NCBI RefSeq assembly: GCF_964355755.1
Contig: NC_092672.1
Span: 33,166,501 to 33,230,500 of the forward strand
DNA length: 64,000 bases
Reading direction: 5' to 3'
DNA from: Antedon mediterranea
Taxonomy: Eukaryota; Echinodermata; Crinoidea; Comatulida; Antedonidae
The notes beneath the pieces were generated by a model. It was not told the DNA's origin, made no database searches, and worked only from the letters and a program-made list of their open reading frames with translations. Shown here piece after piece: positions 1 to 64,000 of the stretch. The position numbers and the translations under genes are program-made. The stretch's first letter is position 1, and each line of letters starts with the position of its first letter.

Positions 1-1007
1 ATAATAATGTTCTAATCAGGGAGTTTACAACTCATATCAAAATATAATACACTTATTTATGGACGTGCAATAAACAATCAGCATTTCAAAGAAACCGATA
101 TTCTTCTGTTCTATTTGTCGGTAGAAACGTCGCGAAAGGTGAACATTTGCAACAAGATAAGATATAGAAAGCCCCTTTGTAAGCAATATAATATCATTAT
201 GTAACTTTAAAAAAAAAATGTTTGCTTGATTTTGTATAATTTATATTGTTTTGTTAAATTTATTCTTATTATAGGCCTGTAAATAATGGGTATCTTACTG
301 CGGTAGTACTATCTCATGCTCGATTAGAGTATGCCTGGGCCCATAGGCCAAGGCCTAGCCTAGGGCATAAGTAGGTCTAATAATAATAGGAATCCCGAAA
401 TGATTTGCCTTTTTTTAATTTTGAAAACTATTTAAGGCTATAGGCCAGAATAATTCATTCATATTTTGATTCATACAATAGTAGCCTGCATAGGCCTACT
501 AGCCTAGGCTCCTAGGCTAGTTTGGTTAGATTTTGGTCAAATAAATTCCTATTAGTACAGTATTAATCATGGAGTAAGTATTATTACTAATACTAGGGCC
601 TAGCCTATCTACTAAAAATAATATGTTGGTGTGCTGCACTGACACTGCTGCTGAGTAGCTACAGGTACAATAACAACATTCAACATTTCGCGCGAAAAAT
701 GATAAAACCCGCTCTAAAAAGAAACACCAATCAGAGATGTTGTTTCAAATACGTCATAAATCTGACCGACGTAAGAAAAAAATTTCAACTTTCGTAACAA
801 CACTAAAATCGACGTAAGCATACGACGTGTGTTTCACAGCCAAAATTTCAACTTTCGGGAGCAGCATAACTACAGATGTTTCTCTGTGGCCCGACACGAT
901 CTTGACTAACGTCAACGACGTCAATTTTTCTCAACTTTCGTAAGAGACGTAAGAAACGCAAGAATCGTTGCAAAATTCGACTTCTTACGTCGACAGGAAA
1001 CCAGCCT
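1..1007. other. Intergenic, TAGGCCTA-rich
   Basis: No convincing coding exon is seen. The first 620 bases are AT-rich with repeated GGCCTA/TAGGCC palindromes, a motif also scattered through the rest of the window. From about 775 to 960 the words TTTCAACTTTCG and ACGTAAG recur, a degenerate repeat related to the inverted-repeat elements that follow. Confidence 0.5.
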
Positions 1008-1207
1008 TTAAGCCTGTTTTCCTGTCGACGTTATTCGACGCTATCGTCGTTGATCAACGACGATCGTTTGGAAACGATCAACTTGAAATGATGACAATAG
1101 CGAGTACCTTTTCCTGTAAATCGTTAACATTTCCATGTTTACGTAGATGATCGCCGATTATTGTCAACGATAGCGTCGACTAACGTCGACAGGAAAACAG
1201 GCTTTAG
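1008..1207. mobile_element. Inverted-repeat element (MITE), copy 1 of a pair
   Basis: An element of about 200 bp whose ends are long inverted repeats: it opens with AAGCCTGTTTTCCTGTCGAC followed by GTTATTCGACGCTATCGT and closes with the reverse complement. A nearly identical copy starts 30 bp downstream. There is no transposase, so it is non-autonomous; the superfamily is not evident. Confidence 0.7.
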
Positions 1208-1236
1208 CTAAAGAGTTTGGCGACTCACAATGCCTC

Positions 1237-1437
1237 TTAAGCCTGTTTTCCTGTCGAAGTTATTCGACGCTATCATCGTTGATCGTTAACAGACGATCGT
1301 TTAAAAACCATCAAGTTGAAATGATAATGATAGCGAGTACCTTTTCCTGTAAATCGTTAACATTTCAATGTTTACATAGAAGATCGCCGATTATTGTTAA
1401 CGATAGCATCGCCTAACGTCGACAGGAAAACAGGCTT
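1237..1437. mobile_element. Inverted-repeat element (MITE), copy 2 of a pair
   Basis: Same family and orientation as the element at 1008-1207, differing by scattered substitutions and a few bases of length. Both copies carry CGATCGTTT and GCGAGTACCTTTTCCTG internally. The spacer between them includes CTTTAGCTAAAGAG, which recurs in modified form after this copy, so the pair probably arose by tandem duplication of element plus flank. Confidence 0.7.
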
Positions 1438-1510
1438 TAGCTATAAAGTTCGGAGACTCATAATGCCTCTAGGTTTAAAATCTGATTATACCAAATAGTT
1501 GTGCCCTCTT

Positions 1511-1806
1511 AAGCTGTCATGTCTACCACTATCAAACTAAACTTTGAAAAAGTGTGATATGCCAAAATATGGTAGCGATTATGCTTAAATATGGTAGCGA
1601 TATGCTTAAATATGGTAGCGATATGCTTAAATATGGTAGCGATATGCTTAAATATGGTAGCGATATGCTTAAATATGGTATTGATATCAAAGATTGTATT
1701 ATGTATCGGCGCTATACAATCTTTGGTGATACGGCCAAATGTGGTAATTATATGACATCATCAAGTCCATGGGCACGTCAATAAAGTTTGATAGTGTAGA
1801 AAGAGT
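1511..1806. mobile_element. MITE family A copy with internal 21-bp repeats
   Basis: Family A is a short element with ends related to AAGCTCTGTCTACACTATC, an inner GTGTGATGTGCC, a core AAATATGGTAGTGATATG and TGACATCATCATGTCC. This copy is longer than the others because the 21-bp core ATGCTTAAATATGGTAGCGAT is repeated about five times between 1580 and 1690. The left end is mutated. Confidence 0.8.
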
Positions 1807-1955
1807 TGCAGACTACAGATTTATATTGTCTCTAACATTCTCTCCACAATGATTCATCAACCAATAATATTTTGCCATGGATTTATAATCTTTATGTATA
1901 AATATTATCTACAAATGCCAATTACGTATATCAACGAATAGTAACAATATAAGTG

Positions 1956-2270
1956 TTAGTTAAATAACATTCGAATGATCTCAACATTGTTCGCAGTAGC
2001 ATACTGCTGGACGGTCGGTGGAACTGTTGCATCTTTGCCGATGGCGAGTACCAGTATAGCCTTTTTTCCTTTTGCGGTGGCCACTAGTTGGTCAATACAA
2101 GCTTGGTTAATTCGTGGTTGAGATTTGGCTTCCCATACTTGTGTGACGTTCACGACAAAATCGGCTTGCCTTCTATTCATTGGTACTTCTGATTTGACGT
2201 AAGCCTTGCCAAAGCTAGCACGCAAATATTTCCCAACTTGTTTTTGAAACCAATATCCACGATTTGCCAT
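1956..2270 (-). CDS. Small PD-(D/E)XK-like nuclease, paralogue 1
   Basis: An intact reading frame of 104 residues. It has an N-terminal helix with FQKQVGKYLR, then VPMN, then D37 in QADF, a strand ending W46-E47-A48-K49, and later hydrophobic strands AILVLAIG and VEIIRM. This order (helix, D, about ten residues, E-x-K, alternating strands) is the signature of the PD-(D/E)XK restriction-endonuclease-like fold, and length is near the minimum for the fold. I do not recognise a named family; nuclease activity is inferred from the motif only. The ATG at 2270 is preceded 12 bp upstream by a pyrimidine-rich splice acceptor (CTTCTTTACAG, ending 2283) and a donor CTAAAG/GTATGT lies at 2712, implying a leader intron. 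Paralogues are at 4725-5033 (broken) and 7046-7354 (intact), all on the same strand. C terminus R-M-x-F-N is shared by all three. Confidence 0.75.
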   Translation of the reverse strand: MANRGYWFQKQVGKYLRASFGKAYVKSEVPMNRRQADFVVNVTQVWEAKSQPRINQACIDQLVATAKGKKAILVLAIGKDATVPPTVQQYATANNVEIIRMLFN

Positions 2271-2333
2271 TTTGTTGTATTTCTGTAAAGAAGAAAGGTC
2301 TACCGATCACATTTTTTGGCCTGGTGACATTCT

Positions 2334-2463
2334 AAGCTTTGTCTACACTATCAAACTTTTTATGATTTTCCCATATATGGACATGATGATGTCATATCAC
2401 TACCATATTTGGGCAAATCACACTTTTTTTGATAAACTAGTTTGATAGTGTATACAGAGCTTT
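2334..2463. mobile_element. MITE family A copy
   Basis: About 130 bp with inverted ends related to AAGCTTTGTCTACACTATC and TAGTGTATACAGAGCTT, and the internal words CCATATATGGACATGATG and TACCATATTTGGGCA. It lies in the leader intron of paralogue 1. Confidence 0.85.
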
Positions 2464-2479
2464 TATAGGTCGCTCTGGA

Positions 2480-2672
2480 GTGTGGAAGATTTGAAAATAG
2501 TGGAAGGGGAGGAACACTAGTGGATGGATAAGCAAGACTGTGAACCACAGCGATTTTAATTGCTTTTGCTTATCCTTGCCTCCTTAGATTTCCACCTGTC
2601 TTGTTTCTGTTACCTATGTTTTAAATGTATTTCATTTTAAAGGCTAAATAAAGAATGAATGAATGAATGAAC
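2480..2672 (+). mobile_element. Truncated non-LTR retrotransposon 3-prime end
   Basis: The stretch ends with GGCTAAATAAAGAATGAATG followed by more AATG units, a tail form common to CR1/L2-like LINEs. The upstream 100 bp has no open frame, so only the 3-prime untranslated end is present. The left limit is uncertain. Confidence 0.45.
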
Positions 2673-2712
2673 ACAGTGTGATTAATAATTCATACTAAAA
2701 AGTACACATACC

Positions 2713-3937
2713 TTTAGATTATGTTTCTAAAATTCTTTCTTCTTATTCTGCAATTGTTGAATTTTAAAGTGAAGTGCTGACGGACACGATCGAATTATTC
2801 TAATTTCCTCCTGTCAAAACTTTAAATATCTTATATTTACAGATAAAATATACATAGAAATTATGTTTGCTCTGAGATAACAAGAACATATAAATAAAAA
2901 CTAACAAAAATATTAAAATTGTGTCACTTCCACTCTCGTACGTTATACTAACAAACATTCAGTGCTGTTAAACATTAGGAAATTATCTAAAAACAGCACT
3001 GATAGAATAAACTCTGAATAGTTGTTTAAATATTAAAACATTGTATATACTTCTGGAAAAACCAATAACTAGCAATGTCATATTGTTTGTATGAATTGTC
3101 ATTTCCTTAACGTATTAGGCCTACTGTATTATTCCGGTATTTTACTGTTAATTGTCAAATCAAACTTATGTGACATAATGTAAACAAGTTTAAAACAATA
3201 CAACTATTTTATTTCGTTAAAACTTTTGAAATTAACAAAGTTTAAAAAAATGGGCATTTGTATTATATAAGACCTTTACATTTTATCATAGGCCCTATAT
3301 TATTCTGATATAAATTATACTTATTTACAGTCATTTATAATCAGAAATTTCTGTGACAGCTAGTACTTACTTCTTTTAACAAAATAAATAAACTTTGTTT
3401 TGTGGAAGAACCTACCTAGGCCTATAGAATAGAATTAGGCGTCTTTCATTATTTTTATAGCTCCCGGCCGGTCGTCCGGCAAATAAAATCGCATCTCAAT
3501 GTTTCGTTTTCACGACGCTCCACGCGGCTATGCGCCAATCGTTTTACGCGATATGCGCGTAGCCGGTACCAATGACGCGAACCTTAAGTATGACATTATT
3601 TGATCGGGTTTTAAAAGACTGCATAAATGTTTATCCTATAGTTCTAACCTGTCTAATTTCTTTTGTTTATGTATTCACATTTTCTTCGGGCAATACTTAA
3701 ATATAAATATATTAATGTTGTTGAATACTGTATTAGAATATTATCTAAAAAATTTATGATTGGATAAAACTCTTCTTGTGATGATACAGAAACTATGAAT
3801 ATGTTCAAATATTAAAACATTTTAATCGTGGAAAAACCAAAGCTAGCTATGTATAATGTATTTGTGAGAATTGTCATTTCCTTACTGATTATTTTTATCC
3901 TTTATAACTACGGGTATTTGTCATTGTGTTTAAAAGA
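2713..3937. other. Upstream region of paralogue 1 with repeated modules
   Basis: No coding exon is seen. It should hold the first exon and promoter of paralogue 1. Two copies of a shared module are present: CTGGAAAAACCAA at 3053-3065 and GTGGAAAAACCAA at 3829-3840, each followed by AGCTATG/AGCAATG and then GAATTGTCATTTCCTTA. The second also has the CCAAT-type GATTGGATAAAA at 3758. Confidence 0.45.
3758..3885 (-). promoter_or_regulatory. Repeated upstream module of the nuclease array
   Basis: Contains GATTGGATAAAA (reverse of a CCAAT box) and, 70 bp on, GTGGAAAAACCAA, then GAATTGTCATTTCC. Related modules lie at 3052, 5893, 6320, 7685 and 8281. At 5893 and 7685 it sits just beyond the leader donor of a nuclease paralogue, where a promoter is expected. 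Its function is inferred from position and repetition only. Confidence 0.4.
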
Positions 3938-4066
3938 AAACAAAGTAAGTCCTACCTGGAGTTCCAATTGATTAAGAAAACACATTATAATTGATTAATA
4001 GTATAATCTTGCAATATATAATGTGTTGTCTTTAATCAATTGAAACTCCAGGTAGGACTTTGTTTT
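3938..4066. mobile_element. Hairpin-forming inverted repeat
   Basis: A 129-bp palindromic unit: AAAACAAAGTAAGTCCTACC, then TGGAGTTCCAATTGATTAA, is matched at the far end by its near-perfect reverse complement ending GTAGGACTTTGTTTT. The loop is AT-rich. It resembles a foldback MITE; no second copy is in the window. Confidence 0.65.
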
Positions 4067-4164
4067 GTGGGATAATCTTTGTTAACATCAACTCATAGTT
4101 AACTTATAGCATTTTAACAATAAAACATATTTGGTATTACTTAGGTGTGTTTTTAGTTAGAAAT

Positions 4165-4415
4165 AGTGATGGTATTGGAGTTGTGGCTTGGTGGTTATGA
4201 TGCTTGGCTACCACTCCAATGGTCCGGGGTTTAAGTCCCATCACATGTCAGGATTTTTTCTAAGGACCAAATTACTCCACTCCCAAAGACTTGTAACAAG
4301 ACTTTGTTTATGTAGAGCATCTTGTGAAATGTTTGTCTTGTGAACCTCCGAGGGTCCCTAATGATTAGCAATAGCTGGATGGATCACCCTCATTAAATAT
4401 GGTTAAATAATAAAA
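4165..4415 (+). mobile_element. tRNA-derived SINE
   Basis: Starts with a tRNA-like region: A-box-like GTGGCTTGGTGGTTATG, and about 40 bp later a B-box-like GGTCCGGGGTTTAAGTCCC. A unique body follows (CCTCCGAGGGTCCC, AGCTGGATGGATCACCC) and an A-rich tail of AATAAT units. This is the head-body-tail layout of a Pol III retroposon. Confidence 0.65.
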
Positions 4416-4724
4416 TAAATTATAATATAATAATAATAATAATCATAATAATAACTGACATATTTTTCTCCAAAAAAAAAAGAAGCTTTCGATTTAGCTT
4501 TACAATTAGGCCTATTAAAAATACATTTCTAAATTACACATTATTATGCTCATCACCTTCATCAATTCTAATTTGTTTTTTCAATTACGTTTTGTTAAAA
4601 CTGCACCAATAACTCGCCCTACACACTATATATCTAAACTATTGTCAATGAAATGAAACTGAAATTTTAATTTTTACTCTTAGTATAACAATGTATTTAG
4701 ATAGATTGTTATAATGCAGTAATG

Positions 4725-5033
4725 TTAATTGAATGTCATTCTACAGATGATAACATGTTTATCCTTTGCATACTTCTCGACGTGTTCCGAAACTCTTGCA
4801 TCTTTCCCGATGGCGAGTATAGCCTTTTTACCTCCTGCAGTATCCACTAGCTGGTCAACACAATCTGTTTCAATTTTTGGCTAAGATTTGGCTTCCCATA
4901 CTTGATTACCCATGACTAGAAAATCAGCTTGCCTACCATTCATTTTTACATGTTCCTTGACTTGGGTCTTGCCGTGTTCCGTACGCAAAAATTCTCCAAC
5001 TTTTTTCTGAAACTCATATCCATGGTTCGCCAT
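4725..5033 (-). pseudogene. Small PD-(D/E)XK-like nuclease, paralogue 2 (broken)
   Basis: The minus-strand frame starting ATGGCGAACCATGG at 5033 gives 102 codons closely matching paralogue 1, including D37 in QADF, W46-E47-A48-K49 and the end R-M-T-F-N before TAA. Codon 51 (4883-4881) is TAG, directly after the ExK-Ser; the downstream frame is otherwise intact without indels. The acceptor GTTTACAG (AG at 5051-5050) and an upstream donor TTTAAAG/GTGAGC at 5771 are preserved. A single nonsense codon in an otherwise clean frame suggests recent loss, an allele, or a sequencing error. If read, the product would stop just after the predicted active site. Confidence 0.8.
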
Positions 5034-5892
5034 TTTGTTTGTAATTTTTCTGTAAACAAAGTTATTTTGCTAGAATGATTAATTGAGCTGGGACGCAGAA
5101 ACGCATATGGGAAGAAAGGGAATTAGAATGCGAACCCTATTCAGTGGCCTATTATATCGGTGGTGTAAATCGTCTAAAATCATGATAATAAAATATACGG
5201 GTTTTTAAATTGAAAATCATGGCTCTTTATTGTTGCGCGCAACCCAATTATATAGATAGAAAATGGCAGCCCTTAGGTTTTGCATCGTTTAGCTTGAGCA
5301 CGATCAATAGTGAATGCAGTTGTTATTATTGTTCACAATACTGTATAGTATATACACAAACATTGTATTGTAACACGCAGGAATGGTTATCAACAACACT
5401 TATTATGTTCCATTGCTATGGTTATTCCATGCACCTATAATTAGAAGTAGTAGGCCTACTAATGTATAGGTACTTGGTTATTCCAACAAAAGCCATCGCC
5501 TAAGCAAATCATCAGGCTCATCGTCTGTTTACAACAAGTTAGACCTACAATTGTTATTATGCATTATAGTTTATTAGAATAATTGCTAACATAACCTGTT
5601 ATTAAATAATATTGAATTGCATCCAAATTCCTCATGTTTAATCAAGTTCAAATCTGAATTTCGTTGTAACATACAGTAGCCTACGTTATTTAGATTTTCC
5701 CACAGATTATTAATATTTTCTGCATGGTAACAACGTAAATTAATAAATAAAAACATAATACAACGCTCACCTTTAAAATTAAAAACGTTTCTAAAATGTT
5801 AGAATGGTTTTAAAGGATGTGGAATTGGGTTGATGAAACACGCCGACTATTAAACGTAAAAGTGCCTATAGGCCTACTAAAATACCAGTGCT

Positions 5893-5972
5893 GATTGGAT
5901 AGAATTGTTCCCGTGATAGGAATATACATATTTTGTCTAAGAATAAACATTACATCATTCTGGAAAAACCAA
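5893..5972 (-). promoter_or_regulatory. Repeated upstream module, paralogue 2
   Basis: GATTGGATAGAATTGTTCCC then ACATTACATCATTCTGG and TGGAAAAACCAA. It lies 120 bp beyond the predicted leader donor of paralogue 2. The CRE-like core seen in other copies (TTACGTCA) is TTACATCA here, so this copy, like its gene, is decayed. Confidence 0.4.
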
Positions 5973-6319
5973 TAAGGGCTTAAATATAGAACTGATCGTT
6001 AAATTCTTGTTTTCCAGCCCTCTGTAGGTTACTCAACAAATATAATAATTAGATTCATTGTGTAGCTTTTAATTCTTTTTAATCTTGTAAAGCAATACTA
6101 CCAATATTTGTTTTTAATGCATGCTAATAAGAATATATTGGAAATGTGTTACATTTTTTTATCTAACAAAAAAATATTTTCAATTTTAATTTTTAACTTT
6201 TGTAAATCAGTATTTGAAATTTAGCCTTATAGTGTAATAAGGTAGATTTTTAATAAAAGCCGAATTTATATATATATATATGATTTACAATATCATTCCA
6301 AAACTATAAGATAAAATCA

Positions 6320-6366
6320 TGCACATGACATAGATAATGGACATTACGTCATTCTGGAAAAACCAG
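6320..6366 (-). promoter_or_regulatory. Repeated upstream module without a gene
   Basis: CATGACATAGATAATGGACA, TTACGTCATTCTGG and GGAAAAACCAG closely match the module at 7685-7746. No nuclease reading frame follows within the next kilobase on the minus strand other than the pseudogene at 4725, so it may be the remnant of a lost paralogue. Confidence 0.4.
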
Positions 6367-6711
6367 CGATATGGCATAAAATAAAAATACAGGTACTTGA
6401 GTTTATTTGTATTCGATAAACCAAAACAACAAAACACTCAAAGCATATTTCATCCAGGGGCAGCCTGGTATATTGTAGATCCGAAGAAGGTGGGGGGTAT
6501 TTCCAAATTTCCCAAAAAGTAATTTGTAAATTATTAATATATAACAAAGTCAATCATAATCGATCACGGATTTCCATTAAAAATAATAGAAAGAACGAAA
6601 GTGGATATAAACGTAAAAAATAAAAGAAATATAAGTGTGGACAGAGACCAAAAAGCTTGAAACCTTTATATTACGGCTTGACCATCGGTTAAACTAAGGC
6701 TCATGCCTACG

Positions 6712-6866
6712 GCCCTACACTATCAAACTAGTTTGACAAAAAAGTGTGATGTGCCAAAATATGGTAGTGATATGGCCAAATGTGGTAGAGATATAACATC
6801 ATCATGTACATATTTGGGCACATCACATTATTTTTTCACATAAAGTTTGATAGTGTAGACAGAGCT
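6712..6866. mobile_element. MITE family A copy
   Basis: Shows CTACACTATCAAACTAGTTT, AAAGTGTGATGTGCC, the AAATATGGTAGTGATATG core and the right end AAAGTTTGATAGTGTAGAC followed by AGAGCT. The outer left end is altered. Confidence 0.85.
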
Positions 6867-7045
6867 AAGAGTTACAATAACAAATTAAAACGGATTGTAA
6901 TCATCATAATTGTAGGCGTCACCCAACAATATGTATGTAGTATACTAAACTTTGCAATAATTAACACATAATACAGTTATTTCTGCGTTTGGTAAAATTT
7001 TATTTTCTTACTAAATAAATTATCTTTTATTTTTGAGCAGAACAG

Positions 7046-7354
7046 TTAGTTGAACGACATTCGGACAACTTCTACGCCGTTAGTTGCAGCATGCTGCAAA
7101 ACGGTTTGCGAAATAGACGCATCTCTCCCGATAGCAAGTACAGGTTTCCCCACTCCACTTGCAATTCTTGCTGCTTGAAAAACATACTCCTTTTCAATCT
7201 TCGATGAAGACTTGGCCTCCCATATCTGGTTGTTGCCACAGACAAAATCGGCGTAACTGCCGTTCATTGGTACCTGTGATCTCACGCCACTGTATCGGCT
7301 GCGCAGATAGTTGCCAACTTGCCCCTCAAATGATGCTCCATGGTTATACGCCAT
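7046..7354 (-). CDS. Small PD-(D/E)XK-like nuclease, paralogue 3
   Basis: An intact frame of 102 residues. E10 (SFEGQVG), VPMN, D36 in YADF, I44-W45-E46-A47-K48 and strands PVLAIG and VEVVRM match the other two copies, so the D...ExK layout of a PD-(D/E)XK fold is retained, here with the helix-1 glutamate that many active members have. I chose ATG 7354 rather than 7378 because the upstream codons overlap a splice acceptor (TTATTTCTTCAG, AG at 7365-7364) conserved in the paralogues. A donor CTGAAG/GTAAGT lies at 7535. After the stop, AATAAA occurs within 25 bp, a likely poly(A) signal. The protein differs more from paralogues 1 and 2 than they do from each other. No signal peptide or membrane segment is seen; a soluble protein is expected. 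The substrate is unknown. Confidence 0.8.
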   Translation of the reverse strand: MAYNHGASFEGQVGNYLRSRYSGVRSQVPMNGSYADFVCGNNQIWEAKSSSKIEKEYVFQAARIASGVGKPVLAIGRDASISQTVLQHAATNGVEVVRMSFN

Positions 7355-7362
7355 TATTTTTG

Positions 7363-7535
7363 TCTGAAGAAATAACATTTGTTTAGAGTCAAGAATAATG
7401 CCCAGCTACCCTCTGCAAACATCTTAGAATCTGGAATTAATATTCTACAACCGAACCCAATAATGCGTTTTACAAAACAATCTATTTTCAGTTATGAATG
7501 TAAAAATAGTTTATCGATAATAATTTAAACTTACC
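7363..7535 (-). other. Predicted 5-prime leader intron of paralogue 3
   Basis: Donor GTAAGT at 7534 and acceptor CTTCAG ending 7364 bound an intron of about 170 bp before the coding exon. Positions relative to the ATG match those at paralogues 1 and 2. Confidence 0.5.
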
Positions 7536-7684
7536 TTCAGAATTGTTGCCAACAAACCTAACAAACAAGTTTTTGTTATTACAGTATTAAAAAGTGTAAC
7601 TGCTGAGCTAGCGATCGATAAAAAAACGAGTTATAGTAAAGCGTGCTGCGTTCTTTGCTTATAAAGAAATGATTTCAAACCTGT

Positions 7685-7746
7685 GATTGGATAAAATCCT
7701 ACTCGTGACGCAGATAATGTACATTACGTCATTCTGGAAAAACCAA
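7685..7746 (-). promoter_or_regulatory. Repeated upstream module, paralogue 3
   Basis: Best copy of the module: GATTGGATAAAA (CCAAT box on the minus strand), GTGACGCAGATAATG, TTACGTCA (ATF/CREB-like) and CTGGAAAAACCAA, within 62 bp and 150 bp upstream of the leader donor. GGAAAAACC resembles a kappa-B half site. The factor assignments rest on consensus words alone. Confidence 0.45.
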
Positions 7747-7939
7747 CTATATGGCATCACAGATGTATTTGTATTACGATAAACTGAAACAACGACACAT
7801 TTTCGATGCACTTATAGATTTATGGAAAGATTATATTATCTTTCAAATCCCATTTGTTTTGTGTTTTTATATTTTTCTTGTTAATCCTGTAAACGTTTGC
7901 TATAGTACTATGAATGTACATTATATTATTTATTTATTT

Positions 7940-8165
7940 ATTTATTTATTTGTATTGCATACGCATCCAACAGCGAGCAACTCGCCAAATACAGAACGAA
8001 TAAGCTATTTCATAATTCATCGGGCTTATAAACTAAATCTCATTTGAGGCCAGGGAATGGAGTTCAAAGAGTCGTGAGTCCTAGCAATACTGCAGGTCAG
8101 GATCGAACTCTGGACCAATAGCTTCACGCAATACAACTACAGTACCAACAAAATTAAATTAAATT
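7940..8165 (-). mobile_element. tRNA-derived SINE remnant
   Basis: On the minus strand a B-box-like AGAGTTCGATCCTGACC is followed by GGCGAGTTGCTCGCTGTTGG. The latter segment recurs as GCGAGTAACTCGCCAATTAC at 33923 and as a weaker copy near 36445, marking a dispersed family. Limits are approximate; a (TTTA)n run adjoins it. Confidence 0.4.
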
Positions 8166-8215
8166 ATAGGCAATAATTACTAGTAAACAAAAAAAAAACC
8201 AATGGATCATAAGTT

Positions 8216-8253
8216 GATCCAGGGAAGAGTTAAATTACACTCTTCCCTGGTTG
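8216..8253. repeat. Short foldback element
   Basis: CCAGGGAAGAGTTAAATTAC then ACTCTTCCCTGG: a 12-bp perfect stem with an AT-rich loop. Similar units lie at 49083-49123 and, as half of one, near 20595. Confidence 0.6.
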
Positions 8254-8711
8254 ACCATAAAAGGTGTGATGTGAGACTAATTTTGGAAAAACCCAAGTCC
8301 GGCAGATAATATAATAGAGATAACGCGAGTATGCCAAGTGTGTCCTTATTGGTTTTCGATTTCATACTCTTGGCTTCCCCTGTCTTTTTTGTTCAGTTTC
8401 AAAATGTTGTTTAAAAAATAGAATCTTATACATTGATTAATGGCTTAACAATTAACTTAATACAAGCTTTAAAAATCAAACATTTATCATAGAAATCATT
8501 TAAAAGTAAAAAACCCAAATTTTGAAATGCACGTGAAGACTTTCCGCGCGAACCGTTTATTACGATGTTATCATATACACAAACAATGTGCGCGTACCAC
8601 TATCCAAACAGGTTCGTAGAAAGTGGTATTCACCAAGTTTCGCGTGAGGTGTAAATCGTATAAAAACAACCTCTGAAACAACTTTTATCCAATAGCATTC
8701 CCAAAATTGGG

Positions 8712-8822
8712 TCACATGATAATATTGTCGCTATGGTGATGAGGTGAGCAGCGACTGAACATCTGCTGTACAGTTCTGCTGAATCTGATCTGCAGTGCTT
8801 CCCAGGTAGTGAGATACTGCTT
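8712..8822 (-). CDS. Receptor exon 14: cytoplasmic tail
   Basis: Acceptor TGAATTTCAG, then 36 codons starting K-Q-Y-L-T-T-W and ending D-N-I-I-M before TGA at 8714-8712. It joins exon 13 in phase 0. The tail is not conserved enough to verify by family knowledge, so this exon rests on splice signal and frame. No PDZ-binding motif is obvious. Confidence 0.65.
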   Translation of the reverse strand, partial: KQYLTTWEALQIRFSRTVQQMFSRCSPHHHSDNIIM

Positions 8823-11800
8823 CTGAAATTCAACAAGATAATTGGCCTGATAAGCTACGATACAATGTTATGAAAATATTTACTTGGCAAAATAGAATTT
8901 TGCGAAGTATAGGCCTAGTAGGTCTAGGCCTACTTGCTTTGTTTGTTAGCACGATAGCGCTTAGAATTTTCAAGTTTTCATTCTGAACATTTCGGTTTAA
9001 ATATCCCTATATATTGCCTATTGAAATTCAAGAAAATCGGTTCATTAATAATATAACTGTAAAAAATGTGTTATTCTTTTAACATGGGCCGTAATATCAA
9101 AATACGCCCTCTCTGACAATATTTTGCAAAGTACTTCACTCGGTTTCTGAGTGCTTTCAGTTAACGGTATTAATAAATCGTATAAAAAACGACAACAGCA
9201 TAATTATGACTTAACAACGACGAACAAACTAATGTGAACATTAAATTTCATACCCTGTCACGTGTTCGTAGAGATGCCTTGTTGTCTTTGTAAGACGCCC
9301 ATGCGCACTCCAATATCAAAGCAAAAACTGCGATCAGAAATCCTAAATACATGACGTAGAAGACACCGGCCATCATCATAAAGTTCATCTTGCTACTGGA
9401 GGTACCAGCTGAAAACGAATACAATTATTCAAATCTCCCTCTTAAGCTTAGTTCCCACTAGAGACGCAACACAAGGACGACACGCAACGTAAGCGAGTTG
9501 ACCAATCACAAGCGATTGATTATTCAAACTCTCGCTTGTCATTGGTCAACACGCTTGCGTTGTGTTTGCGTCCTTGCGTTGCTTCCAAGTAGGAACAAAT
9601 CTTTATACAAGAAATAAATATAGTAGTAATCTGTTTCTATTAGTTATATATTAAGGCCAATTTCACAGACGAGCGGTAACGATAAGCGGAAATCGCATAG
9701 GCTTGTCCCACGTAGAATCTGTATCTATCCTGAGTGGAAACCATTCGCTCAGTCAATGATCATATGGAATAACATACATTCTATATTTATATTACCGTCA
9801 CCGCTCGTCTGTGTACATTTGACTTTAGCTAGATTTGACTTAATATTGGTGAAAATATATTATTTTGGCACACATTGCGTTGAGACAAATCCGAAATTTA
9901 ATAATTATAATAAGAGACTTTCGGCAAGTCTTCTGAGGATTTATGAAAAAATATATAAATAGATATAAAAACAATTATTTTTGGTATTATATTTCTGAAA
10001 TAGGCCTATATCTTTGGAGTGAAACACGCATTAAGTAAAATTTTTTCTTACAAGTACTACGGCTAGGACACACCCCTCCGAAATATTTCTCTGTCAGCTC
10101 GTCGATGAAGCCCTCCTGTCTTAGACGCAATATTTCCCGCTCGAAGCGAATTCGAAACAACGATCCCTTCGGAAGTCCTAGCCCGTAGCCTAATTTTCCA
10201 AACAAACCCCCGACTGTCATGACGTCACACGGTTCTTGATTAGCCACGTAATCCAGGACAGAGGAGTCCCATATGAACGAGTAGTTTCCTTGGCGGACTC
10301 GTGCAATGCCGTCGTCGGAGTTGTCGGCATATGTGTCGTATTGACGCATGAAGCCCGACATATCCTGAAAGAGCTCCAGTTTGGCGCTCTGGAAGTAAGA
10401 CTGGGGCTGGCTGTTTCGTGTCGTTCCATACTTAATCTCCGTCTGATCCGCCAAATCCTCAATTGAGCTAATCCCTATAAAAGAAAGATTATTATCGTTC
10501 ACAACTGAAATGGTTACGTATACCTGGCCATGTAAAAACGTCATATAACGTTACGTCAAAAAAAGTATTATAAAACCTGTGTCCATCCGGGATACTGTAA
10601 AGAAAGCTGCAAGATTGGCAGTATACGTTGAGATTATGATGGTGACGGCGATCCACCAGCAACCGGCCACCACACGGCCAGGTGGTGATCTCGACTGCGA
10701 GTCTGCACCCTGTCAATTAGACAAACAATGTTTTGAGCTCTGTCTGCGCTATGAAACTTTATGTGACAAAAAACAATTATGTGCCCATTATGGAGATGAT
10801 GATGTCATATCATTACCATATTTGGGCATATCACTACCATATTTCGGCACATCACACTAGTTTGATAGACAGAGCTTATTTGCATGAGTACGTCAATAAA
10901 GATTGGTTCCCAATTGGACGCAATGCAAGGACGTAGACGCACCGTAAGTGAGTTGACCAATCACAAGTGATGGATTATTCGAATTGTCATTAGTCAATGA
11001 CGCTTGATTTGCGTTTACGTCCTTGCGTTGCGTCCTAGTGGTAATCAAACTTTACGAATAATACGCAAGCGAAAATGGAAAAAAAAGAAGCTAATACTAA
11101 ACTATTATATAGGCCTATTATATACCTGTTGCACGAGAGAAGCATACGAAAACCACAGTGATTGGTACATATTCAACGCGTTCCTCGTATCGTATTCCGA
11201 CATATCGTCGGGTTCTGCGCGCGTCAAGTACGCGCCGTAGTAACCATGTGGACTCAAGTAGCTACAGACGGAGATGACGACACCGACGAGAAACGTGGCC
11301 GCGATGACAATTATCCATAGTAGCGGTTCAAACGGTTGAAGAAAGGCAAAGAGATCAACTTCGGGGTATTCGACCTTCATCAGGAAAGTTAAGCCCAAGT
11401 CAAGATACGGTTTGGTGAAGTCGATAACTTGCTGTCGTTCGTAACTGATTGTAAAAGGCGCAACAGCGATGTCTGCCCTCTGAAATAATAATGCAATTTA
11501 TTATTAAAACAGTGTTTAAGCTTAGCCCATTTTTAATCGTGGTTCTCACTACAGGGTCAACGCAACAACTTAGACGAAGTGAGTAACAAAAGCGACAGTT
11601 GGAATCTTGTGATTGGTCAAATCACTTGTGTTGCACTAACGTCCTTACGTTGGGTATCTAGTGGGAACCAACCAAGCATTATTTACCTCTTTCAAACCGC
11701 CGTCAGCAAAACTCCGAAGTTGCGTGGGGAGAGTGCGTCTGGAACGTGTGTGTGTGTGAGCTGCAGAGTTTTTCTAGGCGATGTGTGAAAGGGTAGAAGA

Positions 11801-14800
11801 ATAATCTCCAACGTATAACTAGTTTTTAAGGCTTGTTCCTACAGCAACTTGTCAAATACCTGTACATGTACTTTTTAATATCCTTCAATTTTCTAATAGT
11901 AAAACAAATAATACATACCCCATACACTAGCTCCCCAACCATACCGATCCAGACTCCGTCCTCATTCATAGAGCCATAGTTAGCATCTGGTACCAGCTCA
12001 AGATCGTACGTAAAATTCATTTCTTCTTGTAATCTACAAAGTCATTATACATGTGTTTAAGCCTGGCTCACACTGGGACGCTAAGCAATAGTCGACTCGT
12101 GATTGGTCATATTAATTGCGTTGCGCTTACGTCATTGTGTTGCGTCCTAGTGGGAACCAAGCTTTAATTAAAAAGGCCCGGACTTGTAGAGTTTGGTTCC
12201 ATAATTAAAATGGTTATTTTTATGTATCTGTATGAATCGGGCAGACACGCACACCCCCTCTTCCTGCATATCAACATCCCAAACTTTTAAACATAATTTC
12301 CCCACTAGACGAATCTATTCGCGCGCGCGAACATGAGGCGCTGGGCGCTATTGCACATGCGTATTCACATTTCCATCAATAAAAGTCGGAAATTTTGCTT
12401 AACCAATCTGTATCAGCATAAAGTTACCTTATGAGTAAATCGACGCAAAATCCCGAGAATTCACCATCTTCAAACATAACAAATGGCCGTTCCTGTCAAA
12501 GAATTAAATAACTTATGACAAAATAAGGAGATAATAATTATATTATAACTATAGAATCTCAATATGTATAAACTTCATGCGGAAGAGTGTATAAAGCTCT
12601 GTCTACACTAACAAACTAGTTTGACAAAAAAGTGTGATGTATCCAAATATGGTAGTGATATGCTTAAATATGGTAGTGATAAGACGTCATCGTGTCCATT
12701 ATGGGACATCACATTTGTTGTCACATAAAGTTTAATAGTGTGGACAGAGCTTAAAAAGATTGTTTACCAATATCGTAGTAACTTTTAGAGTAACATTCGA
12801 TAGATCGTGCGTGCCATCCACTGGTACCGTGGTCGTGTTGCCCATAAACGTGATTTGGTTCTCGATACTCAATTCGTTTGACCAGAGTCCGACCTGAAAA
12901 AAACTCCATTTTACTACACTGAAGTCATTCCTTGTTACGTTTCCTAGATAAATTGTATGCGCATGCGTACCTCTAACGCTCTTTTTTAAGATACATTTAG
13001 TTTAGTTAAATTTTGGAAACTTATACATTACCTTAGTAAACCCTTTCTTTTCCAACAAGACAATATCAAAATCTGTCGACCATGGTGTGTTCATGTTGGT
13101 AAAGTTCAAATAATTCATCACACCTTCACCGTTAGACTGTTAAAAACGAACATAAGCAAAGAAAAGGAAAGAATTTAAACATTTAAAAAAATAGAAAGGG
13201 AGGGTACAAATTGATTTTCGTTGCTTTTGATTAATGAAATTACTTACCAGCCATACTTGGACCAATCTTATATAGTACATTCGTTAATTTTACCTTTCTA
13301 ATTTTGTCAAGGAATATTTCTCCGTCTGGCCAAATCTTGGGTTCACTTGTTGAACAAATCTTCTTTGGAAATACCGGAGCTTTGATGTTAATGCCGTCTT
13401 CGGCACAGTCTGCTAGTGCGTATGCTACAGTGTACACCGCATCGTAAGTCCTGTATACTAAACCCTGTGAGATAAGGAAATATGATGACGTAATGATCTC
13501 GCGGGTTCAGACGATTGTGGCGTTTATTATATATTTGTGAATTAGAGGTAAAGATATAGTCTAAAGCTCTGTCTACACTTCAAACTAGTTTGACAAAAAA
13601 AGTGCGATGTGCCTAAATAATAATAGTAGTGATATACCTAAATATGATAGTGATATGACGTCATCGTGTTATATGGGCACATCACATTTCTTTGTCACAT
13701 AAAGTTTGATAGTGTAGACAGAGCTTTATTGTGTTGATAGTTTGTTAATTTTGATATGGGAGCACGCAACCTGCTCAGAAGTCCAAAGTTGGAGAAATGA
13801 AATTCAAAAAAACTTTTATCAAACAGGAGAGGGCGATATAACAATTACTGACAACCACTGAATAGAGGACGGTATATAACATACCTCGATAGATTCAGGC
13901 CCTTTGACTTTACGTGGGTATGGCGAATTCTTCTTCCATCTCTTGACAAAGTCTTTTGTGTTGCTGTTATTGCTGCTAATCGCAGGCCGCGTTCCTATCA
14001 ACCCATGCAAATGAGATGGAACAGTTTTATCAGTATCGTAAAGTCCATCCTAAAACATCAGAAATGAATTACTGTATTTACAAATTACAGTACCTGTATA
14101 CGGTACCAAATCAAGTTTTTGATAGGCTAGTACCTATAGGCCTAAATATGTAAATTTACAAATTACAGTACCTGTATACGGCACCAAATCAAGATTTTGA
14201 TAGGCATTTTTGGGTAATCATTACAATAATTCCCGTGACTGCCTCATAAACTTCTACATTGAAACAAATTACGTTTTTTGTTTTATTTATCTTGCAGTAA
14301 AAATGCAGTAACTGGAGTAGAATAATGTTAACTACGTGATTCCATAATTGTTACATTTAGGTAACAATCCTAAATCATAGGTTTATCCGATCGCGATATT
14401 AGTATAAGTTAAATTATTCACTTAATTTTTGTTCCTTTATATGCTTGTATATTCTCATTTATTAAAGTATGAAAATGCCCTTACCATAGCGGTTACCCCG
14501 TCAGTCACCACCCAGGCCCATCCTCGCCCCGTCATCCCAAGCTTCTCTGCCTCCAGCAACACGTACTTAGCGTACGGAGCCAGACAATTCAGAATAATAA
14601 TTCTAGCCATTTTCTCGTCGCGTATACGTAAAAGTTGTTCGTGAATTTTTATATTAGAAGCAACTGGTGTCGGAAGGAACTGCTCGATCGTGGCTATAGA
14701 CCATTGCTTGATGAGGGCAATTTTCTGAAATTCTTGAATACCGTTGATGCCTGAAAATGAATAACACGAAGTTGGAAAAGTTTCATTGGATCTTGAAAAA

Positions 14801-17160
14801 ACTCAAATAGGTCCTACGGAAAAGATAGCTTACCATAATCACTAAGTGACGTCACAATAGCCAGCCGCGTCCACTGAAAATGGTCGACAAGTGCGGCCAA
14901 AACTTTTCCTTGTACGCTGTCCGACGCACTCATCTTCATAAGGTATGGAAACGTTTTATTGTCCAACGAGAGCGTAGGATCTGTAGCAAATGGCGCTATT
15001 ATTGGTACGTGTAACCTATCAGCAATCGGATAAACTGCCTTGACGGATGACGAGCTTACGGGTCCGATAAATGCGTGGATTCCTTTTGTCAACTGGTAAC
15101 AAGCTACAGAGATATAAGTAATTGTTGAAACCTCACGTACTTAAAAACGTAAAAATAATATTTATTTATTCATAACTATGTTACGAATTAGCTGGCCCTC
15201 GTTCAGCAGGGAATTATTTTAAAACTTGGTTCATATTTGTATGTAACGACGTAGGCAACGCAAGTGGAGTTCACATCAGTTCTGATAATCCACTGATTGG
15301 TCAAATCACTTGCGGCGTGATTACGTCATTGCGTTGCGTCCTAGAATATGGGAACCAAGCAGCATTAGTCGCAGAATCTAATATAGGGCCCAAATGGGAA
15401 CTTACTGTAGCGGCAACATTTTAGTAAAAACGATATAATAGTATACGAAAATTGTATTTGGTCAAGATTATGGTCATGACTGGAAACTGATTAAACAATA
15501 AATTACAGGTATAAGGTCTTGTATGCATGTAATTTCATTTATGCATTCTAAACTATATAAAAAGTATAAAAGCTACCATGTAATGTAAGTATGTATCTCA
15601 ATTATCAATGTTCTATAAACACGTATAACGGTTGTGTCAAAACCTATCTTCTGCTGTGCTATAAATTAAACGACCACACCACCCACTAAGGGGCACGTGC
15701 TCAGGCCGGTTCATATTTATACGTAACGACGTAGGCAACGCAAGTGGAGTTCACATCAGTTCTGATAATCCACTGATTGGTCAAATCACTTGCGGCGTGA
15801 TTACGTCATTGCGTTGCGTCCTAGAGTATGGGAACCAAGCAGCATTAGTCGCAGAATCTAATATAGGGCCCAAATGGGAACTTAATGTAGCGGCAACATT
15901 TTAGTAAAAACGATATAATAGTATACGAAAATTGTATTTGGTCAAGATTATGGTCATGACTGGAAACTGATTAAACAATAAATTACAGGTATAAGGTCTT
16001 GTATGCATGTAATTTCATTTATGCATTCTAAACTATATAAAAAGTATAAAAGCTACCAAGTAATGTAAGTATGTATCTCAATTATCAATGTTCTATAAAC
16101 ACGTATAACGGTTGTGTCAAAACCTATCTTCTGCTGTGCTATAAATTAAACGACCACACCACCCACTAAGGGGCACGTGCTCAGGCCGGGTTAAATGATA
16201 GGCCTAATTCATTACATATTATGATGCATTATTGTTATTAATTTTGACTATGAAGGGTTAAGGGTCATATGAATTTAATTTGTCTGTTCAGCTGAAAGTG
16301 ACGTTTTCAAAATGTAGATGTCGAAATATCAGCGCCGATAGCGTCAAAAAGGTTATAGTACGTGGTCCGCTGGCAGTATAAATGTCATCTTCAATAATCA
16401 CTTTCTTTGTCATAATCACTTTTATCATCGTCATCATATATTCATCATGTTGCATTATTTGGTATAGATATTTATTTATTTGTTGACCATAGACCTTTGA
16501 ATCGGTGGCACACACAGTATGCGGTGCGGTCCAAAAAACAACAAAAAATATGTATGTATGATTATCCCTAAAACCCTGCTGAATTAATGAATATATATAA
16601 CAGGTTAAGAAATACCTGTAGTAATGTTCCCTTAAGCTTGATTCCCACTAGGACGCAACGCAATGACGTCTAGCGCATCGAAAGTAATTTGACCAATCAC
16701 AAGCGATGGATTATTTGTGGTTGGTCAATTCGCTTTCGTATACTTCGTTGCGTTGTGTCCAACTGGAAAGCTCTGTCTACACTATCATAAAAAGGTGTGA
16801 TGTGCCAAAATGTAGTAGTGATATTCCCAAATATTGTAGTGATACAGGCATATCACATTTTGTTGTCATATACAATTTGATAGTGTAGACAGAGCTTTAG
16901 TGTACAGTATCTTGATTGTATTACCAACCGTTTCGTATATCTTTAAACGTATCAATGACGCCAGATGTTCCATTTGAGATGTATTCTAACTGGACATCTT
17001 TAAATTGTTTGTTATTTCGATTTATTCGTTGGATCGCCATCTCCACTGCCCTTTGACCTGTTTCCATAGATTCTACATCGCCAAATAAAGCTCCTATGTA
17101 AAATATTAAGATAAGGATATTTGTAAATAACAGAATCGCCACTATTATTGAATGTTGCAT
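8712..17160 (-). CDS. Ionotropic glutamate receptor subunit, complete gene
   Basis: A ligand-gated cation channel subunit of the plasma membrane. Fourteen exons (17160-16929, 15103-14834, 14750-14485, 14049-13885, 13464-13294, 13136-13032, 12893-12768, 12492-12428, 12033-11919, 11479-11126, 10709-10577, 10474-10052, 9408-9254, 8822-8712) join in frame to 2691 nt, about 896 residues, the usual size for AMPA/kainate-type subunits. Order: signal peptide (about 1-30), amino-terminal domain (30-420), S1 (435-545) with P513, T515 and R520 in place for the ligand alpha groups, M1 (559-580), pore loop ending Q622-Q623, M3 with TYTANLAAF (651-659), S2 (668-805), M4 (about 819-840) and a short tail. 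The pocket has Q690-P691 where AMPA receptors have Ser-Thr, and D737 instead of Glu, as in glycine/D-serine binding GluN1 and GluD. The pore and M3 are AMPA/kainate/delta-like. Probably a phi- or delta-like member of that clade; exact subfamily needs a tree. Introns are full of MITEs. Confidence 0.95.
9254..9408 (-). CDS. Receptor exon 13: M4
   Basis: Encodes [19 protein letters not shown], the M4 helix, then a basic cytoplasmic stretch [10 protein letters not shown]. Acceptor CGTTTTCAG, donor AGG/GTATGA. Confidence 0.92.
9442..9604. mobile_element. MITE family B copy
   Basis: Family B has ends related to TTAAGCTTGGTTCCCACTAG, then GACGCAACGCAAGGACG, and a centre ACCAATCACAAGCGATGGATT flanked inversely. 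This copy lies in a receptor intron and has the words CCAATCACAAGCGATTG and GTTGTGTTTGCGTCCTTGCG. Confidence 0.85.
9654..9822. mobile_element. MITE family C copy
   Basis: Inverted ends GGCCAATTTCACAGACGAGC and CACCGCTCGTCTGTGTACA enclose about 130 bp containing AGAATCTGTATCTATC. A related element lies at 46464-46631, so two members are visible. Confidence 0.75.
10052..10474 (-). CDS. Receptor exon 12: S2 ligand-binding half
   Basis: One hundred and forty codons from [14 protein letters not shown] to GVCPSR. Holds Q690-P691 and [11 protein letters not shown] with D737. PKGS and [10 protein letters not shown] are typical S2 landmarks. Acceptor TTTTATAG, donor ACTT/GTAAGA. Confidence 0.95.
10577..10709 (-). 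CDS. Receptor exon 11: M3 gate
   Basis: Encodes [10 protein letters not shown] and [15 protein letters not shown], the gating helix of all ionotropic glutamate receptors. The first residue is T rather than the common S. Acceptor ATTGACAG, donor ACAG/GTTTTA. Confidence 0.95.
10735..10877. mobile_element. MITE family A copy
   Basis: Left end AGCTCTGTCTGCGCTATG, internal TACCATATTTGGGCATATC and right end TTTGATAGACAGAGCTT. It starts 26 bp from the receptor exon 11 acceptor. Confidence 0.85.
10898..11055. mobile_element. MITE family B copy
   Basis: GGTTCCCAATTGGACGCAAT at the left, ACCAATCACAAGTGATGG in the centre and GCGTCCTAGTGGTAATCAA at the right. It directly follows a family A copy in the same intron. 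Confidence 0.8.
11126..11479 (-). CDS. Receptor exon 10: S1 pocket, M1 and pore loop
   Basis: Begins [15 protein letters not shown], which holds the P513, T515 and R520 ligand contacts, then VIDFTKPY. M1 lies at 559-580 and the pore helix [12 protein letters not shown] ends the exon. Donor CAACAG/GTATAT. The Q/R site codon is CAA. Confidence 0.95.
11538..11680. mobile_element. MITE family B copy, degenerate
   Basis: Recognisable by GTGGTTCTCACTACAGGGTC, GTGATTGGTCAAATCACTTG and TATCTAGTGGGAACCAA. The left half is more diverged than the right. Confidence 0.7.
11919..12033 (-). CDS. Receptor exon 9: S1
   Basis: Thirty-eight codons with [10 protein letters not shown] and GMVGELVYG, a strongly conserved S1 block. 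Donor GGG/GTATGT. Confidence 0.93.
12057..12167. mobile_element. MITE family B copy
   Basis: TTAAGCCTGGCTCACACTGG at the left and GTTGCGTCCTAGTGGGAACC at the right, about 110 bp, shortened in the centre. Confidence 0.8.
12428..12492 (-). CDS. Receptor exon 8: S1
   Basis: Encodes E-R-P-F-V-M-F-E-D and G-F-C-V-D-L-L, the canonical S1 segment preceding the ligand pocket. Twenty-one codons plus two bases; too short to have been found as a frame of its own. Confidence 0.9.
12594..12752. mobile_element. MITE family A copy
   Basis: Near-consensus: AAGCTCTGTCTACACTAACA at the left and TAGTGTGGACAGAGCTT at the right, with two AAATATGGTAGTGATA cores. It lies 15 bp from receptor exon 7. Confidence 0.88.
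12768..12893 (-). CDS. Receptor exon 7: linker into S1
   Basis: Forty-two codons beginning V-G-L-W-S and ending L-K-V-T-T-I-L, the strand that opens the S1 half of the ligand-binding domain. Acceptor TTTCAG, donor TTG/GTAAAC. Confidence 0.9.
13032..13136 (-). CDS. Receptor exon 6: end of amino-terminal domain
   Basis: Thirty-five codons with N-G-E-G and D-F-D-I-V-L-L, as in the last strands of the domain. Acceptor TTTTTAACAG, donor AAG/GTAATG. Confidence 0.85.
13294..13464 (-). CDS. Receptor exon 5: amino-terminal domain
   Basis: Encodes [15 protein letters not shown], the helix shared by ionotropic and metabotropic receptors. The frame runs on to 13240, but the GTAAGT donor at 13248 would put a stop at the start of exon 6. 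The AAG/GTAAAA donor at 13294 keeps frame; a weak AAT/GTACTA at 13279 would also do. Confidence 0.75.
13563..13727. mobile_element. MITE family A copy
   Basis: AAAGCTCTGTCTACACTTCA at the left and AGTGTAGACAGAGCTTT at the right. TA lies on both sides, consistent with but not proof of a TA target duplication. Confidence 0.88.
13885..14049 (-). CDS. Receptor exon 4: amino-terminal domain
   Basis: Fifty-five codons with [10 protein letters not shown] and F-V-K-R-W-K-K-N. Acceptor GTTTTAG, donor GAG/GTATGT, phase 0 at both ends. Confidence 0.85.
14088..14208. repeat. Tandem duplication, about 79 bp x 1.5
   Basis: CAGTACCTGTATACGG, then ACCAAATCAAG and TTTTGATAGGC occur twice, starting near 14088 and 14167. 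It lies in the intron before receptor exon 4. Confidence 0.7.
14485..14750 (-). CDS. Receptor exon 3: amino-terminal domain
   Basis: Open in frame for 88 codons with no methionine-led frame. Includes MARIIILNC and the strand G-W-A-W-V-V-T-D-G, as in lobe 2 of the domain. Acceptor TTTTCAG, donor ATG/GTAAGG. Confidence 0.9.
14834..15103 (-). CDS. Receptor exon 2: amino-terminal domain
   Basis: Encodes [22 protein letters not shown] and VPIIAPFAT, the conserved first strand-helix unit of the receptor-family ligand-binding region (ANF_receptor). The ATG inside it is not a start. Donor TATG/GTAAGC. Confidence 0.9.
15226..15705. repeat. 480-bp tandem duplication, unit 1
   Basis: Matches 15706-16185 at a constant offset of 480 bp with only a handful of substitutions seen by eye (for example at 15404 and 15579). 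It includes a family B MITE at 15226-15362, so the MITE was present before the duplication. It lies in receptor intron 1. Confidence 0.92.
15706..16185. repeat. 480-bp tandem duplication, unit 2
   Basis: Second unit; ends at GTGCTCAGGCCGG, the same word that ends unit 1. It contains the duplicated family B MITE (about 15708-15842). Confidence 0.92.
16632..16766. mobile_element. MITE family B copy
   Basis: TTAAGCTTGATTCCCACTAG at the left and CGTTGTGTCCAACTGGAAA at the right; abuts a family A copy directly. Confidence 0.82.
16767..16897. mobile_element. MITE family A copy
   Basis: AAGCTCTGTCTACACTATC at the left and TTGATAGTGTAGACAGAGC at the right. It sits about 30 bp beyond the receptor exon 1 donor. 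Confidence 0.88.
16929..17160 (-). CDS. Receptor exon 1: signal peptide, start of ATD
   Basis: ATG at 17160 is preceded in frame by TGA, fixing the start. About 25 hydrophobic residues form the signal peptide, then GALFGDVES opens the amino-terminal domain. Two donors are possible: AACG/GTTGGT at 16929 and GGTTG/GTAATA at 16925; only the first keeps frame with exon 2 and gives the family-typical R-x-A-C-x-Q-L junction. Confidence 0.85.
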
Positions 17161-17200
17161 TCACATTATAGAATCTATACTTCAACGATTCTACTATTCT

Positions 17201-17312
17201 TTAAGCTTGGCTCATACTGGGACCAATGACAAGCAACAGTGCGAATAATCCATTGCTTGTGATTGGTCAAACGTTGCGTTACGTAATTGTGTTGCTTCTC
17301 AATGAGAACTTA
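17201..17312. mobile_element. MITE family B copy upstream of the receptor
   Basis: TTAAGCTTGGCTCATACTGG at the left and GTTGCTTCTCAATGAGAAC at the right. It is 41 bp upstream of the receptor ATG, so it lies in the 5-prime untranslated region or core promoter. Confidence 0.75.
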
Positions 17313-20300
17313 AGCATTTAGATGTATTTTCCCCCAAAACACGAATAATAATATATAAAAAAGACGGTAATTAATAGGCCATTTTGGAGTTTTAATACAG
17401 TTATTCACTTCTTAATTTCACTAATGTGAAGTAACTTAAAATTATGACCACATGCCTCTAATATTCTAACTTTATGCATTGACAAATTGATATCTATCGC
17501 CAAGCAGGATTACTCTACTATGAATGCCTCTGTTTTTTGTCGCATCGTTAAAATTAATGTCTGAAAATGCGTCGATTGGATCCGCCACATTGACCTTTGC
17601 GCGTAAACATTAATTGTATAAGAGTTAATGAAAACATCTTCGGATTATCCTCTCTATAAGAATTGGACAAGTGCTGGGTGATGTTAAGACTTATATCAAC
17701 ACCATCGCTCGCTTCACTCCCCGGGGAAGAACAGGTGACTATTAGATTAAAGGGACTTGATTGAGTTGCAATTCTTACTATATCTTACTTTTAGTTCCAA
17801 GTTCAGCTATTAAAGAGGCAGTTATTACAGGTTTCCGCGAGAAGAAATCGTTGTTTTGACTTTCGAAATTGCAGTTGTAGATTCCAAACATAATTTCCTG
17901 AGTTCGTTCGCAGATAGTGGATCATTTCAATTCAAGAAGAGCGCGTGTGACGTGTTTCCGTCAATTTGATAATGGTAGCGGCCACTATCAACCTTTATGT
18001 GAAAAAAAATGCGATGTGCCTATATATAGATATGATGACGTCATATCACTATCGTATTTGTGCATATCACTACCATATTTGGGGAAATCATACTTTTTTG
18101 TCAAACTAGTTTGATGATGTGGAAAGAGATTTAGGCCAGTGTGTTTTTCGATTGTCTTTTGTGAGATTCATTTATCTGTATAATTACACTATTTATAATC
18201 TTCATTATACATATAATATACGATATATTATACCGTATCATTATAATACATACATACATTCATTCATTTGAATAAATATTTTTCTTTGACAGAACAGAAA
18301 TTGACGGTTCAATTTTCTTTTCTTATTTCTTTTCATTTTTCCTTCATCTTAAAAAAAATCTTCCCATAAAGGCAAATATTTCTTCAACAACCCAACCAGT
18401 TTTTTTTCTTTTGTATTTTGTAATTAGACTATGCGTCGTGTGAAAAAGCATTCTCTACATACTAACTGCATGCTCCTCAGCTGTAAATTCTCATTCATTT
18501 TTTTTTTATCATTTTGTTAGACATAGGCCTATAGGCTGATTTGGGAATTATTCAAATTAAACTTTTACTTACCTATCAAATATTTCTTAGATGAAGAAGT
18601 TGTTATAAATGAAATGATAATAAGCAGTATAAGTGTCGTAGTCCTTTGTTGAAACATCCTCAGTACGGATCTTCTCTCAGACGTAATGTTGAACAATTGA
18701 GGTGGTAGCAAAATAATCGATGGAGTCTGGAACTATGGTGTGAAAGTATGCTATTGATAGGGGGCGCTACCCTAATCATCAATATCATGTTAAACATTTT
18801 TTTCTATCAACACTACCAGCCCCATTAGAATTTTATTGTGAATAACATCTAACTGTTTATTAAAAAAAAAATGTTGTTGGCACTTAATGTCAGCGATGTT
18901 TCCGACTCGTTGCTTTTAAAGGGGAAAATATAAGTTATTGTTGATACTTTTAACTAATATCAGGGAGTTGAACTCCCTGTTAATTTGTCCCTAAACACAT
19001 TTTTTTACGTCCCACCATTCACATTCAACAAAAAATATTGATTAAAAAGGCCGTTTTTCTACCTTTACTCCCGCTTTACTCTTCCTAAATTCCTATCACT
19101 GTCTTTGTTCATAACTAGACTATTATGAACAAACGTTATTTCAATAGTATAGAGGGGGTACTTTCCGTTTTTGGAGAGAAAAAAAATTGTAAACAAAACC
19201 CCGAAAATACAGCCGACGTGACGGACACCTGTTTGTCTATAAATACTTGTATATCCCCTTTCTTTGCCTAAAATGTTTTTTTTATTAGTATAGTAAGTAT
19301 AGTTTGATCTAATGTTTGTTTTGATAATCCATGTGCTATTCCTAAATTTGTATTAACGTGTGATTTATAAGCCTAAAAGCTAGGCCTGGCTGTAAGCCAA
19401 TTTTGTTGGACAACGTGCCTGGCATATTCATTTTGTCAGCGGCTTATGTGATCAAATCCCCTGTGACAGACACGTCATGGATGATCGTATCGGAGTCCCA
19501 TTTAATATTAAACATCAGACAATGTTGTCGGAACTGAACTACTGTAATATTATTAAAACAGCCTTGAATCAAATAATCTTCCCCATCATGTTTATTACGA
19601 TATGTCGATATTTCACATTTACATTGTGACAAAATGTGATGATGGAGTCCTCTTTTCTTTTCGTTATTCATTTTCTTTTTTAGGCCTACCTAGAAACCGA
19701 TTTGTGGTGCTTAAATAATTATGGAGATACTAGTAAATCTGTCCTGATAGTGAATCAAATCTGGCACACCTGCTTGTGTAGGGGCTGTACAATTTAGAGG
19801 TGAGTCAACTAGTTATTTCTAGTTGAGATCCAAAGGCATATCCACAATTAAAATACAGTCCTCTTTTCCCCAGAGTATGGGCACCGCTGCGATTGCTTAA
19901 CTGATTTTCCAGATATTCTGGTTAAAAATTTCTAAATAAATACAGTAGAATCCCTATTAAAGGACACCTTCAGGGCCCAAACAAGTGTCCCATGAATAGG
20001 TTGTTCCAATTAAGATAGAACGAGAATGGGTTAACTAGACCTACTGAACTTAACTGAATCTAATTTATTGTAATGTTTTGGTCAAAATTCGCCTTAGACA
20101 AAACTCTTGAGTATGAAAGCTACTGTACTATACATAATAAACGTGATTTATGAACACATGATGGAATGTAGCCAATTGAATGAGGAAATAACATATTTTA
20201 TGATAAGAAAACAAGTTGAGTAAACGTTATAATTCAATTTACATGTTAAAAGATTCTAAATGCATCTTAAAAAAATCGACAATCAACAATCGATTTATAA

Positions 20301-20680
20301 AAGTACAATATTGTTCAGTGTGTCCGTTTATTGTGATGTGCTTTAATTAACGCAAGACATTTTAGAAAGAATAAATGAAATGAACATGGGGAGGGCACAT
20401 GACAAGAATAACAATGGAAAAAAAGATTCACAGAATGGTAACCAAAAACTGGACGAAGAAGACCAGGAAGTAAAAAAAGAAGGTGGAGAGACGACTTCAA
20501 GAGATACCTACTTCGAACTGGTCAATTATTTCAGAAAAAAGAGGAATTGGAAAATGTTTGAAGAGTTGCTCTCATTATCCTCAGTGAATTAAACAAGGGA
20601 AGAGTAAAATTACATAATTTACCTGTTTAAACTAAATTTAAAAATTCATAACTTATATAATTTTATAAGATGAAACCTTA
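17313..20680. other. Intergenic, upstream of receptor and phosphatase genes
   Basis: No supportable gene. It contains a decayed family A MITE (17982-18130), a palindrome CAGGGAGTTGAACTCCCTG near 18961, a cysteine-containing open frame at 19444-19671 with no recognised domain, and part of a GTGTCCC-type element near 19965-20030. The receptor promoter should lie in its first part. Confidence 0.4.
17982..18130. mobile_element. MITE family A copy, eroded ends
   Basis: Internal words AAATGCGATGTGCC, GATGACGTCATATCACTA and TACCATATTTGGGGA and a right-hand CAAACTAGTTTGATG identify the family, but neither outer end is intact. Confidence 0.75.
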
Positions 20681-21164
20681 TACCGTAAAACCTCGAAAAG
20701 AAGCCCATGGGCTTAAACCTCGAAAAGAAGCCCCCCTCTACAGTTTGAAAAAGTAGTCTCGAAAAGAAGCCCATCTCGAAATGAAGCCCCCCCCGGGCTT
20801 CTTTTCAAGATAGTATGGGCTTCATTTCGAGACAGACTACTCATACTGTATTGAGATGATGACGAAATTATTGTATTTGACGGTGAATCATAGCACTGTT
20901 TTTTTGCTTTTTATATTGTTTTTTAATTGGTATATTAAACATAATTTCATGGTTGAAAAAATGTCTCAAAAGTCACATTATTGTAGTAGAAATTCACAAA
21001 ATTTACAGCATTCATTTAAAAAAGAAGCCCCCCTCTACAGTTTGCAAAAGTACTCTCGAAAAGAAGCCCATCTCCAAAAGAATCCCATCTCGAAAAGAAG
21101 CCCATCCAAGAGCACTAATAAAAAAAGAAGAAGCCCATGGGCTTCTTTTCGAGGTTTTACGGTA
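20681..21164. mobile_element. Long palindromic element with repeated GAAAAGAAGCCC
   Basis: The 484-bp unit opens TACCGTAAAACCTCGAAAAG and closes with its exact complement CTTTTCGAGGTTTTACGGTA. Between the ends the motif TCGAAAAGAAGCCC recurs at least eight times on one strand and GGGCTTCTTTTCGAG on the other, so several nested hairpins can form. No transposase frame. The middle 150 bp (20850-21015) is AT-rich and unique. Confidence 0.85.
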
Positions 21165-22058
21165 GAATAAATTCTCAATGAGACTAATCATAATTTAAAC
21201 TTAGGAAGCTTATTTTTGAATAATCACACACTATTTATCGCGGTGACTGCCTCATAAACATCCACTTTGAAACATACTAAAAAATCATACATTATTGCAG
21301 TAAAAAAAATCTGGTTACTGCAGTAAATGCAGTAGAATAATTTTGACATGATCCCTTATTTTGATTATTCTCTACTGAAACATCTACAACACATTGTTGT
21401 TAAATTCATAGATATTGATAATAAAGACACTCTGTAATACAATTGATTGCACAGTGAAAAATGTACAAAGTTGAATAGAATTGACTGCTATATAATGAAT
21501 TAAGAGTCAAAATGTGTCTTAGAATTACAATTAATTACAGCTCAGACTGTCGTAATCTGCTGTCAATTTTCTCTGTGTCAGAGGTCATTTATGAAATTGT
21601 CAGTGGAGCCCTAAAGAGTCAACAACATTTAGGCAATGTCTGTTAACACCTATGTGAAACAGTAGCAGTAATATGCATAGGAAATAACATTATATCTCAT
21701 AATAACAGATTGACATTTTAATCAAATCAGCTGTTTCCATCCTAATAAATATTTCTAGCCTCATTCGCTTTTAACTATACTAAACGATGTGTATCGTTGG
21801 TCAACTACAGTAGTCCTTATTTCTGCAGCTTTTTTTGTCATAGTAATTTACAGTTAAAGGTACAGTACTATAGAGATCTATTTAAAGTCTGTGTTATAAT
21901 TTGTTTTAATTGTATTTAATTTATATTTTACAGTTATTTTAAACTTTAATAAATTCTAACAAGCAGATTGTTCCAGGAAGATTGCAACAAAAGCCTAGTT
22001 AGTAATCATGTATGCTGTATACATTAATCTTAAAACTATTTTTTTTTGTATTTGATAG
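21165..22058. other. Intergenic upstream of the phosphatase gene
   Basis: AT-rich without a supportable exon. A fragment at 21236-21356 (CGGTGACTGCCTCATAAAC to CAGTAGAATAATTTTGACAT) matches one at 14230-14345 in the receptor gene and shorter ones near 57190 and 62230, a dispersed family. Near 22058 TTTGATAG may be the acceptor of the first coding exon. Confidence 0.4.
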
Positions 22059-22116
22059 ATTTGTAAGTGGAGCATTTACTAATGAAATTGTTGAAGCTTA
22101 GTGAGTAACGACGACG

Positions 22117-22192
22117 ATGATGGGTGGTAAAATAGTGTGGCGCTACTTATCCCTAGCAGTTGTAGCATGTTTTATAATTTCATTTTATTCAT
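22117..22192 (+). CDS. PXYLP1: Phosphatase exon 1: cytoplasmic tip and signal anchor
   Basis: Twenty-five codons with R-Y-L-S-L-A-V-V-A-C-F-I-I-S-F, a membrane anchor. Donor TCAT/GTAAGT. Confidence 0.85.
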
Positions 22193-25100
22193 GTAAGTTA
22201 TTTACTATCATTACTGTTTTTACAATTGAATGGTGCGGCAATAAAGACTTCAAACTCATTGTATTGTGTTTTCATAACAAGAAATGCACAAATTGGAAAT
22301 GACAATTCCGTTTTAGCTGTGGAAGATATAGTAACATTCAAAGTACAAATAGTGCTAAAAACATTTACTACTCTATCAAGTCAAATTCTGGAAGAGACTT
22401 TTATGCACCTATTTTGGTTCTGGACACGGCTATTTTCTAAGTCTAAAGCTCTGTCTACACTATCAAACTTTATGTGACAAAAAAAATGTGATGCCCATCT
22501 ATAGACAAGATGATGTCATATCTCAACCATATTTGGGCATATCACTACCATATTTGGGCACATCACACTTTGTTGTCAAACTAGTTTGATAGTGTAGACA
22601 GAGCTTTATAGGTCTAGGCTAGAGGCTTCCTTAAACTGTGCATACCAAAATGGTCTCTCCTGTAATTCCTTAGGTCTGCTTTATTTAAAACAAAAACTAT
22701 GCTATTAATGGCTTATTCCACCTAATACCAGCACTAAAATATTCTGTTTCCACAGGGTATGCGCTAAGTAGCACCCAGACTAGGGGTAATCCAACTCCAC
22801 ACACTGTAAAAATGCCCAATAAGCTGTTTGTACCAACTGACAACACTGTGCCAAAAAAAGAAGAATCACTTGACAACCTACAGAGGAGAGTGCATGCTAA
22901 AGAAGAGGTGATAGAAATGATATCTGGTGGTATGTTATATCTTAATGTATAATCAGAAATATTTGATAATAAAGAGAAAGAAGAGTGCATGCTAGAGAAG
23001 AGGTGATAGAAATGATATCTGGTATGTTTGTATCATCAGAAATATATGATAAAATAGAGAACATCAGGTCTAAGTACGGTCACTTGCACTGATGAAGGGC
23101 TAGTGTTGCTTGAAAGCTCTGCAAATTTTTCTACCCGTTTTACTTTATCATTTTGATTAGCTTTTTGCTTATTTTATTTTGTATCTCCATTGAGATCCAG
23201 TCACTGATACCCCAGCATTGTCAGTCAGTAATTTTGGATTTATAATAGAGAGAATAGATACTATAAATTTCCCTACAATCAAGCTCTTTTTGACCAGTTG
23301 AAATACTGTACTGTACAGTAGAAACCTTTAAAACAATATTTTACCAGCTCTGTAAGTTGTTTTTGTAGCCTGCCACAGAAAAGTTTTTTACAAGAAATTC
23401 ATGTCTTATTGCTTTCCTTTAAACATTTTTCCAGAAAACAATGAAGAATGGTTACCGAAGTATTATGCAAATATGTTCAACAACAACACATTGATTTCGT
23501 ATTTAAAAGAGCGTTTACTTGGTTACTGTAATCCACCTGAAGTACCTACTACTGGCAAAGAAGGTAATGTAGTTAATAACATTAATACATATAATAGATA
23601 TTTCATATTAATACAGTATTTAAATTTCTGTACTTAAAAAATAGAGGGTGCTATAACACTTTTTGTTTTCCAGTTCAGTCAAATCTCAAAAAGCCAGACA
23701 AGCGTGTAATGTAGTTGGCCAATTGCCTGGCTGGCTGTATTTGCACAACAAATCACACAAACCAATAGTGTTGGTGGTCTTATTTTGTGCCTAACTTACC
23801 TGGATAAACCTGAATAGACCTTTTTGCTATTAAAGGGTGGACACTTAAATAGAAAATGAAATTCAGTTATTCAGATAACTACTATGTTGGCACCATACAA
23901 TATGCAAACAAGTAAATACTGTGTAGAACCAACCCCCTTGATTGGTACACAACTATTTAAGGCGACACTTTCCCATGTTTTAACACTAAAGCCAACCATA
24001 TTCAGGAAAACGCTTATAAGGGGACACTTTGTTGGGTCCCAAAGCTGTACCATCAATCAGTTCTTTATTTTACCTTAATAGTGTACTGATTCTTATCTCA
24101 TCTCATTTCAGGTTTAGTAGTGCCAGGTTATTCTCTAGAGAGTGTTCACATTCTGATCCGACATGGCGACAGAACACCACTAGAAAGCAACGGTATGGGA
24201 TCCTCTGCAGACATAAACTGCAACTTGATGATTGTGTCTGAAACTCTACCAGACAAGATGTTTGAGTTGTTAGCGACGGACTTCAACGAGTGGAAAGAAC
24301 TACTAAGGAAAGAGGATGAACTCATGTTATCAGACATGAAGTTAAAAAGCTCTTTGCAAAAAAGTGCAGTTAGTACACTAAACATGAACTACGTATCCGC
24401 CCTATTAACTGATAGTAATAAATGTCGTACGTCTCAGCTGACCCCAAGCGGTTGGCGGCAACATCTCGCAATCGGGGACTTCCTTCGTAAAGTATACACA
24501 CCTCACAAACTTTTTAATCCACAAGCAATTGATCACAAAGATATTATGAACTTGCAGACAACCTCGTTCTCACGCACTATGCAGAGTGCGATAGCTTTAC
24601 TTTATGGTTTATTACCAGAAGATCAGATACTGAAAACGCCACCGATGAAGATCGCCCGTGCTTTGAATTTCTGTTATGGTGCTTCGTGCAATTGTCCAGC
24701 TGCTCAGCAACTTCTTAACACAGTATCGTCAGAGAAAGCAAAACACAAAACAGATAATTCGTACACTCGTGAAATTTCAAAAGGTATTAAAAAGGTTTTG
24801 TATGATAAAACACCAAATTCACCAAAATTGCCGCATTTCTTTGCACTTCTTGATCACTTCACATCATTTTTATGTCATGGTGAAAAGTTGCCTTGTGGTC
24901 CTACCAAATGTATTGAGCTTGACCAGGTACAGCAGGTATTTCAGTACGTTGATAAGTTGGAACAAGACTTAAAAGCACACGAGGATACGACAAGTATGAA
25001 ACATGCCAGACTGTTTATGTACCCATTACTGAAAGACATAGCAGATGCAATAGCACGTAACAAAACCGACCATCGTTTTTCTCTCTACTCGGGACACGAT

Positions 25101-25385
25101 TTAACAATCACACCTTTTCTTGCCATTCTTGGACTTTCTGATTTTCGTTGGCCTAATTACGCATCTCGTATTGTAATCGAAGCTTGGTCAAAAGCGAAAA
25201 TGGTTTTTATTCGTGTTCTCTACAATGGGGATGACATGACAAGTAATGTAAGCTTTTGTCGTAATAAACTTAATCAGGATGGACTATGCCCGTTGAATAA
25301 ACTTTTGGATTTTGTTAATAAGCAAAATTTTGTTTTATTTGAATCGAAAAGTTATAAAAAAGCTTGTTTTGCCACTCAAATGTAA
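22117..25385 (+). CDS. PXYLP1: 2-phosphoxylose phosphatase-like histidine acid phosphatase
   Basis: A type II membrane protein of the histidine acid phosphatase family. Known PXYLP1 removes the 2-phosphate from xylose in the glycosaminoglycan linker in the Golgi, permitting chain elongation. Four exons (22117-22192, 22756-22929, 23435-23563, 24112-25385) join in frame to 1653 nt, 550 residues; the human enzyme is 480. Residues 7-24 form a signal anchor, 26-126 a variable stem, and 127-550 the catalytic domain in a single large exon. R143-H144-G145-D146-R147-T148-P149 is the nucleophile motif and H455-D456 (SGHDLT) the proton donor pair. Landmarks specific to this subfamily include SRTMQSAIALLYGLLP, CYGASCNCP, and GLCPLNKLL near the end. 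Start: second codon is also ATG; either could serve. Exon 2 has a partial duplicate of its 3-prime end just downstream. Confidence 0.92.
22446..22607. mobile_element. MITE family A copy
   Basis: AAGCTCTGTCTACACTATC and the reverse complement at the far end, near perfect. In phosphatase intron 1; TA on both flanks. Confidence 0.9.
22756..22929 (+). CDS. PXYLP1: Phosphatase exon 2: stem region
   Basis: Acceptor TTTCCACAG; encodes a polar, low-conservation stem ending E-V-I-E-M-I-S-G. Donor GGTG/GTATGT. Joins exons 1 and 3 in frame. The domain gives no family check. Confidence 0.7.
22979..23028 (+). repeat. Partial duplicate of phosphatase exon 2 end
   Basis: AGAGTGCATGCTAGAGAAGA, then GGTGATAGAAATGATATCTG/GTATG repeats the last 45 bases of exon 2 and its donor, offset by about 95 bp. 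One GGT is missing, so the donor follows TCTG directly and would leave the same phase. Confidence 0.85.
23435..23563 (+). CDS. PXYLP1: Phosphatase exon 3
   Basis: Encodes N-N-E-E-W-L-P-K-Y-Y-A and GYCNPPEVP, leading into the catalytic domain. Acceptor TTTTTCCAG, donor GAAG/GTAATG. Confidence 0.85.
24112..25385 (+). CDS. PXYLP1: Phosphatase exon 4: whole catalytic domain
   Basis: Acceptor CTCATTTCAG, then 423 codons and TAA. Carries RHGDRTP, the cysteine-rich middle region and SGHDLTITPFLAILG. An entire catalytic domain in one exon is unusual next to the small exons before it. Confidence 0.95.
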
Positions 25386-25488
25386 TTGTTTATTTAAAAA
25401 TATCTATTATAAAGAATGTCTTTCTTTGAAGTCTTTCTGAAATATGTTTAATCAAAAACATTTATATTTTGTATTTATTTGTTTTGGT

Positions 25489-25599
25489 AGCTAAGATAAA
25501 AAAATGTGATGTACCCATATATGGACACAATGTATCATTTCACTACCATATTTGGGCACATCACATTAGTTTAATCACATAATGTTTGATAGTGTAGAT
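25489..25599. mobile_element. MITE family A fragment
   Basis: Internal part and right half only: AAATGTGATGTACCCATATA to TGTTTGATAGTGTAGA. Lies 105 bp after the phosphatase stop, so it is probably transcribed in the 3-prime untranslated region. Confidence 0.75.
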
Positions 25600-25994
25600 T
25601 GTTTATGTTGCAGAGGCCTATTATATTATACCATTAATTATAATATTAATACAGTAGTTCCTATAATAACGTGTTTCAAACTAATATTATTAGCAAAAGA
25701 GATATATTTTGCCACATATGGCATTTCATACGTATAGTACTTGAGTTCACATTTCCAGACAAAAATCGGAATTTGAATTTAACCATTTATTTGTCTTTCT
25801 TCAGAAGTGGCCTATTCAAAGTATTTTGTTTTTCAAACATTTTTCATGTTTTTGGGGGACAATACATCTTTAAAAATATTATATAACAAAATAGTAATAT
25901 AATAAATCATCATAGCCTGCCTAATTTGATATTGTTTACTACTTAACTTTTGTATTTAATAATTAAATTAATTAATGCGTTTTGTATATATTAC

Positions 25995-26379
25995 TGTAGT
26001 GAATTTATCTTAGTTGGTTCCGAGCTTTCTCAGGCGTATATCCACTCGACGTACACAGCTGTCGTTCCGAGCTTTCTCAGGGTCTGTTTCTAGAACTTTT
26101 ATTCCTTGTAATTCGATTAATACATCTTTCTACCACTACCAGTCAAGCCTTAATATTCTCTTTATCATCTTTCCGTTTATCTACTCTGATCTTATTCTCT
26201 CTTCTCCCCTTAATATCTATTACATTCCCCTTTTATACTGGATATGCAAATTTCAGGCTTCAGAGGAGGATAACATTTTCCCTCCAAAATTTATGCGATT
26301 TTGATTGGCTAATTAAGGCGGACCTGGTCTAAAGCATCCTTCTCTAAACACAGAGAATCACAACATCAATAATATGACA
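25995..26379 (-). repeat. LTR, 3-prime end of the element
   Basis: 385 bp, nearly identical to 28945-29329. The words GGTTCCGAGCTTTCTCAGG and GTCGTTCCGAGCTTTCTCAG form an internal direct repeat. Confidence 0.93.
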
Positions 26380-26391
26380 TTCCCCTTTTTG
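26380..26391 (-). promoter_or_regulatory. Polypurine tract
   Basis: AAAAAAGGGGAA on the minus strand, directly before the 3-prime LTR: the expected plus-strand primer. Confidence 0.65.
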
Positions 26392-26480
26392 GGAAAAAGA
26401 TTGTGTCAATCTTTCCAAAAATTTAACATTTAAAACCATTTTACTATAAACTATCTACAAATAACACCTCTATAATATTA

Positions 26481-26752
26481 TTATGCACGGCTTAATCCAT
26501 CTGCATTTCCATTTAATGATCCTTTCTTGTAAATAACTTTAAATTTATATCCTTGTAAAAACAGAGCCCATCTCATAAGTCTAACATTGGCACCCTTCAT
26601 TGAGTCCATCCATCTCAATGCCTGGTGGTCAGTATGAACTTGAAATTCACAACCATACAGATAATACTTAAGTTTATTTATAGCCCAAACAATAGAGAGG
26701 CACTCTTTTTCTGGCACAGAATATCTCTGCTCATGTACAGATAACTTTCTAC
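26481..26752 (-). pseudogene. Pol fragment: rest of RNase H
   Basis: Carries PEKECLSIVWAI, HTDHQALRW and NADGLSR, the later RNase H motifs and the end of that domain in gypsy elements. No integrase follows before the 3-prime LTR, only about 90 bp. Confidence 0.85.
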
Positions 26753-26756
26753 TTAA

Positions 26757-27382
26757 AGCCCCATTCCCTACGTTTTTTAGATGTAATTTAAGATCACAAA
26801 CTATATTTAATGTAAAAATAATACTATATGGTCCTATTCCGATAACTTTTTTCGTCTTTAAACGGTTAAAAATGTGAAAAATAAGTCGATTTTAATAATT
26901 ATAGCGGCCCGCTATAAATCCCAAAATGCATTGCGCGCGGATTGATATTTTTGTTTTTCACCTGTAATTCGCCCACTTTTCGATCGATCGTGAGGCCAAA
27001 ACAAATGGAAGACTCCTAACTTTTCAGCGAAAATACCGGGTTTTCCCCAATTTGTATCAACGGAGTCTGGCAAAAATAGAAAGACAATTAATGCAGCAAC
27101 TATACAACGTCAGGCTAGGTATATAGCTAGCGTACGATGTTCGCACGTTACCGATGTTTACCAGCTAGGCCTACAAAACTAAGCCTAGCCAGGCTAGGCC
27201 TAAGACCGTCCACGAGAGGTCGATCGCCGCGAGCTACTTAGGTAGTGCATTGTTTCTCACTTTTTATCATAATTTACCATAAAACGTACATTTAAGACAA
27301 GGAATGACATGGTTTAATGTTTTTAAAGTGATATATATGTATTATTTTCCAAAAAACGTCCAAAATTGCAGGGAAGGGGTCT
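26757..27382. mobile_element. Nested TTAA-flanked element, piggyBac-like MITE
   Basis: A 626-bp insert bordered by TTAA at 26753-26756 and 27383-27386. The ends are imperfect inverted repeats: AGCCCCATTCCCTACGTTTT and, from the other side, AGACCCCTTCCCTGCAATTT. TTAA duplication and C-rich ends fit piggyBac-type elements. It interrupts the RNase H frame and has no transposase, so it is non-autonomous. Confidence 0.75.
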
Positions 27383-27386
27383 TTAA

Positions 27387-27737
27387 GTACACAATGGGAT
27401 AATCATTACCCTCACCATCTATTTGGCTCAGCACTGCACCTATGCCATAATTTGAGGCATCGGTTTGCAATATAAACATCTTATCAAAATTTGGGGCTTT
27501 TAATACATTATCATCAGTAAGTCGTTTCTTTAAAGTTACAAAGGCATTTTCACATTGTTCATTCCACTTAACGGTATTACTTTTACTCTTTAAAGTTAAA
27601 TCAATCAATGGCTTAGCAATATCGGCATAGTTCTGTACAAATTTTCTGTAATAGCCAGTTAAACCGAGAAATGATCGGACTTGTTTCTTAGACAAAGGTC
27701 TGGGGAACTTTTCCACAGCCTCAACCTTATCAATCAT
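27387..27737 (-). pseudogene. Pol fragment: RT thumb and start of RNase H
   Basis: Contains FLGLTGYYRKFV, the start of the connection region in Ty3/gypsy pol, and Q-T-D-A-S-N-Y-G-I-G, the first RNase H aspartate motif. The upstream catalytic palm (YxDD) is absent. The frame is interrupted at TTAA 27383 by the nested element; residues translated beyond that point are not pol. Confidence 0.85.
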
Positions 27738-28399
27738 GGGTCTAATTTCTCCATTACCAATCTTTTTAAATAATGGGAGAGCTCATTCAGCCATTCCCTG
27801 ATGGACATATCTTTAACTCTGTTTGAATTTCTAAATTTAAATCTGTAAGTCTCTGCGGACACATCATACTTTTCTAAGATTGCCTTCTTTAAGGTATCAT
27901 AATCTACACATTCTTTTACGGTTAAGGATGCATATGCTGTCCTAGCTTTACCAGACAGTTCAGGTGCTAACCTAGCGGACCACGTATTCTTATCCCAACC
28001 TGTGGCTTCTGCCAAGTGTTCAAATGTTCTAAAATATATATCAATATCATCGGATTCCTTCAAAGTAGGAACCTTTACCTTCATTTCATCTACTATATTC
28101 CTAGCATTACTGTAGCTTGACCTATTTTCTAATTCCATCATTTTCACTCTTTCTTGTGATTCAATTTTTCTTAGCTCTATATCTAACTTTTTGTTTTTGG
28201 CCTCGAACTTCATTCGAAAATATTCGAGCATCATATCTTTAGGCATACCGCCGGGTATTTCGGGCAAATCAATATCCCTAGCCATTTTATCATATTTTTC
28301 ATTGACTTGGTCAACCTCTTCTTGGTCAACCATATCTTCCCTACTATCTTTGTCTGACATAGTCTTATCTATATTTTTACCCGATCTTAAAGTTGTCAT
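27734..28399 (-). CDS. Retrotransposon gag-like protein
   Basis: A 221-residue frame with an acidic N-terminal part (about 1-50), a charged helical stretch around residues 60-105, and a capsid-like part from about 110 with W-D-K-N-T-W and ELSGKARTAY, as in gypsy-type capsid proteins. There is no zinc knuckle before the stop. The frame ends in ATGA, overlapping the next pol fragment by four bases in another frame; this is a deletion junction, not a normal gag-pol boundary, because the pol part begins at the reverse transcriptase thumb. Confidence 0.7.
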   Translation of the reverse strand: MTTLRSGKNIDKTMSDKDSREDMVDQEEVDQVNEKYDKMARDIDLPEIPGGMPKDMMLEYFRMKFEAKNKKLDIELRKIESQERVKMMELENRSSYSNARNIVDEMKVKVPTLKESDDIDIYFRTFEHLAEATGWDKNTWSARLAPELSGKARTAYASLTVKECVDYDTLKKAILEKYDVSAETYRFKFRNSNRVKDMSIREWLNELSHYLKRLVMEKLDP

Positions 28400-28930
28400 G
28401 CTAATAACAATTTTACTAATGAAATATGTAAACTTATGTATACAAAATATGTTATAAAAGTATTTGTATTACCTTGATTCCATTCAGATATGTAAAAAAT
28501 ATGAAATCCACATAAATTTTTAAATGCAATACAATATAAGACATTAATTTACTTCAAAGTCACAAACAACGTTCCAAGTTCGCTCCGTACAAAAATTTAC
28601 TTTCGAAATAAAAATAGTTTACAAAGTCAGCTTTGCAAATCTTCTCAAAATTTACTGGGCTTCCTTCTGTTACTTCAGTCTTCTTCTTTCAGATCTCGGT
28701 GAATATATACAGTATCTCCGATGAATATCCCGCAGTCTTGAGTAGGTACCTTGAGCTCAACAGTACTTCTTCTTCGTTGTAATATCCAAACAACACACGG
28801 TATAAAAACTGTCAGGAATCCAGATCTTCGTAACCATTTAACTTTTTGGTTACTGATTTAACAGGCCCGTAGAGTAGGCACTGTCACTTCTTCTTCTTCT
28901 TGATACTTTAAATCATTAAACAAAAATTTT

Positions 28931-28944
28931 CACCGCTGCCACCA
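28931..28944 (-). promoter_or_regulatory. Primer binding site
   Basis: TGGTGGCAGCGGTG on the minus strand directly follows the LTR and is complementary to the 3-prime end CACCGCTGCCACCA typical of a tRNA-Leu. Confidence 0.75.
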
Positions 28945-29329
28945 TGTAGTGAATTTATCTTAGTTGGTTCCGAGCTTTCTCAGGCGTATATCCACTCGAC
29001 GTACACAGCTGTCGTTCCGAGCTTTCTCAGGGTCTGTTTCTAGAACTTTTATTCCTTGTAATTCGATTAATACATCTTTCTACCACTACCAGTCAAGCCT
29101 TAATATTCTCTTTATCATCTTTCCGTTTATCTACTCTGATCTTATTCTCTCTTCTCCCCTTAATATCTATTACATTCCCATTTTATACTGGATATGCAAA
29201 TTTTAGGCTTCAGAGGAGGATAACATTTTCCCTCCAAAATTTATGCGATTTTGATTGGCTAATTAAGGCGGACCTGGTCTAAAGCATCCTTCTCTAAACA
29301 CAGAGAATCACAACATCAATAATATGACA
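28945..29329 (-). repeat. LTR, 5-prime end of the element
   Basis: Read on the minus strand it starts TGTCATATTATTG and ends CACTACA, the usual TG..CA limits. Differs from the other LTR at about 29172 and 29203. Confidence 0.93.
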
Positions 29330-29334
29330 ATTAC

Positions 29335-32300
29335 TATTATTATTTATTATTAAGAAAATCAATATACTGTATGGCCTGATGTGTAGACTTCAACCATGTA
29401 AACATGTGTTGGTTTTTTTATTTCTTGAGGCAGGGTTGTTTTTTTTCAAGAAGACGTAAGTATTTTATTGTGCAACATAAAGTATATATAATTATAATAT
29501 TTTCATTCAATTTTTATTTTTCTAATTTTTCTAATTTTGAATTTGAACTGTAATATTGTTTATGCTGCTTTATCTCACTTCTAGTTTTAAAAAACAATTA
29601 TTGATATTACAAGGAGTTTTGTTATATTTTTTATATTGGTGCAAATAATACTGCAGTAACTTAACTTATGGTATGAACAAATTAGTTGGGTACTTATATC
29701 TAATCATTGTACAGGAAATAAATATGAAACATAAATTATGTCGCCTTTTCTTTTTGGTAACTTTTTAAGGAAAAAAAAAATACCGCAGGGGCGAATACTG
29801 GGGTGGCGCACTCCCCCTTTTGACAGCTAAAATTATAAACTACTTTTTGATCTATTTTTAACAAACTATTAATATTATGTTAGCACTCCCCAGTTTGAAA
29901 ACATCACAGATCTGCACCTGAATCCTTTTAGGCCTATAACATTAAAGCTACCAACCTTCTTCATTAGATCTTGCTGCAGATGAAGTCCAATCAAGTAACT
30001 GATATCTTCAGTAAAATAAAATGATCAACAATCAAAATAATTTTTTCACTAATAAAACAAGTTTGAAACAATTTATTGAACAAAATATGGCTCGATTTTT
30101 TTTAATAGATCTGAAATTGTCGCACCTCATCAATCCCAATCTCCCGGCCTTACTACTTCAACCATGCAGTTTCTACACTATAATAGGCAAAGTTTAATAA
30201 TATTAATATTTATATTCTACTAGACTTTATTTAAAATATTACCAACTTTGATTCAAGAAAAAAATTGCCTACAAAAGAGAGAAACAAAGTAGACTGGCAG
30301 ACAATAATCTTCGTTTTTAATACGTGCAACGGAATGCCACAATTATTACCTACTAGGCCAGGCTATAAAACCAGCAACAATTAAGTAAGATCGACCATGT
30401 CAGTCATTTCTGTGGTACCATGATGTGGGCTAATCTGATCACCATACTGAACATCGAAAACGAGAGGCCTAGCGAATGTGCTTGCTAGATTCATAACGTT
30501 AGTCTATCTATGCTTAGGGCTAAATGTGATCAATTTTAGATACGTTTTTTTTATCTATATTGAAGATATGTTTGCTAAAAAGTACAGTGTTAACGTTACT
30601 CACCTATTATTATTATTAATTGCCTTGTTTTATGCTCCATCCATGTGTCTTATTCCAGCGGTTCAAAATCGTCTGGTGTTGCAGAACAATCCAGTGATAT
30701 GATTGGTGGATAGTCGTGCAGCCAACTGTGGCGCGATTTCTAAATGATGGTGTAATCGACATGATGCCGGTATTATTTGTGGGCATGCGCAGATGTCTGC
30801 TATTCGGATTAAAAGGGCGTATATTTTTTAACTGACAACAGACTGTTGATTATTTTATCATAATATAGGCCTACACTATTATAGAAGTATATCCACAACA
30901 GATAAAAGAATGAAAAGCAACAACGTTTTGGGGTCAATGAAATTGAGAAGTTTTTAATAAAGCCACTTTACAAGCAAAAAAGGTTTATCAACAAATCACA
31001 TGATAATAATAGTATATTCTCGCATAATAATGATTAAAGATCTAGTGTCCCTGAAAAATGAAATTGTGATGATTTATTTTGAAATATTCTTCAAAAAAAT
31101 TACCAGATTACAGTCGGAGAGACTATTAAAAATAAGTAATTTTATTGTTAATCACTTAAAATAAGTTTTTCCTGTTTTTTCGAGGGCAATATATCTTCAA
31201 TATTGTATCAAAGCAGCAAATAAAAAATAGTCAACTTTACCTCTACTTTTTCTATAAAGATTACATAGTAAGGAACGTTTTAAGTAATATTAACTCTTTT
31301 AAACAATTGAACTAAGTCATTTTCTACAAGACAAAAGTGTCTGCTACAGATGTTAATTATTAAATCAGTACCTTTCCTTCCTTTGTTGTAACAACCATAA
31401 TAAGGATTGAATATGTACGTTACACAAGTATTTTTTTGTTTTGCCAATCAGTTCAAGTACCCAAGAATTAAGAAAACAAGATTTGAAAGTAAAAGTAATT
31501 TTTCAGAAATATATTTTCTCTTTAATGCTTGGTTCTAACTTGGATGCAATGCAAAGATGGAATTGCAATGCAACCAATAACAAGCAATAGTTTGGATGAT
31601 TCATTGCGTTTTGATTGGTCAATTTACTTATGGCACAAGTATCATTGCGTTGCGTCCAAGTAGGAACCGAGCATAAGCAGAAATCCACCTAACAAAAGGC
31701 TTCATTGTGTTGGAAAAAAATGAAAAAAGAAGATATGTATTGTTTTATAAATAATAACAAGACATGACCCACTACATTTTTTTTACTTTTTTTTGTAGAA
31801 TTTTTAGATAAAAGTTGATGAAAAGTTCCACAAAAGATAATTGTTTAATATTTTGTTTATTTTCAAAGTTGTTAATAGTATTGTTTGTTACTACAGTATT
31901 ACACTGATTTTTAAATATTTTGAATGTTTTTTTTTGTAGAACGATTCAACTATAACAACATACAGCAAAGTAATAGTGTAGTGATAAAATATAAGCCACG
32001 TTGTACATTTCTAAACAATACATTTTCTTATAATATAGGATTAAATGCATGTTGATTACTTTAAGATACAGCAGATACTATCTATGGAATATTACACAAT
32101 TAATGTTTAGTTACAAACACTGTAAAACATGTTTTTTTTTTAAAAACACCCAATTCATCCATCCCCCACATGATTCATCATATACAAAAAGTGCTACTAA
32201 GTTTCTAATATCAATTAACACAAGTGATTAAAAATGCACTTTACACTTTACTCAATTCTACCCCGTCGATTTATAGCGTACAATAATTTATATAATAAAA

Positions 32301-33717
32301 TTAACAGATGAACACACAAATGGTATAATATTTTAAAATTAATACTGAAAGCAGAGATTATTATGCAAATAAAAGAGTAAAATTATTTTTTAAAATAAGT
32401 AAAATAAGATACTAATTACATTTATGAAGTTGTGTACAAATCAACGTTTATTTCTTTCTGCTAAAAATTACTTCTTCTCTGTGTATGTTGCATAACTATT
32501 TACTATTCATTCGTGTCCATTACAGTTCATTTTAAAATTCACAATATATAAAGAGGTATCACTTATGAGAATCACAAGAATAAACAATTTTTACAAGTTA
32601 AAAAAACGAAAGTCCAGTAAATTAATTTTATTTCTACATCATTCAAAACAAGTCCGCTGTCTCTTCAAGTTGAAATCTAAAAATAGCCACAAATGTTCCT
32701 GCTCCATTCAATATCTTTTTCATTTCATCATTCCATTCAACTTGTGTCCATTTAAGCTCCAATTATAGCAACATCTAGAAATTGTCCTTTCTCCATTTTA
32801 ACAAACTTTTTTTTCTGTTCTCCCATAACGTTAGATTAGAGGATAGAAACAGATAGAAACATCAAACGACAAAAAATCCCCATGCACTCTTCACTTTAAA
32901 AAATACTGATTACTTAGTAATTATACAACAGTTTAATTTAAATACAAACAATGTTATCTTGAATGTCCATTTTTATCAAATAATTTCTCTTGCCACGTCT
33001 GCCAATTGTCTTAAATCTTAACCTAACGTTTATTATACATATATATTTATTATTTACTTGATAAATAACTTATTATTTTTTTGTTGATTGAATTTAATCA
33101 TTGAAAAAGATATAATTCTATATCCCTCCACCTAATGCTTTTGAGTTTTGCCGCGTATATGCGGCCACTTTGGTTTACCTTGATTACAGTTTTATATACT
33201 TATTATATTATATACCATACTTTTATCTTCTGTTTTATGAATAAAAACAACAATTGTAATATTATCATTGAAAGATTAGTACACAATCTCAACTTTTTCA
33301 GATAAAATAGATGACGTTAATTTGGCCTTTAGAAAAAAGTTGTAAGCTGAAGCAAGAAAAGACAAAAGTATGGTAAATACAGAACTGGGAGCAATAATAC
33401 TAATTTTTTTTAGAGCACCTAATTAATTCTTAAATCATTTTTGGAATTGTGAGAGAAAACAACATTTATCATTATAATGATTATCATAACATTTTATTTC
33501 ATCAACATTTTTCTTCTTTTGAACGTTTTAAAGAATTTTAAAACCATTGAAACGATAGAAACATTCAATATTCAATGCAAAACTGTGCTTGGTCAAATAT
33601 AAAATAACGTTTTAATATTTTCAAAGGTTTAATGACAAAATAGGAGCATTGAGAGAGATCCTGATGAATCTTTTCACTAACATAGGAGCAGTTTTTTTGT
33701 TATTGTTTGTGGAACTT
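29335..33717. other. Intergenic and calsyntenin 3-prime untranslated region
   Basis: AT-rich, with no supportable reading frame. The part next to 33717 must contain the 3-prime untranslated region of the calsyntenin gene, whose length is not fixed by sequence alone. One family B MITE lies at 31521-31675. A (TATA)-type run occurs near 33035. Confidence 0.4.
31521..31675. mobile_element. MITE family B copy
   Basis: TTTAATGCTTGGTTCTAACT at the left and GCGTCCAAGTAGGAACCGAG at the right, with the centre TTGATTGGTCAATTTACTTA. Confidence 0.82.
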
Positions 33718-33876
33718 TTACATCTTCAGGTTTCCGTCATCCCATTCTAATGGTGAGCCTTTAACTGGTTCCATTATTTCTTCCTCCTCTTCTGCCTCGG
33801 ATTCATCACTATTATTTGCACTTTCATCTTCTTCATCACTACTGTCTGTGTCTTCGATAGCCTGAGCATTCTCGGG
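33718..33876 (-). CDS. Calsyntenin last exon: acidic tail and second WDD motif
   Basis: Fifty-two codons and TAA. A run of Asp/Glu/Ser is followed by S-P-L-E-W-D-D-G-N-L, a second kinesin light chain binding motif near the end, as in vertebrates. Acceptor TTTTTTTCTAG. Confidence 0.93.
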   Translation of the reverse strand, partial: PENAQAIEDTDSSDEEDESANNSDESEAEEEEEIMEPVKGSPLEWDDGNLKM

Positions 33877-36800
33877 CTAGAAAAAAAATAACATAAAATT
33901 TAATTTATTTCATACGCATCCAAAAGCGAGTAACTCGCCAATTACAGGAGGGATAAACTATTTTATTATTTATTATCATGCTTATATATATATATAAATC
34001 AATGATGTTGCGTAGCACTGTGTAAATTATATATAAATCATACTGTAAATTATAGAAACAGTGCTCATATTCGGAACATGATCTCATAATCGCGTGTTGC
34101 AGGTTCGAATCCAGCCATAGACATTTTTTCATACAACTAAAAAATACGGAACTTTCGCCAATGAGCTAGGAATTGAACCTGGGGCTGTTTCTTAAAAAAA
34201 AAAGAATTAATTTGAAAAAATGTCCACTACCAACCATAGAATTTACCAACTAAACTAAACACAGTACTGTAGGCCTATAACAACTTACTCCATATTGTAG
34301 TAATAACAGTATGTAACATATATTGTTATCAGTGACTAAAATATTAAAAGAGCTGACATATTAAAACCTCTTTAATATTTGACCTAATATTGCAGATAAG
34401 CCCATCTGGTTCCTATGTGCCCAGGGTTATTTTAAGTTTGAAGGCCTTTTGGGAAAACTAAAAAAGAATTGATATTAAAATAACAATGTTGATGGTTGTG
34501 TTGGAACAATGGTGTTACAGCAGCAACTTAACCTTGGTAAAAGGTCACTGTTATGTTCAAATGTTTGAACCAATAACAATTTATTAGTAAATTATTGAAA
34601 ATTCTTAAAATTTGTTTATGAAAACCTTTTTAAAACCGAGACCAGGTCATATTTAAAATCGGTTCTTTTTATATGTGGACAAGTTGGCAAGAAAAAAACT
34701 TTTAATAAATCTGTATACTCTTCTCTACTGTAGAAACTGGCCCCTATTGTATCATACAGTTGGCAAATTATTACATTCAGTGTCACAGTGTAACCTCAAC
34801 CAAAAAATACTTCCTCACCAGTTGTAACATGTGACCAACATATGATACTGTATCAAAGAACTTTCCTGAGATACACTCAACTAATTAATATAAGTATGGA
34901 GAATCAATGATTACTTACATCCATTGGGTTAATTGTTATATTTAATGACATATCATCCCATTCCATGTCGCTCTTCTCCTCACCGCCTGTGCGGTGAACC
35001 ATGTAAATACGGAATAATCCAAGGAATACAACAAATGCCAAGAAACCTACACAAACAACGATCAACACTGTCATAATGCCACCTGAAAGATAGAAACAAA
35101 ATTAAAACATTATTATAACATTATTATTCATGTTATTTGCATTATAATATAAAACTAATAGGTCATACAACAAATTGTGTCGCTTGCATACATAAAATAA
35201 AAACAATGAAAAGTAAAATTCTCTTGACAAAAGAAGTCAAATCTTTCTCGTACAACAGCAGCCGAATAGAAGTTTTTGTGGAACATATTTGTACTGAAGA
35301 TAATGTACTGTTGATGTCTACTGTATAGAAACATACAAATTCAGTAGAGGGATGGGTTGAATCCAGGGTTCTCATGTGGGAAGTGGTGGTGACCACGCCT
35401 CTAAAGCTTTGTCCTAAATCTATTGTGATAGGTGGTAGCATGCTCATTGTCTACGCAGTGAATAATTGTTATTTAACGGCTAACGCCCTACCACATGAAA
35501 CAAAAAAAAATATTTTAACCAATAAAAAAGTGGTGGTGGTCAACAGTGTGGTACTGATGGTCATACATTTTTAGTGGTGGTCAGTGCCGACCACCACGGC
35601 AAAAACCCTGCTGTATCTTTTACAGTGAAAATTTTCTCCAAACAAGTAAAACAAATATAGTGTACAGAAACCTCAAAAACATAGACCATATTTTATATTG
35701 TAAAAGTTTTCTCTAATTTCTCCACGGTTCAACAAAATTGTAGCATACAGTAGATGATTGTAATTTATTAAATTATTTACATTTCCATTCAGTTTCCTTT
35801 GCGTGTTCAAATATATAATTAACTTTTCTACAAACTTACCTTTATACAAATAAAAACCACTTAATTACTGTATAGACTATCATGTAACAATATTCTCTTT
35901 CTTTAAAGTAATGTAGTAAATATGACTGCAACTTTAGTAATAAATGATTACATTATTACCTTTAAATTTCCTTAGAGTATCTATAAACTTACCTTAGACA
36001 AATAAAAACAATTTAATTATGATGTTTAAACCAATAAACGACACTAACACAGAAATTTCCATGAAATACGGACAACAACAACCAGGATTATGCAAATGCA
36101 CAATGAAGGTTTTTTTTATAGAGTGATCCAACACATGTTTCACGGAAATATTGTTTTAATGGTTTTTTGTTGTTGAGTTAGCTACCATCAGAAATATATT
36201 TAGTACATAGTAAAGCTTTGTTGTTATTATGATCAACCAATCAAAAGCGAGGCGATTTATTTACTAATGAATATTCATGATTTTGTAGATTATTTTTGAA
36301 TTAGTTAATTAATTAATCATAAATAAAACATACCTGGGCATAGGAACAAATTAAATGCTTTGTTTAATAATTTTAGAAGAAGAAGAATGGTTATTTTTTA
36401 CTAAATTGCATAATGAAAACAATACCATTCCCACCTAAAAGTGGGAAACCCGCCAATTAACAGGATGATGAATTTTTAATAAATTGCGGAAGTAGCATCA
36501 AGGAAGGAAAACCAATCATAATTTGTACTTGCAAAATGATTTTTACAAAACGTTTCTATCCACCAAAGGCGGACACAGAACAAAAGCCGAGCTGGTTCTG
36601 ACTCCGCCATTTACAAGATCCTGGATCTACACATCCACCCTATGGTAGATCTAGATCTAGTTCTGGCTATTCTTTTCCCAAAATCTCGGGGCCACAAGTC
36701 CCTATAGATGCAGAACAAGAGGTGAGCTGGCTCCTCCATTCCTAACGCACTGAATCCACCCCAATGGAAGATACAATACAAGACCGAGTTGAATTAGTTC

Positions 36801-39800
36801 TGGCTCCTCCCTTCCACTAGACCCGTCCTAATGGTGAACAGGGAACAAGATGTGCTAGCTCAGGCTCCTCCTTTCCTAACACCCTGGAGCCACCCCAATA
36901 GGGGATACAAAACAAGAGTTGAGCTGGTTCCGCTTACCAAATATGGTGATCAAAAAATACCTTTAGTATACAACTCCACGATGAAATGCAATGTTTCTAT
37001 CACAAAATCATCAAATAGGACCTAATAAATAATGAAAAGTAAACAGTGTACATACTTATTTCCGTCAGTGAGTACATTATTTCCAAAATTGGATTTACTT
37101 ATTCCACAATAGATAGCTTAACTTCCCACTTGGAATACTGTCTCTGAACAGAGATACCAGCTGAGGCTATTGAAAGCTTTACTTTGTAGTGATACGCAAA
37201 GAGACAAAAGATGTTTAAACCAACACACAAAGACTTTCAAAGTGGCCAGACAAAGATGATCAAGAACAATATAAACTATATCTTAAATGCTACTTTTGTT
37301 AATGCAAGATACGATTGTAATAGACCATTAAACTCGTAAGTGGAAAAGACAAAGAATTGTTGAGTAACATAATATTGTTTTAGGGTGGCCAGGCAGTAAG
37401 TAAAAACAGTATAACAAAGAATACAATGATAAATAATAGGCCTAGATGAAATTGAAGAACAATAGAGGCAAGTTGAACAATAAAGCTTGATGTAACCAGG
37501 GAGATGAAGATCAATAAAAGCACATGGGTAAATACAGATTTAGTTATACAGTGGCAAAAACTCCACACAGTAGCAGAAACTCAACACAGTGGCAGAAACA
37601 TCACACAGTGGCAGAAACACCACACAGTGGTAGAAACTCAACACAGTGGCAGAAACACCACACAGTGGCAGAAACACCACACAGTGGCAGGAACACCACA
37701 TAGTGGCAGAAACACCACACAGTGGCAGAAACACCACACAGTGGCAGAAACACCACACAGTGGCAGGAACACCACATAGTGGCAGAAACACCACACAGTG
37801 GCAGAAACTCCACACAATTGCTACCCCAACTACTCAGCAAAAGAACATAAATCTCAATTTAGAAATCCGAACAGTAAAATGTCCACTGGTAAGATTCGAA
37901 CCTGTGACTTCTTACTTAAAGGGCGAGCACTTCAACCTCTAGACCACAGAACATCCTGATAGCATGGTAAAATAAACCCAATTGTAACTCCACATACAGC
38001 ATTGTTTGTCTATTATCATTTCTAATAAAGTATCAAATGTACATCACATGTGGCACCTTACGTTTCAATTAGATAAGCTTTATGGCCTATGTTACAAGCG
38101 TCACATGTGACACATATGTGACACTGTATTTCAGTATTTGCCTAGATATGGACAAATTATAGATACAGTATAAGGAATCAGCAACAGCTTAACAACACAT
38201 TTCTATCACATGAAGTGAAAGTATATTGTACTATATAGTTTAGTAACTGGAATTTCTAATTACTCTTTTCATGTATAGAGTGAAACTGAAATCTCATCAT
38301 GTTGGATTTTAAACAGAATAAAAATTACTGTAGCGTGCAGTCTGTTAGCTAGAGACTAAATTAGAATTTTCCAAAAATTAATTTGACATATGAGAAGTTT
38401 TCCACAACAAGGACTTATCTTTATCCTCTTGTCATAAGTTTATAATATTTATAAACAGAATTGATCTGATATCGACTCTTACAACATCATATCATTCATT
38501 ATTCCTCTATCATTAGTATTATAAACATACAGATTGTACAAATGTACATGTTATTAATATTATTTATCATGTGACATTACTAAATTAATTTGACATATAA
38601 GAAGTTTTTCACAACAAGACTTACCTTTATCCTCTTGTCATAAGTTTATAATGTATAAACAGAATTGATCTGATATCGACTCTTACAACATCATATCATT
38701 CATTATTCCTCTATCATTAGTATATAAACATACAGATTGTACAAATGTACATGTTATTAATATTATTTATCATGTGACATATTACTAATGCGTCATAAAC
38801 AGCCTAAACTCTGTCTCGTGTTGACATTTAGTATTTGTAATGAATAATAATATAATAATCTTCACAGGGTTCATATAGATTCTGTATCTCAACTATATAT
38901 AAACAAACGAAATGATAAAACTAACCAAAAATAAATTAAAAACTCGTCACTGAAGAAATATTTTGTTTTCATTTGAAAAAAAATTTAAATGATCTGTATT
39001 AAATGGATTTTTTGTTTACAATGTTGAAAACATTTCAAACTTACTTTGTATAAATTATAAATAAACCACCAGGTATAAATTCTACAACCAGAAAATCTTT
39101 TTCTTTTAAGTTAAGAAACAATGGATACTGACTCACATCCAGTGCCTATGAACTGATCAAAAATTGTAGTAGATCGGTAATAAAAATGAATAATTAAACC
39201 AAAAAAAAATATTTCCTGAACTTGCGTCATGGTTATTTTGTAATATTAAAACTTTGAAACTATCGTTTTGTTAAACTCATTAATACTAATTATTAATCTA
39301 GTGTACCACTACCATAGAGGAATCGGGTTTATTTATCCACGATTCTAACTACTAAATTAACCTTTCATTCATTCTTAGTGCGTCACATTTCTATGCCTAA
39401 AAGCTAGGACACTTCAGCAGCTGTGGATGCTGTGTTCTATTTGCTTGCGTGTCAAAAGAACTTTAAAAAGTTTACTCAAATAAAACTTTAAATCCACTAT
39501 GAAAATCATAAAAGAAACATGTAAGCTATTAAAGTAATACTACCTTGTTCTTAATACTTGTTCCTATTAGAAAAAATCTTGTAAATTTTTATCCAATTTG
39601 ATTAAAAACTGCTATAAAATTATCCAAACACGTTTAAGAACTGCAAACGATGAAGTTTTCTATTGTTAAACAGGAAGAGATGTAGGTTGGCAGAAGGGGA
39701 AATGATATGAGCTTGTTGAGAGTGTAATACAACTGTGACGAATAGGATGTGATGTCATCCATAGACTTCTTAGTTTAGAAATGGTTTAAATGAGACCGTA

Positions 39801-42800
39801 TGTCTGTACTAGCTACTGTATAACTCAGGAAAACCCACTGAGAAAGATTACCAAACCAAGATTTACTGGAACGACACTTATAAGCCTATACAGAGAAACA
39901 GATCAGACAAAATATGAAAAATCCATTTTTTTTATGTCGACAAAGAATCACAACATTATAAAAAAAGCATGGCATCCATATTTTGAAAGATTCGTTCAAT
40001 TAATTCTAGACAAACACATTTTCTAAAAAATGTGATTGGCTTTCTAAATTCTGCATCTATATTCTAGTACTAAATCTATTTATAGAAATTTATAAGATAC
40101 ATTTTTGTATGGAAAAGCCCAATTATTTATACAGAACATTAATTGTCGATTTATTTATTATTCCCATTTTTTTACACAATTTTATCAACCATCTTTATCA
40201 ATTATTTTTGTTGTTGAATGATTTTCTTTAATTTAAAATAATTATAATTCTGATTTTAAGTAATTAATAGAATGAACAAAAATTATTGAATAGAATTTTA
40301 AAGTCACATCCTAGGACAAGCTACGTCCAGGCCACAAATATATTTGCATTGCGCAAGGTCGTTTTTAGGTCACGGTGAAACAGCGAGATAATGAACCTGG
40401 AAACTGTCGTGCTCTATCGGTTTGACGTGACTCACCAATATAGGATGAGGTGATGTAACGCTTAGCAAATTAAAGCGCTATTATATCAGGGAGGCTTTAA
40501 AGGGGATTGTTTTTATTTGGTAAAATTTATTTCAAATAAGCAAAATAAAAGAGATTGTTATATGATAAAATGTAAACAATCTCTTAAATATATATTTCAA
40601 ATAAGCAATATAAAGATAAGGTTATATGTAAACAATCTCTAAAAATAAATTTATATATAAAAACAAAATAAATTATTAAATTAATAGGACCAGAACAAAT
40701 TCTAAACCCAAAAAATTAATTAATTTAGAAATGATAAAGATGAGAAAATCTGTGAGAAAGCCACCCCTTTGAAAAAGGCAACATTTTATGATCAAAATTA
40801 TTGTAATAAAATTGTAAACAAATATTGTAAACATTTTAAATTTTGATAATTGTAACTTCCAATTTTAAGAGTACTTCATCAAACTCAGGATAGAGGTTGT
40901 TTAAGAATCTAGTATCTATTCAAGTTTGAAGTATTCATCATTACTTAACTGATTATCTTGAAGTTATAACATTTTTTGTACATTTGTAAAAAGTAGAGTG
41001 TGAATCTATCGATGACTAAGGGAAAATAAATTGAAACGTTACTGAACCGAACAGATAACGGATGACACGATCAGATAGCTCAAGGGAAGAAAACACATGG
41101 CAACTATTGTGCATCGAGAACAAAAGAAACAAAATGGAAAATAAATTAAAACATATGTAAATACAGATAAAGTTACATTATTCAATATTGGATACGAGAG
41201 AAATATTACCTTATAGTTATCACAGTATATTGTAGGTTTTCCTTCATTTAATCAAATTTAATATTTCATTTCCCATTTTCATCAAATGCACAGGTGTCAA
41301 TATTTAAACAAGCTGAACCAGTTGCTGGTTATAACAAGGCGTTTAACAACAGGATACTAAGCTCCAGAGATCAAAGGGTTTATCTGTGGCTGCAACATGA
41401 TCAGTCCCACGCCCCTTACGCAGCGGAGGATATGAACATAGTACAGTACTGTTGGTATTTGTCGCAGCCATACATAAGATCAAAGGACTGTTACGCGTTC
41501 CTATCTTGGCAAGGCAAGCTCAGTATCCTGTAACAGATTGCCTTGGTTATAAGAACTTTTAACAAAAATCGTACCTCCCTATCAAGGTTGGATGTAATAA
41601 GTAAAATATCTAACTGTAATTTAGCCTTTGTATTCATGCTCACTAGTGACAGAATTGTTTGTACTGAAAACTATTATTTATATCACGTACAAACAACAAC
41701 ATTGTGTACTATATATAATAATAAACATAACATATAAAAAAATAAGTGCGAGTGTTGGGAGAAGAGTGAAAAAGTGAAAAGTTTGCCTGAGACCTGATGA
41801 CAAAAACATTTAGTATGTATTTTACTTGTAGTTTTAAAAATCTTGGTTTGCTATTGTATTAGGCACAAGCAAACGTGTACTTACCAGAGCTACTTCCTGT
41901 GGCATTGTATTTCTTTGTTAATTTCTGCGAGAGATCTCCCTGCGTCTTGCCCGCAGCTTTGAACATGTGTTCCTTGTGTTTCAGCATCTGCGCAGGTAGC
42001 TTAGGCCCCTGTAGGTTTTGTCTACTTAATTTCGTCACTATTTTCGGCAGCGGGTTCTTGGATAATTTTTTATGAAGAATTGTCAACTAAAAAAGAGAAA
42101 ATAAAGTATTAATTATTGTGTTTAATTGAGATTAATTGCGAGCTTTTGGGTTTGCAAAGTATGACCTATGACCTACGCATTTTGTTGGTCTCTTATTAAA
42201 CAATAGAAAAACAAAATTGTTACACAGCACAATTTCAAAACCTTAAAATATTTGATTTCGATTGAGATAAAATCTAAAGCTCTTTCAACACTATTAAATT
42301 AGTTTGATGTGTAATGTGCCCAAATATGGTAGTGATATGACATCATCATGTCCATATATGGGCACATCACATTTTATCACATAAGGTTTGATAAGGTAGA
42401 CAAGACTTTAGACCAAAACCAAGTTTATTTTAACTTATTCAAAAAATGATTAAAAAAATAAATTGTTTCAACTGCATCATTTGGATTTAATGTATATTTT
42501 GTAACGAGAACTACTTTAAGTACAGTAAATAGATGAAGCAATAATACGATATAGTCTGTGTGCTTCGGTTCATTCAACCTTGGCAATGAAACTAATCATC
42601 TTGGTGGTCACGCCGTTGTGAACAACTCACAATATATTCAATTCGACTTGGAAACTGATTATATATACATCTATTTTTTAATGTTTGTAAGATGATATTG
42701 TTGGTGTTTATATCAAAGGCGTCAATATACGCTAGCCAACAAATGTGCTTCAATTACATAGGAATTCAATGATGTGTCTTCATAGTAAAAGATATTTAAT

Positions 42801-45800
42801 TACAATATATCAGTATTTTAATATTCTTAATATTAGAATGGATTATTATTTTTAGAAATATTTTAATTTTACATACAGAAAAGTCTGTTGCAAATACTTA
42901 AAACAAAAAAAATTGAAATTATTGAATTCATTTTTTAAAAATGTTTATGTTGAATGGTTTGAAAAATCTGGTTATGAAAACATCATATGTGTAGTGTATA
43001 ACAATCATTTTAGACATTGTGTAGATATGTGAAACACTCTTTATATTACTGTATTGACGGAAATAATTAAAGAAGGTGGTTCACACACGAAAAAAAAAAA
43101 AAGATATTAGTGAATTAACGTACCTGAACCATATATTCATTACTGACGTAGCGTCCGTTAAGCTCTGTGCATCGAACCGTAAAGATTCTGTAATCATGGC
43201 CCTTATCGTTTGTGTAAACAACGTCATGTAGTACCTCTTCATAATTCTCAATACTTTGGATACCTGAAATGAATTTTTAAATCGATGTTAAAATAATAAT
43301 AATGATGATGATGATGATAATGAAAGAAAATAATTTGTTAATGATGAAAATAAATGATAGTGGTAGTCATGATATAGCAACCTCTCTGGACTTAATAATT
43401 TGTATAGTATTACAAACATTCTGTGATACAGTATCACATACAATCTTAGAATAATACAGGCACCACATGCGATACATGTAACACTGTATTACAGAAATTG
43501 CCTTGATACTGGATATAATGCCATATGTGGAGATACAGTTCAGAGAATTGGGTGAATGATGGTGAGGGGGATGTTGATATGATGGTGAGATGACAGTATA
43601 TGATTATAACATTCATGAAACCTTATCGCATACCTTTAACAATAAGACCATTTGCTGAGCTGATGACCCTCAGGTTGAACTGGTCTAGCAGCTCATTTGA
43701 GATGGTGAGCGATTCATGCTCCGACAACATGAGTGAATCGGTTACAACTGAGCAGGAATCCAGTTTCTGAGCAACATCTACTGGGTCTAATTCCTCACCA
43801 GCTGAAACGAATTAAACAATACATGAGAATTAATTTACAATTCATTTGATACATTTTCTAAAATATATTTAAGTTCTGCATAGTAGTATATTTTTTTTCA
43901 GTATGTTCTGTTCTGTTTCTTGGACCGCACCACATATTGTGAGTGCCACCAATTCAAAGGTGCAGGTCAACAAATAAATAAATGTAAAGAAAAATTAGAC
44001 TAGACTCATTCAATTCATTTTTATTTCCATTCATTCAATTTTACAAACAACAGACATAGATTTAAAAAAAAAAAGAAAACAATATTAACTGAGGATGACC
44101 CAAAAAACTAATTTCCATTGCGGTCCAGTTTACACATTTTAAAAAGGTGTGCACTTTAAAAGAACCCAGTGCATCTTTCAGGAGGTTAGGGGGTTAACCT
44201 AGTGTATCTTTCAGAAGGTTAGGGGGTTAACCTAGTTTATCTTTCAGAAGGTTAGGGGGTTAACCTAGTGTATCTATCAGAAGGTTAGGGGGTTAACCTA
44301 GTGTATCTTTCAGAAGATTAGGGGTTAACCTAGTGTATCTTTCAGAAGGTTAGGGGGTTAACCTAGTGTATCTTTCAGAAGGTTAAGGAATTACCCTAGT
44401 GTATCTTTCCGAATGTTAGAGAGTTACCATAGTGTATTTTTCAGAAGGTTAGAGGGCTACCCAATTCAGATTCGTTATTCCACCACATTTTAAAGGCTTC
44501 ATATAGATACTTACTTTCTTCATCAATTTCAGCAGTTTCCTGCAACTCAGTGACAATGCTGATGTCACCAAGTGGCAGGATGCCTGTTAAGAGATCAGAC
44601 GCCATGCGGGCAATGTGGTTCGATCCGCTGATATCAATAGTTGGCTCAGACGGACGCACAACCATGATGTACGACTGCAATTTGCGGATGTTTATTGGCT
44701 GACTGTCGCAACTAAAAAATAATAAATATAAAATTATTTTTCCTTTTTATTTTAAAATTAAATACTATTCTTAGTGTCTTAGCCTTTTTAATTAAAATTG
44801 TATTTATGAGAAGGAGGGGGGGGGGGAGGTGGGAGGGGTGGCTGCTTTGATGGAGACCTATTATTCTGAAATATATTTTGAAATAGTTGTTTACTTAATG
44901 ACAATTGTTACAGCCAGAATTTCCAATACATTAAGTATTTTGTGATACAGTTAAATCTCCAGTCTTGGCACATTAACCTAATAGACAGTACATTCAACTA
45001 CTAAACAGTGTATTTAAATTAGCAACTTGCACATTAAGAGCAATAAATGAAAATACTTTTTATCCAACTTCAATGTTTTGTGTAATTAAGAATAACAGAA
45101 TGCTTGTTGGAACAAGAAAGTCACATTTTTATGGAGTGTATTTTTAATTTTAAGGGATCATGTCAACAAATACTTACTGCAGTTAATAAAAAAATGTGGG
45201 AAAGATGGGAAATGCAGTAGAACCCTTATAAAAGGGACCTTTGGGATCCAACAAAAAGTACCCTAAATATAGGTTGGCTGTATATAAAAATATATTTTGA
45301 TTTTTTTACAGTAAATTGTGCTTTTAATAGGGTTTACAAAGGTGGGAAAGGGGGTAAGTTTAAGGTTAGGGTTAGGAGAGCTTGGGCTCTTATGTCAACC
45401 AATATAATCATATATTTTTGTTATTCTTTCATATATTCTTATTACTTCATTTTAATTATTACTCATGAATTGTTACTTTTATTTCATATTTAACTTACGT
45501 AGCCTTGACGGTGACGGTCAACGGCCTTTGACCTGGAGTTGGGTACTGTCTCTCGTTGATGTAGCCAATTTGTTGCATGGTGTATGAGAGTGAGCTTTCA
45601 TCAAGAGGTCCCTGATAAAATATGAGAAAAAAAAAATTAAATTAAAGAGGAACAACTTTAATTTTTAGGAAAAATGCAGGGGGAAGGGGAAAAATATAGG
45701 AGGAGGAAAAATATATAGGAAAGAATATAGAAAAGGAAGTAGAAAGGAAATAATGGAGAGAACAAGAAGGAAAAAAGGAAGGAAAAAGAAAAGGAAGAGA

Positions 45801-48800
45801 AAAAAACAAAGAAAGAAAGAAAAATAATAGAAAGAAGGAAGAAGGAAAGAAATAATGAGAAAACAAGAAGGAAAGGGAGGAAGGAAGAAGGATAAAGCAA
45901 AGGAAGGAAGAAGGATAAAGAAGAAAGAAGGAAAATTAAAAAGAAGGAAAAGGAAAAGGGAGAAGGAAAAAGAAAAGGGAGAAGAAAAAGGAAAAAGAAG
46001 AAGGAAAAGGAAGAAATAATGGAGAAGACAAGAAGGAAAAACAAAAGGAAGAAATAAAAAGGAAAGTAAAAAGAAGAAAAGACAAAACAAAACTTATTGA
46101 ATGATGAGGAGACTGAGAAGGATGGAGAGACAAACAAGAAGAAGGAAGAGCAGAAGAAGATTGGTACAAAATAGATACAAACCGTAATGGTAATACGATT
46201 GCCAGCCTTGTTAACATTGACTTGATGTACAGGAACAGTATCCTTATTGATAGTCAGCTTCTCTTTGCAGGCCACTATGCAGGTGATAACCTCCTTTGAT
46301 TCTGTCTTGCCTGGTAAAATCGCAAGTCCAGTTAAGTAGCCATTGAAATGGTCAATGTATTGTCTGAAACCACCTGGTGAACAAAAAATATAATTGGAAT
46401 ATTAAAGCAAAAATAGTAAATACTTTGATGTATTATTCTTCTAATTTTAGGGCAAATTGCAAATAGGCCATTTTACACAAGTGGTAACGGTAAGTGGGAA
46501 TAGGTAAGCGGAAAATAAAAACATTGGATCTATGTTATTTCTTATGACCATTCACATGGAAGATAGATACAGATTCTATGTGGGTCAACTGAACAGTTTT
46601 CCGCCTACCTTTACCGCTTGTAAATTGGCCTCAGTCAGTTATTAAAAGATTTTTTGAGCGAAGTTGTTCTTTGTGAGATAAAAGCCAGACAACTGGCATG
46701 ATTTGAACAAAGAACTCTGGTAACTAGCATCTCACCAACAAAGGTAAAATTCCTTTACAACAATTAGGAATGTTTGTTTTATCCCGAATAATTTCCACTT
46801 GGAATTAAATGCTGTCAATATCGGTTTTAAACTCGCATTATAATTTTGAAATTACAGTGAAGTTGTAAAGGTTTACTTTGGAAACTGCTTTCATGTCAAT
46901 CTAAGCAAAAAAAAACTAATCATTTATATTGTCTTATTTTCACAAGGGAAAGTACACCACGACGGAACAAGGTTATTATTTCGCATTGACTAATGAAAAT
47001 GTATTTTTATAACGTGACCCAATTCTTTAACAACAATGCACCATTTTGTAAAAGTAGGTAAATGACTGGATATACAGTTACATTGAACGCAAAATAATGA
47101 AACTAGTTCAAGTTGCTATGAAATTGAGAATGAATATATACGACGCTAAGGTTATTAAAGTATAGAATTAATGATCAAACAACACAATATTATCAAAGTC
47201 GTTTGTCGTTTTTATATAATACCAAAGTCGTTTGTAATGAGGTTGGAGTCATAATATCGGTGTTTACAAGATGCCAGGGGCTTTACAGGGCATTGTAGTG
47301 TCAGATTTTAACTACGTACAGCTGTCATTTCATACGGCAACTAAGACTTGGAGACCTGGAAGCAAACAATTACGGATAATGTCTATTGAAATTTCTCTTT
47401 ATGATTGTTTACTAGACATTGCTTAGCAACAATGACACAATAAATATTCTTTATGAACATTGGATATAAATGCAACACACTTTTGAATAATTAGTTACAT
47501 ATTATTTTCCAGTCTTCGAAGTTACTGCAACAATTCACTGTTGTTACTGCAGTTGTTGTAATCTTACCTTCCCAAGCTGCAGCAACTGTAAGTGTGGACG
47601 CATACGCGGTAGGGTGAAGTGGCCGGTCATTCATCACATGATGGGCTTCGTAGTGGTGACCATCAACGTACAATTTGACCTGGTAAAAAAAATAAATACA
47701 TTTTTCAGAAATGTTAATCATTGTTGTTTTTCAGTAATTTTCATTTGGGTTTATAAATTTGAGGCATAAAATATTTTTAAACATTTTAACTTAAATTCAA
47801 CATAAATTATTGTCTTAATAAATTTCAATGATGACAAATTGAAAGCAACAATGCCATTTAAAACATAGCTAGCTTGTTAGGAACATCAATAAGTTTCACT
47901 TTCATTTCTTTCTTGCATAGATTGTCAATTAATTTAAATCTGTTCTGTGATTTACATTCATAATCAATTTAAACATGTCTTATTAAGATTGTTTAGTCTG
48001 TATGCTTATATTTTTAAGGAATATTGGTTTAACGCATATTTAAAATAACGTACTTGTGGGTAGTTAACATTGACAACATAGTGATGCCATTCTTTGTCGC
48101 AAACCTCGGTCAACTTCCAGCGCCATTCAGCTGGCGTGTAATCGGTGTTGTCATCGCCTTGACGACGTAACAACAAAACAAGTCGGCAGTTGTGGATGTA
48201 GAGCGAAAGGTGGTGACGATTCATACCTGAAAAAGAGAGTTTATTATTATCAGTAACTTAACAATTTATTTATAATAAAACAAATAAAAATATTTTGTAA
48301 TGTTTAATTATCCAATTCAACAACATACTAATATAATAATTAATTATTATTATAAAAAGTGGTTACAAAAATATTATGTATTATTGATAATATTTTCATT
48401 TTATGATTAGTACAAATATTATCAACTACAGTACAATTAATGCATCTTTTATACTATATTGTACTATAACTATGAAGGCTGCAGTTAATAATATGTTAGT
48501 ATGATATTCCATAACAATTATGTTATTTCTTTTTCCATTCTGTTCACATTGTCTTTGAATGTTGCCAACTTCAAACAGAGATAAAATGGAGAAATAAAAA
48601 CTTATTTATAAGCCTATTTCATGTGATATGGACTAAAAGGAAATCACTTAAAATTAAAAAAAAAAAGTATTAATTATATCCCTTCAGAGAAATTCTTAAA
48701 TATTTATGGACTTAAGCGAAATACTTAAAAATGTGATTGGTCCAAATAGTGGTTCTTAATTAGAAGCATTTTAATTTAAATTTTACTACAAAAAACACAA

Positions 48801-51800
48801 TGAACATTATTAAATATTACACAATGTGTCATTGCAATAGACGAGAATATTTGATTAGATTCTTCGTCTGAACCCAATGATATCTAATTAGTCATGCCTT
48901 AACGATCTCATTAAAATGAAATTCTCAGACTAATTAAATCAGTTTCAAGCAAGCAGTAAAATAGTATCATTATTAAGGGGTTTTCCTTGTGTGTAAAACC
49001 CATCCTTTGGGAATGAGAGAACACCTGCATTCAGGGGAAAACTTCTAAGTGGACCTTTTGTTTGATCATCATATGGGTTCAGTCAGGAAAGAGTGAAATT
49101 TATATAGTTTCACTCTTCCCTGGGTTCAGTACTGTATTTAATTTAAATCAAATATAATTGTTTTATTTTTAGCTTCCAAGAAAATAATTCATTTGAACAA
49201 ATGTGTACATTTTTCATAGATACTGTACACTAAAACACTTAAAATGTGTTTTTGATAAATAAAAAGAAAAAAAATACACACATACACATACAGTTGGGTC
49301 ATAATATAAATATATATAATCTAATTTCTTATCTTGCTGCTAAGAAAATTATCTGCACCAAATTGTTAATTTTTCGAAATGGGAAAAATGTTTTGGGAAA
49401 AACCAAGTAGAAAATGAATGTACACATGTGTAAAATAACTATGAAGAACCTTGACAATATTAGTGACGAAGCATGTGATACTGGGTTAATTATGCATAAA
49501 TTATTCCTTTAAATCAATAAATTATTGACGCAGTACAGAGCTTCAATAGTAATGTAATATTGGAAGTTAGTTTGTCACCTTGCGTAAACGACGATGTCAT
49601 CACAGAATATATTTTGAAAATAAATATTACATTTCATGAAACAAAACAATGTCGATACAAAGCGCTTTCTTGGGAAAAACTCACAAAAATAATTCAGAAT
49701 ATATTTCGAAAACAAATATTGCATGTGATGAAACAAAACAATGTCGATAGCAAAACAATATGTTTTCTTGGGATAAACCCACAAAAATAATTCAAAATAT
49801 CTTTTCAAAATAAATATTGTGTTGAAATAAAACAATGTTGATAGCCAAATATACAGTTTTCTTGGGATAAACCCACAAAAATAATTAAAAATATCTGTTC
49901 AAAATAAATACTGTATTGCATGTGATGAAATAAAACAAGTCGATAGCGAAATAGAGCGTTTTCTTGAGATAAACCCACAAAAATAATTTAAAATATCTTT
50001 TCAAACTAAATATTGCAATATGTTGAAATAAAACAATGTTTTTATAGCAAAATAGAGCGTTTTCTGATATTTTTAAAGTAAATATTGCATGTGTCGAAAT
50101 ATTGAGTGTGTCATATGCTTTACTGGGATAAAAGAATCCAAAACATATTGTAAAAATAAATAAGTTGAAACCAAACAATTCATAGAATTTTATTCTTGCG
50201 TATTCCTGGGACAAACCAGAGATAATAAATTTGATATAACAATACAAAATAATTTAATAATTGAAAAAATTCATCTCCTTCCCAAAATATTTTTGAAATC
50301 AAATTTTCGTTTTTAGTGAAGGTGAAGATAAACGTTGAACTTGCCAACGTTTCGTGCGTTAGCATCGCACTTTTTCTTAATAATGTCGAAATGTTTTTTG
50401 TTTGTTAAACATGGACATTTGTTTTACTTTTTTTTATTAAACCAGGGTACTGTAAAACAGAAAATGCCATGTAGTAATTTAATATTGACACATACAGTAC
50501 ACAAGAAAATGTTCATGTCTGGAAAAATATTTTGATTAAAATTTAATATTGTATGTAAAAATTTGACATGACTAGTTTGGAAAATGACATTTTGTGAATA
50601 ATATTCCAATAGGTCTATAATTTATGGTAGAATTTATGATTGATCTGAAAGATGTATTTGAAAGTAGCTTAAATGGCTCAATAGATTATTTTCTGTGATA
50701 AAGACATATATTTAAGATAAAAAAGATAGATTTTTTAAATAAATTCAATTTTTTTTTCATCACATTAGAATACAATTGTATATTATCAGATTATTAATTC
50801 TATAATTAAATATTCAAATATTGTTGACAATAAATTATAACTCATTTATAATAAAAATATATTAATTTATAATAACACCTTTGCTAAAATAAATATAAAT
50901 GGAATAAATTAAATGGAATATTGTTAGTCATTAGTAATACTAATATAATGATTTTGAAATTAATAACTTATTTTATGGAATTCCACGACCAAAAGAATTT
51001 CTCAGACTGAGATAATAAATATTTAAAGATTGAATTTAAATTATTATAAACAATTATCATAAATATATAGCATAATATTGTTGACATTATGCAAGTTCGT
51101 TCCTGCATTAACATGAATTATGGGTATATTAGATATTTACAAATTAGGTTACACATGCATACAGTATTAGTCTCTGTGAGTCATAATTTGTGGAAAAGTG
51201 ATGATAATTATTTAACCTAAAAGCTGTTAACGAGCGAAGAAAATGAGAGATGATGATATCCGAGGTAATTGGCTAGGTGTGCGATTACAAGCCCATAGCT
51301 AGGATTACAAGCCCATAGCTAGGATTACAAGCCCATAGCTAGGGTTACGAGCCCATAGCTAGGATGGACTGATACGCAGAAGGAGAACTTCCTTCTCCCA
51401 CATCCTGGCTGGCTAGGAAGGATTGATACACAGAATGGGAACTTCCTTCTCCCACATCCTGGCTGGCTAGGAAGGATTGCAAAATTATCACAAGCTATGA
51501 TAGTTGGCCATATTTTAATACTATCCATTCTATTGCTACATTAAGAAAAAATGGTTCACATGCTCTATACAGATTGATCTCCTGGCTATGGGTTTGGATT
51601 AGCAACCAAAGTAGACCTTAATAGGGGATTATTATTATCCATAATATCCAGTTGCATAGGCCTAATATTTAGCCATGACCACTGAGCAATCCTAATTTTC
51701 TACCTTTATAAATGATGGGCTAAATTATAATTTATATATCCACGTTTTGGTGGTGGTTGTGAAAGATAATTGAAATGTTTCAAAACTAAACTTAGTGAGA

Positions 51801-54800
51801 CCAAGTGTTAAATTCAAATTCATAACCATACCACTGTTAATCCATACACCTGGCATATCCGCATTAAAGCAATGGAAATATTTAATTAATACTAAATAGA
51901 AAAAAAAAAGAAATAATTGCTAAACTCGACACGCTATATCCCACATGCTGAGTTATAGCATTGTGTAATTGTCTAATTTTCTTTTCTTCTATAGCATACT
52001 GTATTTAAAGGCATCATTCAAATATAATTTTATAATAATACTGTACTAGAAAATATATATTATTCAATTTTCTGTGGTGGAAAAAAACGCTTAACAAGTG
52101 AATGGCTATTGGCTATACATTAGAATGAAAATGACACTAATTTGCATAAATAATATATGTTATGGATGCCAAAGGCCCTCTATGAAAAAAATGTAGAGCT
52201 GTCTATTCCAATTGACTAGGCAATTATTCTTGGTAGATGATTAATTATATTTAAGACCTTTGCCCAGAAACTGTTTATTATATATATAGGAAAATATGCA
52301 GGTGGTACTAATTTGCATAAATTATATAAATTGGGTTTATGCCAAAGGTTGTCTATGGGTTACATAGATTTGTTTTTCTTTGTTGAGGTATTTTATATAG
52401 ATTAACATTTAAAAAGACGATTTAATAGTTATGCAATCGTTTCAAAATGTGGGTTGTTAATAGTCATAATTTGCATAAACCTACATATTGATATATTAGG
52501 AATCATCTATAGATGGAGGCTATAATTTAGGTACAGACATTTTACATTAAGATGATGAATTATAGTCATACAGTAATTAACATATTCATGACATTTTGAC
52601 TGAAATGTGGGTCGCAATTGGCCGATAACGAGCGAAGCAGGACGTACCAATTTCACTGAAATGCATGCGATCAACAGAGAAAGTACGGATACAGATTCTC
52701 TATATATAATTAAAAACTTTTTGTCTAAAATTGTTATTTTGATAGCAGCTAATTTAAATTTGTAGGATTTATCCAATAAAAATGCACATACAAGATGAGT
52801 CAAATGCTATTTTAAAATATTCCTTTCATTTTGATTAGATGTTATATAATATTATAATTGTATGAAGTTTAATGATAGATGGATAGGCGTGTGCATTCAA
52901 GCATGCAATTCTCATGAATATTCATGATGCATTATGGTTGGGTTGCTGGAGGAAAGATGGAAGGTGTTTTCAGCGATATGCCCACAATACAAATGACGTT
53001 AAATGAAGACATGGTTGTATACTCCATGATGCGGTGATGGTTTAAAAATGATGATTTAATGCTCTCTAGCACTCTAGAGTGAATACTGCCTGCTAATTGT
53101 TTTAATATGACTTCAATGCAGTGAGCTTTGGGTGTATTTCTGGCATAAAATAATGCGCATAAATCAACCGTAATAAAAGAAAGTAAATTTAAGAATTTCA
53201 ATACATTTACAGTATGAAAAAACAACGTAAATCAAATTAAATTTTACACGATGCTCATAAATTTAAATTTTCGCGTCAACAAAAAATTGAAATGAATAAG
53301 TTTAAAAATATATGTTTCTTTAAATTTCTGTACTCCCCTCACATTTTACATTAGCAAACACTTATTTATATTATTATCTTATTTAATGGTTAATAAGAAA
53401 ATACATATTTTTACAATATAAATTACTTATATAATTTTTTTTAGTTAGTCAGTATTATGGGTAGAGTAAATTATTAATTAATGTTGATGATAATGATTAA
53501 AATGATGGTGTAGATGAGAATGAGAGATGATGAAAAATATGCTGATGATGATAATAATAACAATTAAGATGATGATGCTGATGATAATGATGATGATAAA
53601 AATTATAACAATTAAGATGATGAAAATGATGATGATGATGATGATGATGAACATGGTGAATGATAATAGTATTAGTAAAGATGATGAAAATGATAAAGAT
53701 CAAAATGATATGAAGATAATAATAATAGATATTTAATAATGATAATGGTTATGATAATGACAATTGATACTAAGCATTAATGCTGTTAAAATATTAATTA
53801 TTTTATGATAATATTAAAGATGCAGTTATGAATTACTAAATCTAATGTAAAACAAACAATATTGTTGACGTAACAATGGGTTAAAATCAATTTAAAACTA
53901 CTCTAAAACCAATTAGGCTAAAGACTATAAAGTATGATATGATTATAATGATTAATATTGCATAATAAGAATTATGGTTGTTATTTACTTTCAAATTAAA
54001 TATCATCAATAAATATTGGACAACAATAACACTTTAAATTAAACTCTATATTATTTAATATTGATTAGGTAATCAATAGTATTGTACAACTATAACATTT
54101 GACCCCAAAGCACTGTATGTATTAAAACAAATATATCTAAAAACTAAAAAAAAAATATGTAAATTTGATTCATTAAACAATGGCAAATAAAAAGTTAATA
54201 ACCAAATCAAAACATTTAAAAGATGCGCATATTATCGTTTCGTTATATTGCATTTGGTAATTTGTATTGGTTAATTGAGTTGACTTTTTAAAGGCATGCA
54301 AAAACAGCCAGTGGTGGCCTTACTGTCTATATCGATAATGGCGCTATCGTTCGTGGTGTTCGACGTCAAATCTGCTCCTGGGTTTTCAAAAAAACGAAAT
54401 GGAAGACAAATAAGAATGAGTGGAAAGAAATAGGTTAGTAGAAAAGACGGATAAAAAGAATTGTTACAAACATTTTTATCACACAAAGTTGATTTTAAAA
54501 TGTCTTAGTACAACTATTAGAGGGAGTATTAATATTATAATCTCTTTGGACGAGAACTAGATAAAACATATTTGATGTGCAGAAGAAATAAAGAAGTATT
54601 AGTATTAAGTTTATAAATAAATTCAAAAAACATAAATAAAACAGTAGGCGTATTCTACTGGTCATTCCACAGCACCTCGCAGCGATTTACAGTACTCCCA
54701 CTGCTCGCATTATAAACAGCGAAGAGTTTAAGAAGTTGAGCTGCTGATTATCTGCTCAAAAACAACAGTCCAATACGTCTACTATCGAAAGTAAATTTTG

Positions 54801-57800
54801 AAATAAATATAGAGTGAAAAATAGAATGTCAAGATATTTTGAAAAAATGAAATTAAAAAAATACTAGATAACTTTCAAGAAATTAAATTTTTAATTCTCT
54901 GTGGTATTTTATATTTCTATGGATTTTCATTTATAATATTATTATGCTTAAATAATAAAAAATATAGAACTGAATATGACACCACATATGTTGCATTTTA
55001 TTGCCAGACCATGTTGTAATAGAAACTCGAGTCACATAGAACCATAATTGTAACGACCCTCAGAGGATTCGGACCTGTCATCTTACGAGTGTCAATCCAA
55101 TGAAAGCGAATTATAAAAGCCAGCTGAGCCACGATTTTATCAGCCTTCTGGGTCTTAATTGAATCAATATCCAACAAGCAACAATATTTGCGAGATCGTT
55201 CTAAGTATTTGCGAGATTGTCATCAATATTTGCGAGATGGTATCAATTGATGCAATCTGCATAGGATTGGATAAATGTCTATCCATTTATGGCGATTAGT
55301 GATGCTACATGGACATCTGAAAAAGTAGGTATCACTTGCATGAAAAAATAGTTTGTACTTTAGAGTGATACTAAAATTTTACCGATGGAAACTTTCCTGT
55401 GATCTCGGTAAAATCTGTCTATAATTTAGTCCAGTGAGAATAAGGCTTAAACGTCTAAATAACAGGTATAGTAAAATTAAAATCCAGTTCTAGCATTTTG
55501 AAATTGAGGGAGGGATATGGGGTGGGCAACAAAAATTCCATTGAAAAATCCGGCTGACATCATGTTTTATAATACTAGATATAAGATGGATCAAACCTAG
55601 GGGGGGGGGGGGGGGACTCATCTCCTGTTAAACAGCTTTTCATAATCTAGGCCTAAAATTGTGTATACAATGGTTATACATACTGTATTAACTGGGGGTC
55701 AACTGGGGGTCAACTGAGAGTAAATTTTTATGGAGACAAAATAAATAAAATGAAATGAACTGGAGGGTACCTACAGTACTTTAACCAATTATGGTTGCTG
55801 GCTTAATAGCATTAAGCATTTTAATCACAAAAGTTATTATTAACAAACACATTTATTTATCAAACATACCCAAACAAAAAAAAGAAATAAATTAAAAGAA
55901 AAAAAAGAAAATTGTTTATAAACAGATTATCATTTTGTAATCAAACATACTAAAAAAGAATAACAGAAAAACAAAATGTGATATTTCAAAAAAATGTTTT
56001 GCGCAAAAAAAATAACAACCTTTAAAGGTTTCTTTGGCTAGATAATGTATTAGATGAGTTAAAAGAATAATATTGGACTAAAGCACTTAATTCTACATCG
56101 ATATTACTTGTGTAGCAGATTGACGTTAAACGAGAAATGCAATAATTATTTCTGCCAAATCCAATCAATTTCTTATCGCCATGTTTGACCGTTTGAAACT
56201 AGAAGATGCTCGGAACGAGAGCCCTTGTTATTGGTTTTTTTGTAATCAACATTTGTTATTCGTAGTACCAGCAGGTGAAATAAAGATGAACTGTAACTAA
56301 TATAAAATTGTTATTCTATAAAATGAATATTCATTTAACTAATATTTATTGTAACATTTTGTTTGCGTTCTATTGTTTTGTAGTTTTCTGTAATGTTTGT
56401 TCCGACATTGAATCAATCCTTAAATGTTTAATTAAATTTTTATTCTATAAAATGAAAATTCATAGAAATTATTTATTGTATCCAGACAATCTCTAACATT
56501 TTGTTTATACTCTCTATTGTTTTGTATTTTTCTGTAATATTTATTCCGACATTGAATAAATCATTTAATCTGTAACAAAATTTGTATTCTCTAAAATGAT
56601 ATTGATGTGTCTGTATATTATTATTTATATTTTACAGCATTTTTATTCGCTAAAATTAATTACAATTATATTTCTAACCAATTTGAATATTTTACTGTAT
56701 ACAATTGTATAACAGAGAATTATTATTATTTTTTTTTTATTTGTTTGATATACAATAAATATAATACAGAAAAATGTGAGAAAAAGTTATTATTAATATT
56801 ATTATATATAACTTCAATTTCTTCCTTCCTGAAGATAAACATAAAATTAAGTTTGAAATAGAATCATTTTGATTTGGTTCGCTTTTGACAATCCCCGGCA
56901 TTTTGTGTTCTTTCTATTGTTTTGTAATTTGTATGCCGGAATTGAATAAATCATTAAATCAAATAATAATCGCCTTCCTCACTTTTTTCAGAGTTTGTTT
57001 TATATTATCATAAGTTGATTATATTGTTCCATTTTGAGTGCTAGGCATACTATTGAACTTTATGAGTCAATTTAAACATACTATTTAATACCTACCAGTG
57101 CAATATACTTTACATTAGCTATATATACTTTACAATAATACAGAGGCTATTCACCTGCAAATACCTACAGTAAGGGACCATATCAAAATTATTCTACTGT
57201 ACTAGAATAATTTTCTGACATGATCCCTAATGCTTTGTTCCCACTTGAATGCAACGCAATGACGTAAGCGCACCTCAAGTAGTTTGACCAATCATGGACA
57301 CGATGGATCATCAAACCCGTCACTGTGATTGGTCAACCCATTTCTGTTGCGTCTACATCATTGCGTCGTTTCTGAGTGGAGAAGACCAAGTTTAATAGAT
57401 TCTTCATTGCTACCTTGTAAACAAATCAAAACATAGAAACTCAACTCAATTTTAAAAATGTGATCTCACCTTCGGCATCTGAATAACACAATATTGTTTC
57501 TTTAACGTCTTTTGACGGACCGTGCTTCATCCACGTGGTGATACTGAACGTACTGGTTAAGTTCTTTGGAACAAACTTGTCTGGGATGGACACGTGGCTA
57601 TCTTCGCCGTCAAACTTGTACACTTGTGTGTTCTCATGTCCGTCATCGGTTTGGAGATCTTCAGTCCATTTCTCGCCGACATTAGGGGTTGGTAGTAAGT
57701 CCACAATCTCATCTGGTGCATCTGTTAAAGAGAGAATTTTAAATTAGTATCAATATTTTTATTTATCATGATAAACATCTAAAGTATTTTACTAGTCAAC

Positions 57801-60800
57801 TAAAAAATAGGCTTGTTATTTCAAACAAAGGCTTAATTCAAATTCTCCTTTTACAAGCCCATGGGGGTTCTGTATTGTAGCCATAAGTCAATGGGAAACT
57901 ACAGTTATAATATATCTACATGTTCCATTAAACAATTATCAAGAGGATGTATCCAACGAATAAAAATTAATGACAAATATACAGTATTTTAATTAAAGAA
58001 TATCGTATAATGACAACAATACATAAATCAATCTAAGTTATTAACAATGTATATCATATCCTGTTTATAATGGATTAAAAACCAGATTTCACTTCAAATA
58101 TTAATTTTTTTTTAAATTTTTTAAACATGAATGCACATTTAGCTTATCATAGATAAAAAAAACATTATTAAAAACCAGATTCCACTCCAAATAATAATTG
58201 AAAATTGTTTATAATAGTAGTATAGGCCTATAATATAATATATGAATGCACATTTTAATCGTATCATAGATAATAAAATCACCAATATTCTTGAATAATT
58301 AATGCTACGTCCTGGCTTATGCACATGGGAAATAGGAACACAAAACATGTGCAAAAAATGACATGTAAAGAATAGAGTCAGGTAGTCATATATTAAACAG
58401 GAATGATGTTTTGTATTCAAGCAGCTGGCATGATCCGTAAACATTATGATAAGAGTGGACGGTCAAGTTAATATGGCACGGCAATGAGTAATGCCACGAC
58501 GACGTGACAGCTTTGCATAATTAACATTAATTAGCATGTTCAGATTACATTAAGAATACACTGAATGTAATAAAACATTGAACATAGGAACAACCATTTG
58601 TGATGTTTAATATACCGTATAAAATCAATTTGAATTTTACTTTTAGATTTTTGAGGATTAGACTTTATGTATGCACAAATATTAAACCAGATTATTATAT
58701 ATAATTATATATTATTAAATCTTGTTAGGCTTTCTAGAACCAGGATTTAGTTGTCTTTAACTGATTCGGCCATACTGCGTTGAAATACGGCCATACTGCG
58801 TTGAAACACCGGTTCTCGTCAGATCACCGAAGTTAAGCAACGTTGGGCCTGGTTGAGTTCTGGATGGGAGACCGTCTAGAAATCGCGGCGGGTGCTGTAT
58901 ATACTGGAGAGTGATGGTGTAATGGTAATATCGGACTAGCATGTGATAGGCATGGGTTGGAGGTTATCTGTACCATACTAATTGCATCCTTAGGCAAGGT
59001 GCTTTATTCTCATTGCCTCGTCCTTCGGATGGGATGTAAAGCCGTTGGTCCCGTGTACTTAACAGTGCACGTTAAAGAACTTGGTACACTATTCGAAAAG
59101 AGTAGGGGATCGTCTCCCGGTGTGCTGATCTGGTAGGCGCTGCACTGCTGGCTGCCGTGGGTCCGTGGAGGGCCTAATCCGAATTTCCTCAGTTTCCAGT
59201 TAAGCTTGAGGACAAATATGAATACCTTTACCTTTACCTTTATTCTCTGTACCGTCTCCAAATATGGGGCATACTACAGTATTGTAGTAGTGGCATTGTG
59301 GCTTGACAGTTTCTTACCAATCCCAGAATCGTTTGTTCAAATCCTGTCACATTCCAAGATTGTTATAACCAAGATTGCCAATACAGCATCACTGCTTTCA
59401 CCTCTGTCTACACTATCAAACTTTATGAAAATGTGATGTGCCCATATATGGACATGATGATGTCATATCACTACCATATTTGGGTATATCACTACCATAT
59501 TTGGGCACATCACACTTTTTTGGGCAAACTAGTGTCAAGATAGTGTCGACAGAGCTTAATTCTCATATGAGACTTGGTTGAGAGGGCATGGGTTTACCAT
59601 CTATCAAGTAATGTATTTGTTGTGGGATGTTGTAAAAATTTTGTGAATCAATTTTACCAACTTATTTATTACTGTGCAATATACTTACTACACATTTGAC
59701 GTTGCGCCGCTACGGAATACGTATCTCTGTCGCATCCCATTACAATGTGGTCGGTGTCAAGGTCGAAGGTCATGCTAATAGAGCTGGAATTGCATTTTGA
59801 TGGAGCACAGAGTTCCAGAAAACTCTTTGGTCCAATGATGTGATTGTCACTGTTTGGCATGTATTCAATGCGCTTTGAAATACCTAATATAGTAATACAA
59901 AAAAAAAGATTGATAGATTATTTGGGTGTAAAAAATGTCTGAGATTCAAATATACAGAAGTAGAACGCAATGTATGTCGATTGAATAGGTGTAAAAATGT
60001 GTTACCATTTGAAATAAAATAATTAAGTTTAGGAGAAAAATTAGAAGATTCCCAAATACAGTATGAATAAACTTCCACATATATGAATGAAGTTTGTACG
60101 ATGGAGGTAGACAAATTCTCGAAGTGTACTAACAGTAGGCGTCTACAGTAGTATCAAAATTGTCTTATACCGGAGAGTTTGTTTATATGCATGAGATATG
60201 GTATTTGCAACAATATGTAATAGAATTTAAAGTATCTGCCTCTGTATAATATTTAACACTACTATAATCCAAAGTCAATAATTTTACACATATTTCACAT
60301 ATCACTGTCAATTTTGTCACCTGTTGCTTTCCATATTGTAGTATGTAACTAAACATTTAAAAATAGTTTGTGGATTTACTGTATGTCTAACACAAATATT
60401 GTGTACGCAGGTCTATAAGATTGTAATCATATTAACTTTACCCCAGCTGCAGTGCATTAATTGCACCCCTTTTTTTGCTGTGGAGCTTATTCAACTGGGC
60501 CGCTTTTTCTTCTTTCACCACCGTGGAACTGTCACCGCAGTGTAGTACCACTTTTTCTACTAGGTGCGTATTTAATAGAACTGCTTTTATCTACAGCTGT
60601 GCTTTTTAAATCACACTGCTTCTTCCTTTATGCTTATGAGCACATCCCTTTTTTTCACCACTTTTTTTGTTTGGCCGCTTTTTATACCATGACTGTGTTT
60701 ATTTGACTGAAGCACATATTTGATCATACAGTATTCGTAATTCTCGTTTTATACCTTTAATTCCTTGTGTACACAGACGGTTAACAGTGACCGTAACCGT

Positions 60801-60901
60801 GACAGCGTCACTCTTCTTGTTCCCGCAATCGTAAGCAGCGACTGAGAACACGTGTGAAGCTACGTTGCTTGGGTCTAATGGTTTAGTTGATGATATCATT
60901 C
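33718..60901 (-). CDS. Calsyntenin, C-terminal 13 exons
   Basis: A type I membrane protein of the cadherin superfamily, known as a synaptic organiser and as a kinesin-1 cargo adaptor. Exons: 60901-60755, 59883-59689, 57721-57470, 48226-48054, 47679-47568, 46373-46183, 45611-45499, 44711-44515, 43801-43634, 43263-43124, 42086-41885, 35082-34919, 33876-33718. They join in one frame for 736 codons and a stop. In order: end of the second cadherin repeat (VAAYDCG), KRIEY linker, LNS-like domain (STWMKHG, CDKEWHHYVVNV, HFNGYLTG), calsyntenin-specific membrane-proximal region, transmembrane helix and acidic tail with two E-W-D-D motifs. Vertebrate paralogues are 950-980 residues; about 200 N-terminal residues lie beyond the window. 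Invertebrates usually have a single calsyntenin, so no paralogue number is given. Confidence 0.95.
33905..34200. mobile_element. SINE-related remnants in intron
   Basis: GCGAGTAACTCGCCAATTAC at 33923 matches the repeat at 7970, and a B-box-like GGTTCGAATCC lies at 34103. Near 34170 AATTGAACCTGG is a further reversed B-box-like word. Fragments only; order and limits unclear. Confidence 0.4.
34919..35082 (-). CDS. Calsyntenin exon: transmembrane helix and first WDD motif
   Basis: Encodes IMTVLIVVCVGFLAFVVFLG, a membrane helix, then H-R-T-G-G and SDMEWDDMSLNITINPMD. M-E-W-D-D is the kinesin light chain binding motif of calsyntenins. Donor GAT/GTAAGT. Confidence 0.95.
35358..35612. mobile_element. 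Probable inverted-repeat element
   Basis: Starts CAGGGTTCTCATGTGGGAAG, TGGTGGTGACCA and ends TGGTCAGTGCCGACCACCAC, then AAAAACCCTG; the two ends are imperfectly complementary. It also has a GTGGTGGTGGTCAACAGTGT tract. Family unknown. Confidence 0.45.
36545..36935. repeat. Degenerate minisatellite, about 85-bp unit
   Basis: Four to five diverged units, each with GAACAAGA, GAGCTGGTTCTGGCTCCTCC, TTCCTAAC and CCACCCCAATGG. It is GC-richer than its surroundings. In the 6.8-kb calsyntenin intron. Confidence 0.75.
37555..37818. repeat. 19-bp minisatellite
   Basis: About fourteen head-to-tail units of CACACAGTGGCAGAAACAC with few changes (TAGTGG, GGAAC). Because 19 is not a multiple of three and no unit has a stop, all frames on both strands stay open; none is a gene. 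Confidence 0.95.
37878..37958 (-). mobile_element. tRNA-like SINE head
   Basis: On the minus strand TGTGGTCTAGAGGTTGAAG (A-box-like) is followed 30 bp on by CACAGGTTCGAATCTTACC (B-box). Stem pairing of a working tRNA is not evident, so a SINE head is more likely. Confidence 0.5.
38377..38785. repeat. Tandem duplication, about 206-bp unit
   Basis: AATTAATTTGACATATGAG, AAGTTTTCCACAACAAGGAC to TTATTTATCATGTGACAT occurs twice in a row (from 38377 and from about 38584) with small indels. Confidence 0.88.
38786..41884. other. Calsyntenin intron, remainder
   Basis: AT-rich and without supportable exons. Around 40500-40680 the word AAACAATCTCT and AAATAAGCAA repeat loosely. The open frame at 41294-41533 has no recognised domain. 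Confidence 0.4.
41885..42086 (-). CDS. Calsyntenin exon: juxtamembrane stalk
   Basis: Sixty-seven codons starting L-T-I-L-H-K-K-L, then a lysine-rich, poorly conserved stalk ending G-S-S-S-G. Acceptor CTTTTTTAG, donor CTCTG/GTAAGT. Confidence 0.85.
42276..42409. mobile_element. MITE family A copy
   Basis: AAGCTCTTTCAACACTATTA at the left and TTTGATAAGGTAGACAAGAC at the right; the core AAATATGGTAGTGATATG is intact. Confidence 0.85.
43124..43263 (-). CDS. Calsyntenin exon: membrane-proximal region
   Basis: Encodes G-I-Q-S-I-E-N-Y-E-E-V-L and RCTELNGRYVSNEYMVQ, the well conserved C-x-E-x-N-G-R-Y segment. Acceptor ATTTCAG, donor CAG/GTACGT. Confidence 0.93.
43634..43801 (-). CDS. Calsyntenin exon: membrane-proximal region
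   Basis: Encodes K-L-D-S-C-S-V and LSEHESLTISNELL, as in the vertebrate N-L-D-x-C block. No methionine-led frame covers it. Acceptor TTTCAG, donor AAAG/GTATGC. Confidence 0.88.
44165..44460. repeat. 33-bp minisatellite
   Basis: About nine units of TCAGAAGGTTAGGGGGTTAA followed by CCTAGTGTATCTT, degenerating toward the exon side. Each unit contains TTAGGGGGTTAACC. It lies wholly in the intron, 55 bp from the donor of the exon at 44515-44711. Confidence 0.92.
44515..44711 (-). CDS. Calsyntenin exon: membrane-proximal region
   Basis: Sixty-five codons including SYIMVVRPSEPTIDISGS, corresponding to the vertebrate V-V-L-Q-P-x-x-P-x-I strand. Donor GAAA/GTAAGT. A 33-bp minisatellite begins 55 bp downstream. 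Confidence 0.9.
44812..44842. repeat. G-rich tract
   Basis: A run of G residues broken only by A and T (about twenty-five G in thirty bases), able in principle to form a G-quadruplex on the plus strand, that is, the non-transcribed... template strand of the calsyntenin gene. Confidence 0.7.
45499..45611 (-). CDS. Calsyntenin exon: membrane-proximal region
   Basis: Encodes YTMQQIGYINERQYPTPGQR and L-T-V-T-V-K-A, like the vertebrate segment H-V-A-Y-x-N. Acceptor TTTTATCAG, donor GCTAC/GTAAGT. Confidence 0.88.
45650..46165. repeat. Polypurine/polypyrimidine tract, about 510 bp
   Basis: The plus strand is almost entirely A and G (AAGGAAGAAGGAAA-type units). The gene runs on the minus strand, so the transcript has a continuous pyrimidine stretch filling nearly the whole 571-bp intron between two calsyntenin exons. 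Long open frames on the minus strand here are composition artefacts. Confidence 0.92.
46183..46373 (-). CDS. Calsyntenin exon: LNS domain end
   Basis: Encodes H-F-N-G-Y-L-T-G-L-A-I and KEVITCIVACKEKL, including the calsyntenin C-x(3)-C. Donor ACG/GTTTGT. The frame reads on into a polypyrimidine intron but that extension is not coding. Confidence 0.92.
46464..46631. mobile_element. MITE family C copy
   Basis: Inverted ends GGCCATTTTACACAAGTGGT and CTTTACCGCTTGTAAATTGG enclose AGATACAGATTCTATGTGGG. Same layout as 9654-9822. Confidence 0.7.
47568..47679 (-). CDS. Calsyntenin exon: LNS domain
   Basis: Encodes VKLYVDGHHYE, V-M-N-D-R-P-L-H-P and LTVAAAWEG. Acceptor TTTTTTACCAG, donor GAAG/GTAAGA. 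Confidence 0.95.
48054..48226 (-). CDS. Calsyntenin exon: LNS domain
   Basis: Encodes LYIHNCRLVLLLRR and EVCDKEWHHYVVNVNYP. Acceptor TTTTTCAG, donor CAA/GTACGT. Confidence 0.95.
49083..49123. repeat. Short foldback element
   Basis: CAGGAAAGAGTGAAATT and AGTTTCACTCTTCCCTGG pair across a TATATA loop; same family as 8216-8253. Confidence 0.65.
49605..50070. repeat. Minisatellite, about 97-bp unit x 5
   Basis: Units contain AAAATAAATATTGCATGTGA, TGAAACAAAACAATGTCGAT, TTTTCTTGGGATAAACCCAC and AAAAATAATT. Starts fall near 49610, 49701, 49798, 49893 and 49995, so the length varies between 91 and 102 bp. Confidence 0.88.
51283..51365. repeat. 20-21-bp minisatellite
   Basis: Four units of GATTACAAGCCCATAGCTAG, the last with GGTTACGAG. 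Confidence 0.9.
51362..51482. repeat. 54-bp tandem duplication
   Basis: GAACTTCCTTCTCCCACATC, CTGGCTGGCTAGGAAGGATT occurs twice, directly after the 20-bp minisatellite. Confidence 0.88.
53480..53740. repeat. ATG/GAT trinucleotide-rich tract
   Basis: Imperfect (GAT)n with interruptions; a pure stretch lies at 53625-53650. The M- and H-rich open frames on the two strands follow from composition. Confidence 0.9.
56313..56605. repeat. Tandem repeat, about 137-bp unit
   Basis: ATTCTATAAAATGAATATTC, AACATTTTGTTTGCGTTCTA, TTGTTTTGTA and CCGACATTGAATCAATC recur near 56313, 56449 and 56587 (partial). A detached piece with TTCTATTGTTTTGTAATTTG and GCCGGAATTGAATAAATC lies at 56900-56960. The AATAAATCATTAAATC ends look like retroposon tails. 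Confidence 0.75.
57228..57395. mobile_element. MITE family B copy
   Basis: TGCTTTGTTCCCACTTGAAT at the left and GTTTCTGAGTGGAGAAGACC at the right, with GTGATTGGTCAACCC in the centre. It lies 75 bp from a calsyntenin donor. Confidence 0.8.
57470..57721 (-). CDS. Calsyntenin exon: LNS domain start
   Basis: Encodes DLLPTP, Y-K-F-D-G and FSITTWMKHGPS, then ETILCYSD. Donor GAAG/GTGAGA. The intron that follows is 9.2 kb. Confidence 0.95.
58763..59243 (+). mobile_element. 5S-rRNA-derived SINE (SINE3-type)
   Basis: The first 140 bp are clearly 5S rRNA: GGTTCTCGTCAGATCACCGA, AGTTAAGCAACG, GGGCCTGG, CTGGATGGGAGACCG and GGTGCTGTA. A body of about 300 bp follows with CGTCCTTCGGATGGGATGTA, AAGCCGTTGGTCCCGTGTAC and AAGAGTAGGGGATCG, then a short (ACCTTT)n tail. 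The internal A- and C-box promoter regions of 5S survive. A 21-bp duplication of CGGCCATACTGCGTTGAA lies at the head. It sits in a calsyntenin intron, antisense to the gene. Confidence 0.88.
59401..59558. mobile_element. MITE family A copy
   Basis: CTCTGTCTACACTATCAAAC at the left, two TACCATATTTGGG cores, and TAGTGTCGACAGAGCTT at the right. It lies 130 bp from a calsyntenin exon. Confidence 0.87.
59689..59883 (-). CDS. Calsyntenin exon: cadherin-LNS linker
   Basis: Starts G-I-S-K-R-I-E-Y-M-P and ends MGCDRDTYS with R-Q-M-C, the conserved calsyntenin linker. Acceptor ATATTAG, donor TGTA/GTAAGT. Confidence 0.93.
60755..60901 (-). CDS. Calsyntenin exon: cadherin repeat 2 end
   Basis: Encodes HVFSVAAYDCGNKKS and V-T-V-T-V, then L-C-T-Q-G-I-K-G; matches the end of the second cadherin repeat. 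Acceptor TTTATATAG. First exon seen in this window, starting in phase. Confidence 0.9.
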
Positions 60902-62135
60902 CTATATAAAGATTAAAAAACATGAAATGATAAATATAAATGTTGAAGTTCAATAAAATATTTTAAAAATAAACAAATAACACTGCTTTATCTTTAAAAT
61001 ACAGTAAATAATGTAACGATAAAAACATAAAGAATGACATTTCAGCAATGACGCATATGATTTTGTAATGTACTTTAAATTGCGTCATTTCATAATATTA
61101 TTATATAAAGCATAACATTATGATCAACCAATATTAATAATAGATTATTACAATTGTAAAGTTAAAGGAAAAAGATAACTGCATTTCAAAATGTATGAAA
61201 ATCCATAAACAATGCTGATAATATAAAATGTCTAAAAATAATATAATATTTGTATATAATATTAAAAACAATGATAAAAAAGATTTTTTGGCTTGTTTCA
61301 GCATTAAATTTATATTGTGTATTTTCTATTTTCATACTTAAAAAAAATTATACATTATTATTGTAGTATAACCTGCCTAGGCCCTACTAAATAACGAAGA
61401 TTTCGATACAAAATAAAGCATATCGAATTAATTTCAGTAATTAGAGCAGTTTTTCTTTCAGCAATTAACAGGACAGAAACCCATCAATTCATGACGTATG
61501 AACATCATCATTTCATAATTCCGTATTGTCAATATTGACAGTTAGTCAAATCTTACTATAATGCGAAAATACCGATTTATGATCAACTTGGAATTTACGC
61601 TAATCAGTCGTAAATTCATTTACGTTATATCTGATATTATCTTATCATCTTATGATGCCATGTCATCGGCCGTACAGATGAAATAGAAATCCACTTTATA
61701 CAACACTAAAGCAGAATATCAAAGTTATTGAATATGGAATCATATTTTCTTAGAAACTGCATTATGATATAAATTTCTGTTTGAAAATGATAAATTATAT
61801 AGTTAATAATAGCGCTGAGTAGGTGTGTGAAGATTAGTAATTAGTACAGTAGACTTTAAGTTTAGTATGTGAGGAGTCAGCTGACTTGTCAATTGGAATT
61901 GATGAATATGATGTCACAAAATAGATAAGAACATTTTTAAAACTTAGTATAAAATGATGTCAAAATTATTCTAAGCATAAAATTTCAGATAATATTATTG
62001 AATAAAGTCTTGGAAAACGGGGAAAAACAATATACTGCAGTTACTGCATTACTAGATTTTGTTACTGGAATAATGTATGGTGTTTATAGGTTGTTTCAAT
62101 GAGACAGTCATTGCAATAAACAGGGTACTGTATAA

Positions 62136-62178
62136 CCAGGGATTTGTAAAATATATATATATTTTACAACTCCCTGAT
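62136..62178. repeat. Palindrome around (TA)n
   Basis: CAGGGATTTGTAAAATATAT pairs with ATTTTACAACTCCCTG, a stem of about 18 bp with TATATA at its tip. Confidence 0.7.
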
Positions 62179-62591
62179 ATAACAAAAAAAGACTAGCTAA
62201 ATAATTGCCTATTTTAAACAGTTTAAAGAGTAAAACAACTTGCAGTAACTGCAGTATAATGTTGACATGGTCTTTTATTTGTATAACAAAATTCAATGTA
62301 CAATGGTACTTTGTATAATTTTTTTAAGGATTGGCGCAATACAGTACACACGCTTTATAATTAAGTATACTGTATAAGAAATCAATGTACAGTATTATCA
62401 TTAAGGGTTTAGTTACTTAATTAAAATAATTGAGAGGTCACAATGCATACCCATTAGGTATTGGGTTTCACTACTTGGACCACAACATAATTAGTAATAC
62501 CTTGACAAGAGGAGAATCCAGAGTAAACAAATGGTGTTTTTCTTTTAATTAATAATACTAATAGTTCAAGTATACAGAACCAATACAGTAT

Positions 62592-62735
62592 ATTGGTCCC
62601 ACTTTAATGCAAGGTAAGGAAGCAAGTTGGCCAATGACAAGCGACAGTTTGAATAACCTATCGCTTGTGATTGGTCAAATTACATGCATTGCTTATGTCC
62701 TACTGTACATTCCGTCCAATTGGGAATCAAGCTTA
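62592..62735. mobile_element. MITE family B copy
   Basis: TTGGTCCCACTTTAATGCAA at the left and CCGTCCAATTGGGAATCAAG at the right, with the inverted pair TGGCCAATGACAAGCGACAG and TATCGCTTGTGATTGGTCAA. Confidence 0.8.
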
Positions 62736-62844
62736 AAAGTCCTTTTAATAATAACAAGAGTGTCCACTGAGTAGAGGTTAAATTTAGCGCAAAAACAACA
62801 TTTCTCTTTATTGTTATTGTTTCACAAGAAAAAACATGCTTCAT

Positions 62845-63006
62845 AAAGCTCTGTCTGTACTATCAAACTTTATATGACAACAAAATTGTGATGTGGTCAT
62901 TTATGGACATGATGATGTCATACAGTATATCACCACTAAATTTGTGCATATCACTACCATATTTGAATATATTCTTAATACCATATTTGATTTGTAGACA
63001 GAGCTT
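62845..63006. mobile_element. MITE family A copy
   Basis: AAGCTCTGTCTGTACTATC at the left and TTTGTAGACAGAGCTT at the right; the right third is rearranged. Confidence 0.83.
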
Positions 63007-64000
63007 TTAAAACAGAAATATCTTTAAACTAGCTTGTTGACATTTACATTATAGATTATACACGAATTGAAAACGAATTAAACAATAATCGTTGGTGCAT
63101 GTCGTTTATTTTCGTTGACTGTTGAAATAAATTTCTACGCAATTTGTTTTGCTAGATTAAATCCATTAACAGGTATATGAAGTAAAATATTAATAAAAAC
63201 TAATATTAATAATGTACCAATTGAATGTTATATGTTGTAATAACAATGTACTGTATTTTACTAATTTATGAATATTAATATTGACATTTTTTAGCACTAC
63301 TGTATATGTTCTTTTTCATTTGTTGCCTTTACTGTATATTGTTCTGTGACATACAATCAGGGCCGTTACATCCACCAGTATAGTTGGTAAGGTTTCAACC
63401 TGACCACTTTTTCACAGAGGCCTTTGACAACTCCTGGCTTGAACAGAGATTGTTCTCTTTTCTTGCGAAATCACTTGACAAGGAAGGCAAATTTTAAGCC
63501 ATGTATAAATTAAATCAATTTATGAATTGGAATTGCAAATAAGGTTACCTAAAATATTTTGTAAAAGTTTTTTTTTTTTTAACATTATCTTATTTAAATA
63601 CAGTATTATTTCTATCTGACAAGACAAATTTCATAAATCAAATTAATTATGAATTGAATCATGATATATGAAAGTTATATAATATTATATGTAAACAATT
63701 TCATATGTTTCATCAACATTCAATTGTATTCAAATAAAAATAAAAATTCATTTTTTTCCTTCTTTTTAGCCACCAATGCAGACTATTGACACTTCGTTCA
63801 TAAATGGAATAGAGTTAACGATGGAAGAACAACATCCGATACACAACGCAATTAAAATGTGTTTCGTTCACTAACATACGCCCCAGTTTCTGTGTACTTG
63901 GGAATTTACAAATTCTCCATGCAATAGATTTTAGTGACATTAACGTAATAATTCACAGAACAGAAAATTCATCATTTGAAGTTTACATTTCTACCACATT

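What the first reader, a model, noticed from the sequence alone, without database searches (positions are those of the whole stretch)
1956..7354. Tandem array of tiny PD-(D/E)XK-like nucleases in an animal genome
Three same-strand paralogues of 102-104 residues share D(36/37) then W-E-A-K ten residues on, an N-terminal amphipathic helix, and two later hydrophobic strands. This is a minimal PD-(D/E)XK core with nothing attached. Stand-alone proteins of this size and layout are common in bacteria, phages and selfish elements, but I know of no described animal family like this. Possibilities: a captured bacterial or mobile-element nuclease, a domesticated transposon nuclease, or an anti-element defence factor. 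The nuclease call is motif inference.
Basis: partly seen in the sequence, partly recalled or inferred. Interest (0 to 1): 0.75.

Follow-up and report, generated by a model that had tools for sequence, protein, structure and literature searches.

The report
Tiny stand-alone nuclease gene family
An unnamed animal carries a small family of genes, each about 100 residues long, that look like bare DNA- or RNA-cutting enzymes of the bacterial restriction-enzyme kind and are kept by natural selection; what they cut is unknown, and defence is the leading guess.

Summary
On the minus strand, 1956-2270 and 7046-7354 encode intact 104- and 102-residue proteins; 4725-5033 is a third copy with an in-frame TAG. 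The array is larger than the window: eight copies in about 35 kb of C3 (four intact) and two intact copies on C7. All six intact proteins keep D, ExK and a later Q. AlphaFold models of one C3 and one C7 protein give the PD-(D/E)XK layout; nearest solved folds are NucS/EndoMS, AF1548, Can2/Cdn1 and SfsA. They look like host genes: 5'-UTR splice signals, a promoter module whose seven genome-wide matches all lie upstream of family copies, omega 0.36 with omega = 1 rejected. No library profile, prokaryotic or viral sequence matched convincingly; eukaryote genomes could not be searched. Function is inferred: an intracellular nuclease effector, probably a captured and domesticated bacterial-type nuclease. 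Weak support for defence: 4 of 10 copies broken, and the C7 copies flank two VLIG-type GTPase genes. Captured restriction-fold nucleases in animals are already described (Tox-REase-8, PMC3482391), so this is a new variant, not a new kind.

The parts
1956..2270 (-). Intact coding exon, copy W1 (104 aa, type A); stop codon 1956-1958
   Evidence: AlphaFold model mc20a9d60f86a
2283..2711 (-). Probable intron in the 5' UTR of W1 (AAAG|GTATG ... TTTACAG|); a transposon-like repeat lies inside it
   Evidence: Splice-site reading (a second donor-like site was listed too); no RNA data
3035..3065 (-). Promoter-like module of W1, near copy (TTGGTTTTTCCAGAA core; diverged after that, no CCAATCA)
   Evidence: D6
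3750..3840 (-). Second, farther promoter-like module of W1 (TTGGTTTTTCCA ... TATCCAATCA)
   Evidence: D9
4725..5033 (-). Third copy W2 (type A), in-frame TAG at 4883-4881: probable pseudogene
5885..5972 (-). Promoter-like module upstream of W2 (TTGGTTTTTCCAGAATGATGTAATGT ... TATCCAATCA)
6310..6366 (-). Extra promoter-like module with no coding copy of its own (87% like the W3 module over 68 nt)
   Evidence: D8
7046..7354 (-). Intact coding exon, copy W3 (102 aa, type B); stop codon 7046-7048
7364..7534 (-). Probable intron in the 5' UTR of W3 (GAAG|GTAAGT ... TTCTTCAG|)
   Evidence: no RNA data
7677..7746 (-). Promoter-like module of W3 (TTGGTTTTTCCAGAATGACGTAATGT ... TATCCAATCA); exact match to the genome-wide pattern

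Best explanation
A host gene family of stand-alone, probably active PD-(D/E)XK nucleases of about 100 residues. Supported by computation: the genes look real (one conserved coding exon, 5'-UTR splice signals, a shared promoter-like module, purifying selection), the predicted fold is PD-(D/E)XK, and D, ExK and a later Q are invariant in all six intact copies. Inferred: D, E and K hold a divalent metal and cut phosphodiester bonds; no targeting domain is attached and no signal peptide is evident by eye, so the protein acts inside the cell, perhaps as a dimer. The likeliest use is a cell-autonomous effector that cuts foreign or misplaced nucleic acid and is switched on through the shared promoter. 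The likeliest origin is capture of a bacterial-type restriction-fold nuclease domain, then domestication and birth-and-death duplication.
For: Fold: best-model mean pLDDT 83, pTM 0.76-0.77; AF1548 Z 10.6, EndoMS 10.3, Cdn1 9.4, Can2 9.3; SfsA E 2.3e-4, Cdn1 8.9e-4. Active site: D37, E47, K49, Q61 (W1 numbers) invariant in 6 of 6 intact proteins. Sub-threshold Pfam rows include Cas4 (3 of 6 members), SfsA and PDDEXK_9, all restriction-fold families. Selection: codon-model omega 0.365 (GY) and 0.362 (GY+F3X4); fixing omega at 1 costs 21.3 and 24.9 lnL units for one parameter. Promoter: 7 of 7 pattern matches in the genome lie upstream of family copies and on their strand; the reversed control gave 1. 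Splice signals in 8 of the 8 copies read, of 10. Defence reading: 4 of 10 copies broken; the C7 copies flank two VLIG-type GTPase genes; animals have recruited bacterial toxin nucleases before (PMC3482391).
Against: No sequence relative outside this genome was found, so bacterial capture is unproven. No expression or activity data. The best sub-threshold Pfam row (NAD-GH, E 0.018) is unrelated, and so are all NCBIfam rows. The VLIG link was noticed after the fact and holds for C7, not C3. The structural neighbours (repair, CRISPR-linked, SfsA, RPB5) point to no single function. The AlphaFold models rest on six paralogues; for W1 the five models ranged from pLDDT 58 to 83, and its Foldseek PDB search gave nothing at E 0.001.
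Confidence: 0.6

Rival explanations
1. A host DNA- or RNA-repair or processing nuclease (used like NucS/EndoMS or Holliday-junction resolvases) that happened to duplicate, with no role in defence.
For: The best structural rows include EndoMS/NucS (Z about 10-12); 26 columns are invariant in the six intact proteins.
Against: Repair nucleases are usually few and conserved (recalled); here 4 of 10 copies are broken and C3 and C7 groups differ by dN 0.45-0.68. No second, DNA-binding domain is attached.
Confidence: 0.2
2. A nuclease domesticated from a transposable element (for example one with a restriction-like endonuclease domain), now a host gene.
For: An R2 retrotransposon protein is at rank 14 of the Foldseek list for the C7 model, E 0.13. 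Transposon remains abound in the C3 cluster.
Against: No dispersed, element-like copies: the three protein searches gave the same ten loci in two places (candidate lists are capped). That the R2-type endonuclease lacks this D/ExK spacing is recalled, not tested.
Confidence: 0.12
3. A catalytically dead or regulatory relative that keeps the fold, such as a nucleic-acid-binding protein or an inhibitor.
For: RPB5, which has this type of fold and no known nuclease role (recalled), is also a structural match (Z up to 7.8).
Against: D, E and K are all invariant in the six intact proteins. Two of the four broken copies (33141.8k, 33163.8k) have lost active-site residues; the other two (33171.2k, 33138.9k) still encode them around a stop or frameshift, so they do not bear on this.
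Confidence: 0.1
4. Decaying duplicates or spurious open frames without function.
For: 4 of 10 copies are broken; the closest intact pair has dN/dS 0.57.
Against: Omega 0.36 overall, and promoter and splice signals shared across large synonymous distance.
Confidence: 0.03

Closest known systems
Tox-REase toxin domains, above all Tox-REase-7 and -8 (Zhang et al. 2012, PMC3482391)
   Same: Restriction fold; a G-x-x-x-(E/Q) start, D, then (E/Q)xK, with a later Q in Tox-REase-7; Tox-REase-8 has entered arthropods and a placozoan.
   Different: Here G-x-x-x-(Q/E/A), AD, ExK, Q: not DD and QxK (Tox-REase-8), not IxD (Tox-REase-7); nothing fused; no profile match among 6 members.
NucS/EndoMS nuclease domain and AF1548 (archaea)
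   Same: Highest VIA-align Z (9.4-11.7) over most of the model.
   Different: 9-17% identity; NucS has a further N-terminal domain (recalled); no sequence match.
Can2/Card1/Cdn1 (CRISPR-linked nucleases)
   Same: Same core, Z 7-11; defence nucleases.
   Different: Those carry a CARF sensor domain (recalled); nothing is fused here.
Cas4, SfsA, PDDEXK_9 (Pfam)
   Same: The restriction-fold families among the sub-threshold rows; SfsA is also the best Foldseek hit of the C7 model.
   Different: E 0.02-0.16, below any cut-off; no cysteine is invariant, whereas Cas4 has a four-cysteine cluster (recalled).
R2-type retrotransposon restriction-like endonuclease
   Same: Restriction-like fold, found in animals.
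   Different: Part of a large element protein; this family is stand-alone.

Membership tests
PD-(D/E)XK (restriction-like) superfamily | alpha-beta-beta-beta-alpha-beta core | tested here: met
   Predicted; VIA-align Z about 9-11 to PD-(D/E)XK chains, where 7-8 is typical of models without a clear match
PD-(D/E)XK (restriction-like) superfamily | D ... (D/E)xK on neighbouring core strands, conserved | tested here: met
   6 of 6 intact proteins; strands 37-40/44-49 in W1 and 41-47/54-59 in the C7 protein
PD-(D/E)XK (restriction-like) superfamily | Metal-dependent phosphodiester cleavage | not testable with these tools
   Needs the protein
Any curated family in Pfam or NCBIfam | Match above the curated cut-off | tested here: not met
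   0 of 6 members. PADLOC best E 0.011 in 6 members, PHROGs best 0.18 in 2 members. Low sequence similarity is usual in this superfamily (PMC1913061, abstract start in the listing), so this does not speak against the fold
Tox-REase-7 (PF15649) | GxxxE, IxD, ExK, Q motifs (PMC3482391) | tested here: not met
   ExK and Q in 6 of 6; E at the GxxxE place in 2 of 6 (Q in 2, A in 2); I two before D in 0 of 6
Tox-REase-7 (PF15649) | Profile match | tested here: inconclusive
   Not among the rows of 6 members at E up to 10; genome search silent, but it rang in none of 14 control genomes either
Tox-REase-8 | GxxxQ, DD, QxK motifs (PMC3482391) | tested here: not met
   AD and ExK in 6 of 6; Q at the GxxxQ place in 2 of 6
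Mrr_cat (PF04471) | Profile match | tested here: not met
   Not among the rows of 6 members; no match in this genome at E 0.1, while 6 of 14 control genomes rang
NucS/EndoMS | Two-domain protein with N-terminal DNA-binding domain (recalled) | tested here: not met
   Single domain of 102-113 residues
Immune-inducible gene | Induction on challenge | not testable with these tools
   No expression data

The most novel reading that the evidence does not exclude
The animal runs its own multi-copy set of minimal restriction-like nucleases as an inducible, cell-autonomous defence against viral or transposon nucleic acid, under one shared promoter type and partly linked to very large interferon-type GTPases: a host-encoded counterpart of bacterial restriction effectors.
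Probability: 0.3. Interest if true: 0.8.

Novelty: new variant of a known kind. Interest (0 to 1): 0.58.

Why it matters
Animals have recruited bacterial toxin nucleases before (CIDE-type nuclease, the teneurin C-terminal domain, Tox-REase-8; passages of PMC3482391). A bare 100-residue restriction-fold family with an invariant active site, a shared promoter and repeated duplication would be a simple, easily expressed example. It would make directly testable whether an animal uses restriction-type cutting inside its own cells, and how it then spares its own nucleic acid.

Tried and rejected
Prokaryotic and viral relatives. tblastn of P0001, P0003 and P0006 against plasmids gave 3, 3 and 2 records, best E 6, 5 and 4; of P0005 and P0002 against phages, 103 records (best E 0.07) and 1 record (E 2). 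Of the 103, 99 are Mycobacterium phages matched at gene 10, annotated as hypothetical protein or HNH endonuclease; in the one record opened (Chah) the match is on the strand opposite to that gene, so I treat it as chance. The Thioclava match lacks the D/ExK pattern. The Burkholderia match was opened only as a gene table; the other plasmid matches and the other phage matches were not opened. The search for related loci gave no confirmed relative in viral contigs or genome contigs. Those scans need exact short peptides, and one search used a 31-residue query, so distant relatives can be missed. PDB sequence searches: best E 0.15 (W1 alone) and 0.22 (profile), judged chance.

Family libraries: Pfam, NCBIfam, PHROGs (12, two members), PADLOC. 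The EspF, NAD-GH, DUF1010 and mtd_2nd rows were judged chance from their scores. Genome search with Mrr_cat: none; with Tox-REase-7: none, but the controls were silent too.

Structure. Foldseek of the W1 model against PDB gave no E at or below 0.001 and mixed nucleases with unrelated rows such as eIF5B and cystathionine synthases. Against viral models one row passed 0.001, with rmsd 10.2. I rely on VIA-align, which only re-ranks Foldseek's hits, and on the second model. Families missing from the VIA lists are not excluded.

Species: tried through genome notes with 18 chromosomes (25 of 41 papers listed, none at 354 Mb among the abstracts shown); dropped. Literature listings without a description of this family: (listings and abstract starts only). 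They do not show that none exists in print. (VLIG) was a listing only. PMC3482391 was seen as passages, not whole.
Full report
What is there. On the minus strand the window holds two intact short genes, W1 at 1956-2270 (104 aa) and W3 at 7046-7354 (102 aa), and between them a copy, W2, at 4725-5033 with an in-frame TAG after WEAKS. The genome (354 Mb, 18 contigs; window = C3:33166501-33230500) was searched with three members. They gave ten family loci in two places: eight in about 35 kb of C3 and two on C7, all on the minus strand. Four on C3 and both on C7 are intact. Of the four broken ones, one has a TAG, one is frameshifted, one lacks the active-site segment and one is a fragment. The searches score only the best candidates, so ten is a lower bound. 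That the host is an animal is taken from gene content (VLIG-type GTPases, receptor-like exons); no call names the species.

Protein. The other five intact proteins share 39-60% identity with W1. Twenty-six columns are invariant in all six, among them N3, G5, F8, Q11, A36-D37-F38, W46-E47, K49-S50 and Q61 (W1 numbers). Length varies mainly between the D strand and the ExK strand. A stop follows the FN or YN end in all six, so nothing is attached downstream.

Fold. AlphaFold with the six-sequence alignment gave best-model mean pLDDT 83.3, pTM 0.76 for W1 (five models 58-83) and 83.4, 0.77 for the C7 23640k protein (five models 78-83). The latter has helix 12-23, strands 28-34, 41-47, 54-59, helix 66-76, strand 81-86, helix 94-103, strand 105-109, with D43 and E57/K59 on neighbouring strands: the PD-(D/E)XK layout. 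VIA-align, W1 model: AF1548 Z 10.6 (97 residues, 2.9 A), EndoMS 10.3, Cdn1 9.4, Can2 9.3, VC1899 9.0. C7 model: NucS 11.7 (102 residues, rmsd 8.1), Cdn1 10.7, EndoMS 10.6, AF1548 10.4, SfsA 8.7. The tool gives 7-8 as the typical best Z for models without a clear match. Foldseek, C7 model: SfsA E 2.3e-4, Cdn1 8.9e-4. Foldseek, W1 model: no PDB row at 0.001 (best 0.033; unrelated rows among the top); in the viral library one row at 7.1e-4 with rmsd 10.2, then a 270-residue restriction endonuclease at 1.5e-3, TM 0.73. RPB5 and CdiA-CT toxins also appear, at lower Z. These results fix the fold, not the function.

Genes, not relics. Pairwise dN/dS was 0.18-0.57 in 12 of 15 pairs; in 3 pairs synonymous sites were saturated. 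A codon model over 101 gap-free codons gave omega 0.365 (GY) and 0.362 (GY+F3X4); fixing omega at 1 lowered lnL from -1566.6 to -1587.8 and from -1606.6 to -1631.5, one parameter each. The closest pair (W3 and 33141k) has the highest ratio, 0.57, so constraint on the most recent copies is less clear.

Promoter and intron. Ten module copies were aligned. They begin with TTGGTTTTTCCA or a near form; eight of ten carry a CCAAT(C/T)A-like box within about 100 bp (not the near W1 copy and not the extra one at 6310-6366). For the eight genes measured the module starts 392-957 nt before the ATG. With two mismatches allowed, the pattern TTGGTTTTTCCAGAATNANGTAATGT occurs seven times in the genome, all seven on the minus strand upstream of family copies; the reversed control occurs once. 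One of the seven (6341-6366) has no coding copy of its own. Another (33142.2k) has the 33141.8k broken copy between it and the intact 33141k gene, so its assignment is unclear. The modules of W1 and of C7 23640k are too diverged to be among the seven. Eight of the ten copies were read for splice signals (33141.8k and 33163.8k were not). All eight have an acceptor-like CAG 5-25 nt before the ATG. Seven have a GT(A/G)AG donor-like site about 175-215 nt after the module start; W1 has GTATG at about 350. Three of the eight list further donor-like sites, so the exact exons need RNA data. The module parts resemble a bZIP-type site (TGAYGTAAT) and a CCAAT box; these names are recalled, not tested.

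Neighbourhood. On C7 the two nuclease genes stand on either side of two genes for very large GTPases of the URGCP/VLIG type (PF25496 E 7.6e-66 and PF25683 in one of them; positions). The stretch 23594.5-23627.5k between them was not read, so other genes may lie there. The family has 21 matches genome-wide at E 1e-5, in four places on C4, C1 and C7. Taking 50 kb on each side gives about 0.9 of 354 Mb (my arithmetic), so the link is unlikely by chance for one site. I noticed it after the fact, and C3 has no such match. The C3 cluster contains retrotransposon copies, and receptor-like exons follow it in the window (named by eye).

Relatives. No member reached a curated cut-off in Pfam or NCBIfam. 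The sub-threshold Pfam list has six rows: Cas4 (3 of 6 members, best 0.076), SfsA (0.023) and PDDEXK_9 (0.16), which are restriction-fold families, and NAD-GH (0.018), DUF1010 and mtd_2nd, which are not. Plasmid, phage, viral-contig, genome-contig and PDB sequence searches found nothing convincing. Eukaryote genomes could not be searched.

Comparison. Zhang et al. 2012 (PMC3482391; passages) list ten Tox-REase clades. Tox-REase-7 has GxxxE, IxD, ExK, Q; Tox-REase-8 has GxxxQ, DD, QxK. The family here has G-x-x-x-(Q/E/A), AD, ExK, Q: like them in layout, a member of neither by motif. The same paper reports Tox-REase-8 in Daphnia, mosquitoes, ants, beetles and Trichoplax, and at least 14 toxin domains shared with metazoans. 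A captured restriction-fold nuclease in an animal is therefore a known kind; this family, in its bare form with its shared promoter, appears to be a new variant.

How it works. Supported by computation: fold, invariant active-site residues, selection, shared cis-signals. Inferred: metal-dependent cutting of DNA or RNA; action inside the cell; a defence role (about 0.4-0.5 in my judgement) over repair (0.2) or element domestication (0.12); a bacterial-type origin. Nothing here says what is cut, or what protects the host's own nucleic acid.

Noticed in passing
window 2331-2462, 6716-6870 and 1527-1805: Copies of a short inverted-repeat, transposon-like element (ends CACTATCAAACT) with an internal 21-nt unit of varying copy number (6.2 copies at 1556-1687). 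A 117-base piece (2346-2462) had 59 listed matches; 40 of 1546 first-look candidates were scored. One copy sits inside the probable W1 intron.
   Followed up: partly
window 1004-1470: Two tandem copies of a 233-bp unit with inverted arms, about 89-90% alike.
   Followed up: no
window 3942-4065: A 34-nt inverted repeat pair (91%) with 56 nt between the arms, MITE-like.
   Followed up: no
G000:C7:23620486-23621340 and 23633662-23634516; G000:C4:32.63-33.04 Mb: Very-large-GTPase (URGCP/VLIG type) genes: 21 matches, 15 of them in a 0.41 Mb cluster on C4, where 8 of the 15 lie in frames of 1,571-1,636 codons (one of these with a TAG inside the match).
   Followed up: partly
L018/L019, G000:C3:33150956-33155171: Two neighbouring open frames (278 and 1011 aa) that look like the two frames of a non-LTR retrotransposon inside the nuclease cluster (named by eye).
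   Followed up: no
window 24120-25385 plus: 421-aa open frame resembling a histidine-acid-phosphatase-type enzyme (2-phosphoxylose phosphatase-like by eye).
   Followed up: no
window 27342-28399 minus: Two adjoining open frames resembling gag and reverse-transcriptase pieces of a Gypsy-type retroelement (by eye).
   Followed up: no
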